Below, one piece after another: positions 1 to 64,000 of a DNA stretch of 64,000 nt. Below the pieces are notes generated by a model, which was not told the DNA's origin, searched no databases, and saw only the letters and a program-made list of their open reading frames with translations. Each line of letters opens with the position of its first letter. Positions within the stretch are counted from its first letter, which is position 1. Made by a program: the position numbers and the translations under genes. Origin of the DNA: Siphonodentalium dalli (Eukaryota > Mollusca > Scaphopoda > Gadilida > Siphonodentaliidae); NCBI GenBank assembly GCA_032622095.1, contig CP136067.1:136589990-136653989 (forward strand), given 5' to 3'.

Positions 1-1026
1 AGGAAGACTGTGAAGTCGGATGTCAAAAACAACTATGACCAAGATAAGGACTTTTTCATCTCCTTCTTCAATGCATACCTGATTGAAGCACTTTCAGAAT
101 ATTTTGGTTTGGTTACTTTACTTGACAATCCAACAAAGCATGTTCCACCAACAGAGGCTACTGATGACCAATTAAAGGATTGGCTTGATATTACCATGGG
201 AGAATTTATCGAAGAGTTTGTTTGGGGAAGAAAATCTGGAGCCACCTTCATTTCACCAGAGGGAACATATGAAACTGTTCTAAAAAATGTTGTGTTGCCA
301 TTACCTGATGGGAAAACATACAAATTCACCATGCAGCAAAAGATATGGAAGAAACTTCCAAAGTCTAAAGAAAGCCATGATAATGTCCAAATTTATGCTC
401 AAACTGTTCTAGAATTAGGTCTCCTATTCTTGCAATTTTTAGATATTATTCACTCTCCAGACAGAGACAGACTGATAGTGACATCTAAGTTCATGATGAA
501 GACATTCAAAGCCTCAAATAACCTCAGCAAATATGCATTGGAAATTGCACGATTTTTATCCCACCAACAAGCTTCATATAGTTTAAAGGTAGCCCACCAA
601 TCATTATATGGATTGTTTGTGAACACGCAGGGCAAACTCAACACAAGTATTCCTGTGGATTTAAGGATGGAGCACTTAGTGAAGCAACTGAAAAAATTAT
701 ACAGGGCAGCAGGGTCGAATATATCAGAAGAAAACATCAGCCGAAAAGTTAAGGCTATTGTTGGTGTCACAGAAATTTCAGAGAACTTTGACGAAATGGG
801 ATATGTTGTTGTTCGAGCACATTCGCACAAATTCAAATCGGCACATGATGATGAATTATTACTTATAGAAGGCTTACGGACAGTCAGACCATTTATGACG
901 AATTTAGGCCGTAAATTCAAAGGTTTTGAGAACATGATGCCAATATTATCATTGATAAATAATGAACATTATGCTGCTTGGATAAAGCGTCACAAATATG
1001 TACTGTCATTCGAAGCTGGGAAGTAA
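1..1026 (+). CDS. DUF6589-like protein, 3'-terminal exon (5' partial)
   Basis: The reading frame is open from base 1 to a TAA at 1024-1026 and has no visible start; the GTG at base 10 is simply an internal codon. It gives at least 341 residues, rich in Lys, Phe and Leu and without a signal peptide or membrane segment. Counted from base 10, residues 175-225 carry VNTQG followed by IPVDLRMEHL. This resembles what I remember of the DUF6589 core (a Val-Asn-Thr-x-Gly turn, then a Pro-x-Asp-Leu-x-x-Glu-His-Leu stretch), a family of unknown function seen in fungi and invertebrates, often in transposon-like settings. The match is from memory. The gene converges with a RecQ-like helicase about 600 bp away. 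An AATAAA at 1293-1298 could be its polyadenylation signal. Coding status is well supported by the length of the frame; the family name less so. Confidence 0.65.
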   Translation, partial: RKTVKSDVKNNYDQDKDFFISFFNAYLIEALSEYFGLVTLLDNPTKHVPPTEATDDQLKDWLDITMGEFIEEFVWGRKSGATFISPEGTYETVLKNVVLPLPDGKTYKFTMQQKIWKKLPKSKESHDNVQIYAQTVLELGLLFLQFLDIIHSPDRDRLIVTSKFMMKTFKASNNLSKYALEIARFLSHQQASYSLKVAHQSLYGLFVNTQGKLNTSIPVDLRMEHLVKQLKKLYRAAGSNISEENISRKVKAIVGVTEISENFDEMGYVVVRAHSHKFKSAHDDELLLIEGLRTVRPFMTNLGRKFKGFENMMPILSLINNEHYAAWIKRHKYVLSFEAGK

Positions 1027-1626
1027 TCAGGATATGACTTATGACAGTTTAAAGCAACATACTTTATTCATTTTCAAAAACAATCATGATTCAGGATTTG
1101 GTAATTGGAATCACAATATTGAATCCATTCTTGGACATTTACTATGTTCGGTTATACACATGTAAAAAAAAAAAAATTTGGACAAGCTATTTCCTTTTCA
1201 CCCTTTGAAGAGTAAAATGACATACATGTATATCATAAACATAATGTGACATGTCGTATCAAGAAGTGTCAATTTTAAGTAGACATAACTTCAATAAATC
1301 ATCTGATTTATAAGTATTTTGTATATGTGACTTGCAGATTAATATATAATGTCTCAATGATAAGTACCATAGCTTGTGATAGCACACACAAACTGAAAAT
1401 ACTCATCAATTTAAAAACATTATTGGACATTACGACTCAAATTTGTAAGTAATTGTTGCTATGATATGTTTAACTTACTCATGACATTACAGTATATGGC
1501 ATTTTAAATACTCTCCAAAGGGTTAACTCACATTTTACTACTGAGTGTATAAATCTTAATTGTGTGTGTTGCGCATAACCAGTCCACCCACCAAACAGAA
1601 GTCACAAATACAAATAAGAATTGGAA
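1027..1626. other. Convergent 3' region between DUF6589-like and RecQ-like genes
   Basis: AT-rich, non-coding. It presumably holds both 3' UTRs. AATAAA on the plus strand (1293-1298) serves the left gene if anything. I see no repeat ends here. Confidence 0.5.
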
Positions 1627-2087
1627 TCATGAATCAGTAATACACTTGATGAGTGTAAACAGAGAATCTGCTACAATCTGAGGCAGATGGAATGTAGTCA
1701 TGCAGTGGTCTGCTGACTTCACAAATTCCATGCACTCTGATAGAGCATGTACAGTATGTTCATCTAAACACAAGAAACAAATTCCAGTACTATCAGCCTC
1801 TATGTATAACTCTACAGCAGAGACAAAATCTGCCCTTTGTTCGACATTCACTCTAGTGTGTGTCACATCTGATGGGTGTTGTATACAAATGTCACAGCAA
1901 GAAGGTACATCATTAGACTGAGTTTCGAAATAGTGTGAAATAAACACTCGCCGGCAGTCCGTAGAGTTGCAAAACTCTTTCATCTCCTTGTCAACATGCC
2001 TCTGTCCTAAATCTGTGGCATTGTAGAACAGCTGAGCTTCTGCTGACGCCCCATCTCTGCCAGCACGTCCGACTTCCTGCACATATG
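1627..2087 (-). CDS. RecQ-like DNA helicase, terminal coding exon 3
   Basis: A 461-nt exon that starts after GATTTTAG (acceptor revcomp of 2088-2090) and ends at TGA (revcomp of 1627-1629). Joined in phase 1 it reads STLEAYVQEVGRAGRDG, an exact RecQ motif VI. The nearer TGTGCAG acceptor would break the frame. It is followed by the RecQ zinc-binding module: Cys at about 382, 387, 406/407 and 410, with the CRR and CCDIC signatures. The full model is 885+142+461 nt, 495 residues plus stop, so the protein is short: helicase core plus zinc domain, with no recognisable HRDC domain. Such short RecQ-like genes are often multicopy in invertebrate genomes. Nothing looks broken. Confidence 0.86.
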
Positions 2088-2135
2088 CTAAAATCAGAAT
2101 GAAAGCCACTGATTAAAGAAATCGTCATGTCCGTG

Positions 2136-2576
2136 TTAAAGGTACTCAATCCGATTTGATGGTCCCCATATAACCAGATTACAACAACTACATTTTTAGA
2201 AATGCACTTCAGTTATCAGAATCGATTAATTGCCCAAAAATAATGCTAACCACTGTCAACTATAGTATAAAATTGCTAGAAACATATTATTTATCAACAT
2301 GCTGTTTGACGAAATATGGCCTTATTATCAACACAAAACCTCTTGATTTTAGAGTTATCCATCTTCATCTGGAATTTGATCCCAAACCATCGGCTCATCG
2401 ACTTTTTACTGGGCCACTAATAAGTCTTGATGGTGAAAAATAATAGATTTCAAAAATCGATATCTGATAACTCAGACCTTTGATAGGTGGGTTCCTCGAC
2501 TCGAATAAAATATTGTTTACCCCGAAAGCAAATAAATAGTAATTGAGGGGCACTTAATTGGATTATGCATCTTTAA
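2136..2576 (+). mobile_element. TTAA-flanked MITE, family T1 (complete copy)
   Basis: Bounded by TTAA at both ends. The left end reads TTAAAGGTACTCAATCCGAT; the right end in reverse complement reads TTAAAGATGCATAATCCAAT, so the two are imperfect terminal inverted repeats. A second copy (37951-41345, split by a LINE) and a truncated inverted copy (28783-28926) share the sequence, including the internal GTTATCCATCTTCATC segment. No transposase is encoded. A TTAA target suggests mobilisation by a piggyBac-like enzyme (inference). Confidence 0.8.
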
Positions 2577-2599
2577 ACTGTTCTATCTCTTGTTTTTTA

Positions 2600-4880
2600 T
2601 TTTTTTGTTCAAGTCAAGTTCAAAGCCTTGCGACACCAGTTCACATATGTCCATTCGGGTTTGTAAGTTAATATATAACTTATATGATATATATAAGTTA
2701 TACATTAACTCACAAATCTGGATTGGATGGGGATATTAGTCCAGTGCATTTATGGTTTTACCCAGAACTAATTGCAACAGATTTTTTTTTTGCTGGAATT
2801 GGTACATATACCCTCCATAAACAACATACTAAAAATCGGCAAAAATCGGAAAAAGGGAAATTAGTGAATTTCGTGAAAAAAAATTGAGAAAATTTGGTCA
2901 AATCATCAATTTATGGGTTTTCATGAATGTATATAAAAAATTCAAATTCACAAGTCCTACAAATATCATGCATATTTTGTCGAACACATTTTCCTGAATC
3001 CAGAACTGGAAACCATTCCCAGATTCCTTAAGTATTTTTCGAGTTGTGTGCCTTCAAAAACGCGAGTTTACCTGATTTCGGAGCCTTAATTTCGCAGAAT
3101 GAGCCAAATGCTGTATTATATGGTTAATTATTTTTAAAACTAGAGCAAAATTAATTACTTTTACACTGTTTTAGTAATTTCCTCACCAGATAAAACACAA
3201 AATATGATTAATATGTGCATCTATGAATAAGGAGAATAAAATATTCTCAAACAAAATGTGTGTTCCATTGTATGGACTTAACCAAATTTGCCTTGACACA
3301 GAACTCGTGTGATGAAATGCCATATTTGAGGTCATGTAACTCAATAAATTAATATCCATATGCTCTGCTTTTCTCATAACATTTTGAGAATACTAGACTG
3401 AACAAATTGTGAAGGAATTTCCAAATACATTGGTGAAGAAAATAAAATTATGGTCCTATGAACTCTTAGTCTAGCCTCTTTTCCGAAAATGCAATTGTGG
3501 GACGTTTTTGTCAATTTTAAAAGGATGTTAGGCATATACAGAAAAATTAACGAAAGTTTATTGTTTAAAATTATGTGATCTGTCCTCTTAAATCATTTTT
3601 TTGTTGAGAAAATAGCATTTCAATGGCTATACCAATGAATTTCACTGGATTTCACTCATCATTGTGGAAACATACTCCAAATTTTAACGGCAGAAAAATG
3701 GGGTAGGGGAAAGCATATCAACAAAATAATGTATTAAGCAGTTTTATAATGCAACAGGAATGTACACAAACTGGAAGAAAACAACATTGTGTCTGAAATG
3801 GCTGTAATTTGGTGATAAGATTGCATTTTGTGATTTTCCCTACCCCTATACCAACGTTAAAATTTGGAGTCAGTTTCCTGAAAAATGAAAGAAATCAAGT
3901 GAAATACTATGGCATAACCAATGTAAGGCTAATTTTTTATCACTAAATTGTTGTGGGAGGAAAGTTCAAATAATTTTACACATTAAAACACCCATTGTTT
4001 TTTGTTTTTATGGCCCAAAACCTTTTAGATTGGACAAAAATGCCTCAAACTGGCATCTTTGGAAACAAGCTAAAACTAAGTATTCAAAGGGCCATAAGTT
4101 GATTTTCTTAAATAATGTCCTGTTAATACCTTTACATTTTGTTCAATCCAACATACTTAAAAGGTTATAACAAAAGCATGGCATATGGGTATTAAATTAT
4201 TGAGTTACATGACCTCAAATATTGCATTTCATCACACACGTTCAGTGTCGGAGGCAAAATTGGCCAGGTCCATACAATGGAACACACATTTTGTTTGAGA
4301 ATATAATCTTCTTCTTAATTATAGATACACATATTAATCATATTTCGTGTTTAATCTAGTGAGGAAATTACTATAACACTGAAAAATCCCTTCAGTTTGC
4401 TCTAGTGTTTTTAATAATTAATCACAAATAAGGCATTTTGGCTCATTCTTCGATATTGAGGCCCCGAAAATGGGCCGAAATCAGGTAAACTCGCGTTTTT
4501 GAAGGCACACAACTCGAAAAATACGTAATGAATCTGGGACTGGTTTTCAGTACTGGGTCAGGAAATTGAGGTCGACACAATACGCATACCATTTGTAGGA
4601 TTTGTGAATTTGATTGTTCTTATATGCATCCATGAAAATCCATAAATTGATGATTTGACCAAATTTCCACAAATTTATTTCACGAAATTCACCAATTTTC
4701 CTTTTTCCGATTTTTGCCGATTTTTAATATGTTGTTTATGGAGGGTTTGCGTACTTATTCCAGCAAAAAAAAATTCTGTTGCAATTAGTTCCGGGTGTGG
4801 CATTTTTTTCTCATAAATGCACTGGACTATATGTCAATGGCTGTGTCAAGGCTTTGAATTTGACTTACCAAACAATTTTT
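2600..4880. mobile_element. 2.3 kb foldback element with arms of about 1.1 kb
   Basis: The left arm (about 2600-3720) and right arm (about 3830-4880) are reverse complements over their full length. Anchors: CAAAGCCTTG near 2620 pairs with CAAGGCTTTG near 4848; AAATCGGCAAAAATCGG near 2834 pairs with CCGATTTTTGCCGATTTT near 4708; CTCAAACAAAATGTGTG near 3244 pairs with its complement near 4290; CCAAATTTTAACG near 3670 pairs with its complement near 3858. The core of about 110 bp has no recognisable gene. It looks like a Foldback-type or decayed TIR element. Confidence 0.85.
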
Positions 4881-4992
4881 TTTAAATAGAACATTTTAGC
4901 ACTGACGCGATAAAATGCTGTAATGGTACAAATGATTCAGACAATAAAATGTGCACAAGTAAAATATTCAGCTGTATTTGTTATGAGATTAC

Positions 4993-5134
4993 CTTCAAGA
5001 GTTGATGGAGGCCCTGCATGTACAACCTTCTTAACGTTTCTCAAATCACATCCCATTCCCAGAGCAATTGTGGAGAAGATCAATCTGATTGGAGAATTCT
5101 CCCTATCCAACACCTTCAGGATGTCATCATTAAC
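4993..5134 (-). CDS. RecQ-like DNA helicase, coding exon 2
   Basis: A 142-nt exon between a TTTTACAG acceptor and a GTAATC donor. It enters in phase 0 and leaves in phase 1. It encodes residues 296-342 with RecQ motif V: IRLIFSTIALGMGCD, then VVHAGPPSTLE (compare the family's VATVAFGMG and the P.S.E.Y stretch). The 275-bp intron 5135-5409 separates it from exon 1. Both splice sites are canonical GT-AG. Confidence 0.85.
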
Positions 5135-5409
5135 CTGTAAAATCATTCAATGTGGTCAGAGATAATAATCAAAGTACATGTCAAGTTTTATTTTATATCA
5201 ATGTAGTTTGTAGGCTGAAAATACATGCATTTAAAAATTAAATGTGGGCTAAATATTTTCTATTTTAAACAAACCTTAAAAAGAATTATTACACTTCATA
5301 ATAAAATACAATGAACTACTACATGTATTGTCCATCTCATAATGATAACTAATAGATGTATAATATCATTTATTTATTTCTGCACCATGTACATTAGTTA
5401 ACAACTTAC

Positions 5410-6294
5410 CTCTTTAGGTTTCTGTGAGTGAAACTGAACAACCCGTGGTACCATCTTATTGTCCTGGTTGCTCCAAAATCTTTGGCCGAGAATGTGCCTC
5501 GCTAAAAGAATCCCATGCTTGCACCACTGTAGTTTACTGTAGACCACAGTTAGGAGCATATTTTCTGGGTCTGCATACAGATCCATAAGCAGTGGCTTAA
5601 ACACATAGTCATATGAATCCTCTACAGGAGCTGGTGTTCTCTTTCTTACCATCAGCATTATATTATCGTTAATGGTAAATGATGACCGTATGTATATTAT
5701 GTTGTCCATCCCAAGCTGTCTGACAATTTGTAACTGAGAACTTTGACTTGCTGTTGCGGTAATGGCAAAGAAATGAATATCAGAACTGAGGTGAGCCCGA
5801 AGCTCGTTTATTGCTTTATAATCCTTTCGGAACTCGAGCCCCCACTCCAAAACACAGTGAGCCTCATCAACAATCACATATGTCCTGTCAACATTCTTTG
5901 TAATATTTCCAAGAATTGACGAGTGTTCGAGGACGTGTTCTGGATGACCAATATAGAATGTTGATGATGGGACTTGCTGGTTTGGTTGGAGACTAACTAT
6001 TTCTGTTCCAAGTTTCTGGCACTCTTGATTTATTAGACTGTTCAGTGGCACGATTATAATAACTTTGCAGGTTTTCGATTCCATTAGTCTTGTATATATT
6101 GGCAATATTTCATAGATCAATGATTTCCCATAACCAGTAGGAAGTGTCGCCATCACATCACCTTTGAGTAGAGATGACAAACATTGTAACTGTTTTGGTT
6201 TCAGGAAGTTGAAAGCTGTCTTGAATGAACAATTGTATTCTGACAGAGCCAGCTTTGACAGCAAGGATTTCTCGATAGTTTGTGATACTGCCAT
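5410..6294 (-). CDS. RecQ-like DNA helicase, coding exon 1
   Basis: First coding exon of a superfamily 2 helicase, an ATP-driven 3'-5' DNA unwinding enzyme expected in the nucleus. It starts with ATG (revcomp of 6292-6294) and gives residues 1-295. Visible motifs in RecQ order: Walker A LPTGYGKS (51-58), DEAH box VDEAHC followed by the RecQ-type EWG..FR.DY stretch (142-159), motif III ITATAS (178-183), motif IV LLTVVYSK (247-254), and a final VVQFHS like the FHS of motif IVa. The exon ends at a GTAAGT donor (intron starts at 5409) in phase 0. Walker A has TGYGKS where most RecQ proteins have TGGGKS; the catalytic Lys and DEAH are intact. A non-coding upstream exon cannot be excluded. Confidence 0.87.
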
Positions 6295-7830
6295 TCTGAA
6301 AATTTATTAAAAGAGAAATTACATAAAATTCTCCATGAGTTACATATCAATCATGAACCAGGGTTCATCAGTGGGTTGTATATAGCATGTGTTCTTAATG
6401 CATTTAAAACAACATTTTGTTTTGAACTAATATTGACTAGGCAAGTGCATATACCAAGTCTGATAATAAGCAACCTGATATTTGAAAATTGAGTTTCCCA
6501 GTGGGTGAATTTCGTCGCACGTTATCTCAAACAAAAATTAAACTGAAAAAGAGAAAATTGTATATAATTATTAAATTTTGCCTCTGAACCTAATATGATA
6601 TCTGATCTGGGTAGGGCCAGATATTCTTACCACAATAAATATGTGGGAATAATGAAAGCCGTCAGGACTCATTATGGTGTATTTTAGACTAGCTTGCCGC
6701 GAATGAAGTTTTATGTTACTAGAACTATCTATGTTCTTAAAATTATTGGCCCTATCCAAGGCATCATATACAAGGACAGACAATATTAGTATTTATTATA
6801 AATTTAATGTAAATTAATTTATATCGCAATGTATCTGCAGTGGCTCTTTTTTATACTATACAGATTATATCCTGCGGCCATTACAACTAAATTAATATTA
6901 TAATAATTTCTCATAATAACCATGCGCTCTAAAGTTTATAGTTTAGAACACCAGCGGTTTCCAGTCAGATTCGAACTGACAATCCCCTCAGCATAAACTG
7001 AGGTGCACTCACCAATGTGCTGTAGAAACTGATATAAAGCTGGCATTGAAAAACTAAAAACACTAGAGCTCCGGGTGGAGACACATTCATGGGCAGGGAC
7101 GCTGATATGCATTGGGAAATATGTTTTTTCTTCAATTTTCGTGTCTATATAGGCCCACTATATGGGAAACAGGCCACCAGTAACCCTTAATTCTTATGTA
7201 AATGTATTTTAAATTATATACATGTATGTAAGGTTAATAGTGAACAAATATGAGTTAATTTCAGTGTAGGAAAAAGATTGCATCACTCATTTTATCCAGC
7301 CCCAACACAGCCACCCCCCTGTATTGTGCCTGGGGAAAATATGCTTTTCAAACTAACCATATAATTGTGGCGTTTTGAGTCCTGTAGAGGTGTTTGTCGG
7401 GTTGGTGTAGAAAATTCCTAGTTTAGCCCAAACAGACCCATTATCAGTGTTTGAGTCTGTGCCACACATGAATATAAACAAAAAATTCCTAGTAATCAGG
7501 TGAAAATTATGACAAATCAAACAACCAGCATGTAAAGTATAGTTTACAAATGGTTTGTGACATCTTATTGTGTGATAGGGTTTGAAATATACGATATGGG
7601 CCAATAAATTTGAACACGGCAGCGTAAATACTTAAAATAGACATACACGGTATTGCGCGAAATCAGGCAATGGCTGCACTTGATCGCACGATTTTGTATA
7701 ATTTTATTGTCGCTACAAAGCGGAGAATGGCGCAAATCATATAAATGTATATTTTTGCACAATGCGATGACAATTTCGGCAACAATTAGTCATAAAAGTA
7801 GTAATTAAATCAGTATTTACAGTTGGCACG
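6295..7830. other. Upstream flank of the RecQ-like gene
   Basis: AT-rich sequence without a supported gene apart from the tRNA-like fold at 6956-7029. It probably holds the RecQ promoter, but I see no TATA box or other element that I would defend. Confidence 0.4.
6956..7029 (-). tRNA. tRNA-like cloverleaf, probably a tRNA pseudogene or tRNA-derived relic
   Basis: The minus strand folds as a 74-nt cloverleaf: acceptor GTTTCTA with TGGAAAC (7 bp with G-T pairs), D stem GCAC/GTGC with GG in the loop, anticodon stem CTCAG/CTGAG, T stem GTCAG/CTGAC with a canonical TTCGAAT loop. The anticodon loop is 6 nt instead of 7, so no anticodon can be assigned and function is doubtful. Confidence 0.4.
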
Positions 7831-7849
7831 TTTTTGTGATCGCCGCCGA

Positions 7850-7980
7850 CCACGTGTATGGTTTGTTATTGTTTACAATTTCAGCCTGTACCTGACTCTA
7901 TCGGTAGATTGAGTCAGGGTACGAGACTAGGCTGGCCGTCCATCTTACGTTTTCATAGGATACAAATTGATCGGATTTTA
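7850..7980 (+). promoter_or_regulatory. Possible promoter and non-coding first exon ending at a strong donor
   Basis: This is the only GC-richer patch for several kb. It holds GCCGCCGACC, a CACGTG E-box at about 7850, and a perfect-consensus donor TTTTAG|GTAAGTG with the intron starting at 7981. A small hairpin TGACTC...GAGTCA lies at about 7891-7918. No ATG-initiated frame of note precedes the donor, so it would be a 5' UTR or lncRNA exon. Inferred from signals only. Confidence 0.25.
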
Positions 7981-8840
7981 GGTAAGTGAAACTAATTAGT
8001 CATCAATTGAAGTGATTTATCATTATGAACAGACTGTTACTAGTAAAATACTTAATCGAGCTACAATTAAAAATGCACGACTTATCCTGTTTTATTCAAA
8101 TGAAATTTGATAGTAAATCGGCCTAATTTTGTTTCCGTTAAATATTTCAGAAAATGGAATCCGTCATTGATAAATGAACATTTTTTTGGTCAAAATAGTA
8201 ACTTCTGACGGACTATGATTATATGGCATTTATGAATCATATATAAAGGTAGCCCTACACAATATTCCCAACTGTGTTCCAAACTGCAATAACGATTTTT
8301 AATGAATTATAAATTGGCCTAAATTTGATGCTTCATAAAAGGAAAAACTGTCCGGGAATGGCTATTTTCGTCTGCAAAATCAAATTCTGCCATAAATGCA
8401 GTGTATTGTCGGTCGACATTAATATGACAATAGTTGGAATATTAAAAGGTCCCAGTTATTAAAAATATACATGTAGCTTATGGGCAATTCCACGACGGAG
8501 AATGAAAGTTGTGAAAAAATTAAATCTTGAATATTGACTAAACAATTTGAAAATCTGATAGTTATGGTATTCAAGTTATTGAAAACAGTTTTTCTCTCTC
8601 TCATATTCATCATTTTAGTGCTGAAAACTTATGCCATTGTTAACCCACATGTGCTACTGAAAGTTTTGCCAAAAGTGGCTTGTAAGTAATTGAGCAAATA
8701 GTAACAATTATTTAAGATTGGCTTATAGTATTTCAGTATTTAAATAGGTCGATGCACGCTATAACACATTTTGGGGTTTATATTTCTGTGACTGATGTCC
8801 ATTTGGGGAAAAATATTTTTCAGAAATCTACATACTATAT

Positions 8841-11620
8841 GTAATGTCAGTCACGAAAATACTACCTTTTTTGGTATAAAACAATATTGCATGACAATAT
8901 AACAACCATATCTTAGAGACGCTCAATATACCTGAGCCTCAATGTCTGTGTTCAAAATAAGCACCATTGGATATCTAAGTTGACCGCTAGCAAGAGTTGA
9001 AATATGTAATGTCAGTCACACGTAATGTCAGTCACGGCATGTAATGTCAGTCACGTTTTGCAATTTGTTCCTATTCTGGTAGATGACATAAAAATATTGT
9101 AAGAAAACATACTACATGTTTTAATTGGATTTGTAAACATATGCAGTTCCATATAAGTGCATCTACTCTCTGTTCTCATGATGTACATGTACCGGTATGT
9201 GAGCATTGAATGCACGGTATGTGTAGCGGTATTTCATATAAGAAATGTTTCAGAACATGGATGGCGAGTGAATAAGTCGTACACGTCGCACTTATCTCCT
9301 GAGATGTGTTTTTGAGATTTTAACATATGAAGTTTCTGTTATGGTCAGTGCTGGGAAGTTCTGGAAATGGCCTTCACGTGAAGACAAGCTTATATATCAA
9401 CGGGAAGACATATGCAAGAAACTGAATGGCCCAGTTGTTGTTAATTCACGTGGGAATTTTGATTTCCCAGCAAATAGTTAAATGCATGGTATATATATGA
9501 TGACACAGTGCAGTTCTTTGTTCAATATTATTTAGTGCGAATGGATGTACTGTGATATTACAGAGCTCTGATTCTTAATTGGCAGTACTATTTATTCAGT
9601 GATTGGTTTAATGTTCTTATCTCCGAATAAACAAACTATCAATAAAATTCAATATCATGATCATTGGTACACAATTGTGAATATAATTCACCATTGGTCT
9701 ATTCTAAAAAGAAGTATGCAAAGTCTGAGCTGCTAACCGGTATATATTTGGTGTCAATAGGCAACCGTGTGTCTTTTAACGCCCCAATATCTATCACAGT
9801 AATTACATATACTAAAGTTCTTCTTATCACAATAGGGATGTTTATTGAGAAACTTCTAACTTCTCCCTTCAAGCATTCATAAACTTAAATTAGCTATGGA
9901 TGTGGTGGAAAATATGCGACAAATTGTTTGACGTGTAAAGTTAGAAGTTTTTCAATCTAAACTTCCCTAATATTTCCAGTAAAATCCTGCTGTTTGCATG
10001 AAAAAAAAACTACTACAAATGGGGCTGCAACGATTCATCATGATTTCAATGCATCGCAATTTAGTCAGTGCATCGCATCGTAAATGTCTGAAGTGATAAA
10101 TCACGATTTATGAAAGGCACACTTTTGAATAAAAACTCATCAAATGCTTTCTAACAACACTCAAGAATTCAGTTTCTCAACATTTATTTCCAAGAGTGAC
10201 ATCAATTTCATCAATGAGAAAGAGAAAGTTAGTAGGCAATTTACCCTTCCTAATTGCATGAATCAGATTGGTTACCATTTGGGCAATGAGCAACTTGATC
10301 CCTACAATGAGCCTGAACAAGGCTGAATTAATTCATAGATATACATGTAGTGACAACTAGCAATTGTGCATCGTGGTTCACACCCCATCGAAGCATAAAC
10401 ATTGGGATGTGCATTGCAACGTGAACTTCCGCATTGTTACAGCCCAAACTACAAGTGGGCTGAAAATTATCAGCTAGGTTATATATTCAGAAATTCATGT
10501 TCCCAGGTATAATAAACAGTGTGCTCAGACTTTTGTTGTGGTAATGAGTTGTTCAACTTCTACGAGAAAGTCCCAGTATTATGTTATCATATTTCTCGGG
10601 AGGCTGCCATTCAATGACGATCCTTATCCACTTATTTATTTATTCAACTTGTATAAAATCAAAATATATCTCACTAAATACTGGTAAACAAACTGTACCA
10701 GGGAAATTTCAACACAGATTTGATGTGAAATATCCAACTGAAATGTCATATGCATGAAATATTTGTTGAAAATGTTTGCCAAAGTATAAGACAACTACGC
10801 AAATCACCTCCCATTTTCCTGGTCTCCGAACGCTATTGTCTGAAAAACTTGTGCAAAAGGTAATTGAGAATTTGTTCATAGGCTAATGTTTTGCACAAAT
10901 TTAATCAAATAATATCAGTCACAGACATTAGTCTATTCATAATATTTTTTTGAAATTCCAACTATAATAATTGAAAAAGGTGTTCATATTAAATTATTTG
11001 AATGTAAAACAACTTAAATTTGAAATCTAGTTACGATGTATCTTGGATAATTTTGTGTAATGTCAGTCACGCTTACATTAGCCAATGTCATGTTCATGTG
11101 CTGTATATGGTAATAAAATATATTAAATGCATTTAAACCCCATAAAATATGACTTTAGGGCACTAATTACTCATTTGGATCAGAAACTGTTGGAAATAGT
11201 TGATATATTTCATAGCGTAATGTCAGTCACGAAATTAGTGTAATGTCAGTCACGCATAATTTGGACAACAACAAATATTTAATTATAGTTCTAAGCTTAA
11301 ATTTTGCTTTTACATTATCTTGAAATATCTACCATGAAAAATTAACAAAGAAAAACATATGAGTTTCTGTAAATTTAAGACAAATTTAATTTGAAAACAA
11401 GTTGGCAATGTGCCTTGATATTTTCATGTAATGTCAGTCACGCTAACATTGAACGATGCCATTTTATCATCGCTTGACTAAATTCAGAATAATGCACATT
11501 TTTGGGTGCACCCTGGCACAAGCCAACATCACACATAGAAATAAGATTATATATTTATACATGTTGCTGGTATCACCACAATGAATCTGGAAAAAGTTCT
11601 TTGAATGTAATGTCAGTCAC
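8841..11620 (+). repeat. Nine dispersed same-strand copies of GTAATGTCAGTCAC
   Basis: Exact 14-mers start at 8841, 9006, 9022, 9041, 11057, 11217, 11240, 11428 and 11607; seven of the nine continue with G. They come as clusters (three between 9006 and 9055) and singles, at spacings of 16, 19, 23 and hundreds of bp, so this is not a simple tandem array. Two larger segments (about 10950-11110 and 11330-11470) are diverged duplicates in which the 14-mer stayed intact. A degenerate version is at about 10913-10932. Confidence 0.85.
10021..10446. mobile_element. hAT-like MITE
   Basis: The left end GGGGCTGCAACGATTCATC and the right end (reverse complement GGGCTGTAACAATGCGG) form imperfect terminal inverted repeats that start with GGGCTGYAACRAT, typical of hAT-derived MITEs. 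ACTACAAA/ACTACAAG flank it as a possible 8-bp target duplication. There is no transposase. Confidence 0.6.
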
Positions 11621-11758
11621 ATGGAATTGCCCTTATAAGGAAATTGTCAGTTATGATCAGTTATACCGGTACTTCATACCATTATTCTAACAAATGTCAA
11701 CCTGATAGAATTCCCACAATCTCTTTAATATTGTCATGCCATGGCCAATTTAACACTA

Positions 11759-12102
11759 AGTGAACGTTCAGATTACCACCATACAATCGTCGTAGGAAGT
11801 AACCGCTCAACTGTGCATGCTCACCTCAAAATCGTAGGTAAAAAATAATATCATGCACTGTTTTATTTAAAAGCGAAATTGTGGCGTATCCTTGGTTATC
11901 CCCATTTGCGACGTAATCACTAATCAGTCATGTGTATGTAAAAATTGTGGCCTGAAGGATCGCATGATAGTCAATCACATGCTTTACAAAAAAACTGTGA
12001 TTTCATCATGTACGACATCGTAATCATGTGAACAAACTATCCACGATCTCGTCGATCCCGGTTCCTCCGCTTAAGATTGTATCTTTCATCTGTACGTTCA
12101 CT
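11759..12102. mobile_element. MITE with 15-bp AGTGAACG terminal repeats
   Basis: AGTGAACGTTCAGAT at 11759-11773 is the inverted match of ATCTGTACGTTCACT at 12088-12102 with one mismatch. Complementarity continues imperfectly inward (TACAATC...GGAACC). About 344 bp long. Confidence 0.7.
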
Positions 12103-12117
12103 GAGTGAACATTCATG

Positions 12118-12450
12118 ATTCATATGACTACGATTCAATTGTAAGTGGACAGATTCCCATCTTGGGTAATAACCGATAGTTGGACTGCGCATGCTCACGA
12201 CATGATCACGAGTTATATCAATGCAGAATTGCTAAATTGTGACGTATCCTTGGTTACCTCCACTTGGTGAAATTTGCGTGTACGTAAAAATTGTACAAAG
12301 TAAATGGAAATATCATAGGATAGTTAATCACGTGGTTAACCACCGATATTAAATATACTCATCTGCGATGACATCGTAACAAACTATCCATGATTTTGTC
12401 AGGCCCGATTCCTCCACTTACGATTGAATTATGGTCTTCTGACATCTGAA
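12118..12450. mobile_element. Second, diverged copy of the 11759-12102 MITE, in tandem
   Basis: It shares GTGACGTATCCTTGGTTA, GCGCATGCTCAC-like and ACAAACTATCCATGAT blocks in the same order as the preceding element. Its own ends pair through ATTCAATTGTAAGTGGA and TCCACTTACGATTGAAT. Confidence 0.6.
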
Positions 12451-13107
12451 TCGCCGAAAATGCTAATATTGTTGGAAGAATGAACTTTACACTTGTTTTT
12501 TGAATATGTTTGCAAATTATGAAAATACATGCATCCATATCACATATATATGTACATGTATTTTTTCTTCAATTACAGAAATACCAGATTCATTAGCCAT
12601 GGTGGATGCGGCATCATGCCCTCTCATCTTCAACATATGAAGATTGATTTCGCCCATGATTAGTCTTAAAGTCGCCGTCGCGAAGTTCATATTTTACCAA
12701 TTTCCCCGCTTATTAGACCAACAGAGTCGTTCTGAGAACGAAATTAATCGTCCCAAGATTAGCCGCTATCGATTCGCATTCCAGGAAACCCCACTGGCAT
12801 GCGCACAGCAGTAAACGCGAACTGCAGATTGGGTGTAATTTATTTTTGACCCGTGACGTCATTAATCACCTTGCGGCATTCTGTTGACATTGTGTTATCG
12901 AAATCGGTTTCTGCGTGGTTTTGTTTTAGTTCACAAACATGTTTCGTTTTCGTTGGAAATCGTGAATTCGGAATGTATTTATGTGTGTAATAAAATATTG
13001 AATAATACGACATGAATTATTCGCGTGGCCAAAAAAATCCGGAGTAAATTCGTACATATTTGGACGAAGTTCGTGTGTCACTGTGACTGTCAGAATAGGA
13101 CCACAGC
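12451..13107. other. Unassigned intergenic stretch
   Basis: I see no gene, repeat end or RNA fold that I can support here. Confidence 0.3.
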
Positions 13108-13166
13108 AGATCATGCCATGAATCTCTACTCCCGTGCCGCTGGAGTAGGTATTCGTGGCATGATCT
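13108..13166. ncRNA. Pre-miRNA-shaped hairpin
   Basis: Two 25-nt arms (13108-13132 and 13142-13166) enclose a 9-nt loop. Read as plus-strand RNA, 24 of 25 positions pair, counting two G-U wobbles; one C-U mismatch remains. Size and loop fit a microRNA precursor, but a small palindromic repeat would look the same. I recognise no known miRNA seed. Confidence 0.3.
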
Positions 13167-13499
13167 ACATGTAGGTCCACGGGAACTTCGAAATTTATTA
13201 ACTTTCAACCTATTGTTGATATGAAATGCATGGGATACGTGACCGCTTTCGCAGATTTCTGCTTTCAAGTCCCACAAGAAGAGTACTAATTACGTTTCTG
13301 GCTGAACTATCAGAAGGGGTTCTTGGGTGGCTATGCTGTCTACGTATCTGCATGTATCATCTTTGTGAAAATGATTTTAATATGATCAAACAGTGAAATA
13401 CAGATCTATACAGTATACCATGGCTTCTTCCATTCGTTGAGTTGAAAAAGTTAATACTGGAGTGTTATTACGCTGAATAATATAATATCTATGTTCAGG

Positions 13500-14380
13500 G
13501 TAAACACACCAGCCCCTCCCAAAATGGGCCGCATCCTCTGGATTGTATGGGGTTCAAGTTTTTTTTTCCAATTTTCCTCTGACTCATTCTTTTTTATTAT
13601 AATATACAAAAATGTGACAACAATAACGACCATAAAAAACGTTTGCTTTAAAAATAGTGAACCAAAATCATTATTTTATCATTTTATGCAGATTAGTTCC
13701 ATACATCACCTTCTCAGGAGAAGTCTATTTCTTGCCATTTCATGACTATAAAGCAAAATAATCAATAAAACCCCCAAGATGATTTTTTGTCATGTAGGTC
13801 CTGGACTTCTTCCCTTCCTAGCCTGGATATCTTACCCCCACCCAAACCCTGACTCAAACAACATTTTCTCGGAAGAAGTTAATTTCTCATTGTTTCGTGA
13901 CTATATAAAGCAAAATAAGCAATAAAACCATGATTTTTCTCAAGTAGGCGCTGGTGTTGGGGGGGGGGGGGGGGGGGGGGGGCTGCATCATGTTCTGGAA
14001 TCTTCGTTTCATGACTTTATAAAGCAAAATAAGCAATGAAACCATGAGACAATTTTTTGTCATGTAGGTACTGGGTTGTGGGTAGCTATCCAGACCTGGA
14101 CATTTGAAAGAATGAAATTAAATAAAAACAAATTTAAATCTCAAGTCATTTTTCTCGCCATTTCAGGATCAAATAATCAATTGTGTGATTAAAAAAATAT
14201 GTCGCTTGGAAAAAAATATATTTTAATAAAAAAAAAAAAAGGGAATTATAAAAAAAAAACATTGTTCTGGCAATTTCAGGATCAAACTATGAAAAGTGGG
14301 GGGAAATTTGTCACTTGAAAATAATTTTTTTTTAAATAAAAACAAAGTTAAATATCAAACAATTTGGCCATTCCAGAGTC
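13500..14380. repeat. Imperfect repeat array with poly(G), forward orientation
   Basis: Units of roughly 150-200 bp contain TGACTATATAAAGCAAAATAAGCAATAAAACC and a TGTCATGTAGG segment. One unit carries a 24-base G run (13959-13982). Decayed, non-coding. Confidence 0.6.
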
Positions 14381-15014
14381 AAACGTTATCAAATGAATGA
14401 AATTATTTTCAGTCATATATGGGAGATGAAGATTAGGGAGATACATTGTAACAAACTATTAAGATTTCATTCATTTATTCATGCATTTCTCCAGCTCGGG
14501 CAAACGAAAGCCCCTGTAATTTCCACCATCATTTGGGAAAGCATACTGAAATTACTGATGCCATTCACAACACACGATGGAAGAGGTCTGCAGTTATGCA
14601 AAACATGGTAGCCATAGCACCACCGAATAAACTGTCTATGCGATATGCCTGTATTTGTTGTGCAGAGGTCCATTAAACGGATGACTATACTGTTGTTGGT
14701 ATCCTAACCATGCAACTTCAAGTAGCCATGGGTCCAGGCACACACTCCTGAAGGGGACAGTCTCTGTGATACACTTGAAGTGTCCTTCTTCCTATGAAAT
14801 CGCTTTTGTCACTTCCTTTAGCTTGGTCTCAACTTTTTCAATCTCATGGCAACATCTGCACTCACAGGTACATTGTAGTCTCCATCACATACATAGGTGC
14901 ATGAACACCTGAAATGACAAGGGAAATACATTTATTATGGAACAACTCAGAGTTAACATTCAATTCCTCAATTTTGTTGATGCAAACTTTGACAAATTTG
15001 TAACAAACTCGACA

Positions 15015-15215
15015 TACAGTAATGCCCTAAATAATCGACCCCTTAACCACATCAGAATTATAGGTATAGTTTCAGGATTCAGTTTGAAATATGGCTTGTG
15101 GAAATTCATCGGAAAGCTCTCATGAAGGCAACAAGTCATATTTCGGACTAAATCCTGAAAAGTTACCCACAGTTCTGCTGTGGTTAAGGGGTTGAATGTT
15201 TAGGTCATTGCTGTA
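15015..15215. mobile_element. Palindromic MITE TACAGTAATGCCC, copy 1
   Basis: It begins TACAGTAATGCCC and ends with the inverted match CATTGCTGTA, and the whole body folds on itself (AACCACATCAGAATT pairs with GTTCTGCTGTGGTT). TA at the ends suggests a Tc1/mariner-type target. Four more copies in the window share the core TCCGACTAAATCCTGAAAA. Confidence 0.75.
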
Positions 15216-15439
15216 TGTTCTGATGAATGACAGTGGGCATGCGTCTGTCCGTCCACTTGTTCTCATGGATACATGCATCTTGGATAAGTTCCGCACAAAT
15301 TTGTTATCAGAAGTTATACCTGCTGAATTGTTTACCAGGTATCTATTTCATTATCCAGTTTTGTTAATATCCTGTTTTAAAGATTCACAGCTTATACTAT
15401 AGTAGTTTGTTTACCTGGTGTACATGATATCTCCCCCAG

Positions 15440-16180
15440 TGCATCCCCCCTTTTTACTATTTTCAGTCTGTCAAATGCTCACACCCACCGAGAATTCAAC
15501 ATATGACAAAATATAAATGTACACGTATTAATTTATTGCTTATTTATTTTTATGTTATAGTCATTAAATGGCGATAAATTAACATGTTACAAGTTGTTTG
15601 AGTCAGGGTTTGGGTGGAGAGGGGGGAATTAGATACCCAGGTCTGAATATCCCCCACACCCAGCATCTACATAAGAGTATATGACAAAAATAAACTAATT
15701 ATTTTATTGCTTATATTGCCCTATAATGCTATATATCCATTAAAATTTTGATTGAGTCAGGATTTGGGTTGAGAGAAATTACACAGGCCTGAATATCCAT
15801 ACCCCCCCCCCCCCCAAAAGAAACCAGCAGCTGCATATGAGACAAAAATATCTTATTATTTATCACTTACATTTACCGGTATATCGCTTTATATAGTCAT
15901 GAAATATATATGGCGAGAAATTAAAATTAATCGAGAAAAATTTCATTGAGTCAGGGTTTGGGGTGGGAGGGGGGAATACCGAGGCTTGAGTATCTCTCGC
16001 CTTTTCATGAGTGTATGAAGCAAAATAAGCAACTTATAAAATAATAAATTCATTTTTGTCATAAGTAGCTGCTCGGTTGGGGAGTGGGGGCGATAATAAA
16101 CCCGGGTATCTTTCTCCTGCCCCAAATACTGACTCAAACAACTTTGGAAAGTTAATTTCTTTCCGTTTCATGACTATATA
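15440..16180. repeat. Inverted counterpart of the poly(G) repeat array
   Basis: The same unit as at 13500-14380 read mainly on the other strand (GAGTCAGGGTTTGGG, TTATTGCTTATTTTAT), three to four diverged units; the last part flips back to forward orientation (GACTCAAACAACTTTGG). Confidence 0.55.
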
Positions 16181-16479
16181 TTCAGAAATAGCATACATTG
16201 GCATGTATAGACCAAGTTTTCTCAGTCCACAACAGCTTGGGAAATTGGTTGGGTTGATGCTGTTTTGGACCGAGAATCCAAGATGCCTCCTGTTGCTCTT
16301 CTATACCAGTACCGGTACCGTAACAGATTTTCATTCAAAAGACATACTACATGTACATGTATAGTACCCCGACAGTCATGTGAACCCATGAATATAATCA
16401 TCTCACTTGGACCACAATGAATCTGTCTTCAAAATGATATACAATGTACCATATACTGTTATAGAAAATATCCACACCA

Positions 16480-16680
16480 AGATATTATCTCGACTCTCTC
16501 GAGATTTCGAGAAAAGAATCTTGAGATATTAACATATTTTCTCGAGATCATACGGCAAGATCTCAAGAAAATATGCAGAGATCTCAAGATAATATCGCGA
16601 GATACTAGTAATATGTTCAGAGCTTGAGATGCGCATGTCAGGATCTCAAGATGTGTCGAGATAACAATTAACAATAACAT
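16480..16680. repeat. Degenerate array built on GAGATCTCAAGATAATAT
   Basis: About eight imperfect units of 20-30 bp with palindromic ATCTCAAGA/TCTTGAGAT words in both orientations. Confidence 0.55.
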
Positions 16681-17715
16681 GTTGAATATTCAACTTTCAA
16701 GACACTTTTTTTTTCTTGCACAATGTCACAAATCAAGAGTTAGCTAATTTTTGGCAAATTATTATTTTAGCCAGTGCAAACACTGTCTCTGATTGTCATA
16801 GTACTGATACTAATAGCTGAATCCAATGTCAATCCGTGAGCAGCCATGGACTGGCAGTGGTCGAGTCCAGAATTTCAATACATCAAAAAATTGACATTTT
16901 TAGTAAAAAAAAAATACTACTGGTACTAGTATATTTTTAGACTAACATTTCGGCAGACACACAACTTTTCCTTGAATTATATTTCATATTTCGATGTATT
17001 GAGTATGCGTAATGATTATTACACATGTCCGCTCGTATAAACGGGGTTTTAGCTAGTATTTACATCAATTTTATTTTCACATGTTTTGCCAGTGACCGCG
17101 ATATTTTTAATAAGAGACGCTCAGTGACTCACCATTTTCGTACGCGATTTTCATCTCTTCGCCATCCAAGGTCTGGATCGTTTGGTGGTCTCACACCATG
17201 GTAATTTTGTGGTAATTCCGGCTCGTGCATGTACGCTCCCGTTGTCAAATTTAAAGTGTCTTCTGACGAATCAGACGAGGAACAATCAGATCGCAAAAAA
17301 TGTTTCTGTCAGTGTCAGCCATTGTGGGAAATACCCAAGGTCCTTACGTACGTCACACGCTTTCTCGCAAATAACTGTTTCCGTCAAAATAGATAATGAG
17401 GTGAGGCATCATGCTATCACCCAGACACACACAGTCGTAAACACTCGTATCTTTCAGACAGCGGGGGATTGTTTTCTTAAATAAGTGTGCATAACTTGAT
17501 ACAAATATGAATAAATGAACATATATTGAGAATTTTCGCGACGTCGACTTTAAGCGTCGGTCCTGTCTAGCTAGACACGTGGCAATGAACAAATGACAGG
17601 TGAAATATCACTGGAAGTCTGTTCGCCAAAATACCAGTGGTGAGTTTATATCTATAGCTACCATGCAGATGAATATTTGTACATTGTCACCAATACATGT
17701 ATATACCGCTATCCT
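16681..17715. other. Unassigned intergenic stretch
   Basis: No supported gene. A frame of 100 codons at 17182-17484 has no recognisable domain and I treat it as chance. Confidence 0.3.
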
Positions 17716-17724
17716 CAAAATTAT

Positions 17725-18585
17725 GGACCTTAAACTGTTTTCTTCGGTTTGGGTACCTCCCCCCCCCCCCCAAAACAGCAAAAACTGCAGTTTTTTTCCA
17801 CTGACCATTTGCCCCCCCCCCCCCCACCCCCCAGAAAAATCAAATCTACCCCAGCCGGACAACAACTCGGTTTGACCGGAAACCGAAAAAAAACACCTGA
17901 GCATACAATTCACGAGAATGTGCTTGGTAACTTAGTTTAGATTATTATGACTAAAATGGTCATTGTCTACCAGTAGAACGCAGATTTGTACCTCGTGATG
18001 TCATGACATGTACAAACATGTATATTGGTGATCGCAACGCTACCGGTATGTATGCACTTTAAAAAATGACAACTAGTCATTACCTCGACTTTGAAAAATC
18101 TGATGCAAATGAGATGAGTGAGATACCAGCATATAACTGTTTTCTGATACCATTGGAGGAGAAATTGTTTAATACATGGGATAGTTCTGCAGTAAAAATT
18201 TGCCATATAAGCGATCGCAGGGTAGAATTCTGCAATCGACTGGTAGACACTGACATAGTTGGCATTATTAAGAGGGTTACTGGGGTCAATATCACATGTA
18301 AACCAAGACAGTGGTTATCCAAAATTGTTTTATGTGGATTGTACTACTCATGTATATATGATTTGGATATTAAGGTTAATCCATATTCTATAAAATGAGA
18401 GAAAATTGAAGTTGTGAGTCTGAAAATACATATTTGGAATTTTTTTTACATGCTACCCCCCCCCCCCCCCTAAATGAATAAGGACAAAATTTACGTGTAA
18501 ATTTTTTACGCCCAGGTACCCCCCCCCCCCCCCCCACCCCCGGTACGTTGTGTCCCGCAGTTTTTTTCTGCGGGGGGGGGGATAC
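17725..18585 (+). repeat. Poly(C)-rich repeat, family P, copy 1
   Basis: It starts near TGTTTTCTTCGGTTTGGG and ends near GTACGTTGTGTCCCGCAG. It contains C runs at 17759-17771, 17812-17825, 18456-18470 and 18519-18535. It is nearly identical to 27967-28775 apart from small indels and the length of the C runs. It carries an open frame of 110 codons (18066-18398). Confidence 0.8.
18066..18398 (+). CDS. Repeat-borne 110-residue open frame, function unknown
   Basis: It starts MTTSHYLDFEKS and ends VNPYSIK. The second copy of the repeat (28291-28620) keeps the frame with a single-codon deletion and about five replacements. No domain is recognised. Most base differences between copies change residues, which argues against strong selection. 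It may be a short exon fragment captured by the repeat, or chance. Confidence 0.25.
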   Translation: MTTSHYLDFEKSDANEMSEIPAYNCFLIPLEEKLFNTWDSSAVKICHISDRRVEFCNRLVDTDIVGIIKRVTGVNITCKPRQWLSKIVLCGLYYSCIYDLDIKVNPYSIK

Positions 18586-19028
18586 CTGGTAATGATCGCA
18601 GTATATGATATCCACCACGGTATCAAGTCGATTACTGTTGTGGAGCACCATGCAGTTATGATACACCAACAAATATCACACCAAAAGTTGAAAATTAAAA
18701 CAGCCACATGGATCTTGTTCAATGAACTTATATATGCATGAATAAGATGAATCACTAAATTATATTTTCATGCTTGTTTGTGTAATGCCAATCAATGCAG
18801 CCTGACAACATGGATGGGTGGAGTTTATAAATTGACAGCCGAAACAATGTTGGCAACTTCAAAGTTCATTATGTGCTACATTTAACCCCCGTATATACAA
18901 TACAATTTTTCTATCAGCGTTCCCATGTCCTATATTTGGAGTACTATATACATATGTACATGTAACGAAGGCCATCCGTTCCACAGATATGAGGAAAAAC
19001 ACTGCATTTTATTTTCATGCATGCGAAA

Positions 19029-19158
19029 CATGACAACATGCATATGGGGTGTAACATGACAACATGCATATGGGGTGTAACATGACAACATGCATATGGG
19101 GTGTAACATGACAACATGCATATAGGGTGTAACATGACAACATGCATATGGGGTGTAA
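19029..19158. repeat. Five tandem units of 26 bp
   Basis: The unit CATGACAACATGCATATGGG plus GTGTAA is repeated exactly five times; only unit 4 (19107-19132) has a one-base change. The low divergence indicates recent expansion. Confidence 0.95.
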
Positions 19159-19427
19159 CTGCGGTATATGCAGCTTTGAAACTGTACTAGTAACCATAAT
19201 GAGGTGTTGGAGGTTACTGTGCTTTATATCTTTAATACTGCAGTATTAACGGGGGGGGGGGGTACTATACTAAGAGGTGGCCAATTACTTTGAGTATACA
19301 TGTAGCCATACCTCACACATGAAACAGGGCTTGACTTATTCATGGAAAAATAGGTACGCGGAGCAATACATAACACCTAGTCTGCTTAGTATATTTTACA
19401 TAAATATCAACCGATTTTGTGCAGTGT

Positions 19428-19564
19428 TGAAGCGGTAACCTTCTAGTACTGCTGTGTTAGAAGTTTCTGGTGTGAGACCACACAAGCCATATTTCTGAAT
19501 AAATCCTGAAAAATTACCCACAATCCTGAGGTTAAGTGGTCACTTACTTTGGGCATTACTGTAA
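19428..19564. mobile_element. Palindromic MITE TACAGTAATGCCC, right half (copy 2)
   Basis: It retains CACAAGCCATATTTCTG, AATCCTGAAAAATTACCC and the right end GGGCATTACTGTA. The left half is lost or too diverged to see. Confidence 0.6.
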
Positions 19565-19818
19565 TTCCCTGACATTCCCCCAATATATGACTAAAAGAAA
19601 ATTCACCCTTTTGAAGTTTTGATATCGTTTAACCATGAAATGGCTCGAAAAAGATGTTTTATGAGATTTACGTTTGTTTTTTATTTAATTTTGTTTGTTC
19701 AAGTAGCATATCAAATGAGTGAAATTTTATTTTAGTCATTCATGTGGGTATCGTGAGTGGGGAGATATTTAAGGGGAGGTATCCTGTTACAACGGTATAT
19801 GCTACTAGTACATGTACA

Positions 19819-19970
19819 TAAGTATTAACTGTCATGTGGACTGTTTTTATGGAGATGTAACCGTGAGGTAAGTGGACATAACTTGTGTAAAACCCTTTAC
19901 ATACAAGTTATGACCACTTACCTCACGGTTACATCTCCATTAAAATAGTCTACATGACAGTTAATCCTTA
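19819..19970. repeat. Long hairpin with arms of about 65 nt
   Basis: TGGAGATGTAACCGTGAGGT on the left pairs with its complement ACCTCACGGTTACATCTCCA on the right. The arms run from about 19819 to 19888 and from 19896 to 19970 around a loop of about 7 nt. A transcript would form a nearly perfect duplex. Confidence 0.85.
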
Positions 19971-21190
19971 TATTTATATATATTTAGCGAAAAAGCCACT
20001 TTTGTAAATGTATTTAAATTGAATAGTGTATCGTGACAAAAACAGCCCAAAGTACCCAATAGCACCCTTGGCAAAAGTTAATAGGAACAATTTCTCTTCA
20101 TATTGCAACCAGGTGATGTATTAAGTCAATCCTGCGCGAGTCCAAATGCGCCCAAAACATTACGCGTTCGTCTTTCCAAACCCAATGACGTATGGATGGT
20201 GTTGTGAGCTTGGTGTTATGAGCCGTTGCGCATTCACCGAGAAATAACTGCAACTAGCCACGTGGGCGCGGACCAATCAGTATGCTGGATTTAGTGATGA
20301 CAACACTTAGTATGTAAATATATGTATTTGTAGCTGATTCTGACCAACATGCAGCGTTTGAATGGATAACAATACTGTTATAACTGCCCCCCCCCCCGGG
20401 TGATTAATTTGGACCGTACATCTTAATAATATGTACATGATTAGTCATTCCGCTTTTCTGATGTCATTACAAGCATTCAAATCTTATTTTTCAGACAGGA
20501 GGAGCTGCCTGATTGGATTGAGACATACAAATTTCATTCAAGGCCTGATATCTGATAACCAATCATAGAATCATGTTTCCTGAGTGTTTCTTGCAGATAA
20601 TGATTACACTTGATACCACTTATCTATCGGCGATAATATAACGAAAACGAGTTCGCCTTTGATAGTTACTGCATTTAATTATGTATACGAATGATGGTGT
20701 GTGTTGTTAATTTGGATATAATATTTGTAAAAAGTACTACTTTGAACAAGATTATTCTCCATTTATATTTTATCACCCTATTGGAGTGTTTCACATCACT
20801 TTAAGTGACAAATTATTGCAGCATGTCAATATAATCAGATTCATGTACATGTACACACATACAGGCCTTAAAATCCATCACAGAATAAAAATATTCTGAT
20901 GTTCCTTTATCTTTGTCAACCTGCTGTATCACCAAGTAATATGTACAAGGAGCTTAATGTGGCTTAGACATGTATCATACATGTACATTTAAAGACAGAT
21001 AATCCGAGTTCACGCTCCTCAATTGTTAAAAAATATAATTTTTTGAAATCTGTTATTTTTCACCACCATGAATATTTCCCGGCCTAGCAAATATTCAATG
21101 AGTCGATTGACATAATCTTGATACCAAGTTGCAATGAACAAAATGTTGATTTATAACACGTTTTGGAAAATGTTACACTAGAGTTGACAG
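19971..21190. other. Unassigned intergenic stretch
   Basis: Ordinary AT-rich sequence with one short C run near 20388. No gene or element ends that I can support. Confidence 0.3.
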
Positions 21191-21194
21191 TAGT

Positions 21195-21382
21195 TACAGT
21201 AATGCCCAAAGTAATTGACCACTTAACCACAGCAGAATTAAATGGCTTGTTGACATTCATCGGAAAGCTCTTGGGGAGAGCTTTCCGATGAATGGCAACA
21301 AGTCATATTTCCGACTAAATCCTGAAAAATTACCCATAATTCAGCTGTGGTTAAGTGGTCCATTACTTTGGCCATTACTGTA
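21195..21382. mobile_element. Palindromic MITE TACAGTAATGCCC, copy 3 (best preserved)
   Basis: It runs from TACAGTAATGCCCAAAGTAA to GGCCATTACTGTA. The two halves meet at GAAAGCTCTTGGGGAGAGCTTTC. The whole 188 bp is a near-perfect palindrome with TA at each end. Confidence 0.85.
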
Positions 21383-21399
21383 GCATTATGTTTTGGTAA

Positions 21400-21475
21400 T
21401 TAATTGATTAAGAAATGTTGTTCTTAGAATCTGATGATATGGAGACCATGGAGAGATTGTTTACCTTTAATTGTC
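21400..21475 (-). repeat. Diverged fragment of MITE family T1
   Basis: AGAATCTGATGATATGGAGA followed by TTTACCTTTAA resembles the left end of family T1 in reverse complement (compare 28860-28926). Confidence 0.45.
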
Positions 21476-21653
21476 AATGTTGACTTTAAAGCATACTAGT
21501 AACATATGTTATGTTTATTTTATGTATCCCTGCATAAAATGGGGTGATAAATTTATATTATACTCACATCTGGTCTTTTGATATTTTGTGAGTAATTTAT
21601 ATGAAAGAATGGCATTGCATGCTAGCAATTCTGATAAACATCACTGTTAAAAT

Positions 21654-21795
21654 GAGGCTTGTTGCCATTCATCGGAAAGCTCTCAGAGAGCTTTCCGATG
21701 AATGGCAACAAGCCATATTTCCGACTAAATCCTGAAAAGTTACCCATAATTCTACTGTGTTTAAGGAGTCGATTATACTCGGGGGCATTACTGTA
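21654..21795. mobile_element. Palindromic MITE TACAGTAATGCCC, copy 4 (left end missing)
   Basis: It starts inside the palindrome (GGCTTGTTGCCATTCATCGG) and ends GGGGGCATTACTGTA. The central hairpin GGAAAGCTCTCAGAGAGCTTTCC is intact. Confidence 0.75.
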
Positions 21796-22463
21796 TTCGA
21801 TATCTCAAGCTGTTGCATACCGAAAAGACTTGGGCTAGTACCTGAACAGTAAACCTGCAATCTGCATGATTCATGAAACAGCTATTGAAACCATGCTGTA
21901 TATACACAGAATTACACAATTTTGTTTATGGGTTTGTTGATATGACACGAGTGCTAGCGCACAATGACGGAATGAACAGCACACCCTAGAGTTCTATCTT
22001 TCCTCAATGGCACAAGTGCCGTATCAACAAATCCATTAATACAAGTGTCTTTCTGTGTTTATTACACATCACCCGTCCTAGAATATGTGCATTTAAAAAT
22101 ACAGGGTTACGATGTTTATTAAGGCACATACAGTGCTTGTTTTGTCATGTGTGATGATTTTTTTTCCTATCGTTTGAACTGGATACTCAAATAACAGAAA
22201 TTGTTATATATTTTTTTTGCAACCGACAGATTTGAGGTAACTCTTTCTATAAATATATTGAAAATCATGTGTCGGGATGTAATTATTAGCAATCAATATA
22301 TTTTTTGTTGCATATATAGGTTTATACAATTTTAAGAGGCAGAACAAGATACAGGTACTTTGTATAGTTTCATTTCGCGAATGTACACAGTATCTTGTTT
22401 GGCCTCTTGCAATTTTAGAAACCCATAACTGTAGCGAGAAATTGTTGATTGTATATTTAAAGT

Positions 22464-22964
22464 TTAAAGGTACGGGAGGCCTTGGCGGTGGGTATGCTGT
22501 GAAAATATTTCCACCGGTCAAAAACCGCCACAAACAGAAAGAATATTAAAATGTAGACAGACTTTGTCCGTATACAAATAAGAAATATCGCATAAACAGT
22601 ATGTTATTGTCATATGTTTGACCATTCTTATGTAAACAAAAGCATAAAAAGGTACTTTCCTGGTGTTTGTTTATATTATGATGGTAAACATAAAGAGCGT
22701 TCATTGTTGCTGAATTTTGATATGGAACGAATAAAGAGCATTTATATGATTTGTGTGTGATTAGCCAGTAACACTGTGCTGCCTTCTGTAACACAATCAG
22801 GCTCCTGCTTAGGTAAAATATAGTAGGTCTTTATGATAGCATGCTGTTTACGCGATGGTCATGGTATATATGAACAAAACTGTATGCGTTTTAATGTTTT
22901 TCTGTTTACGGTGATTGAAACAAATATGAATATTTTCGACAACTAAGGCCTCCCGTGCCTTTAA
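22464..22964. mobile_element. TTAA-flanked MITE, family T2 (501 bp)
   Basis: The left end TTAAAGGTACGGGAGGCCTT and right end AAGGCCTCCCGTGCCTTTAA are inverted repeats with TTAA at both ends. The interior GAAAGAATATTAAAAT and AAATATCGCATAAA blocks recur in the element at 30895-31718. Confidence 0.82.
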
Positions 22965-23167
22965 GCCCCCTTATTGTCTCTATTATACATTTAACAATGA
23001 TATTTACAAAGAAGTTTTTATATTCAGAATAAATGTCAATTGTATTTTTTAAAACACAATTGAAATTATATATTAATTTAAAATTAAATGTTTTTCTTAA
23101 TTAAGAATTGTTTTCTAATGTATCTTTCCTAATTGGGGCAAATATTCCTAGTTAAGAAAACTTGTTT

Positions 23168-23267
23168 NNNNNNNNNNNNNNNNNNNNNNNNNNNNNNNNN
23201 NNNNNNNNNNNNNNNNNNNNNNNNNNNNNNNNNNNNNNNNNNNNNNNNNNNNNNNNNNNNNNNNNNN
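23168..23267. other. Assembly gap of 100 N
   Basis: Exactly 100 N, the conventional length for a scaffold gap of unknown size. Confidence 0.99.
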
Positions 23268-23361
23268 CTTGACCTAGAAAATATGTTTTTCTTATTTTTC
23301 TAGCTATTCTCCCAAGATAATATCTCATTTCAAGATTTTTTTTTTCCTGAATTGAGAAAAT

Positions 23362-23520
23362 ATTTTTGGCAGTGCACATCCGATTTCTCGCTTCTGCGTA
23401 CAGAGGACAACTGAAGAAAAAATGGTTTGCGTCTTCGCATGAATTTCCACAAGTATACAGTTTGGATGAGCTGATATGTAGTTTTTCAAAGTTTAGGTCA
23501 CTACAGTTATTTCTAAGTCT
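23362..23520 (-). pseudogene. LINE ORF2 C-terminal zinc-knuckle fragment
   Basis: On the minus strand the frame contains YTCGNSCEDANHFFFSCPLY then AEAR, the C..C-E-D-x-x-H-x-F-x-x-C-P-x-Y signature found at the C terminus of many non-LTR retrotransposon polyproteins. It is cut upstream by a poly(C)-bearing repeat and downstream by repeat DNA and the gap, so it is a dead fragment. Confidence 0.7.
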
Positions 23521-23639
23521 ACCGGGGGGGGGTCGGAAAACAATTCCAGGCACGTATAATGGGGTGGGTGGGTGTCTCTCGTGTCCGAAAAGCATTTTTT
23601 TCCATGTGCCAAATATTTTTTCCATTTCTGCTACTGAGT

Positions 23640-24640
23640 CTTATTTTGATGTGTTTTGAACAGAAACAGGTCATATATAGTTAATAGCAATGCTATACTA
23701 TATATAGATGTTATCAGAAGTTGGATCAGTTGCATAATGGCCAACAATAACCCAAATTGAACTTGATAGAACAAGAAACTGCAATATTGGAAAAATAAAA
23801 TTTAATCAGGATTCCATCTACTGATACAACCAAATAAGAATAACTATGCAGAACTCAGCTGAAAATAAGCAATAAAATGAAAGCACACTTGACCATATGT
23901 GACATGGAAATAAAGATATAATAAATAATGGAATGAAATAGACTTTTGACAACGTACAACATAAAATCTTAACATATAAATTGAAGGCCAGCCGGGCCAG
24001 CTTGAACAATTTCAAATTGTTTTCCAAGTCAATGTGGATCAGCTTGTAATGTTAATCACAGTAACAAAGATTTTATCGTCACTGATATCGTGAGCAAAAA
24101 AGAAGTGATATTGGGCTATCCATCCATATGTTATTCCCAATTATTAGGAAGCCTATTACTTCAGGCAGTGGCTACCAGTCTGCCATTACGCGCTATAACA
24201 TGTTTCCTCAGTTCTGGTTTCTGAGATGCCCCAAGAAGAGTCATGCGGTTATATCATGGTTATGTTTGGTATTAGCATTATTCTTCAAACTGGGGTGAAC
24301 TGTGATGAACAGTTGTATTTCCACATGTTTTGATAAACAATTTGGTTCAAGCAATATATCACATAGCAAAATTAATATCAAAATATCAAATAATCTGAAA
24401 TGTGTTGTACCATGTAGTCTGTAGAATACTCAAATGTGATTATGTGACTAGATCATGTGACTATATATTATGAAAATGAATGTTAATAAAAACTTTGGCA
24501 CTCTGCCTATCCCTAGAAATGTGATTATGTTGACACATTTCTTGATTAATGACACTTATATGATAAATTCAAATAGTATCGTTATCTTCATTACGCACTG
24601 TTTTATTAAAATCTCGCGCAATAAACTATTTATGGGGTGG
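23640..24640. other. Unassigned intergenic stretch
   Basis: AT-rich, no coding support, no clear repeat boundary. Confidence 0.3.
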
Positions 24641-24815
24641 GTGTCCAAAACTGACCGGAAAACAATTCCTGAAATGGAAAAAAAAAGGTGGAATTGCCTG
24701 GAAAAAAAGGCCGGAAACGGAAGAAATTGGGTGGGTGGGTGGTCCGAGGCCGGAAAAAATTAAAATGATCATACGTACCTGGAAAATTTTCCGACCCCCC
24801 CCCCCCCCCCCCCCG
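24640..24815. repeat. Purine/pyrimidine-biased repeat (GGGTGGGTGG...GGAAAA...poly C)
   Basis: It alternates GGAAAA-type and GGGTGG blocks and ends in a 20-base C run (24795-24814). Related pieces lie at 23519-23600, 44184-44390 and 44700-44790. Confidence 0.55.
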
Positions 24816-25067
24816 CCCCGAGTCTACAGTGCAAAATATTTAATCTCCTTTGACCTGTATCATACTATGGTGGGGGTTCAAAGTCAGTTCTTTATTACAG
24901 AATGTTCTATACATGTTACTTATGATTTCGTTTTTAGTTGGTTCTGATGAGGGGTCATCAACATTTTTGTTATCAGCAGTGGTTTTGCATGATATATTCC
25001 ATTCAGCTATCATGGATGGGACGAAACTCGATTTGAAGTGGGTCGTGTTCGTAAAGTAGTTTATGTA

Positions 25068-25563
25068 TCACAAAGGGTTTCTAATGGGGTATCGAGATGC
25101 TTCAGCGACGGTAGCTGGTAATATATTGGTGAGGTAGGAAGGGACATGATGAGTAATTATTTTGTTCCAGGTGTGCATTTTATCGAGGTTTCGTCTTTCG
25201 CCAAGTGGAGGCCACCCGAGTTCAAATAGGACTTTTTCATCTGATACCGAACGCGTGAGACCACTTACTATTCTACCAGCGTCGGTATATAGGCGGTCGA
25301 GTTTCCGGAGGAGGCAATCCCAAACAACATCTCCGTACTCCGTTATAGGAAGTACGTAAGTTTTGAACATTATCTCGAGGGTTTGTCTATTTATAAGAAA
25401 TTTTATTCTCCTCAGTTGTGACAGTCTGGTTGACACTCGGCTACACATTTCATTCATATGGGTGTCCCAATGAAGGTTCGATTGTATAGATACTCCAAGA
25501 TGTTTATGACAGTCAACTTGCTCTATTTCGTTATAATCAAGTTCGAGATCCAAAGAATCTGTC
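25068..25563 (-). pseudogene. Non-LTR retrotransposon reverse transcriptase, C-terminal fragment
   Basis: The minus-strand frame of about 161 residues contains the RT thumb region (CHKHLGVSIQSNLHWDTH near the start, then LRRIKFLINRQTLEIMFKTY and VLPITEYGDVVWD). The K.LGV.......W..H...... and Y....EYG..VWD patterns are characteristic of CR1/Jockey-like elements. It lacks the upstream catalytic YxDD region. It is cut at its 5' side (about 25563) by another LINE tail with TTATC repeats, so it is a truncated relic. Confidence 0.85.
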
Positions 25564-25910
25564 AGATAAGATAAGATAAGATAAGTTTATTGGCACTAGA
25601 ATCATGAAACATTGTAACAGAGTAAGAATATGTATAATATGTATGTGTTATATGAGGTTGCAAATGGAATCTAGATGTGACTGTAGAGTATAAATGGTCG
25701 AACAGATCGAGTGATCTTCTCCTTCACCCCACGGTTTCACTATGAGTGACAAATTACGGATCTAAAAATTTACGGATCTAGTATACGTAAATATTGTATA
25801 TATGGTCGAACAGATCGAGTGATCTTCTCCTTCACCCCACGGTTTCACTATGAGTAAAAAATTACAGATCTAAAAATTTACGGATCTAGTATACGTAAAT
25901 ATTGTATATA
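25564..25910 (-). mobile_element. LINE 3' tail ending in a (TTATC)n microsatellite
   Basis: On the minus strand the segment ends TAGTGCCAATAAACTTATC followed by further TTATC units, the usual 3' end of CR1-like elements. Upstream lies a direct duplication of about 107 bp that contains CGAACAGATCGAGTGATC and GTTTCACTATGAGT twice. Confidence 0.65.
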
Positions 25911-25988
25911 TGCCGACAAAAACGCAATGATGATTGGGGAAATAAAGGTCCCAATGCCATTAGACTCATAACACTGAAGTATGGTCCG

Positions 25989-26455
25989 TTAAAGTCCCAC
26001 TTAATTTCCGAAACCCCAGATACTTTTGTACAAAATATATGCCATATTATATACCATTTGAAAGAGGAAGCTCCATCACATTGTATTATCAACTTATCCG
26101 GTGTAATAAACTGTGAACATGTTGTTTTTGTTGACTTCCCAACATGTTTTTGTCATCTAGATTGTAGAAAAGGTGTATTATTTTCAATGGATGGAGAATA
26201 ACTTGATATCTTAAAGATAGAGTTATTCCACTTCCATTGAAAATTCATCTTTAGTTTAAATTTGTTGGGGGGGAATCTTTATATGATTTCAGCTGTTTTC
26301 TATTTCTTTATGGGCATCTTCCGAGACACAGATATTTAAAATGGTAATGAATTATAGTAATTTAATAATATTATATGGCATAGATTGTTATTAAAACCGT
26401 TTATCAAGTCACTATAAAAAAATATCGGTGACTCGAAAATTAAGAGGGCCTTTAA
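25989..26455. mobile_element. TTAA-flanked MITE, family T3 (in copy A)
   Basis: The left end TTAAAGTCCCACTTAATTTC and the right end GAAAATTAAGAGGGCCTTTAA are imperfect inverted repeats. Its TATACCATTTGAAAGAGGAA block recurs at 42604-43053. The same element is present in copy B. Confidence 0.75.
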
Positions 26456-26803
26456 ATAATTCCCTCCACTGTCGTAGATTTACAGTAATTTTTAACTCTT
26501 TCAGTGCCAGGGGCCGATCTCATCGACCCTAAGTGGCCCAGTACAAGTCGATGAGAAGACCAAATAGCAGATGAAGATGGATAACTCTAAAATCAAGTGG
26601 CATTTTGTGTCAGATATTGACAAACCGTCAAAATTTCATTGTACAAAAGGTTGACAAATAACAGGTTTTGCAGGGGGCCGGAAAAAACTGCAGACACAGG
26701 GTGGAAAAAACAGTTTTCTTCGGTTTGGGTACACCCCCCCCCCCCCCCCCCCCCCCCAAAGCAAAATCTGCAGTTTTTTTTCACTGACCATTTGCCCCCC
26801 CCC

Positions 26804-28050
26804 CTCTATTTCGTTATAATCAAGTTCGAGATCCAAAGAATCTGTCAGATAAGATAAGATAAGATAAGTTTATTGGCACTAGAATCATGAAACATTGTAA
26901 CAGAGTAAGAATATGTATAATATGTATATGTGTTATATGAGGTTGCAAATGGAATCTAGATGTGACTGTAGAGTATAAATGGTCGAACAGATCGAGTGAT
27001 CTTCTCCTTCACCCCACGGTTTCACTATGAGTGAAAAATTACGGATCTAAAAATTTACGGATCTAGTATACGTAAATATTGTATATATGGTCGAACAGAT
27101 CGAGTGATCTTCTCCTTCACCCCACGGTTTCACTATGAGTAAAAAATTACGGATCTAAAAATTTACGGATCTAGTATACGTAAATATTGCATATATGCCG
27201 ACAAAAACGCAATGATGATTGGGGAAATAAAGGTCCCAATGCCATTAGACTCATAACACTGAAGTATGGTCCGTTAAAGTCCCACTTAATTTCCGAAACC
27301 CCAGATACTTTTGTACAAAATATATGCCATATTATATACCATTTGAAAGAGGAAGCTCCATCACATTGTATTATCAACTTATCCGGTGTAATAAACTGTG
27401 AACATGTTGTTTTTGTTGACTTCCCAACATGTTTTTGTCATCTAGATTGTAGAAAAGGTGTATTATTTTCAATGGATGGAGAATAACTTGATATCTTAAA
27501 GATAGAGTTATTCCACTTCCATTGAAAATTCATCTTTAGTTTAAATTTGTTGGGGGGGAATCTTTATATGATTTCAGCTGTTTTCTATTTCTTTATGGGC
27601 ATCTTCCGAGACACAGATATTTAAAATGGTAATGAATTATAGTAATTTAATAATATTATATGGCATAGATTGTTATTAAAACCGTTTATCAAGTCACTAT
27701 AAAAAAATATCGGTGACTCGAAAATTAAGAGGGCCTTTAAATAATTCCCTCCACTGTCGTAGATTTACAGTAATTTTTAACTCTTTCAGTGCCAGGGGCC
27801 GATCTCATCGACCCTAAGTGGCCCAGTACAAGTCGATGAGAAGACCAAATAGCAGATGAAGATGGATAACTCTAAAATCAAGTGGCATTTTGTGTCAGAT
27901 ATTGACAAACCGTCAAAATTTCATTGTACAAAAGGTTGACAAATAACAGGTTTTGCAGGGGGCCGGAAAAAACTGTTTTCTTCGGTTTGGGTACACCCCC
28001 CCCCCCCCAAAGCAAAATCTGCAGTTTTTTTTCACTGACCATTTGCCCCC
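26804..28050. repeat. 1283-bp tandem duplication, copy B
   Basis: It matches copy A at a constant offset of 1283 bp, then passes into family P copy 2 at the C runs near 28000-28069. The junction lies in a C run, which suggests unequal recombination or slippage in poly(C), or an assembly error there. Confidence 0.92.
27272..27738. mobile_element. TTAA-flanked MITE, family T3 (in copy B)
   Basis: Duplicate of 25989-26455, carried along by the tandem duplication and not an independent insertion. Confidence 0.75.
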
Positions 28051-28775
28051 CCCCCCCCCCCCCCCCCCCAGAAAAATCAAATCTACCCCAACAACAACTC
28101 GGTTTGACCGGAAACCGAAAAAAACACCGGAGCATACAATTCACGAGAAGGTGCTTGGTAACTTAGTTTAGATTATTATGACTAAAATGGTCATTGTCTA
28201 CCAGTAGAAAGCAGATTTGTACCTCGTGATGTCATGACATGTACAAACATGTATATTGGTGATCGCACCGCTTTGTATGCACTTTAAAAAATGACAACTA
28301 GTCATTACCTCGACTTTGAAAAAGATGCAAATGAGATGAGTGAGATACCAGCATATAACTGTTTTCTGATACCATTGGAGGAGAAATTGTTTAATACATG
28401 GGATAGTTCTGCAGTAAAAATTTGCCAGATAAGCGATCGCAGGGTAGAATTCTGCATTCGACTGGTAGACACTGACATAGTCGGCATTATTAATAGGGTT
28501 AATGGGGTCAATATCACATGTAAACCAAGACAGTGGTTATCCAAAATTGTTTTAGGTGGATTGTACTACTCATGTATATATGATTTGGATATTAAGGTTA
28601 ATCCATATTCTATAAAATGAGAGAAAATTGAAGTTGTGAGTCTGAAAATACATATTTGGAAAACAATTACATGCAAATTTTTCCGACAACCCCCCCCCCC
28701 CCCTAAATGAATAAGGAAAAAAAAACCCCACCCCCGGTACGTTGTGTCCCGCAGTTTTTTTCCACCCCCCCCCCC
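27967..28775 (+). repeat. Poly(C)-rich repeat, family P, copy 2
   Basis: It matches 17725-18585, including the frame of 109 codons at 28291-28620, and has a 24-base C run at 28046-28069. Confidence 0.8.
28291..28620 (+). CDS. Repeat-borne 109-residue open frame, second copy
   Basis: Same frame as 18066-18398, with one codon deleted after FEK and replacements such as C to G and K to N. Unknown function; possibly not expressed. Confidence 0.22.
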   Translation: MTTSHYLDFEKDANEMSEIPAYNCFLIPLEEKLFNTWDSSAVKICQISDRRVEFCIRLVDTDIVGIINRVNGVNITCKPRQWLSKIVLGGLYYSCIYDLDIKVNPYSIK

Positions 28776-28782
28776 TGTGTTT

Positions 28783-28926
28783 TGGGCAATTTTATACTAT
28801 AGTGGACTGTGGTTAGCATTATTTTTGGGCAATTTGTCGATTCTGATAACTGAAGCGGCATTTCAAAAAAATTGTTGTTTGAATCTGATGATATGGGGAC
28901 CATCGAATCGGATTGAGTACCTTTAA
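28783..28926 (-). mobile_element. Truncated MITE of family T1
   Basis: In reverse complement it reads TTAAAGGTACTCAATCCGAT and continues to CTATAGTATAAAATTG, where it stops at a C run. Only the left third of the element remains. Confidence 0.7.
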
Positions 28927-29668
28927 CGCATCCGTTTGAATGCTAATGAAATGTTCTAATATGAATAAATCGGTTAGCTAACTTCAATTAGGTTTAAATC
29001 TTTGTTCAAGCAAGTGCTAAACTGGTTCCCTTCGCCCAGTGCAATCGGTGCTTACGGTCACAAAATAAGCTAAAATTGCCCATTTCGAGTATGCTAATAC
29101 CAGGCTACATTCTACTCGCAATGTTAATTGTATTGATACAAGACCGGCTCTCTTGTTCGCCAACGATCACCCAGAAACAGTCACTCTCGTGGAATCATAA
29201 CAATGGAAAGTTAGAAACGTTCAAGACTGTGGTATGTCAAAATATTGCAGCGATATAATCGCGTTGTTTAAAGTGATGTGAAACACTCCGGTATGGTGAT
29301 CAAATAGAAATGGAGAATATCTTGCTCAAAGTAGTTATTTTTACAAATATTATATCTAAATTGACAACAAACACCGTCATTCTTATATAGTAATTAAATG
29401 CGGTGATTCTTGGTGGCGAAATCGTTCTCATTAATTTATCACCAATAGTTGCGTCCCGAATCGAGAAGTAAATATTTACAATTGAGCGTAGCTCGGACGA
29501 TGTTTTCTATGTAGTGGTACGGTCGATTTGCTTGAAATTTTCGGCGATGTTAGTAAAATGCTACATTCCTCCAGTTGGCATAGCTCCTGAATACTAACTG
29601 ATCAGTTTCACGCACTCGAACAAGTCCATAATATGTCTCTAATCAGAGTTTAATATTTCTTTAATGTT
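28927..29668. other. 3' flank of the MGAT4-like gene
   Basis: Probably holds the 3' UTR on the minus strand: ATTAAA occurs about 10 bp past the stop codon (revcomp near 29650-29656). No other feature. Confidence 0.35.
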
Positions 29669-30873
29669 TCATGCAATAACAGCAATCTCTCTAATAATTA
29701 GCCAATCATTCTGCGCATCTGTAACTAAAACAGTCAAACATTTGTATGGATCAACACCCAATGGCTTCGTGTCATGTCCTTTCGAATCGAACACGCCATT
29801 ATCGAAAGGCCCAAGGTCATCAAACACATCACAAGAACCACCAGGCGTCGCAGGATGGCTACCATAAACATGTCCATATTTTAACATGTCTCGGTGTTCA
29901 TCTGTTGTTTCCTTTTTACCCGTTGCTATGAATAACCGTTTTATAGTAACTGGTTTTTCGAAAATCATGGTGAAATTATCTCCCTTTTTAGGAGACGGTG
30001 TCCAGAAGTAGTACGCACTTTTCGTATTGTAACAATATTCCGGGAAATACTTGTCGTGTTGTTTCATTGTCGTCACTATTTTTGCATGCGGATTTGTAAC
30101 ATTAGAAAATAATTTAATGACAGAGGTCACCTTATTCTCTGTCTTCTTTTTCAACTTGGTACCAGTGTGCTCAACGAAACTCTTGTCCGTAAGATTCTGT
30201 GTTTTGTTATCCAGTGACGAAATAACACCGCGGTGTTGAAAAAGGGAAGGTTTAAACTGAAATACCTCTTTTGGTCCGAGAATTGCACCCAGCTTATCCA
30301 CGAGCAGATCGACGGGCATCTCGGAATATAACATGATGATATAATTTGCTAAAAGATCTAGTTTTGATGAATCAAACAGTCTTCCGATAAAACCGAGTTT
30401 TGAAAAATGGAGAACGAACCAAGGCCCGCTTTTAGTCTGCTTTTGTATGAACGCGTTCACATTTTTATACATTGCATCAGCAGTAATGACGTCATCTTCC
30501 AAGTGCATATAATACTGAGAAAGTTCACTGCAATAAAGGAACATATAGGCATAGTCTATGTTTTGTTTAGACCGCCAGAAAACCCGTTTATCGCTGTCGC
30601 CGTACTTTCTTCTGAGTCCGGTCAGCACGGGATAAATGTCACGTGGTGCCTGGATTATCTGAATCGTGCCATGTTGAATTTCATTCCAGAATGTTTTGTT
30701 GAGGTCGGAAGCGATATCTTCTTTGAACCCCACATCGAAGTCCGCAAGAAATATGACTATAACGATTTCGTCTTTGTCTGCCGCTGTTAGTTTTGAGAGA
30801 AGGGATTGGAGAGTGAGTGTGAGGTAGCTTTTTCCTTTCCGCTTAACGCTGCTGATCCCGATCGTAAGGCGAG
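29669..30873 (-). CDS. MGAT4: Alpha-1,3-mannosyl-glycoprotein 4-beta-N-acetylglucosaminyltransferase (GnT-IV, MGAT4C-like), terminal exon
   Basis: The exon begins after TTTTTTCAG (acceptor revcomp of 30874-30876), entering in phase 1, and ends at TGA (revcomp of 29669-29671); about 401 residues. Family members add a beta-1,4 GlcNAc branch to the alpha-1,3 mannose arm of N-glycans in the Golgi lumen. Family signatures in order: RLTIGISSVKRKGKSYL, VFWRSKQNIDYAYMFLYC, the acidic motif YYMHLEDDV (metal/UDP-sugar binding), LHFSKLGFIGRLF, FKPSLFQHRG, and a C-terminal lectin-like domain ending DWLIIREIAV. The SSVKRK, HLADF-like FLADFD and EMP residues fit the MGAT4C branch better than MGAT4A/B. The long single exon is intact. 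The N-terminal anchor must come from upstream exons. Confidence 0.93.
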
Positions 30874-30894
30874 CTGAAAAAACAAAGTGTTAGC

Positions 30895-31718
30895 TTAAAG
30901 ATACGGATGGCCTTCTCGATGTGCAAGCCTTGAAATAGTGTGTCTGTCATTTGCAGAATGAGGTCCCCAGAGGGTGAATTTAGTGATGCTACCCCGCATA
31001 GCGGGCTAGCATCACCAAATTCACCCTCTGTGGACCTCATTCTGCTTACACCTCAGCAGATTGAGGTTCCCAGAGGGTGAATTTGGTGATGCTACCCGCA
31101 CTAAATTCACCCTCTGGGGACCTCATTCTGCAAATGACAGACACACTATTTCAAGGCTTGGCATGTGTATTGCTATTAAAAATAGTCACATCCGTTAAAA
31201 CCACCATAAAGAAAAAGAATATTAAAATATAGACATATTTTGTTCTTATACCAACCATAAATATCGCATAAATAGCATGTTATTGTCAAGATCGTGCGCA
31301 GTGTTAGTAAACAAACGCCATGTTATGTTACATTACAGTACATGTACGTACAAAGTGTGCCATCAAAACACTCAACACCGGGGATATCCCAATGAGTTAA
31401 TTTTTTGTTAAAACTGAACAATGTTGTTTACAACATACCGTTATAGCGTTCGGTAATCTCCGCCACAGCAATATTTCGTGTTTAATTGGTCACCGTGAAG
31501 CAATCCCCCAAAATAACCACGGTATTGAGTGTTTTGCGTATCGCACACTATGTATGTGCTGTATATAATGCTCGTCTCACACAAGTGTGTTTTCTGGATA
31601 ATATCCTACTCATGCTATCACTAAACTATACTATTAGTATATTATTGAGGAAATTTCATAATTTGGTAAATTTTATTTCTGAATGATAACCAAGAATCAA
31701 GGCCATCCGTGCCTTTAA
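30895..31718. mobile_element. TTAA-flanked MITE, family T2 (824 bp)
   Basis: The left end TTAAAGATACGGATGGCCTT and right end AAGGCCATCCGTGCCTTTAA are inverted repeats. It shares GAATATTAAAATATAGACA and AAATATCGCATAAAT blocks with 22464-22964. It carries an extra 240-bp nested palindrome at 30922-31162. Confidence 0.82.
30922..31162. repeat. Nested palindrome: two hairpins inside a larger hairpin
   Basis: The outer arms CAAGCCTTGAAATAGTGTGT and ACACACTATTTCAAGGCTTG enclose two inner hairpins, each built from GAATGAGGTCC-like and AGAGGGTGAATTT arms around ATGCTACCC loops. The predicted fold has a stem and two side stems. Confidence 0.85.
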
Positions 31719-31720
31719 AT

Positions 31721-32127
31721 ATATGTGACCCGCCATATCAAATCCAGCCGTAAGTCGGGATTTTTTTTACCCTGCGCCAATGCATTCTCTTATATATGCG
31801 AGTCGACCATAGGTCGCCTCGCATATATAAGAGAATGCATTGGCCTAACAATTTTTTATCATTTTTTTTAAATAAATGTTTCTTACATTTTTTAGGACAT
31901 AAAATAAAAAAACATCAATTACCCTGCAGGGGAAGCATATATATATATAAGAGTGTCGTCTGCTCATGTTTGTCTGGGCCTATGTATGGGTTAAATAATA
32001 AAATTGTTAAAGAATACAATAAAAATTTATTAAAATTGTAAAAAAATTGTTAGGCCAATGCATTCTTTGGCACAGGGTAAAAAATAATACCGACTTACGA
32101 CTGGATTTTATATGGCGGGTCACATAT
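31721..32127. mobile_element. Palindrome-bearing MITE, family K (copy 1)
   Basis: The ends ATATGTGACCCGCCATAT and ATATGGCGGGTCACATAT are inverted repeats, followed inward by GTCGTAAGTCGGGATT-type sequence. The left side holds a 69-bp palindrome (31776-31844) that starts GCCAATGCATTCTCTTATA. The matching right palindrome is collapsed to 18 bp (32054-32071). Confidence 0.88.
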
Positions 32128-32867
32128 CGTCGCATCAGTGCTTTAATGTCGTAACCCACATGTTCAACTTTCCGAGAAAATGAAGCTTGAAGTTTTCAGA
32201 CAACATTTCTCCTAATGTTGACAAAGCATGACGTATTGTTGTATTTATCCCAATGAAAACTGACATTAGCTGTCTATTGAAGCACATTTGTTTTATGTTT
32301 ACTCCCTCGTTTTCTTTTTAAAAGCAATAACTTGTTTAGAGATACGACAGTTTGCGTACGCCAACGACGATTGGTTTCCGTGCTACAAGGAAGTTGTGCT
32401 AATAAATACAGATTAAGCTAAATGTGCATGGTGGCAATCGCATGTGTCTATGAACTAAAAAGTGCCTATACTATTCTACATTATGAATATTCACTTATGT
32501 GCATCATCATACAGAAATTTGTCGAACAATTCACAAAATTTAAATCACCAAATGATCACGTGACTAACATGGGGATACGACCATATAGCACACATTTGAG
32601 AATTTACAAACACAAAACAGAAGTCACGTGGACATGGACAACCTGAAGCAGCCGATTGGCTGCTGTTGGACATAAGACCTTATAGCACGAATAATTGTGA
32701 AGATCGCTGGAGATACGACATTTGTGTCACTGGTTTGTGAGAATATTTGCCGTCCAATGTAAAAACAGTTTGGCCCATCGGATTGAATATTTTCTCACGA
32801 TTCGAATGCTATCAAATACTCATTTCACGCCAAAATGGAGTTACGACCTTATAGCACTGATGCGACG
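32128..32867. mobile_element. MITE with CGTCGCATCAGTGC ends (740 bp)
   Basis: The left end CGTCGCATCAGTGC and right end GCACTGATGCGACG are perfect inverted repeats, extended by imperfect GTCGTAAC/GTTACGAC. ATAT flanks both sides. It abuts the family K element directly. Confidence 0.82.
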
Positions 32868-34190
32868 ATATTTTATTTAACCAAAGCACTGTACAAAATT
32901 CACGATATGATTATGGAATGTTGGTTATAAAATGAGTTGGCAGTAAGCATAGTGCTTATATTAAGCTATCTCCTATACATATATAATATTGGATTATAAC
33001 CGTTTCATACAGACAAAATAGAACGTACACAATTCGAGTTATATGAATGTAAAAAGCTCAATCAAATAACTATTGTAATTATTAATGAAAATGTGCCCGA
33101 TAGCCCCACCCCTCAAATCAAATCAGGTGTTGGCAGGGTACACATAATTTGATTGTTGATTTTAATTGTTGATTTCAATTTTAGTTGTTTACCCGTATAA
33201 CTATATCATATATATACCCTCAGGTATGTGCATAATATGGCTTGAATCTGCCACTTAATTCTATATATTTTTGGATGTATCCGACCCACTTTTAAAAATA
33301 GATTTAATTGACTAGTCTGTGCAATGTTTACATTATCTTACGGCTATATATGTGACATGTGACAAACAATAATCCATTGACCAGGTTGCAGACATTCATG
33401 GCTGAATAAAACATGGGGTATGCAATAGAGCGCGTGGCTACTTGTACATATCATTTGTGTATATCCCAAGATGAATGTGGAACGTGTGTATATGTACAAG
33501 ACATCAAGCTTGAGTTTCCGGTTACGAATCTGGGTTTTTCTTGAGTAATAATCGGCGACTGGGACGATTAGATCATGCCATTATATTTGACTCTGGCTAT
33601 ACATGCCGGTACAAATAATACTAAAATTGCCTATGTGCTTTGAGAACTATTCCCGCACTAAAAGCCGATTGACAGAATAGAGAATTTGAGTGGTAGTTTT
33701 TTTTTGACGATTTTCGCAAGATACTCGTCAAAAATGCAGCAAATTAGAACTCTTTGGTTTGACTTGTCATGCGTGTTTCATGACAATGTCGCCCATTTCG
33801 CAATATATGTCTGGTGGGACTTTCCAATCTTCAGGTACGAAATGACACAGATGTTGTTCGATATGGTGTGTACTTAATAGGGGTAACGTGTGGGTAAAAT
33901 GTCGCAGATAACAGCGGTCTTATCGAGTCATCAAGGGGATAAACCCTGCATGGAGCTTGACCCAACTCAAGTGAGGCGGTGCACTTTTTCGGACTTGGGT
34001 ATTTCGGTCTATAAGTAGCTACGCCCGTGTAGTCATGGTATTAATGATATATTTGATATAGTTAACTTCTACGCAGGATTCGGAGGGTAGGAGTGACACC
34101 CGCATATGTCATGTTCGTGTGTTATCGATTCGTTTTGTGGTCCGTAATTTTGGTATGAATGCATGTGTGTTTTTGTGTGTGATATACATG
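32868..34190. other. Unassigned intronic stretch
   Basis: AT-rich, no element ends or coding support that I can defend. Confidence 0.3.
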
Positions 34191-34194
34191 TACG

Positions 34195-35835
34195 GCCGGC
34201 CATTCGGTCATAAATTACATGAAATTAAAGTTAATGGTGGTTTGTTTAATCAATGCACCGCACATTCAATTAAAATAAGTCCATTCCGTTTTAATAGCAA
34301 TCTTTTAGAAACCAATGGTGTCCATTTTCAAACCAATTGTCGTTCTTATATTCAATAGGAGACAATTCAATTTTAACATATCTATCGTTTTCTAATAAAT
34401 TTGAACGACGCACAATTAATGTTCTATTTCAATTCAATAGTACTCATATTCCAACCAATAAGTAAAAGCAAATTATAATACAGCAATTATACATTCTAAT
34501 ACAGCTATCATACATTTAATGTACGTTAATTCCCTTTTAATAGCATTGCTATCGATATAAAATACGAAACTAACAGCAGTCCATATATATGAGTCGATTT
34601 ATAACCAATAGACAAAATCAAACAGACACAAGAGGGCGCGGTGGAACCCCAGATCTATTTAGTCTATTTATATATTGCCGACGTCACATTAACCGAAGTC
34701 CTGCACATAATCTATATATAATACTAGCCGATGAGCCCGACGTTGTCCTGGCTATTCAAAAACCAAATTTCAAGTCGATAGCTCCACCCGTTTCCGAGAT
34801 CTGATCTGCGCATGCGCAAAGCTCTACCCGGTTCCGAGATCTGGTCTGCGCATGCGCGAAGCTGGCGTCGCACGGGCTCGGCGACCCGATAAAATTCGTA
34901 TCCGGGGCAAGATACATTCACATATCAAATTTCAAGTCGATAGCTCCACCCGTTTCCGAGATCTCGTCTGCGCATGCGCGAAGCGGGCGCCGCACGGGCT
35001 CGCCAATACGTCAACGACGACCGCCTGGTCCAACTACACACACGTACCAAGTTTCGTTCCGATCGGTCGAGAATCGTAGATTTGTATAAATGACATACAG
35101 ACAAACATACAGACAGACACACAGAGGTCTTCAAAATATATATGAGATGTAGTTCCTCCTGTTATATTTGGCATTCCCATGCGCTGCTTAAGGCATACTC
35201 GCGGAGGGAACCCTAGATCTATTTAGTCCTTTGATATATTGCTGACGTCACATGAACCGAAGTCTTCCACATAATCTATATATAATATGTGGTTCCTTCT
35301 GTTATGTTTGGCATTCTCATGTTTATTTATATATCGCTGACGTCACATGAACCAAGTATCTCCAACGTCCCTGGTGGCGCCCCTAGTGTTAATTCGAGAA
35401 TTAATTATTGGTTTGTAAACAGTAGTTATTAAAATGTTAACTGGGATCATTGAATATTACCGGAAATAGATCACTGATTTTGCTGTTAGATATTGATTGG
35501 AATACGAAAGATATTGAATTGAAATAGAATATTAATTCTGCGTTGATGATAATTTATTGAATATGCGATAGCTGTAATAGTTGTTTGTTATTAGATATTG
35601 GTTGAAAAATGAATAATACTAAATTGAAATAGAACAATAATTCTGGATCGGTCAACATTAATTATGAAACGATAGATATTAAGATTGAATTGTCTCCGAT
35701 TGAATAATAGAACGACTATTGGTCTGAAATTGAACACCATTGGTTTGAAAAAGATTGCTATTAGAATAGAATGGACTTATATTGAACTTATATCTCATGT
35801 AATTTCCGACCCAATGGCAGCCCATATATATGGCT
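34195..35835. mobile_element. Foldback of about 1.6 kb, arms of about 370 bp
   Basis: AAACCAATGGTGTCCATTTTC near 34310 pairs with GAACACCATTGGTTTG near 35728; GGAGACAATTCAATTTTAA near 34358 pairs with TTGAATTGTCTCCGATTG near 35685; CCGGCCATTCGGTCATAAATT pairs imperfectly with the right end. The middle (about 34720-35130) is a different repeat. Confidence 0.7.
34720..35130. repeat. Interspersed repeat with two GATAGCTCCACCCGTTTCCG units
   Basis: It starts ATACTAGCCGATGAGCCCGA, contains TTTCAAGTCGATAGCTCCAC twice, each followed by TCTGCGCATGCGC, and ends in ACAGACAAACATACAGACAG. This ACTAGC...ACAGACAGACA layout is like the inverted arrangement of the units at 50151-53035 and 63395-63770. Confidence 0.55.
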
Positions 35836-35876
35836 TGTACGATAAAAATAGTGTTTACAACAATATGTATACGTAC

Positions 35877-36093
35877 ATCGTTTATTCCTCAAGTGCCCTG
35901 CTATGAGTGCTTTCGTCTTGTTGACTACAAACTTTGGCGCGACTAACATATCTGGAGCAATGGCTAGCCCTTTTTTCTTGGGAGGCGCCGGAGTTGGTGA
36001 AGATGTCTTATGTGACTGAGACGGCCGTTTTGGCTGACTGTATTCCAGACTGTATTCCACATTTGTTGAATATACTTGCTTTAGCCCATCACC
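35877..36093 (-). CDS. MGAT4: MGAT4-like gene, probable upstream (stem-region) exon
   Basis: A 217-nt open exon follows a strong acceptor (TTCTTGTCTTCCAG, revcomp of 36094 onward) and ends CGAT|GTACGT (donor from 35876). It enters in phase 0 and leaves in phase 1, exactly the phase needed by the exon at 30873. The join reads AGHLRNKR-S-RLTIGISSVK, the position where family members have a basic RKR stretch just before LTIG. The rest is a Ser/Pro/Lys-rich linker (PSQSHKTSSPTPAPPKKK) that fits a Golgi stem. Family similarity outside the junction is weak, so transcript evidence would be decisive. Confidence 0.65.
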
Positions 36094-36099
36094 CTGGAA

Positions 36100-37950
36100 G
36101 ACAAGAACAGATCTAGGAATTAGTCACAGTCACATGTATAACCAGGACGTGCTGACATGCAAGTCTGAGGTGCTGTTAACACATAGCCGGCTACCGACAT
36201 ATGCGGCGAACGCGTTATCCGGCGAATATTACTGTAGACTATTAACACATCGCCGGCGATGATACTCATATATTAATTTGTCTCCTTTGCTTGTTATATG
36301 ATATTGTTGTACACATGTAAACATCTAGCCGCTTCATTTTAGTGGTATGATTGGGTAGTATAGTGAAGTGCAAAATTTTAGAAATGGAAATGCCAAAATT
36401 ATGAATATCCAACTCGAACTTTCAGGTATTGCTCTTGGTAATGTTATAGATATTTAAACAACAATGTTAAATGTCTGTTTGAGTTCATATACAATCTGTG
36501 AAGTGAGCATGGCCATTCAGTTTTGATATCATTTCGTCGCATAAACTACAAATTGGTCTCTAATCATTCGGATTGGATTTGATATACATAAGTTTCAACA
36601 TCGCGACTCAGATGTAACACATTTTCCGTTTCCACATTATACAATAATATATCTTTTTCATATATTTGGGCCGTGGTGACGGGCGGGGTGGTGGGTATCC
36701 CATCCCAACTTTGGTAAAAATGGTCATTAGCTGGAAATTTCATACCTGACACGACATTAGTTGGAAATTTGACATCAACAATAGGTTGAAATTGTTCCCA
36801 TAGTTTGATTTTCCAACAATTTATTAGCGGTGATTTTGTTTAGATTAACATTCCTTGTTTTCCTACTTTTTGCCAAATTGTTGGACTGAAATGGCCAACC
36901 TTAGAACGGTGTTAAGATTGGAAAATATCCAACAATTTGAAATTCTGAAGGTAAGTCTCTAGATGCTAGGATTTAGCAATTTTCATGGTTCAGATTTCAA
37001 ATTTTTCTAATACCGGGCCATAACCATGGTTGGTAAAGTATGTCCCCCCCCCCCCCCCCCCCCCGTGGGCAGTTAAAATAGCTATCTAATTTAACAGAAA
37101 CAAATTCAATTTGTTTGACGTCAGACCACTATATATACATGTTAGGATTGGGCAATTTCCAGGTTTAGACACTGGCTCAGATCTGAAGGGGGCCGCCTAC
37201 AGGATTAGAGTATACAAGGCTACCATACATACATTTTGAATGAAAAGTTAGATTTAAGCCCAAGTGTGTGAAAATGGAATTACGCGAACTTGTGAGTTTG
37301 GTGAGAGTCAAGATGGGGTGCAGTTGGAAATTCCAACGATGGACAGTCACACCCCCTCCAAAGCAGACAATCTAGACCCATCCCTGTATGTATATGTCCA
37401 CGACGCACTCAGCGTAGACTATATATGTACAAAATCAGATTACTAAACTAATTGTCAATTACGATCGAATCTATTGAAACGTGCATGCCATACACTCATT
37501 TAAAACACATACATGTGACACGAGAAGTCAAATATTAATATTTGTGAAGTTGTACAGCATCTTTTGTAGTAATGATTTGCCCTAGATTGTAAAAATTTGG
37601 TGACTGAATAAGGGATAAAGGTAAGAAACGTCGCCTCAGTGATTCAGTTTTCCCGCAATTAAACATATAATGATATTTGGACACACCAATGTGCGAGTGA
37701 ATGTGGACACCCAAACGTATTCATGTCCCTGTGGACGATTCAGCAGGTGTCTGGATCAACCGAATTCAACTATTGAAGATGAATGCATGATTCTATACTT
37801 CCAGTTCCACTAAAAATATACGAAACCGTATATTAATTTTTGTTTTGCACTTTTCCTCTGAAAAACAAAATGTTGAAAACCAACACATAAGCTAAACATA
37901 TATAGCAAAGAATATTATTCTTTTATTGATATAGCATATACCCTTACATT
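36100..37950. other. Unassigned intergenic stretch
   Basis: It contains a repeat at 36720-36960 (GGAAATTT and CCAACAATTT words, related to 53450-53640), a 21-base C run at 37044-37064, and nothing coding that I can support. The first exon(s) of the MGAT4-like gene may lie here or further right. Confidence 0.35.
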
Positions 37951-38252
37951 TTAAAGGTACTTAATCCGATAGTCCCCATATAATCAGACTCCAACAACAT
38001 TTTAGAAATGCCGCTTCAGTTATCAGAATCGATTAATTGCCCAAAAATGATGCTGACCACTGTCAACTATAGTATAAAATTGCCCGAAACGTGTTATTTA
38101 TCAACATATTGTTCGACGAAATTGGCGTTATTAACAACAGAAGGCCTCTTGATGTTTAGAGTTATCCATCTTCATCCGCAATTTGAACAGTCGGCTCGTC
38201 GACTGCATGTTCACTAATAATTCTCGAGACGAAATTGGCCGGTAAACCTGGG

Positions 38253-40169
38253 TTACTGCTCCTCCTAGACTTCTAAAAGGCTTTTGATTCAGTATCATGG
38301 AAATTTATACATAAATGCCCTAACTTTTTTTATTTTGGAGATGCCATGAAGAGGTGGATTTCCATATTTTATACGAATATCAACTCATCTATTTTAATAA
38401 ATGGGCATATATCTCAGAGTTTCAAACTATATCGTGGCTGTCGACAGGGTGACCCAGTCTCGCCGTATATATATTTTGTTATATGCGCGGAAATCTTAGC
38501 TATTATGATTAAGTCCAATGACCACATTAAAGGTATCAACCTCGGTAATTTAGAATACAAAATTACACAGTATGTAGACGACACGACTCTCATTTTGGAC
38601 GGTAGCGAAGAAAGCCTCAGGGAAGTATATACTGTTTTAAACTCATTTGCAGATTATTCAGGCCTGAAAATTAACAATAGCAAATGTCAGGCGTCGTGGA
38701 TTGGCTCTTATACGGAGCGTACGGATATTATATGACCAGATCTTGGACTAAAATTTGATAGTACTTTCAATCTCCTTGGAATATACTTTGACACCAACCT
38801 TGACAAAATGGATACCAATTATGATAGAAAACTTACTGAAGTCAAACGTTTGATAGCAACATGGAAACACCGGTTACTTACACCCATTGGTCGAATAACG
38901 GTGATAAAATCACTAATACTCCCAAAATTAACGCACCTTTTTGTAGCTCTACAAAATCCCAGTAATATTTTTATGAACAATCTTGACAGAACGCTCTTTA
39001 ATTTTCTCTGGAATTCGAAGCGTGATCGAGTTAAACGCAGAGTTATTTGTCAAGATTATAAGAACGGTGGATTAAAAATGGTTGATGTAAACAAATTTAT
39101 GCTGTCCATGAAAATAACTTGGGTGAGGCGCCTCGTAACCAAAAGTGCCAAATGGATCCCCTTAACAGATATACCTTTACGCGATGACCCTATGTTCCTT
39201 ACTTATGACTATTCCTACATAGAAAAACAGGCAAAAAATTCAACCAATCCTTTTTGGCATGATGTCCTGATGGCATTCACAAAATTTCTAGAGAAAGACA
39301 GAAACAATCGCAAAATATCAGCGTGTACGTTATGGAATAACCCAAACATAAAGCAGTACGGAAAAGTAATAAATTTCACCTCCAGGCGAGAAAAAGGGAT
39401 TATATTTTTAAATGATATGCTGGACGATAATGATCGCTTTCTTACACGAGACGATTTACTAAAGATTTATAACATACGCACAAACTTCATCACTCTTAAT
39501 AACATTCAACATCAAATAAAACTACTCACAAAAAAACTTGACCAGCCTATAACTCGAACTTGCAGCCCCTTTTTACCAAATAATTTCATTAAACTGCTTA
39601 AAAACAGTTGAGGAGGACAGGACTTTTATAACATCTTAATCGATATTCCAACTTCTACAGTAGCACACAGAAAATGGCAAGCGTTTTTTCCTGACAACAC
39701 AATTCAATGGTTTAAACTAGATAAACTACCCTTTCTCACGACGCCTGACACAAAGCTACGATGGCTACAATTCCGAATAAACTCACGAATATTATCAACT
39801 AACAAATTTCTTAAAATGTCCAATCTATGACAAGATGATAAATGCGATAGATGTAAAAGCGAGACAGAAGACATCTCCCACATATTTTGGAACTGTGTTC
39901 AAGTTCAGAAATTCATTAAGGAACTCAGCGATTGGGGTAAAATTAACAGCATTGATCTCTGTCCCCAGCAGATGACAATGATTCTCGGTTCATCACCAAC
40001 GAATCCGAACTTTATAACGAACATGCTGTGGCTTCTAATTAAACAATACATGTATAGGACCAAATTCAAGCCAATTAACTTATCGCTAAATGTTTTCCTC
40101 AAAACAGATCATTTTCCGAACATTCCCAGTGTAAATCAAACTTCAGCAGTCCACAGTTCAGGTCAGTGA
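38253..40169 (+). pseudogene. LINE ORF2: reverse transcriptase core to C-terminal zinc knuckle
   Basis: A single frame reads from LLLLDF*KAFDSVSW (RT motif A, its Glu codon turned into TAA at 38274) through YRGCRQGDPVSPYIY (motif B), QYVDDTTLIL (catalytic YVDD, motif C), GLKINNSKC (motif D), LGIYFD, then the thumb and a CDRC-x8-H-x4-C zinc knuckle near 39840-39898. In-frame stops lie at 38274, 38733, 39609 and 39828; there are no frameshifts, so decay is mild. The endonuclease and N-terminal RT are missing. The order and the FEKAFD/YVDD residues suit the L1/Tx1 group. It is inactive. Confidence 0.93.
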
Positions 40170-40912
40170 TACTGATAGTAATATCTATTTTCCGTTACAA
40201 ACATCGACAATCTTCATTATTAGATTACCTGTTTACTTTCCACACAATCAGCGACATTCCGCTTACACGTGCTTCTGTTTTCATTAGGTTAGATAAAAAA
40301 AGAAAAAACGTACCTGACATCTTCGTACACCAAGATAAAACGATTAACCCATGACGGGTGAAATATTTCCCCATTGCACCGGAGACATGTATATAATATG
40401 TATATACCCTATCATAATATTTATATTATCTTCTGTAAATAACTCTTTGTAATTCTCTATATATTCATATGAATTCGAGAATAAATCATCATCATCAAAG
40501 AATTGAATTATAGATACCAATGTGAGAAGTATACCGCACGATGCCAATCGAAACAACAAGAATTTTCGAAAAACTGGTTCCTTTTAGAAAAGGCTATACA
40601 TATACGCACCGAGTCAACACAAATAAACTTGTCCTGAATATTTTCTCTTCACCAGTTCAAAAACTCACTTAATTACTATACCCAAGAAATACTATTATCG
40701 CCCCAATACCACAACACCGTCTATAGTTAGATATCGTACCAATGCGCCCAGTCTGGGTGAACGTCGACTCTATATTTGAAATATTCAATGTTGTAATGAA
40801 TATTTAGGTATGAGTTTACTCAGACTGCAATGCGCCGTACACAGGAACAAAGTTCAAAAGATTTAAAATCTGGATTACTATATAAAATGAACACATTATT
40901 CGATTTATCCCA

Positions 40913-41095
40913 ATGTCTGTTTTTATTGGAATAAACAGACAAGGGGGTGAAGGAGAAGATCACTCGATCTTTTCGACCATCCCGGGCGCTTCGCGCCCAT
41001 CTACTCACTCTCAAAATTTATCCCAATCCACATGTAAGTCACTGGGGGTGCATATGACGTACGAAAGACGTGTAAATGAAGTGAGCAAGATGTGA
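40913..41095 (+). pseudogene. Possible short RT fragment in the LINE tail
   Basis: The frame contains CKSLGVHMTYERRVNEVSKM, like the K.LGV......H.NE..K stretch of CR1-type reverse transcriptases (compare 25068-25563). The preceding DNA repeats GGAGAAGATCACTCGATC from the LINE tail at 25700-25900. Short and uncertain. Confidence 0.3.
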
Positions 41096-41349
41096 GAGAA
41101 TTGGAAGAATGTAACTTTATTTATAATAATATGTACCCTGTCTGTATTTACATTCTTCATTGATGTCTGTTTATTCCAATAAAAACAATAATTCTCGATG
41201 GTGAAAAATAATAGATTTCAAAAATCAATATTTAATAACTCTGAGCTTTGATAGGTGGGTTCCATGACTCGAATCAAATATTGTTTACACCCGAATCCAA
41301 ATAAATAGTAATTGAGGGGCGCTTAATCTGATTGTGCATCTTTAAGGTG

Positions 41350-42600
41350 TCACAGGTGAGTGTTATGTACTCCTGTGTGTGTATGAGGTGTAACACATAA
41401 TATGTAATTCCGAGGTGTCACACCTGAAACACACTTCCAGGCAAACACAGCCGCATGCCGGGGTCAATAGTCCTGCCTGCTGTTCAAAAAGCTTCTGAAG
41501 ACTTAGTTTCGATTCAATTATCGGAAACAACCATCTAAACACATAGCCCATTCTTAAAGATAACAAGCCATATTTACTAATTATGGGTATCTGCATCAAC
41601 ATGCACAAAAGAAAATAAATCTTCACCAAATCACGGGACCCGATAGTACGTACAATGGATGAAATTTAGCGTATGCATGGGACGAAAAGCGGTGGTATGC
41701 ATGGGACGAAAAGCGGTGGTCTGTTGTTTAAACACTCCATCACCAGGTACATAACTGACGACGATTCCAGTGAAATTTAGCATTTTACTTCAGACTTACA
41801 CCTACACTTACATTCCACAACTGCTTACTCATGTACATAACTATAAATTTCAAAATTAACCCTTTCGAAAACTCGCGGCCTATGCTTACGTTCCTAATTT
41901 CTAAATTTGTAACACCTAACTATGTACCACGCTCCCATGTTTTACTGAAACTACCGGTATGGGACAATCATGAAACTTAAGAATATTTTAATACTCTACG
42001 TATAACTAGTTCATTTATGATAGTGCGTGATTCTACGATACTGGTACGCATACTCTGTCATATGTATACCTATATTTTCCAAATTTCAAAACACCAGGCA
42101 TACCTCTATTATGCTCCTGTTTTTAATTTTACTGACTATGGAATTGTCCAAGTGGCGCTTCGGAATGTGTACCTAGATAATGATCACCTTTGTCCATGTT
42201 ACCGAAGACAGGTTTACCCTTGTATTCTGTGGTGTTCCCAGCCCCCCCCCCCCCGGATCTCTATACTTTGCAACAAATTTAGCGTATGCATGGGACGAAT
42301 GTTGATGTCGTTATGAGATTCCTAACAATGCTGAACTGATTGTCGATGTTTACTCAGCGATTTACGTCGTAATATTCTGCCTAAACTAATAATGCCACAC
42401 GGTTGGTAAATATCATCGTATATATGAATATATTAACGAATAGACCTTATCTATGATTTATAGTGATAAGTAGGTGCACTGTGTAAACTTTGCTAAACAG
42501 GATGTCAAGCCGGAACATTTAAAGTGACACGTGAGGGCATAATATGGTATTAACCCTGCTGTGACCCAATGTTTATGTTTAAAAAAAATAGAGATAATTA
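41350..42600. other. Unassigned intergenic stretch with a small repeat
   Basis: TATGCATGGGACGAAAAGCGG is tandemly doubled at about 41672-41720, and its start recurs at about 42284. A short C run lies near 42241-42254. No supported gene. Confidence 0.4.
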
Positions 42601-42603
42601 ACG

Positions 42604-43053
42604 TTAAGCCCACTTAATTTCAAATGCCCATATCACATTATATACAACATATTCCAATATATTGTATACCATTTGGAAGAGGAAACAAAAATATATAGTC
42701 TGCCGGAATACGGAACATACAGTTGTGCCCTGGGTGTGTCCGCCAATTAAGTGACAGGGATTCTCAGATTCACACCAACGCCCCGTTATCGACCCAGAAT
42801 TCATCATATTTCACAACTAGGATATAGAGTTATTCCCCGTCCATTGAGAATAATAGACAGGCAGTACAGACAAGAATCAAAGTAAGCACAGAATACACGT
42901 CGGAACCCTGACAAAAACAACATGTTAAGTTTATTCGACCGGATAAATTGATAATGCAATGTTTTGGAGCTTCCTCTTTCAAATGTTATATAATATGGAA
43001 TACGTTGTATATATAACGTGATCTGGGGATTCGAAAATTATGTGAGCCTTTAA
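42604..43053. mobile_element. TTAA-flanked MITE, family T3 (450 bp)
   Basis: The left end TTAAGCCCACTTAATTTCAA and right end GAAAATTATGTGAGCCTTTAA pair imperfectly, and the arms continue inward (CCATTTGGAAGAGGAA with TTCCTCTTTCAAATG). Related to 25989-26455. Confidence 0.78.
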
Positions 43054-43266
43054 ATGCCTGCTATTTTCTTAAAGATCACTTGTACGAAATTTATTTTAAC
43101 ACCACAAAACTACCATCCGTACGTGTTCTACACTAGAAATTAATATATATCGGACAATAAACCCATTATTGTGAGGTTTCAATGGCACGATATCAATTTT
43201 CAAAGGAGAAATTTTAACACGTTTTGAATTTCTTTCAGCCAAACAAAAAATTGAAACGATCGCTTC

Positions 43267-43503
43267 TTAACCCTTTCAGTGCCAAGTCCGATTTTTGTAT
43301 CAACCCATATTTCCTTGATCATTTTTCAAATTTATTGATTATAATAATGTGCTACATTGATCCGATTTTTGTATCAACCCATATTTCCTTGATCATTTTT
43401 CAAATTTATTGATTATAATAATGTGATACATTGATGGAAAGAGCTCTAAAATCATAGAAATATGGGTTGATACAAAAATCGGACTTGGTACTGAAAGGGT
43501 TAA
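43267..43503. mobile_element. TTAA-flanked MITE, family T4 (237 bp)
   Basis: TTAACCCTTTCAGTGCCAAG on the left pairs with its inverted copy ending CTGAAAGGGTTAA. Arms of about 45 bp include TTTTTGTATCAACCCATATT. An internal unit of about 88 bp is tandemly doubled. Confidence 0.88.
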
Positions 43504-44180
43504 TTATAAAGATCGTCCATTCGTCCGTTGCACAAAAGCGGTAGATAATAAAGAGCGTTCTCAATTATGAGCTTACATGTATGTGATCGTTTTCGTATTA
43601 CGTATGCGTGACAAAGATGATGATGATTATGGTGACTATGTTGATGACGGTGGTGATTGAGAAAATGAGAGTGGTAGTAGTGGTTGTGGTAGAAAATGAA
43701 AATGCTGCTGATATGAGCACGGATTTGCTCTACAAAAGTCACTAAGTATTTATACCCAGTCATACTGATCAGGCTGCATGTCAACCGGAGAGTCTATGTA
43801 TATTATGTACATACATGCATATTCCATGTTTCACCCTATTTATCTTTTGTATACTATCTCCATTTATATTTCTCAATATCCATTTATGTATTCTGGATCA
43901 GAGAATAAAGCATATATATGATTATTATTCACCTAATGCGCATAAGTTTGACCATTAATAAATGGACAACCGGTACCTAAATTTTCATTAATTAATGGTC
44001 AATCTTGCAACAGGTGGCATGTGAGCTTGGGATTGACCACAAAATCACGACATATATAGATAATCCTGCATGTCTGAAGGGCAATAATTCTATAAAGAAT
44101 GTACCTTTACTAAATAACGGCGATTTGCATGAGACATTGCAACACCACAATAGATCAACTCTGGTGAAATATAAGTCAAA
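43504..44180. other. Low-complexity and unassigned stretch
   Basis: 43610-43690 is GATGATGAT/GGTGGT-rich low complexity. 43850-43930 looks like a LINE tail (GAGAATAAAGCATATATATG) similar to 40480-40497. No gene. Confidence 0.4.
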
Positions 44181-44183
44181 TTC

Positions 44184-44390
44184 TTCTATTGGGTGGGTGG
44201 GCTCTTTAAAAACACTTCTTCAAATATTTCCGTTATTTCCAGGGGGGGGTCGGAAAAAAAATTCAGGCACGTATGGCATTTTTTCCCTTTTGATCATTTT
44301 TTGTACCCACCCACCCCCACCGCCAATTTTTTTTCCGTTTTCGGCAGTTTTTTCCGACCATTTTTTGACACCCACCCCCCCTTTTAACAC
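44184..44390. repeat. Purine/pyrimidine-biased repeat (GGGGGGGTCGG...CCCACCCACC)
   Basis: It alternates GGTCGGAAAAAA and CCACCCACCCCC blocks with inverted symmetry. A shorter copy follows at 44700-44790. Confidence 0.55.
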
Positions 44391-45064
44391 TAAAACAGAG
44401 ATTTGCGGAGGGAAATTCACTGTAAACAGCTGTATATGAATTTCTGTGCATACTATTTATCATGGATGTTAACATGGACATGTAAATAGGAATGAGTAAT
44501 TTTGAGGTCATTCGGCCAAAAAAACATGGCTGCCAGCGGCCATCTTGGATTTCAAAATTTGCAACAAAATACAACACGATAACTGCCTGCAGTAGTTTAC
44601 CAGTTAGAATTACATTATTTCTCTCATTCAAACTGATTCAAAGTGGTTTTGAAGCCCAACTCATTGCCAAAACACTAAAAACAAGCAGGAATTTTTTTTT
44701 TTAGTTGCGGAAAAAAATGCTTGTTGGTGGCTTTGACCACCCACCCACCCCGGCATACGTGCCGGAAGAAATTTTTTCACCCCCCCCTGTTATTTCGTCA
44801 AAAACACTTCTTCAAATATCTCCGTTATTTCGTCAAAAACACTTCTTCAAATTTCTCCGTTATTTAGTTAATAAAAATTAAATTAAAATGATCCATTAAA
44901 CATTGATTAACGTTAAAGGTTCTTTCTAAATGGACAATCGACCACGCGTGCCACGCGTGGTTGCGATTGACCATATATTACTGGCCTTTTTGGGTTCCGA
45001 TTGTTCATTTATAAATGGCCAATCCTTAAATAATTGCCTGTTATTATTTGTGGATTTTAGCGAA

Positions 45065-45200
45065 GCGGGGGAAATGAGATTATTATTTCAGCTATTTTCT
45101 ACTACTCTATGGACACCTTCTGAGACACAGACGTTCCAAGTGGTGATGAATTGTAGTATTTTATTTAATTTATGGCATTTACCATCCTCACTGTAGGTTA
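45065..45200. repeat. Diverged fragment of MITE family T3
   Basis: TTTCAGCTATTTTCTACTAC followed by TCTGAGACACAGA corresponds to TTTCAGCTGTTTTCTATTTC and CCGAGACACAGA at 26287-26335. Confidence 0.5.
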
Positions 45201-45436
45201 ATCCAATATTCAAACTGTGAAATATCGATCGATTATTCCATGAGCACACAAAAACGCGCACACACATGTTTATATCTACCGCTTTTGGTCATCTATGTGA
45301 ACAATGTGTGACATTGATTCGTGCGTGCTAATGTGTGTTTTACTGAGATATGACACACATGACCCAATTGACAGCCGACCAATCACGGAACGGGAATCAG
45401 TGAATTTCATCTCGATATATATTTATGTATTGGTGT

Positions 45437-45836
45437 TTAACCCTTTACCCAACAAACCGGCCAAAACCGGCCAAATAAAGCTTCAACAGCCTAAAATATC
45501 TTCGGTCTGTCTCAATAGAACCATACAAATATGGATATCATTGGAACCGGCTCCTTGACCACATTGTGATAGTTACAGTTATGCCCTGTGCCAATGCATT
45601 CTCTTATATATGCGAGTCGACCATAGGTCGCCTCGCATATATAAGAGAATGCATTGGCCTAAAAAAAATCTTTTTTTAACACTTTTTACCATTTTTTCTT
45701 ACATTCTTTAACAATTTTATAATTTGTAATGTGTTAAGCCAATGCATTCTCTTATATATGCGAGGCGACCTATGGTCGACTCGCATATATAAGAGAATGC
45801 ATTGGCACAGGGCCCTTCTGTTGGGTAAAGGGTTAA
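45437..45836. mobile_element. TTAA-flanked element containing a nested palindromic element
   Basis: The outer ends are TTAACCCTTTACCCAAC and GTTGGGTAAAGGGTTAA. Inside, CCCTGTGCC...GGCACAGGG bounds a family K core with two intact 69-bp palindromes (45590-45658 and 45738-45806). Confidence 0.87.
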
Positions 45837-45924
45837 CGTCGCTTTCAGCAGCCATGGCTATATCACGACGTTGTCAGTTTTATTGATGTAGAGAAAGTCC
45901 ATGCACTAATGTAACGCTAACAGT

Positions 45925-46158
45925 GTTTTCATTGGCTGGAAGAATAACCCATTGTGCCCAGCGAAACCACCGACCATCGGCAAGTAACTGTCAACTCACA
46001 CACATAGCGATATGGGCTACAAAGTCAGCGATGACTCCATCGGGAATTGAACCCATATCGCCAGCGTCGGAGGGCGAGTCGGTCTGCAGCAGAGCCCCTT
46101 ATCGACTGAGCCACAGATGAGCAGACCGCCTTACCGACTGAGCCACATAGGCTCTCAT
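45925..46158 (-). mobile_element. tRNA-derived SINE
   Basis: On the minus strand it reads, in order, an A-box-like TGGCTCAGTCGGTAAGGCGG, a second TGGCTCAGTCGATAAGGGGC, then a B box GGGTTCAATTCCC (revcomp of about 46050-46063), and a 3' body with GGTCGGTGGTTTCGCTGGGC. A and B boxes in tRNA spacing plus a unique tail define a tRNA-SINE; the doubled A box suggests a partly duplicated head. Confidence 0.75.
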
Positions 46159-46219
46159 TTCATCTCGATAATCTTAATCACAGAGGTTTGTTTGGCGATG
46201 GCTTTACCGTACAGTAAGG

Positions 46220-46618
46220 CTGAAATAGTCACTGTCACCCTCTTTCGTTCAGTTGGGTACCCAGTTTTTTTTAATTTTCAGTTGGGTACCCAGCTTTTGT
46301 AAAATTTACATTTAGGTACCCAGCTTTATGAAATCTCACACAGAGCGTGATTTAATTAGTGTTCGACGTCAGTTGATTGCGAAATGAACCTTTTAAATTT
46401 GTGATTACCGGTACTTGTTTATATGATATATATTGTGTCACGATGCTTGAAAATAATAGCAGAGAAGAATTGTAGATATTGGACATATAGGTACTGCAGT
46501 CTGCTTTAACACAGCTGGGTACCCAAATGTAAATGTTTCAAAAGCTAGGTACCCAACTGAAAGTTTTAAAAAGCTGGTACCCAACTGAACGAAAGGGGGT
46601 GATAATAACCATTTCAGC
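46220..46618. mobile_element. MITE with CTGAAAT ends and triplicated GGTACCCA words
   Basis: The left arm CTGAAATAGTCACTGTCACC and right arm GGTGATAATAACCATTTCAG are inverted. Each arm carries about three tandem TTCAGTTGGGTACCCAGCTT units, so the ends can pair in several registers. Confidence 0.8.
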
Positions 46619-46844
46619 TACAGTATAAGTGTCTATAAGACAACGGAATTCTAAGCAACAGCAATTGCCAAGACTTAGTGTAATAATAGCTAAATACCCC
46701 AACCCCTGTCGCTGCGTCCCTGCTGCTGGGTCTGATTTAGCCGAAGATATATCATCATCACGCATATATAGGAAGCTGAACAAGGATATAATGCATGTGC
46801 ATGCACTACAAAGAATGTGGTGCATAAAAATAATATAATGGCTG

Positions 46845-47012
46845 TGCATTGTGTATCCGGACCAGGAAGTTGTTGATACATTATCAAGTTTGGTGCCATG
46901 TTCATCTTTCTGTAATAGGATATAATGACATCAAACATATTTGCTCATTCATGTGTGGTTGTTATTGTCACACAGTCTTGTTATAATTTCAAAAGATACA
47001 CAACCGATACAT
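46845..47012. repeat. Dispersed direct repeat, copy 1
   Basis: TATCCGGACCAGGAAGTT ... AATGACATCAAACATATT matches 47690-47870. Confidence 0.7.
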
Positions 47013-47476
47013 ATATGTGACCCGCCATATCAAATCCAGTCGTAAGTCGGGATTGTTTTTACCCTGTGCCAATGCATTCTCTTATATATGCGAGTCGACC
47101 ATAGGTCGCCTCGCATATATAAGAGAATGCATTGGCCTAACAATTTTTTATCATTTTTTTTTAAATAAATGTTTCTGACAATTTTTAGGACATAAAATAA
47201 AAAACATTACCCTGCAGGGAGCCCCACACATATATAGAAGCACATAGAAGGGTGTCGTCTGCTCGTGTTTGTCTGGGGCTATGTATGGGTGAAATTATAA
47301 AATTGTTAAAGAATACAAGAAAAAATTATTAAAATTGTAAGAAATTGTTAGGCCAATGCATTCTCTTATATATGCGAGGTGACCTATGGTCGACTCGCAT
47401 ATATAAGAGAATGCATTGGCACAGGGTAAAAAAAAATCCCGACTTACGACTGGATTTGATATGGCGGGTCACATAT
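47013..47476. mobile_element. Palindrome-bearing MITE, family K (copy 2, complete)
   Basis: It has the ATATGTGACCCGCCATAT ends and both 69-bp palindromes (47068-47136 and 47352-47420). This is the reference copy for the collapsed one at 31721-32127. Confidence 0.9.
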
Positions 47477-47689
47477 AAAGATTGACAAAATAGTCTAGAC
47501 CCTTTTCTCAAAAAGGGCCTGGATAATTGTGTTAAAAGGCACCCGGGTGATTGTACATAATTCGAATTTACACTGTAATTTACACTGTTATATTAAACGA
47601 ACGTTTAATATCACAATTTATAGAATGGGTTTATTGAATGGAATAAGGGTAGGATCATGTAATAAATATATATGTAGGAAATAGCTGTG

Positions 47690-47870
47690 CATTGTTTATC
47701 CGGACCAGGAAGTTATATATACATAATCACATTCGATGCTATTTTAACCTCCATGTAACGGGAGATAATGACATCAAACATATTAGCTCATTCGTGAGCG
47801 GTTGTTATTGTCACTATATGTTAGATAACGAATTTCAAAATATACACAACAGATACACGCGATCGCATTT
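47690..47870. repeat. Dispersed direct repeat, copy 2
   Basis: Diverged match to 46845-47012, so the segment existed twice on either side of the family K insertion. A neighbouring block (47600-47670, GAATGGGTTTATTGAATGGA) recurs at about 61535. Confidence 0.65.
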
Positions 47871-47939
47871 CATTTCCACCACCACGACGCATGCCCATAA
47901 ACTAGAACCGCGTGTTTCTTATCTGTTCTTACTTTTACT

Positions 47940-49516
47940 TTAACCCTTTGAACCCGTAACACCGATATTTAGGTGCAAACGAACCGTGACTATATCCCGT
48001 AACACCGATATTTCGGTGCAGCGACGACATGATTCGGTAGCAAATTTATATATAGTATAACGAGCGTCAGACCCACTGATTTATATTTAAATTGCTCCCA
48101 CATATGTCAGCGGCGCCCATGGTGCGTATGGAATGGTTGACCGCTAGTATCGGGTAGAAATATATGCGCATGCGCATAGCATATAATCTACAAAAACATA
48201 CGATATTTTAAGCGAACTGTGCCGCTATGTTTACGGCATATAATTTCGTGTTCCCCGTGTGTGTACAGAACAGACATAATTTAGACACACAGTTTCAGTT
48301 TAAATTACCCTCGCATATATTAACCAGTGTTCTGCTACATATGGGGAAGGGTCTATCGCATATGAAGTTGATTTATTCGCGCATGCGCAGACTAGCGCAA
48401 TAACAAATAAATGGTTTATAACGTACTTATACACGACATACCCACTAATATATATATTTAAATTGGCCTATTGAAGTCAACGCTGGCAAAGGTGTCTATA
48501 TGGATTGGCTGCCCGCTAGAAACGGCTAGGTAAATATGCGCATGGGCGCAGGCTATAATTCATTTTTTTAAATGCGTTTAAGTGAAATGTGGCGCTATAT
48601 ATGACATTTTGTTGCATGTTTCACATGTTAGTACAGTAGACACAACCTAGACAGCTTACTTGAACAATGGGGCCACGATATATATGTTACGGGAAATTAC
48701 GTTGTTTCTGGTCTCTGTAATATCAGTCTCTGTTGTGCCACATGCAGCAAAAAGTCTATCGCATATCAAGTTGACTTACTCGCGCATGGTCAGGTATATC
48801 TTAATTTCACATTAGGATATTGGTTGCATCGAAACGCAATTCGCTGATGTATAATTACAACGTTATAAGCTAGAATTCGTTTGTCCTGCAAATTTCGGGT
48901 AGTTGCCCAGTAACCGTTTCTAAGGCGAGATCGGGTGGCAAAGTCTCCCGATCTTACAATGATCAGTGGTCCGTGCATGCATATATCATGCCTGCACAGT
49001 TTCAGGTAGGTGTCCCCTTTCAACATAACCAACACCATGCGACTAGACACTGTCTAAATTAAGGCAAAACATACCACTGAATGGTTAGTGCAATTATGTC
49101 ATTCGATCAGTTGTGGTATTTGCTTAGCAACCGTTGCTACCCTTAAATGGGATATTTGGTTCACTATTCTGCATGGTCGGGTATATATCAAATTTCACGT
49201 TAGGGTAGTATCTGCATCAAAAAACGCAATCACTGAGGTTGAATTACGACGCTATAAGCTATATTTACATTTTTCAGTCAATTCCGGGTAGTTGCCTAGC
49301 AACCGTTACCAAGGAGTTGCCGCGAGGCAAAGTCTCGCGATCTTATAATGATCGCTGATCCATGGGGGACAAACCTGTAAAGTTTCAGACCGGTGTCGCA
49401 ATTTGAACATAATCAACACCATGCTACTAGACACTGTCAAATTTAAGCGGACATACCACTGGGAGCCCCGGGTCAGGGTGTCGATCACTGTGGGGCGCCA
49501 GGGTTCAAAGGGTTAA
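47940..49516. mobile_element. TTAA-flanked element of 1577 bp with internal tandem units
   Basis: The ends TTAACCCTTTGAACCC and GGGTTCAAAGGGTTAA are inverted. The inside holds about four diverged units of about 350 bp (near 48061, 48430, 48785 and 49160), with recurring ATGCGCATG, TTTACGGCATATAATT-like and GGTTGCTAAG-like words. No transposase frame. Confidence 0.75.
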
Positions 49517-50140
49517 ACATATTTTATTCGTATATAAATATACAAAAGGGATCTGTTCTTATCTACTGTGATATTTTCGACGAGACGACTGACGGCGTCA
49601 CATTGATTGCTTGTGATAATGACCAATGCAGGAAGCATGTGAATACATTATGATCTTCTACGACCTTAGCAGAGAGGCATCCGACAAAGGGAAAGAGAGA
49701 TCGAGATGTTTATTGACTCCTTGAAGGAGAGATATGTGTGCAAGTAGATACATGTTTATAAATACAATAGTGACATTCCATTTATATCAATTTCACTTAC
49801 ATAAGGCCGGTTAACGAATGTCCGTATACATGTGAGCGAAAATTACCAATGCAAGAACGGTGTGCATGCATGTGTACATTATGATCTTCTACGACCTTAG
49901 CAGAGAGGCATCCATCAAAAACTAAAGCTAGTAATCATCAGAACCAAACAGAAGTCGTCAATGCGTTCGATGTAGTTTGTAAATTGACGAACCATATTGA
50001 GAATTGGCTAGCTGAGCCTGACTGGGAAGATCACCACTGAGAAAGACGTAGATAGAAATGACATACTGAAAGCTAATACACTCATCGACCATATGCTTTT
50101 CTAGTTATTCTCGCAAGATGACACTCAAGTCCCATATATG
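49517..50140. repeat. Direct repeat of about 220 bp
   Basis: ACATTATGATCTTCTACGAC plus CTTAGCAGAGAGGCATCC occurs near 49647 and again near 49877, with similar lead-in sequence (GACCAATGCAGGAAG and TACCAATGCAAGAACGG). Confidence 0.65.
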
Positions 50141-50795
50141 GTAGATTAATCTAATATATATTTTGGGACTTCTGTTTGTCTGTCTGTCTGTTAGCTATGG
50201 CCGGGAAAACGGCTGGACCGATTGAACTCAAACTTCCAATCTAAGGTTAAAAACTCACAGGCAGTGTTTACCACCGTTTTGGAGAAGCTCAGAGCACCCA
50301 TTCTCCACTCTCAGTCACAAAAATGACCGCCATTGGCACGGTGGTTTTAATCGCGTTGATAGTTAAAGAGTGTTCGTATCCACAGTGTCGTTGATAAAGA
50401 GCGTATGCGTGTAATGTGATTCTTACGTCTGGGTCCACACGTGAGCGTGACTGTATCCAGACATGAGCGTGTTGTGTGATTCTTACGCACTTAGGGCTTC
50501 CTAGGAACGGGGGAGATTTTCATCGGGTCAGTTTTTTTCGCCCGAGGTGATCTTCACATTCAAACGGGTACCCACAAATGATATATATGTGTGTGTCCTT
50601 TATAGACTCGAACCGATTGAGCTGAAACTTGCTACCCGCGGGAAGTGTCATGGACGGATTCAATTGTGACCCCGACCTGACATTGACCTTGAAAATGATC
50701 AATTCGAGGTCAAATCGGGTAAAACTGGCGGATTTCGACGAAATTTTACACCTAGGTGCAGCATACGTGTCTCGGAAGCTGTTGCAATTGCTTTT

Positions 50796-51830
50796 TCGAA
50801 CAAAGCCATGAGACGAACCACGCCAGTTGTGATTCTTATGTCTGTCTTCGTACTTAGGGGTTCCAAGGAACGGGGGAGATTTTCATCGGGTAAGTTTTTC
50901 CGCCTGAGGTGATCTTCACCTTGAAACGGGTACCCACAAACGTACCTCTTTTAGGGACGGGTACCATCACGGGACGGGTACCATCATTTCTCTTGATTAA
51001 AAAGGCAGAATTAACTCAAATTAAATTAAAAAATTAACGGATTTCGACGAAATTTGATACCTGGGGATACTTTTGTCGGGGGAGTGTTTTGGACGGGTCA
51101 AACCGTTACCCCGACCTGATCTTGACCTTCAAAATTGTCAATTCAAGGTCAAAGCCCGGACGAAGTCGGGTCACCTGCTAGTCTAATATATATTTTGGGA
51201 CTTCTGTCTGTTTGTCTGTTAGCTATGGCCGGGAAACGGCTGGACCGATTGAGCTCAAACTTCCAATCTAAGGTTAAAAATTCACGAGCAGTGTTTACCG
51301 CCGTTTTGGAGAAGTTCCGATCACCCCTTCTCCACTCCCAGTCACCAAAATGACCGTCCTTGGCACTGTGGGGTTAATCGCGTTGATAGTTAAAGAGCGT
51401 TCGTATCCGCAGTGTCGTTGATAAAGAGCATATGCGTGTAGTGTGATTCTTATGTCTGGGCCAGACGTGAGTGTGTCTGTACCCAGACATGAGCGTGTTG
51501 TGTGATTCTTATGTCTGTCTTCGTACTTAGGGGTTCCAAGGAACGGGGGAGATCTTCATCGGGTAAGTTTTTCCGCCCGAGGTTATCTTCACATTGAAAC
51601 GGGTACACACAAACATACCTCTTTTAGGGACGGGTATCATCACGGGACGGGTACCATCATTTCTCTTGATTAAAAAGGCAGAATTAACTCAAAATAAATT
51701 AAAAAATTAACGCATTTCGACGAAATTTGATACCTAGGGATACTTTTGTCGCGGGGGGGGGGGGGGTGGTGTTTTCGACGGGTCAAATCGTGACCCCGAC
51801 CTGGCCTTGACCTTCAAAATGGTAAACTTT
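50796..51830 (+). repeat. 1035-bp tandem duplication, copy 1
   Basis: TCGAACAAAGCCATGAGACG at 50796 recurs at 51831 with a constant offset of 1035 bp. Copies differ at few positions, including the length of a G run near 51755-51768. Confidence 0.9.
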
Positions 51831-52860
51831 TCGAACAAAGCCATGAGACGAACCACGCCAGTTGTGATTCTTATGTCTGTCTTCGTACTTAGGGGTTCCA
51901 AGGAACGGGGGAGATTTTCATCGGGTAAGTTTTTCCGCCTGAGGTGATCTTCACCTTGAAACGGGTACCCACAAACGTACCTCTTTTGGGGACGGGTACC
52001 ATCACGGGACGGGTACCATCATTTCTCTTGATTAAAAAGGCAGAATTAACTCAAATTAAATAAAAAAATTAACGGATTTCGACGAAATTTGATACCTGGG
52101 GATACTTTTGTCGGGGGAGTGTTTTGGACGGGTCAAACCGTTACCCCGACCTGATCTTGACCTTCAAAATTGTCAATTCAAGGTCAAAGCCCGGACGACG
52201 TCGGGTCACCTGCTAGTCTAATATATATTTTGGGACTTCTGTCTGTTTGTCTGTTAGCTATGGCCGGGAAACGGCTGGACCGATTGAGCTCAAACTTCCA
52301 ATCTAAGGTTAAAAATTCACGAGCAGTGTTTACCGCCGTTTTGGAGAAGTTCCGATCACCCCTTCTCCACTCCCAGTCACCAAAATGACCGTCCTTGGCA
52401 CTGTGGGGTTAATCGCGTTGATAGTTAAAGAGCGTTCGTATCCGCAGTGTCGTTGATAAAGAGCATATGCGTGTAGTGTGATTCTTATGTCTGGGCCAGA
52501 CGTGAGTGTGTCTGTATCCAGACATGAGCGTGTTGTGTGATTCTTATGTCTGTCTTCGTACTTAGGGGTTCCAAGGAACGGGGGAGATCTTCATCGGGTA
52601 AGTTTTTCCGCCCGAGGTTATCTTCACATTGAAACGGGTACACACAAACATACCTCTTTTAGGGACGGGTATCATCACGGGACGGGTACCATCATTTCTC
52701 TTGATTAAAAAGGCAGAATTAACTCAAAATAAATTAAAAAATTAACGCATTTCGACGAAATTTGATACCTAGGGATACTTTTGTCGCGGGGGGGGGGGGT
52801 GGTGTTTTCGACGGGTCAAATCGTGACCCCGACCTGGCCTTGACCTTCAAAATGGTAAAT
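51831..52860 (+). repeat. 1035-bp tandem duplication, copy 2
   Basis: It follows copy 1 to the AAAATGGTAAA near 52860, where copy 1 joins the next unit (AAACTTTTCGAAC) and this copy continues into single-copy sequence (AAATTCAGGGTC). Confidence 0.9.
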
Positions 52861-53039
52861 TCAGGGTCAAATCGGGTAAAACGGACGGATTTCGACGAAA
52901 TTTTATACCTAGAGGTACTTTTGTCCGAGGAGTGTTTTGGACGGGTCAAATCGTTACCCCGACCTGACCTTGACCTTCAAAATGGTCAATTCAAGGTCAA
53001 AGTCTGGACGAAGTCGGGTCACCTGCTAGTCTATTTATC

Positions 53040-54625
53040 AAATCCACATACTTAGTAGGTCCACAGTATACACCGGTGGCGTTAATCAGTTATGGTATGG
53101 CATAACGAGTTATGGGCTCTCTATGGACTAGACACGGCTGGTGGCGGACTGACTTGTCGTGCAGAGAAGTTATCACGAAAGACAGAGAATGGCAGTACAG
53201 TCCCCGGTATACTGAATCACTTATAATGTAGACGCGAGTGAGGTGTCTCTATGGACTAGATACGACTACACCTTACCATCTGATGGTTCCCGAACTAATC
53301 ACGTTCTTCGCTTTGAATTAGATTTCATAAAACCATGTCACGACTGGTGTCCCGATATCCGGGATGTGGCTAGACGGTCTCCGTTGGGGGTTGTCCATTT
53401 TGAAATTTCCATCTGCTGGTACCTCAAGCTGATGGAATATTCAACCTGACACCCTAAGGTTGGACTATTTCCGACTTATTGCCATTTAAAACTTATGGCC
53501 ATTTAAAAATATTCCGCTGTGGGTCTTAAAACAAAATATACCCCACTAATTACTGTTTGGAAATTCAATTTCAACCTATTTGTGTTGTAAAAAAATCCAA
53601 CTAATGTTTTGTCAGGCATTACGTTTCCAAATGTTAAATTTTTGACCCAAACTATCCCCCCTATGTCGCCACGTCACTGTCCCATAGACATGCATCAAAA
53701 ACATAACATTGGTAATATATTTCTTTGCCAATACTAGTACATGTTATTTAATAATGTGTTTCACACCGACTTAATTACAGGTCTTAGTTAGAGATTACAT
53801 AATTTAGGCGACTTTTGTGAGTCAATTTCGCGATTTACATGAATGTATTATCCCGGGGGAAATTGCATGATCGTAAGCGACGCAAAGCAAGATTGACCCA
53901 TAAATGTTTCCTAACACATGCAATAGCGGGCTTGAAATTCACCTACAGTTATCCGTGTTATATATTATTTAATGATTTAAAGTTCCCCGCCATGCAGAAC
54001 TTCAGATCAAAAGTTGTGAATTTGTGGTATATGATATCTACGGGCGTAGTCAGTCCATAGAGATGCATGGCATCATATATAGCCTGGTACCATACCGCTT
54101 TGTTACTGGTATCACCCGATGCAACCAGTAGGTAGTATACCCTTGCATCTCTGTATCGAATTCCCCACTGACGGTAGATGCTTTGCCTTAATAAAATAGG
54201 TGTGATAATAAAGGAAACTATTACAAGAACATGATTGTTCTTTCACTATAATACTCACCTGAGTTGAACCCACATGGCGGTTGCGCTCCAAAATACACCC
54301 TATATTTAATAATAATAACCCAAACTAATAATATTCGCTTTTGAATTTTTTCCGGTATCGAAATAGGTCGGTACATACTTGAACTATCTTTTACGAGCAT
54401 TGTATGTCCCAGAGTGACGCATTGAAGTCATAAAAATTCAACTTTGTTTGGGTCCCAAAAAATTTAAACAGCCATATGCAAGGCGTGGAACAGAAAAGAG
54501 TGTTCCATGTTAGTCTATTCCTGATATGGTAGAAATAAAGAGCGTTTGTTTTTAATCTGAAATTGAAAACAGATGGAAAAAAATAATGCGGGAAATATAT
54601 TTCTTAGTGATTATCTGTTCCTTAA
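53040..54625. other. Intergenic stretch with minor repeats
   Basis: 53450-53640 is related to 36720-36960. 54090-54170 (ACTGGTATCACCCGATGCAACC) is related to 59990-60065. No gene that I can support. Confidence 0.4.
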
Positions 54626-54629
54626 TAGA

Positions 54630-54794
54630 GTACTTCACTATATGTGAAGGTCCCAACTCGAAATTGCATGTTTTTCTGAGACTTTTGTGAGCCGGTATCG
54701 CAATAAACATTGAATTAATTACCCAGGAAAAGTTCCATAATTGTCACTTAAATTGTGAAATTTCGAGTTGGGACCTTCACCTACAGTGACGTAC
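54630..54794. mobile_element. Small palindromic MITE (165 bp)
   Basis: GTGAAGGTCCCAACTCGAAA on the left pairs with TTTCGAGTTGGGACCTTCAC on the right, and GTAC lies at both outer ends. Confidence 0.8.
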
Positions 54795-54910
54795 ATTATT
54801 AAGAAAGAGATAATAACTAACTTGAAGAAATATATTCCCCGCATTATTTGTTCGACTGTATAAGGTTCCCTGTCAAAAATAATTCCCAGGTTTTGTACAG
54901 GTGGAATATG

Positions 54911-57900
54911 ATCTCTACGGGTGTTATAGTCTGGTCGATAAACTCAAATTTTAGGGTCAACCTAGAAAAAATTTGGACTAAGTTGGTTTTTATATCATTT
55001 TGAAGAGGAAGCTCTCCTCTATAACATATCCAAAATCCGCTAAAATCCGCTTTGAACAATTTTTGTAATTCAAGATGGCGTCCAAGATGGCTGCCATTTT
55101 CCTATAAGTCAGCTCGATGCAATTATAGTGAGAACATCTTGTCATATGTATACACTTGTATACATTTTTGTGAAGCTATGACATAACGCCATCTTTATGT
55201 GCCAAAATTGAAACTTCCCGTCTAAGATGGCCGCCAAAATGGCGACCGGAAGTGGAATTCATACGTTTTTACTAATACTTTTAAGATAAGTTTCTGAGGT
55301 CTTGAACTGGTTGAGAATTGTGACTTTATTTTGTATATAGCATGTTAACTGACCATTGGAGCAATGAAATATGCTGTTCGTGGGGGTCCACACCCTTCCG
55401 ATCACTCAAAAATTCGATTTTACAAAACGCGGTATAACATTTTACAAAAGATCCCCTTTGTTATTCTGGTCACATTTCACCAAGAAGTGGGAAGAACTGT
55501 GCAATGTAAGTGATCCAGTCTATATCTTATTGATATTCGAACTCAATGGTACCAAAATTGTCACTTTGGCTCAAAATGGCTGTCAAAATGGCCGCCAAAA
55601 TATGGAAAAATGTTAATTATTATCCCAACATGCCATGCAACCGCTTACAAGTTATGGTGATGTACACAAATGACTATTCCGTATTATATACATTATATAC
55701 ATTTCTTATGCACCTTGATTAATTTTTACTATTTACCATTCTGAAATCACCAGAATTATGGGATTTTTCTATCACAAACAGCATCAAACTCGGCAGAAAA
55801 TCACTATATTTAGTATCAAAGGTTCTTTTTATTTTTATATGCCTTAAATATGACATAGTGTGGTGTTTTAGACAATATTACTCAATATTACATGCAAAAT
55901 GGCAACCAAATTTAGTAAAAAGTTTATATTCCGAACATTATTCTCGGCTGTTCCGAAATGGTAGCAAATTGTGACTCACTTGGTTATTAAACATGCTACT
56001 TAATCAATGGACAACTTAATCTTATATTATGGTTGTCCCAAAACCTTATGGGGCACGACAAATTAATTTTAAGGGATGCAATATGAATTTTGCCGAACAC
56101 CTCTTTTGGGATTATGTCCATGTTTTTTACGGAAACGGACGGAACGTTGAACCTGAACTGACAGGTATCATATTATGTGGCTACTCTGGCCCATTAGCAT
56201 CAAAATTGATTAACTTATAAACTATTGCCAGGAAAACCGTTTTCTTCACATTGCATATATATATTAATGTGGAGAACACTCTGATATTACCTCTATCGAT
56301 TAACATATCCTTGAGTTATTGTGGAAAGTGATAGTCACACAAAGGTGCACCAGTACAAATCACACATGAGCATGTAGTCACTCCATATATACATACATGA
56401 ATACCACGTAAATGGCCATGTGCCACTCGCTGTATAGACATACACCTCACCCATTACAATACAGCCACAATTGGGTTTACCCATACACCAACGCATGGTC
56501 ATATATATAGCCGTGAATAACATTGCAGACACACCAGGTATACTCCCACACATCACATGACCTGTATACATATTCACTACATACATGAACACAAAGTAAC
56601 TTCTTGTATACCTATTCGCCTAACCATAGGCCATACAGTCACTCCATGTATATGTCTTTGCCACATGCATAGCTATACAGCCACTAAATATATACATATA
56701 CACCTCACCGATGACCATACAGTCACTCCATACCTGTTCGCTACATCCATTGTTATATATTACTTCTTGTATATCTATTTGCCTCACCAGTGGTCATACA
56801 GTCTCACTCCCTGTATATATACATATTTGCGACACCCATGGCCATATAGCCACTCAAGATATACATATACACCCAACCCAAAACCATAGAGTCACTCTAG
56901 GTATATACATATATCCTCACAAAAGTGGCCTTACAGCCCTTCTAGATATATCAATGTCTCGTACCGCGCATACGGCCATCCATACACTCCAGACTTGCAT
57001 ATACACCTGACCCATGACATTTCAGCTTCTCGCTGTATACGCATAAACCACATTCGTGATCATAGTCACTCCTTGTATATCAATTCACCCCACCATTAAT
57101 TTTGTCATACTGTCAATCCCCATATACATATGTACATATTGGCCGTGCCATGGCCATGTAGTCACTCATGATATACATATACACCTCACCCATGACACAG
57201 CGTCACTCCAGGTGTGTATATATACCTCACCAATGGCCATACAACCCTTCTAGATATACCAATACCCCGCACACACGGTCATTCGTACACTTCAGACTTG
57301 CATATACAGCTCAATCGTGACAATTCAGCCACTCGCTGTATACATATACACCCTCTCCACGAGCATTCAGCTAGTTACGGTATGCTTGTACACACCACCA
57401 AAGACAATACAATAGTACATATTAACATATACATCCCATCCATCACCATGATGTTGCTCTCTATATACACTAGCCGCCAATGGCCATCAAAGTGTACTCC
57501 AGGTATGCATATACACTTCAACAATGACCGTGCAGTCATTCCATGTATACATATACACATTGCCCATAACCACACAACCACACCCTATTTATACATACAC
57601 CCATCCATTACCATACATCCAACATGTGTATACATATACACCCGCCCATGACAATACATCCACCCAATGTACATATGTACAGCCCACCACTGACCACACA
57701 ATCACTCCATGTATACATACAGGACAGTGTAGCTGCTCTCGTTATGACCATAAACCACTTGAATGACCAGACAGCCACTCACTGTAAACATGTTCACCTC
57801 ACACATCGGCATACAGCTACTCCTTATATACATATAACATATACATCTCACTATGGACATCCCATCAATGACCATATAGTCACACATTGTATAACTATTC

Positions 57901-59232
57901 ACACCATTCATGAATACAATAGTTCCATGTATACCTACTCACATCGCCTATGACCAGACAATCAACAGACATACACACTGTATTAAGTTGATCAATGTTG
58001 ATGCTAATGGACCAGAATAGCCACTTAATATGATCCATCTCAGTTCGGTTTCAACGTTCTGCCCATTTCCGTTCAAAAACAAGGAAGCTTTAGGCAAAAT
58101 CCATATTGCATTCATCAAAATGAATTTGTCATGACTCGTAGGGTACCGGGACAATCAGAATAGAACATTTAGTTGATTAAGTAGCACGTGAGTCACAATT
58201 GATTATGTATACATATACACCACGTATATACACGTATATATATGTTTATGTATATAATAATGTTTACCAAACTTGGTTGCCATTTTGGAAGCCATCTTGA
58301 GTAATTTTGTCTAAAACAACTCAGTCTGACACATGTAACACATATCAAAACAATAAACATCTTTGATACCAAACATAGTTCCATTTTACTTTCAAAATAT
58401 GGCTCAAACCTGAACAGCGATTTTTTGCCGATTTTGATAACAGGATTGTGACAGAAAATTTCGAATAATTCTGGTAATTTCAGTGGTTAAAATAGTAACA
58501 AAATACCAAAGGTGCATCAGAAATGTTAGAACTCAAGCTATATAAGACATACTAGTCAACTGTGTGCATCACCCTAACTTGTAAGCGGTTGCGGGGCACG
58601 CTGGGATAATAATTACAATTTTCCATATTTTGGTGGCCATATTGGCAGCCATTTTGAGCCAAAGTGACAATTTTGGTATCTTTGAATTCGAATATCAATA
58701 AGATATAGAATGGATCAGTTACATTGCACAGTTCTTCCCACTTCTTGATGAAATGTGATTAGAATCTTGGGGATCTTTTGTGAAATGTTATACCGCGTTT
58801 TGTAAAATCGATTTTTTGAGTGATCAGAAGGGGTGTGGAGCTCACGAACAGCATATTTCATTGCTCAAATTGTCAGTTAACATGCTATATACAAAATAAA
58901 GCCAAAATTCTCAACCAATTCCAAACCACGGACACTTATCTTAAAGATATTATTAAAAAAACGTAAAAAATCCACTTCCGGTCGCCATTTTAGCGGCCAT
59001 CTTGGACGGGGAGTTCCAATTTTGGCACATAAAGGTGGCGTTATGTCTTAGCTTCACAAAAATGTATGCATGTGTATATATATGACAAGATGTTCTCACT
59101 ATAATTGCATCAAGCTTACTTATATGAAAATGGCAGCCATCTTGGACGCCATCTTACGGGCAAACTTAGTCCAAATTTGTTCTAGGTCAAACCTTTTATC
59201 GACCAGACTATTAGCCATAGTAGAGATTCATG
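54911..59232. mobile_element. 4.3 kb foldback element with arms of about 1.3 kb
   Basis: Left arm about 54911-56225, right arm about 57965-59232. Anchors: TATAGTCTGGTCGATAAACT near 54929 with its complement near 59200; CAAGATGGCGTCCAAGATGG near 55071 with CCATCTTGGACGCCATCTT near 59135; GGTATAACATTTTACAAAAG near 55431 with its complement near 58784; GCTACTCTGGCCCATTAGCA near 56180 with its complement near 58005. The 1.7 kb centre is a minisatellite. No transposase is visible. Confidence 0.88.
56300..57960 (+). repeat. Degenerate minisatellite, unit about 43 bp
   Basis: CCATACAGTCACTCC-like and GTATACATATACACCTCACC-like words recur about every 40-48 bp, roughly 40 units. This periodicity creates long open frames (for example 57214-57651) that are His/Thr/Ile-rich but show no domain. 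Confidence 0.75.
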
Positions 59233-59479
59233 GCATGATTGAGGAATCAGTATAAGTGTCCATGATTTAAATTGGTCGTACATTAGAATTAGGCTGAAAC
59301 AACCTGTTTGAACCAGGAATACATCTTTAAATTCAAGGAAAATCTTTTACATCTGCCTCCAAGTATCCAGTATCAATATTTGTCAAACCATCCTTCCAAA
59401 CTCTAATTCCTGTTGGAGGTGTGTCTCAGCTGGTGTGCTCCGTGGAGCCGTGCTCCACCCACTTCCTTTTTAATCTACA

Positions 59480-59965
59480 TTAACCCTTTCAGTGTCAGGT
59501 CCGTTATTTGTATCAACCCATATACCCTGTGCCAATGCATTCTCTTATATATGCGAGTCGACCATAGGTCGCCTCGCATATATAAGAGAATACATTGGCC
59601 TAACAATTTTTCATCATTTGTTATTATTTTTTACTATTTTTTACAATTTTAATAATTTTTTCTTATATTCTTTAACAGACTTATTTTGTAGGTTTAGTGC
59701 CAGGGAATCTTACGTTTTTCATGGGCATCAAAATTAGTACTATGAATACTTGGTGATAGTTTTGAGTTATAACATGCCCGTAAGGATTTATCCAGTTTGT
59801 TTTTAAATTCGCTGTAGCATGCTTAAGCATACCCAAAAAAAATTTAACCCAAAAACATCTAAAAATATATATATATTTATTATTATTTTTTATTTTTTTT
59901 AGGGCCGATTTTACAGACCGTAAATTAGGGCCGATGAGATCGGCCCCTGGCACTGAAATGGTTAA
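59480..59965. mobile_element. TTAA-flanked MITE, family T4, with a nested family K palindrome
   Basis: The left end TTAACCCTTTCAGTGTCAGG pairs with the right end CCTGGCACTGAAATGGTTAA. Inside, CCCTGTGCC and a 69-bp palindrome (59531-59599) mark a nested family K fragment without its right half. Confidence 0.85.
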
Positions 59966-60197
59966 TGATATGGTAGACAATGTTACGCCTGGTTACTGGT
60001 ATCGATCACCCCATGCAACCCGTAGGTAGCATATGCACCCTTGCACCTTTGTATCGAATTCCGATCATTGCTCTCTTCATCCCAGCTTATATAGTGTACT
60101 TATACCGACACGAGGAAAGAATCAATACTTCAATAATTATTCTAGATGACCTCATTGTTAAATTCCGCTTACATTTAAAAGCTTTTATGTATAACTC

Positions 60198-60307
60198 CCC
60201 GAGAGCTTTCCGATGAATGACAACAAGCCATATTTCCGACTAAATCCTATAAAGTTACCCATAATTCTGCTGTGGTTAAAAAGTCGATTAATTAGGGCAT
60301 TACTGTA
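60198..60307. mobile_element. Palindromic MITE TACAGTAATGCCC, right half (copy 5)
   Basis: GAGAGCTTTCCGATGAATGA through TTCTGCTGTGGTTAA to GGGCATTACTGTA. Confidence 0.7.
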
Positions 60308-60401
60308 CCTTATAATATAAGGCTTATATCATATAGACGGGACACCGGACCACCAGTTTCTACCGTGTTTTTCATGGTCAACGTTCTACCATTTAATAAG
60401 A

Positions 60402-60547
60402 AATGGATGTTAATTTACTTGCGCTTCATGAAGTATATGGATGCAAATTGTTATGACATTGTGTTTGGAATGTCCAAACACATAAAAAGTCAGACCAACT
60501 TGCATCTATGCTCCATGTATGGAACGCGACAAAATCAACATCCCTTT
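60402..60547. repeat. Decayed copy of the 62218-62355 hairpin
   Basis: GAAATGGATGTTAATTTACT ... GTCAGACCAACTTGCATCTA ... CGACAAAATCAACAT matches the hairpin near 62.3 kb, but its two arms have diverged from each other. Confidence 0.65.
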
Positions 60548-60607
60548 TCTTATATTTAACTCAAATTACATATATAGAGGATTTACAACGAGTCCCGGTT
60601 TATAGCG

Positions 60608-60694
60608 GAATTTACAAAACGAGTCCAGTAAATTAGGACTGGGCCGAGCCTTATCGATGTTCGACCTAATTTACTGGACGAGTTTTGTAAATTC
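60608..60694. repeat. Hairpin with 30-bp arms
   Basis: GAATTTACAAAACGAGTCCA on the left pairs with TGGACGAGTTTTGTAAATTC on the right, 27 of 30 positions matching, around a spacer of about 27 nt. Confidence 0.75.
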
Positions 60695-60859
60695 CTCAAC
60701 AAACCCGTGAAGAGTTATAGATTATATTTATTACATGATCAAAAACCTAGATAAAACATACTTAAATCAACAAATGGGACGTAAAACTAGCATCGGCTTC
60801 TGTAAGACCTCCGATGACGCTTCACGTAACTGTGAGTGTATCACCCCCCCCCCCCCCCT

Positions 60860-62215
60860 TCGGTACGCGGGATTCAGGGTGTTTTGAAGCCGTACGCGGG
60901 ATTCATATATACCCCGGAATTAAATGGTATTCGGGTTCAAGCAAAACATCTTGGACGCAGGTTTTGATGGCGCAAAATAATATTTTGTGCTAGTTATCTG
61001 TATGAATGAGTGGGTAGAATAGCTTCTTGTGCATATTCGACCACCATGCCATCGTAAAGTATCATTAATCGTATCATAACGGCCCCATAATGCCCATAAT
61101 ACTCTACTCCAATATCATATCAGGTATAATGGATCATAATGTGTCTATGTAACTTCTGCTTGTATCTGTCTGATATTAAAACAGTCAATTTGTATGTCAT
61201 TTATCGCATATTATTTCTTAACATGTATTCAGGATTCACCCCCCCCCCCAAATTAACTGGTATTCAGGATTCAGGGGGAGGGAGTGACACCCTCAACTAT
61301 GCGTTGTTTGCCCGAAATTGTCCCAGATACACAAAGACTCGTTGACGTATTTTAATAGCGTAAATTTAATGAAATAACTTTTCAATCTCTTCATTCATGA
61401 GAGATTGTTGGAAAAATATTGGAAGCCATAGTATTTTTGAAGCGCTGTGTGCGGAATGTAAACAGACGACAAACTGGAAGTCAAAGGTCAATTGGCACTA
61501 TTTCCTGTTATGCAACGAAGGTTTAATATCATAATTTATTGAATGGGTTTATTGAATGGAATAAGGGTAGGATCATTTAATAAATGAGTATTCTAAAGAT
61601 AATAACATGATCGATTAAAACAGAGATCACAAGTTGGCAAGGATGCTATTTTCTCTGTTAGGGCCATCACTCTGCAAAAACACGAATGGACGATAACTGA
61701 AAAATAATCGGTATTTAATTTGAGACTTTTAAGGCCACATGTCATCTGAGAGTATTTGATATGGCATAAATTATCTTTGTGAGCTTCTACAACTTAATTA
61801 AATGTCGATAATAAGCAAGGCCATACATTATGAATGAGCCATGAGGTCTTCGGATTAAGTTTTGATATGAATATCGATAATAGCTATATACATGTCACGG
61901 TTTGACTCTCATTGAGAACTGGCGTATATAATTGTTTAACAATGTGTAAACAGACCCGAAATACCGAACAATATGATTGTTTACCTCTCATTCGACGAAC
62001 ACATATTTGTCATATTATTAAATGGAAAATATATACCTATCAATCATTTCATGATGTGATGGTAAAACGCCTGAGGTCGGAATATAAATAAAAGGTGATA
62101 TGATGTCAATGGCGCGTGCACACACATACGCTTTGTTTATCGTCGTATCACACCCATTCCCCAGTGACCCTAAGTTTCAAAAGTTGAAATGTGCATACGC
62201 CAGATGTTTAAGAAA
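60860..62215. other. Intergenic stretch
   Basis: C runs near 60844-60858 and 61239-61248, each followed by TTCAGG-type sequence. 61515-61585 matches 47600-47670. No gene. Confidence 0.4.
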
Positions 62216-62217
62216 TG

Positions 62218-62355
62218 GATGTTGATTTGCTGGCGTTCCATAGAGTATGTATGCAAGTTGGTCTGACATTTTGTGTGGAACGCGAAAGCGTTCCACACAT
62301 GAACATGTCAGACCAACTTGCATCCATACTCTATGGAACGCAACAAAATCAACAT
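62218..62355. repeat. Near-perfect hairpin, arms of about 66 nt, GAAA loop
   Basis: The left arm ends GTGTGGAACGC, then GAAA, then the right arm starts GCGTTCCACAC. ATGCAAGTTGGTCTGACAT and GTTCCATAGAGTATG are mirrored on the other arm. Only a few mismatches, so it is a young palindrome or one that is maintained. Confidence 0.9.
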
Positions 62356-62879
62356 TAATTACTTATATTTACACTCAACCGAGTCAACTGGCAGATTCAA
62401 AGAGTTTTAAGCGTCCATTTCCAACGTTATTATCGTGACTCGGTGCAAGTTGCGTCTACACAAAAATGGATGCAAGTTGGTGTCAGCGCGCGACATCATG
62501 TGACGTAATTTCGACCAACCAACGTCCTGCATTCATGTTCCACAATAGGAATGCACGTGTGGGTAATAATATCGTAATTTACAGGCGGTGTCGATGATTT
62601 ATTATTACAATAGACACATTTTCATTCTCGGCCCTGAATGCACGGTGACCTTAAATTAAAAACAGTTGAAGAAGTGACGGTTTAAGCCAAGAGTATTTGG
62701 AATTTGAAGCACAAATATACCAGATTAATGTACATGTAGTTGACATTGGTTGTATAATTAACAAATATGATATCCATGCATGGTGATCATATAAATCAAA
62801 ACAGTTATCAAACTAAAGTTATCACCCAGAAACCAAAATACAGGAAGCCCCCGTCATGAAAGGGTTAAAAACCACTTGT

Positions 62880-63105
62880 CCGGTTAAAACGCCCTTTAAA
62901 ACACTGGTTAAAACGCTCTTTAAAACATTGTTTAAAAACGCTCTTTAAAACACTGGGTTAAAACGCTCTTTAAAACATTGTTTAAAAACGCTCTTTAAAA
63001 CACTGGTTAAAACGCTCTTTAAAACATTGTTTAAAGACGCCCTTTAAAACACTGGTTAAAACGCTCTTTAAAACACTGTTTAAAACGTTCTTTAAAAACA
63101 CTTTT
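62880..63105 (+). repeat. Tandem array GGTTAAAACGCTCTTTAAAA
   Basis: Units of about 24-25 bp alternate between ...AAAACACTGG and ...AAAACATTGT forms, giving a higher-order period of about 49 bp over about nine units. Confidence 0.88.
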
Positions 63106-63394
63106 CCTGGACTTGCGATGAATTTAACAAAAAAAAGTGTTATATATTTTTTTTATTTCTGAATATAGTCCTTCCAAAAATGAAGTGCTCTACTGGAAAA
63201 CCACACAGTTATCTGGTCAGCTTGCAAGTTATTACAATTATAAATAGCCCCCCCCCCCCCACCCCCTCTTTTCGATTAAATCAGGATACTCATTTTGAAA
63301 GAATAAAACAATCCTAACATCACGTGACACGTGTTACTCGGATTGAATACCAATCGCCATCTAATCTTGAACCCCGATTGGATATTGTTTTATA

Positions 63395-63770
63395 TCTCCT
63401 ATATATTTTGGAACTTCTGTCTGTGTGTTATAGACTCGAAAACTGCTCGACCGATCCGACTAGAATTTGGTATGTAGGCCTACTTTGATCCCTGGAACAA
63501 TATGGGCGGGTCCAATTGCACGTGTGACCGTGTCATTGGCCTTGACCTCGCCCATATAGGCATGTTTCTGGACCTCGACCGATCCGACTCAAATTTGGTG
63601 TGTAGGCCTACTTAGATCTCGGGAACAACATGGGCGGGTCCAATTTCACGTGCGACCGAGTCCTTGACCTTGACCTCGCTCATATACGTTTCTGGACAGA
63701 TCGATGTATGATCTGCCCAGGGGGGACGATCACAAATAAATCCCTAAATAGTCGGGCACATCAGCTAGTT
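63395..63770 (+). repeat. Interspersed repeat with an internal duplication of about 140 bp
   Basis: CTCGACCGATCCGACT, TGTAGGCCTACTT and ATGGGCGGGTCCAAT occur twice, followed by CTTGACCTCGC. The start CTATATATTTTGGAACTTCTG and the end CATCAGCTAGTTATATT resemble the units at 50151-53035. Confidence 0.65.
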
Positions 63771-64000
63771 ATATTACAATCCTTGGCGTATATTAGCTGG
63801 CACGAACACCGGTGAGTTATATAGTTCTCCCACATATGGGGATAAATATCAGAACCACTTAAAGGGGTACTGTACACTAAATCCGGCCTATTATGTGACC
63901 ATCTCCTTTTATACCCGGCAGAATACATGCAACAAATGAATGAATTTGAGCGGTGGGTGAGTGCAAAATACACCCATGTGCTCTATGGACGACGCAAACA

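Follow-up and report, generated by a model that had tools for sequence, protein, structure and literature searches.

Maize Ac/Ds elements, which belong to the hAT group, carry 11-bp terminal repeats together with AAACGG repeats that are bound by the transposase, and some non-autonomous Ac/Ds forms have little else in common with the autonomous element (PMC3260210). In Hermes, another hAT transposon, one end bears 17 short sites and the other 14, and their arrangement mostly differs between the ends (PMC10368747). Subterminal arrays of this type are usually assumed to be necessary, yet they can also inhibit, as pointed out in the piggyBat paper (PMC11707139). Finally, Kolobok elements have 5'-RR..YY-3' termini and a standard TTAA duplication, and the solo terminal repeats of KolobokP are associated mainly with duplications of 3-4 or 4-5 bp (Mob DNA 2022, PMC9587614); the word "subterminal" is absent from the main text of that paper.

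The locus described here lies in a 64-kb window, the whole stretch of DNA that was analysed, and in our opinion probably corresponds to a non-autonomous class II transposon (positions 8482-11632) in which a 14-mer, GTAATGTCAGTCAC, extended to the 17-bp consensus RYGTAATGTCAGTCACR, would act as the subterminal recognition site. As in the published description of Ac/Ds, 11-bp terminal repeats are combined with many subterminal copies of one short word, but AAACGG differs from the 14-mer in both length and sequence, and the Ac/Ds subterminal regions extend over about 200 bp, against about 576 bp here. The locus also resembles Hermes, as described, in that each end carries a short site several times over; the Hermes sites, however, are 4-bp words (AAGT, AAGC) concentrated at the tips, the first two on the left being quasi-palindromic, whereas the present sites measure 14-17 bp and share one orientation. 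Target duplications of hAT elements are 8 bp long and the duplication found here is 4 bp. Likeness to the Kolobok elements, as reported, resides in the GG..CC termini, which conform to RR..YY, and in a duplication of 4 bp. The duplicated sequence is nonetheless TTAT instead of the standard TTAA, and neither a Kolobok transposase nor long terminal direct repeats were found in the element. Assignment to Kolobok was set aside because TTAT is not TTAA. The literature searched, judged by titles and the beginnings of abstracts, contained no element with these ends; searches of paper texts for the motif, its complement and the terminal repeat gave nothing pertinent by title apart from rice small RNAs (PMC3661559). 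We regard the case as a further example of an already known kind, untidy in detail.

An exact search of the window found GTAATGTCAGTCAC nine times, always on the + strand and always within 8841-11620, with zero matches on the - strand and none in 100 shuffles of the sequence; the nine same-strand copies in 2.8 kb reported by the first-pass annotation are therefore real. The probability of a single orientation for nine copies is 0.004 (two-sided binomial). When up to three mismatches were allowed, 17 matches were obtained in the whole window, compared with a shuffle mean of 6.2 and a largest shuffle count of 13; among the eight inexact matches, just two fall within the cluster, at 10909 (+) and 10918 (-), and these overlap each other. 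The exact copies form a group of four (8841-9054) and a group of five (11057-11620) separated by about 2 kb, a gap that holds zero exact copies and the single degenerate one at 10909. Ranked on a single strand, GTAATGTCAGTCAC is the top non-simple 14-mer of the window, its own one-base shifts reaching 7 and the next words after them 6. With the strands pooled, 13 other 14-mers outnumber it at 11-12 occurrences each, and these are overlapping words of at least one palindromic repeat. Words such as TCGCATATATAAGA and GAGAATGCATTGGC, with 11-12 occurrences over both strands, represent a dispersed palindromic repeat family in the whole window.

Alignment of the nine copies delimits the motif sharply. 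All 14 positions are invariant (9/9), so that not one of 9 x 14 = 126 bases has changed if the degenerate copy at 10909 is left out. The neighbouring positions are two-letter in all nine copies: R at -2 (six A, three G), Y at -1 (seven T, two C) and R at +1 (seven G, two A). Beyond -2 and +1, isolated columns peak at 7/9. The two-letter variation at the edges of the 17-bp consensus could have arisen by decay of a CpG on either side (CG to TG, CG to CA). The CpG observed/expected ratio is 0.57 in the element and 0.83 in the window. Other repeated 14-mers among the 25 listed, shifts of GTAATGTCAGTCAC aside, also repeat in their flanks, as duplicated units would, whereas the flanks of GTAATGTCAGTCAC do not. 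The nine invariant cores, their two-letter neighbours and their mostly dissimilar flanks are consistent with a conserved binding site or a retained core, as had been suggested at first. Within 8841-11620, four pairs of motif copies lie 179-188 bp from each other, which is close to a nucleosome repeat length.

Table 1. Features of the putative element and its borders (positions in the 64-kb window)
Feature	Position	Strand	Basis
TTAT, left copy of putative 4-bp target-site duplication	8478..8481		sequence, inverted-pair search, simulation
Putative non-autonomous DNA transposon, 3151 bp	8482..11632		terminal repeats, direct repeat, no Pfam family
Left terminal inverted repeat GGGCAATTCCA	8482..8492	+	inverted-pair search
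14-mer copy 1, left group	8841..8854	+	exact match
14-mer copy 2, left group	9006..9019	+	exact match
14-mer copy 3, left group	9022..9035	+	exact match
14-mer copy 4, left group	9041..9054	+	exact match
Inverted-repeat element, arms of about 45 columns (TAGGGATGTTT...), motif-free centre	9833..9969		inverted-repeat alignment
Weaker inverted-repeat element, GGGCTGYAACRAT ends	10022..10445		local alignment score only 18, without clean target duplication
Degenerate 14-mer copy ATAATATCAGTCAC, 2 mismatches	10909..10922	+	mismatch search
Diverged duplicate segment A, contains copy 5	10944..11079	+	self-comparison, realignment
14-mer copy 5, right group	11057..11070	+	exact match
14-mer copy 6, right group	11217..11230	+	exact match
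14-mer copy 7, right group	11240..11253	+	exact match
Diverged duplicate segment B, contains copy 8	11314..11450	+	self-comparison, realignment
14-mer copy 8, right group	11428..11441	+	exact match
14-mer copy 9, right group, 1 bp inside right terminal repeat	11607..11620	+	exact match
Right terminal inverted repeat TGGAATTGCCC	11622..11632	-	exact reverse complement of GGGCAATTCCA, 11/11 bp
TTAT, right copy of putative target-site duplication	11633..11636		sequence, inverted-pair search, simulation

The cluster is likely, though not proven, to be framed by terminal repeats (Table 1). Comparison of the 1500 bases that precede the first copy with the 1500 bases that follow the last yielded, among exact inverted pairs of at least 9 bp, a sole pair accompanied by any direct repeat of 2-12 bp, and this is the 11-bp pair flanked by TTAT. 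The motif copies are all confined to within 576 bp of either end of the framed element: the first left copy begins 359 bp inside the left end, the innermost copies are found at nearly the same depth at the two ends (559 bp on the left, 562 bp on the right), and copy 9 stops 1 bp before the right repeat. In first-order simulations, a pair of at least 11 bp with a duplication of at least 4 bp was encountered in 22 of 2000 cases when the arms could lie anywhere in the flanking 1500 + 1500 bases (wide test), and in 0 of 2000 when the left arm had to lie within 400 bp and the right arm within 30 bp (narrow test), limits that were set post hoc, after the pair had been seen. With no duplication required, an 11-bp pair appeared in 1413 of 2000 wide and 16 of 2000 narrow simulations. 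Elsewhere in the window, the real sequence gave such a result in 4 of 533 overlapping placements of the wide test, all owing to one AT-rich pair, and in 121 of 7387 placements of the narrow test without duplication. Pairs with a duplication and a spacing of 200-6000 bp numbered 4 in the whole window, against 0-2 in each of 10 simulations. The frame is graded as likely and not as proven because 11-bp pairs are common on their own and because the narrow limits were picked after the pair was seen. Taken alone, the AT-rich 4-mer TTAT is weak as a target-site duplication, and the ends could alternatively be drawn as an imperfect repeat of 12 columns flanked by a TA duplication. No second copy of the element was found in the 64-kb window.

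The content of the element is in keeping with its designation as non-autonomous. No Pfam family was detected at E<=0.01 in the six frames of 6301-15002, stops being read as X, a search that is blind to a transposase unlike any Pfam model or split by many introns. The longest stop-to-stop frame within 8482-11632 has 73 codons, and by Pfam scan and frame length no transposase of its own was recognised. The motif-free centre appears to be filled in part by one or two other inverted-repeat insertions: the element at 9833-9969 is probably a nested MITE, and the weaker one at 10022-10445 is possibly a second nested insertion.

How could such an element work? A transposase, or a partner DNA-binding protein supplied by an autonomous relative, would bind the four left and five right copies of the motif, and the bound protein would join the two ends of the element. 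By analogy with known systems, the DNA-cutting transposase would work at the terminal repeats, with the subterminal words boosting affinity and aiding end pairing. Selection for mobility in the parent lineage would have prevented the sites from diverging until the element inserted here fairly recently; the copies would thus be identical because the parent lineage needed them for mobility and because this copy is young enough to have kept all of them. We infer both that the whole element moved together and that a protein binds its motif; the identity and domain of that protein, like the timing, are postulated in the same sense.

The orientation of the sites strains this mechanism. Since all nine copies share one orientation, they face inward at the left end and outward at the right. 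Arrays at the two ends of a transposon often mirror each other or mix orientations, and a simple symmetrical synapse does not predict a one-way arrangement. Either the ends pair asymmetrically, or the motif is used in another step, such as expression, RNA or host control.

A first, unlikely alternative is that the locus derives from a tandem array, now degenerate, whose unit measured about 180 bp and in which the 14-mer would be the retained core, comparable to a box for a satellite-protein-type factor, the terminal repeats having arisen by chance. Four motif distances fall in the 179-188 bp range (8841-9022, 11057-11240, 11240-11428 and 11428-11607), a regularity equalled in 127 of 5000 random placements, and a 371-bp, two-unit duplication is visible in the right group. 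We nevertheless read little into these spacings because the right-hand ones are tied to that duplication and are not independent of it. Moreover, the only tandem array reported by TRF within the cluster consists of 2.9 copies of 19 bp (9004-9055), and apart from it no head-to-tail copies of a unit were recovered.

The duplication itself was correctly perceived by the first-pass annotation, which had noted two diverged segments with an intact 14-mer. Segments A and B share 73% identity at an offset of 371 bp; after realignment, 101 of 138 columns are identical, made up of all 14 columns of the 14-mer and 87 of the 124 others. Their longest identical run, TGTAATGTCAGTCACGCT, is 18 bases long and includes the motif, the next longest being 9. 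The strength of this observation is modest, given that 14 intact positions would be expected by chance in 0.7-1.3% of cases at 70-73% identity. Flanking similarity was further assessed in 64 comparisons of 150-base stretches, each tested with 500 simulations, the two partners being no closer than 150 bases and the motif masks unable to match. Five rows were reached by at most 10 of 500 simulations. The sole strong pair is that of the duplicates, 11057/11428 (0/500), which argues against an array; the remaining four rows correspond to two short AT-rich stretches resembling the surroundings of copy 5. One of these two, which would suit an array, is found downstream of copies 4 and 5, where a weak match of 32 columns occupies almost colinear positions (39 and 34 bases in) and was reached by 10 of 500 simulations. 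Because of these weak similarities to the surroundings of copy 5, some copies of the left and right groups may share an origin. With the motif masked, the left and right 580 bp shared no more 8- to 10-mers than expected by chance, in direct or inverted comparison; this counts against the transposon reading, as does the 359-bp distance between the left end and its first copy.

Quite unlikely, in our view, is a host cluster of nine sites for a single sequence-specific factor, forming an enhancer or silencer in an intron or between genes. The sharp edges of the motif and the integrity of its core within the diverged duplicates would suit such a cluster, and the reverse complement of the motif, GTGACTGACATTAC, contains TGACTGACA, which we take to be near the PBX/MEIS-type site TGATTGACAG. 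However, sites for ordinary factors vary, and identity in 9/9 copies over 14 bp is unusual for them; the region 6301-15002 is devoid of Pfam-recognised coding sequence; and a host cluster leaves both the terminal repeats and TTAT unexplained. As far as sequence can tell, terminal inverted repeats and a 4-bp direct repeat point to a mobile element in preference to a host regulatory site. These two readings could also be combined: an array of 17-bp RYGTAATGTCAGTCACR sites, all identical, would have come in with a mobile element and would now be kept intact by the host as a regulatory or RNA-binding platform, its surroundings having drifted and its polarity being functional. We consider this scenario distinctly improbable.

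The least credible possibility, to which we grant very little weight, is that a transcript crossing the locus exposes nine targets for a small RNA or an RNA-binding protein. The location of all nine copies on one strand would agree with it, as would the donor-like sequence AG|GTAAGT at 7980-7987, which had been signalled at the outset and is indeed present upstream, with its GT at 7982-7983, as a candidate donor by sequence. Rice MIR2284 products carry an 11-base complement of the motif, UGACUGACAUU (PMC3661559), but they are given little weight because they are plant RNAs and have no match past 11 bases on the 3' side. Against an RNA-level function, folding of six segments covering all nine copies revealed no structure beyond that of shuffles in any of the six (z-scores -0.83 to 1.39), and Rfam returned zero matches in the window at gathering scores. 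A coding repeat was rejected, as the nine positions are spread over all three frames, and no Pfam domain accompanies them. Of the interpretations proposed by the first-pass annotation, the binding site and the retained core can hence be kept and the RNA element of a long transcript finds no support, while the frame around the cluster had been missed.

Relatives of the element were sought in IMG/VR (viral) and GTDB (bacterial and archaeal). No IMG/VR entry contained two closely spaced copies of the motif, and none matched the right end, i.e., the motif core with the terminal repeat. The 16-mer TGTAATGTCAGTCACG was recovered in 5 IMG/VR and 17 GTDB stretches, and the left end, GGGCAATTCCACGACGG, in three IMG/VR stretches, one of which has the 14-mer at two mismatches while the other two lack it. 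Both sets were taken as chance matches, those of TGTAATGTCAGTCACG being single copies (at most two mismatches) with GGGCAATTCCA absent in the DNA examined. Neither collection provided support for the transposon reading.

If the transposon reading is correct, the locus would reveal a transposon family marked by a long and exactly kept subterminal site, with 14 invariant bases in nine out of nine copies. The GGGCAATTCCA ends together with the 14-mer would then offer a direct handle for finding the autonomous partner in the genome, and models of end pairing would face a small puzzle in the one-way orientation of the sites. The mobile-element reading also makes a conserved RNA element a weaker lead.

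Several other features of the window deserve mention. An MGAT4 gene, a split RecQ-type helicase, a reverse transcriptase and many repeats suggest that the DNA is eukaryotic. A DUF6589 frame (1-1023, +; E 1.3e-19) lies tail to tail with a RecQ-type helicase (1630-6303, -), which is split over distant frames, with a DEAD domain in 5401-6303 and a RecQ zinc-binding domain in 1630-2112. RecQ has been described in KolobokH, from fungi only in that account, and on the complementary strand of a red-alga Kolobok (PMC9587614). The DUF6589/RecQ pair may represent an autonomous mobile element, conceivably even a relative of the one at 8482-11632. Compared with solved structures, the DUF6589 frame gave weak matches, the best to a nuclear receptor (E 0.0011), and DUF6589 is named nowhere in the literature searched. 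Within the span of the helicase frames, a 2.1-kb stretch (2737-4829) matches its own reverse complement at 78%, as a large fold-back element. Just beyond the right end of the putative transposon, 11873-12429 holds two diverged direct copies that lie about 350 bp from each other. At 25521-28055, two direct copies of 1.29 kb stand in tandem with 97% identity, and each has a 108-bp tandem repeat inside it. Complex nested repeats cover 50147-53033; among them are a 1034-bp duplication (99.4% identity) and several 14-mers present in six copies.
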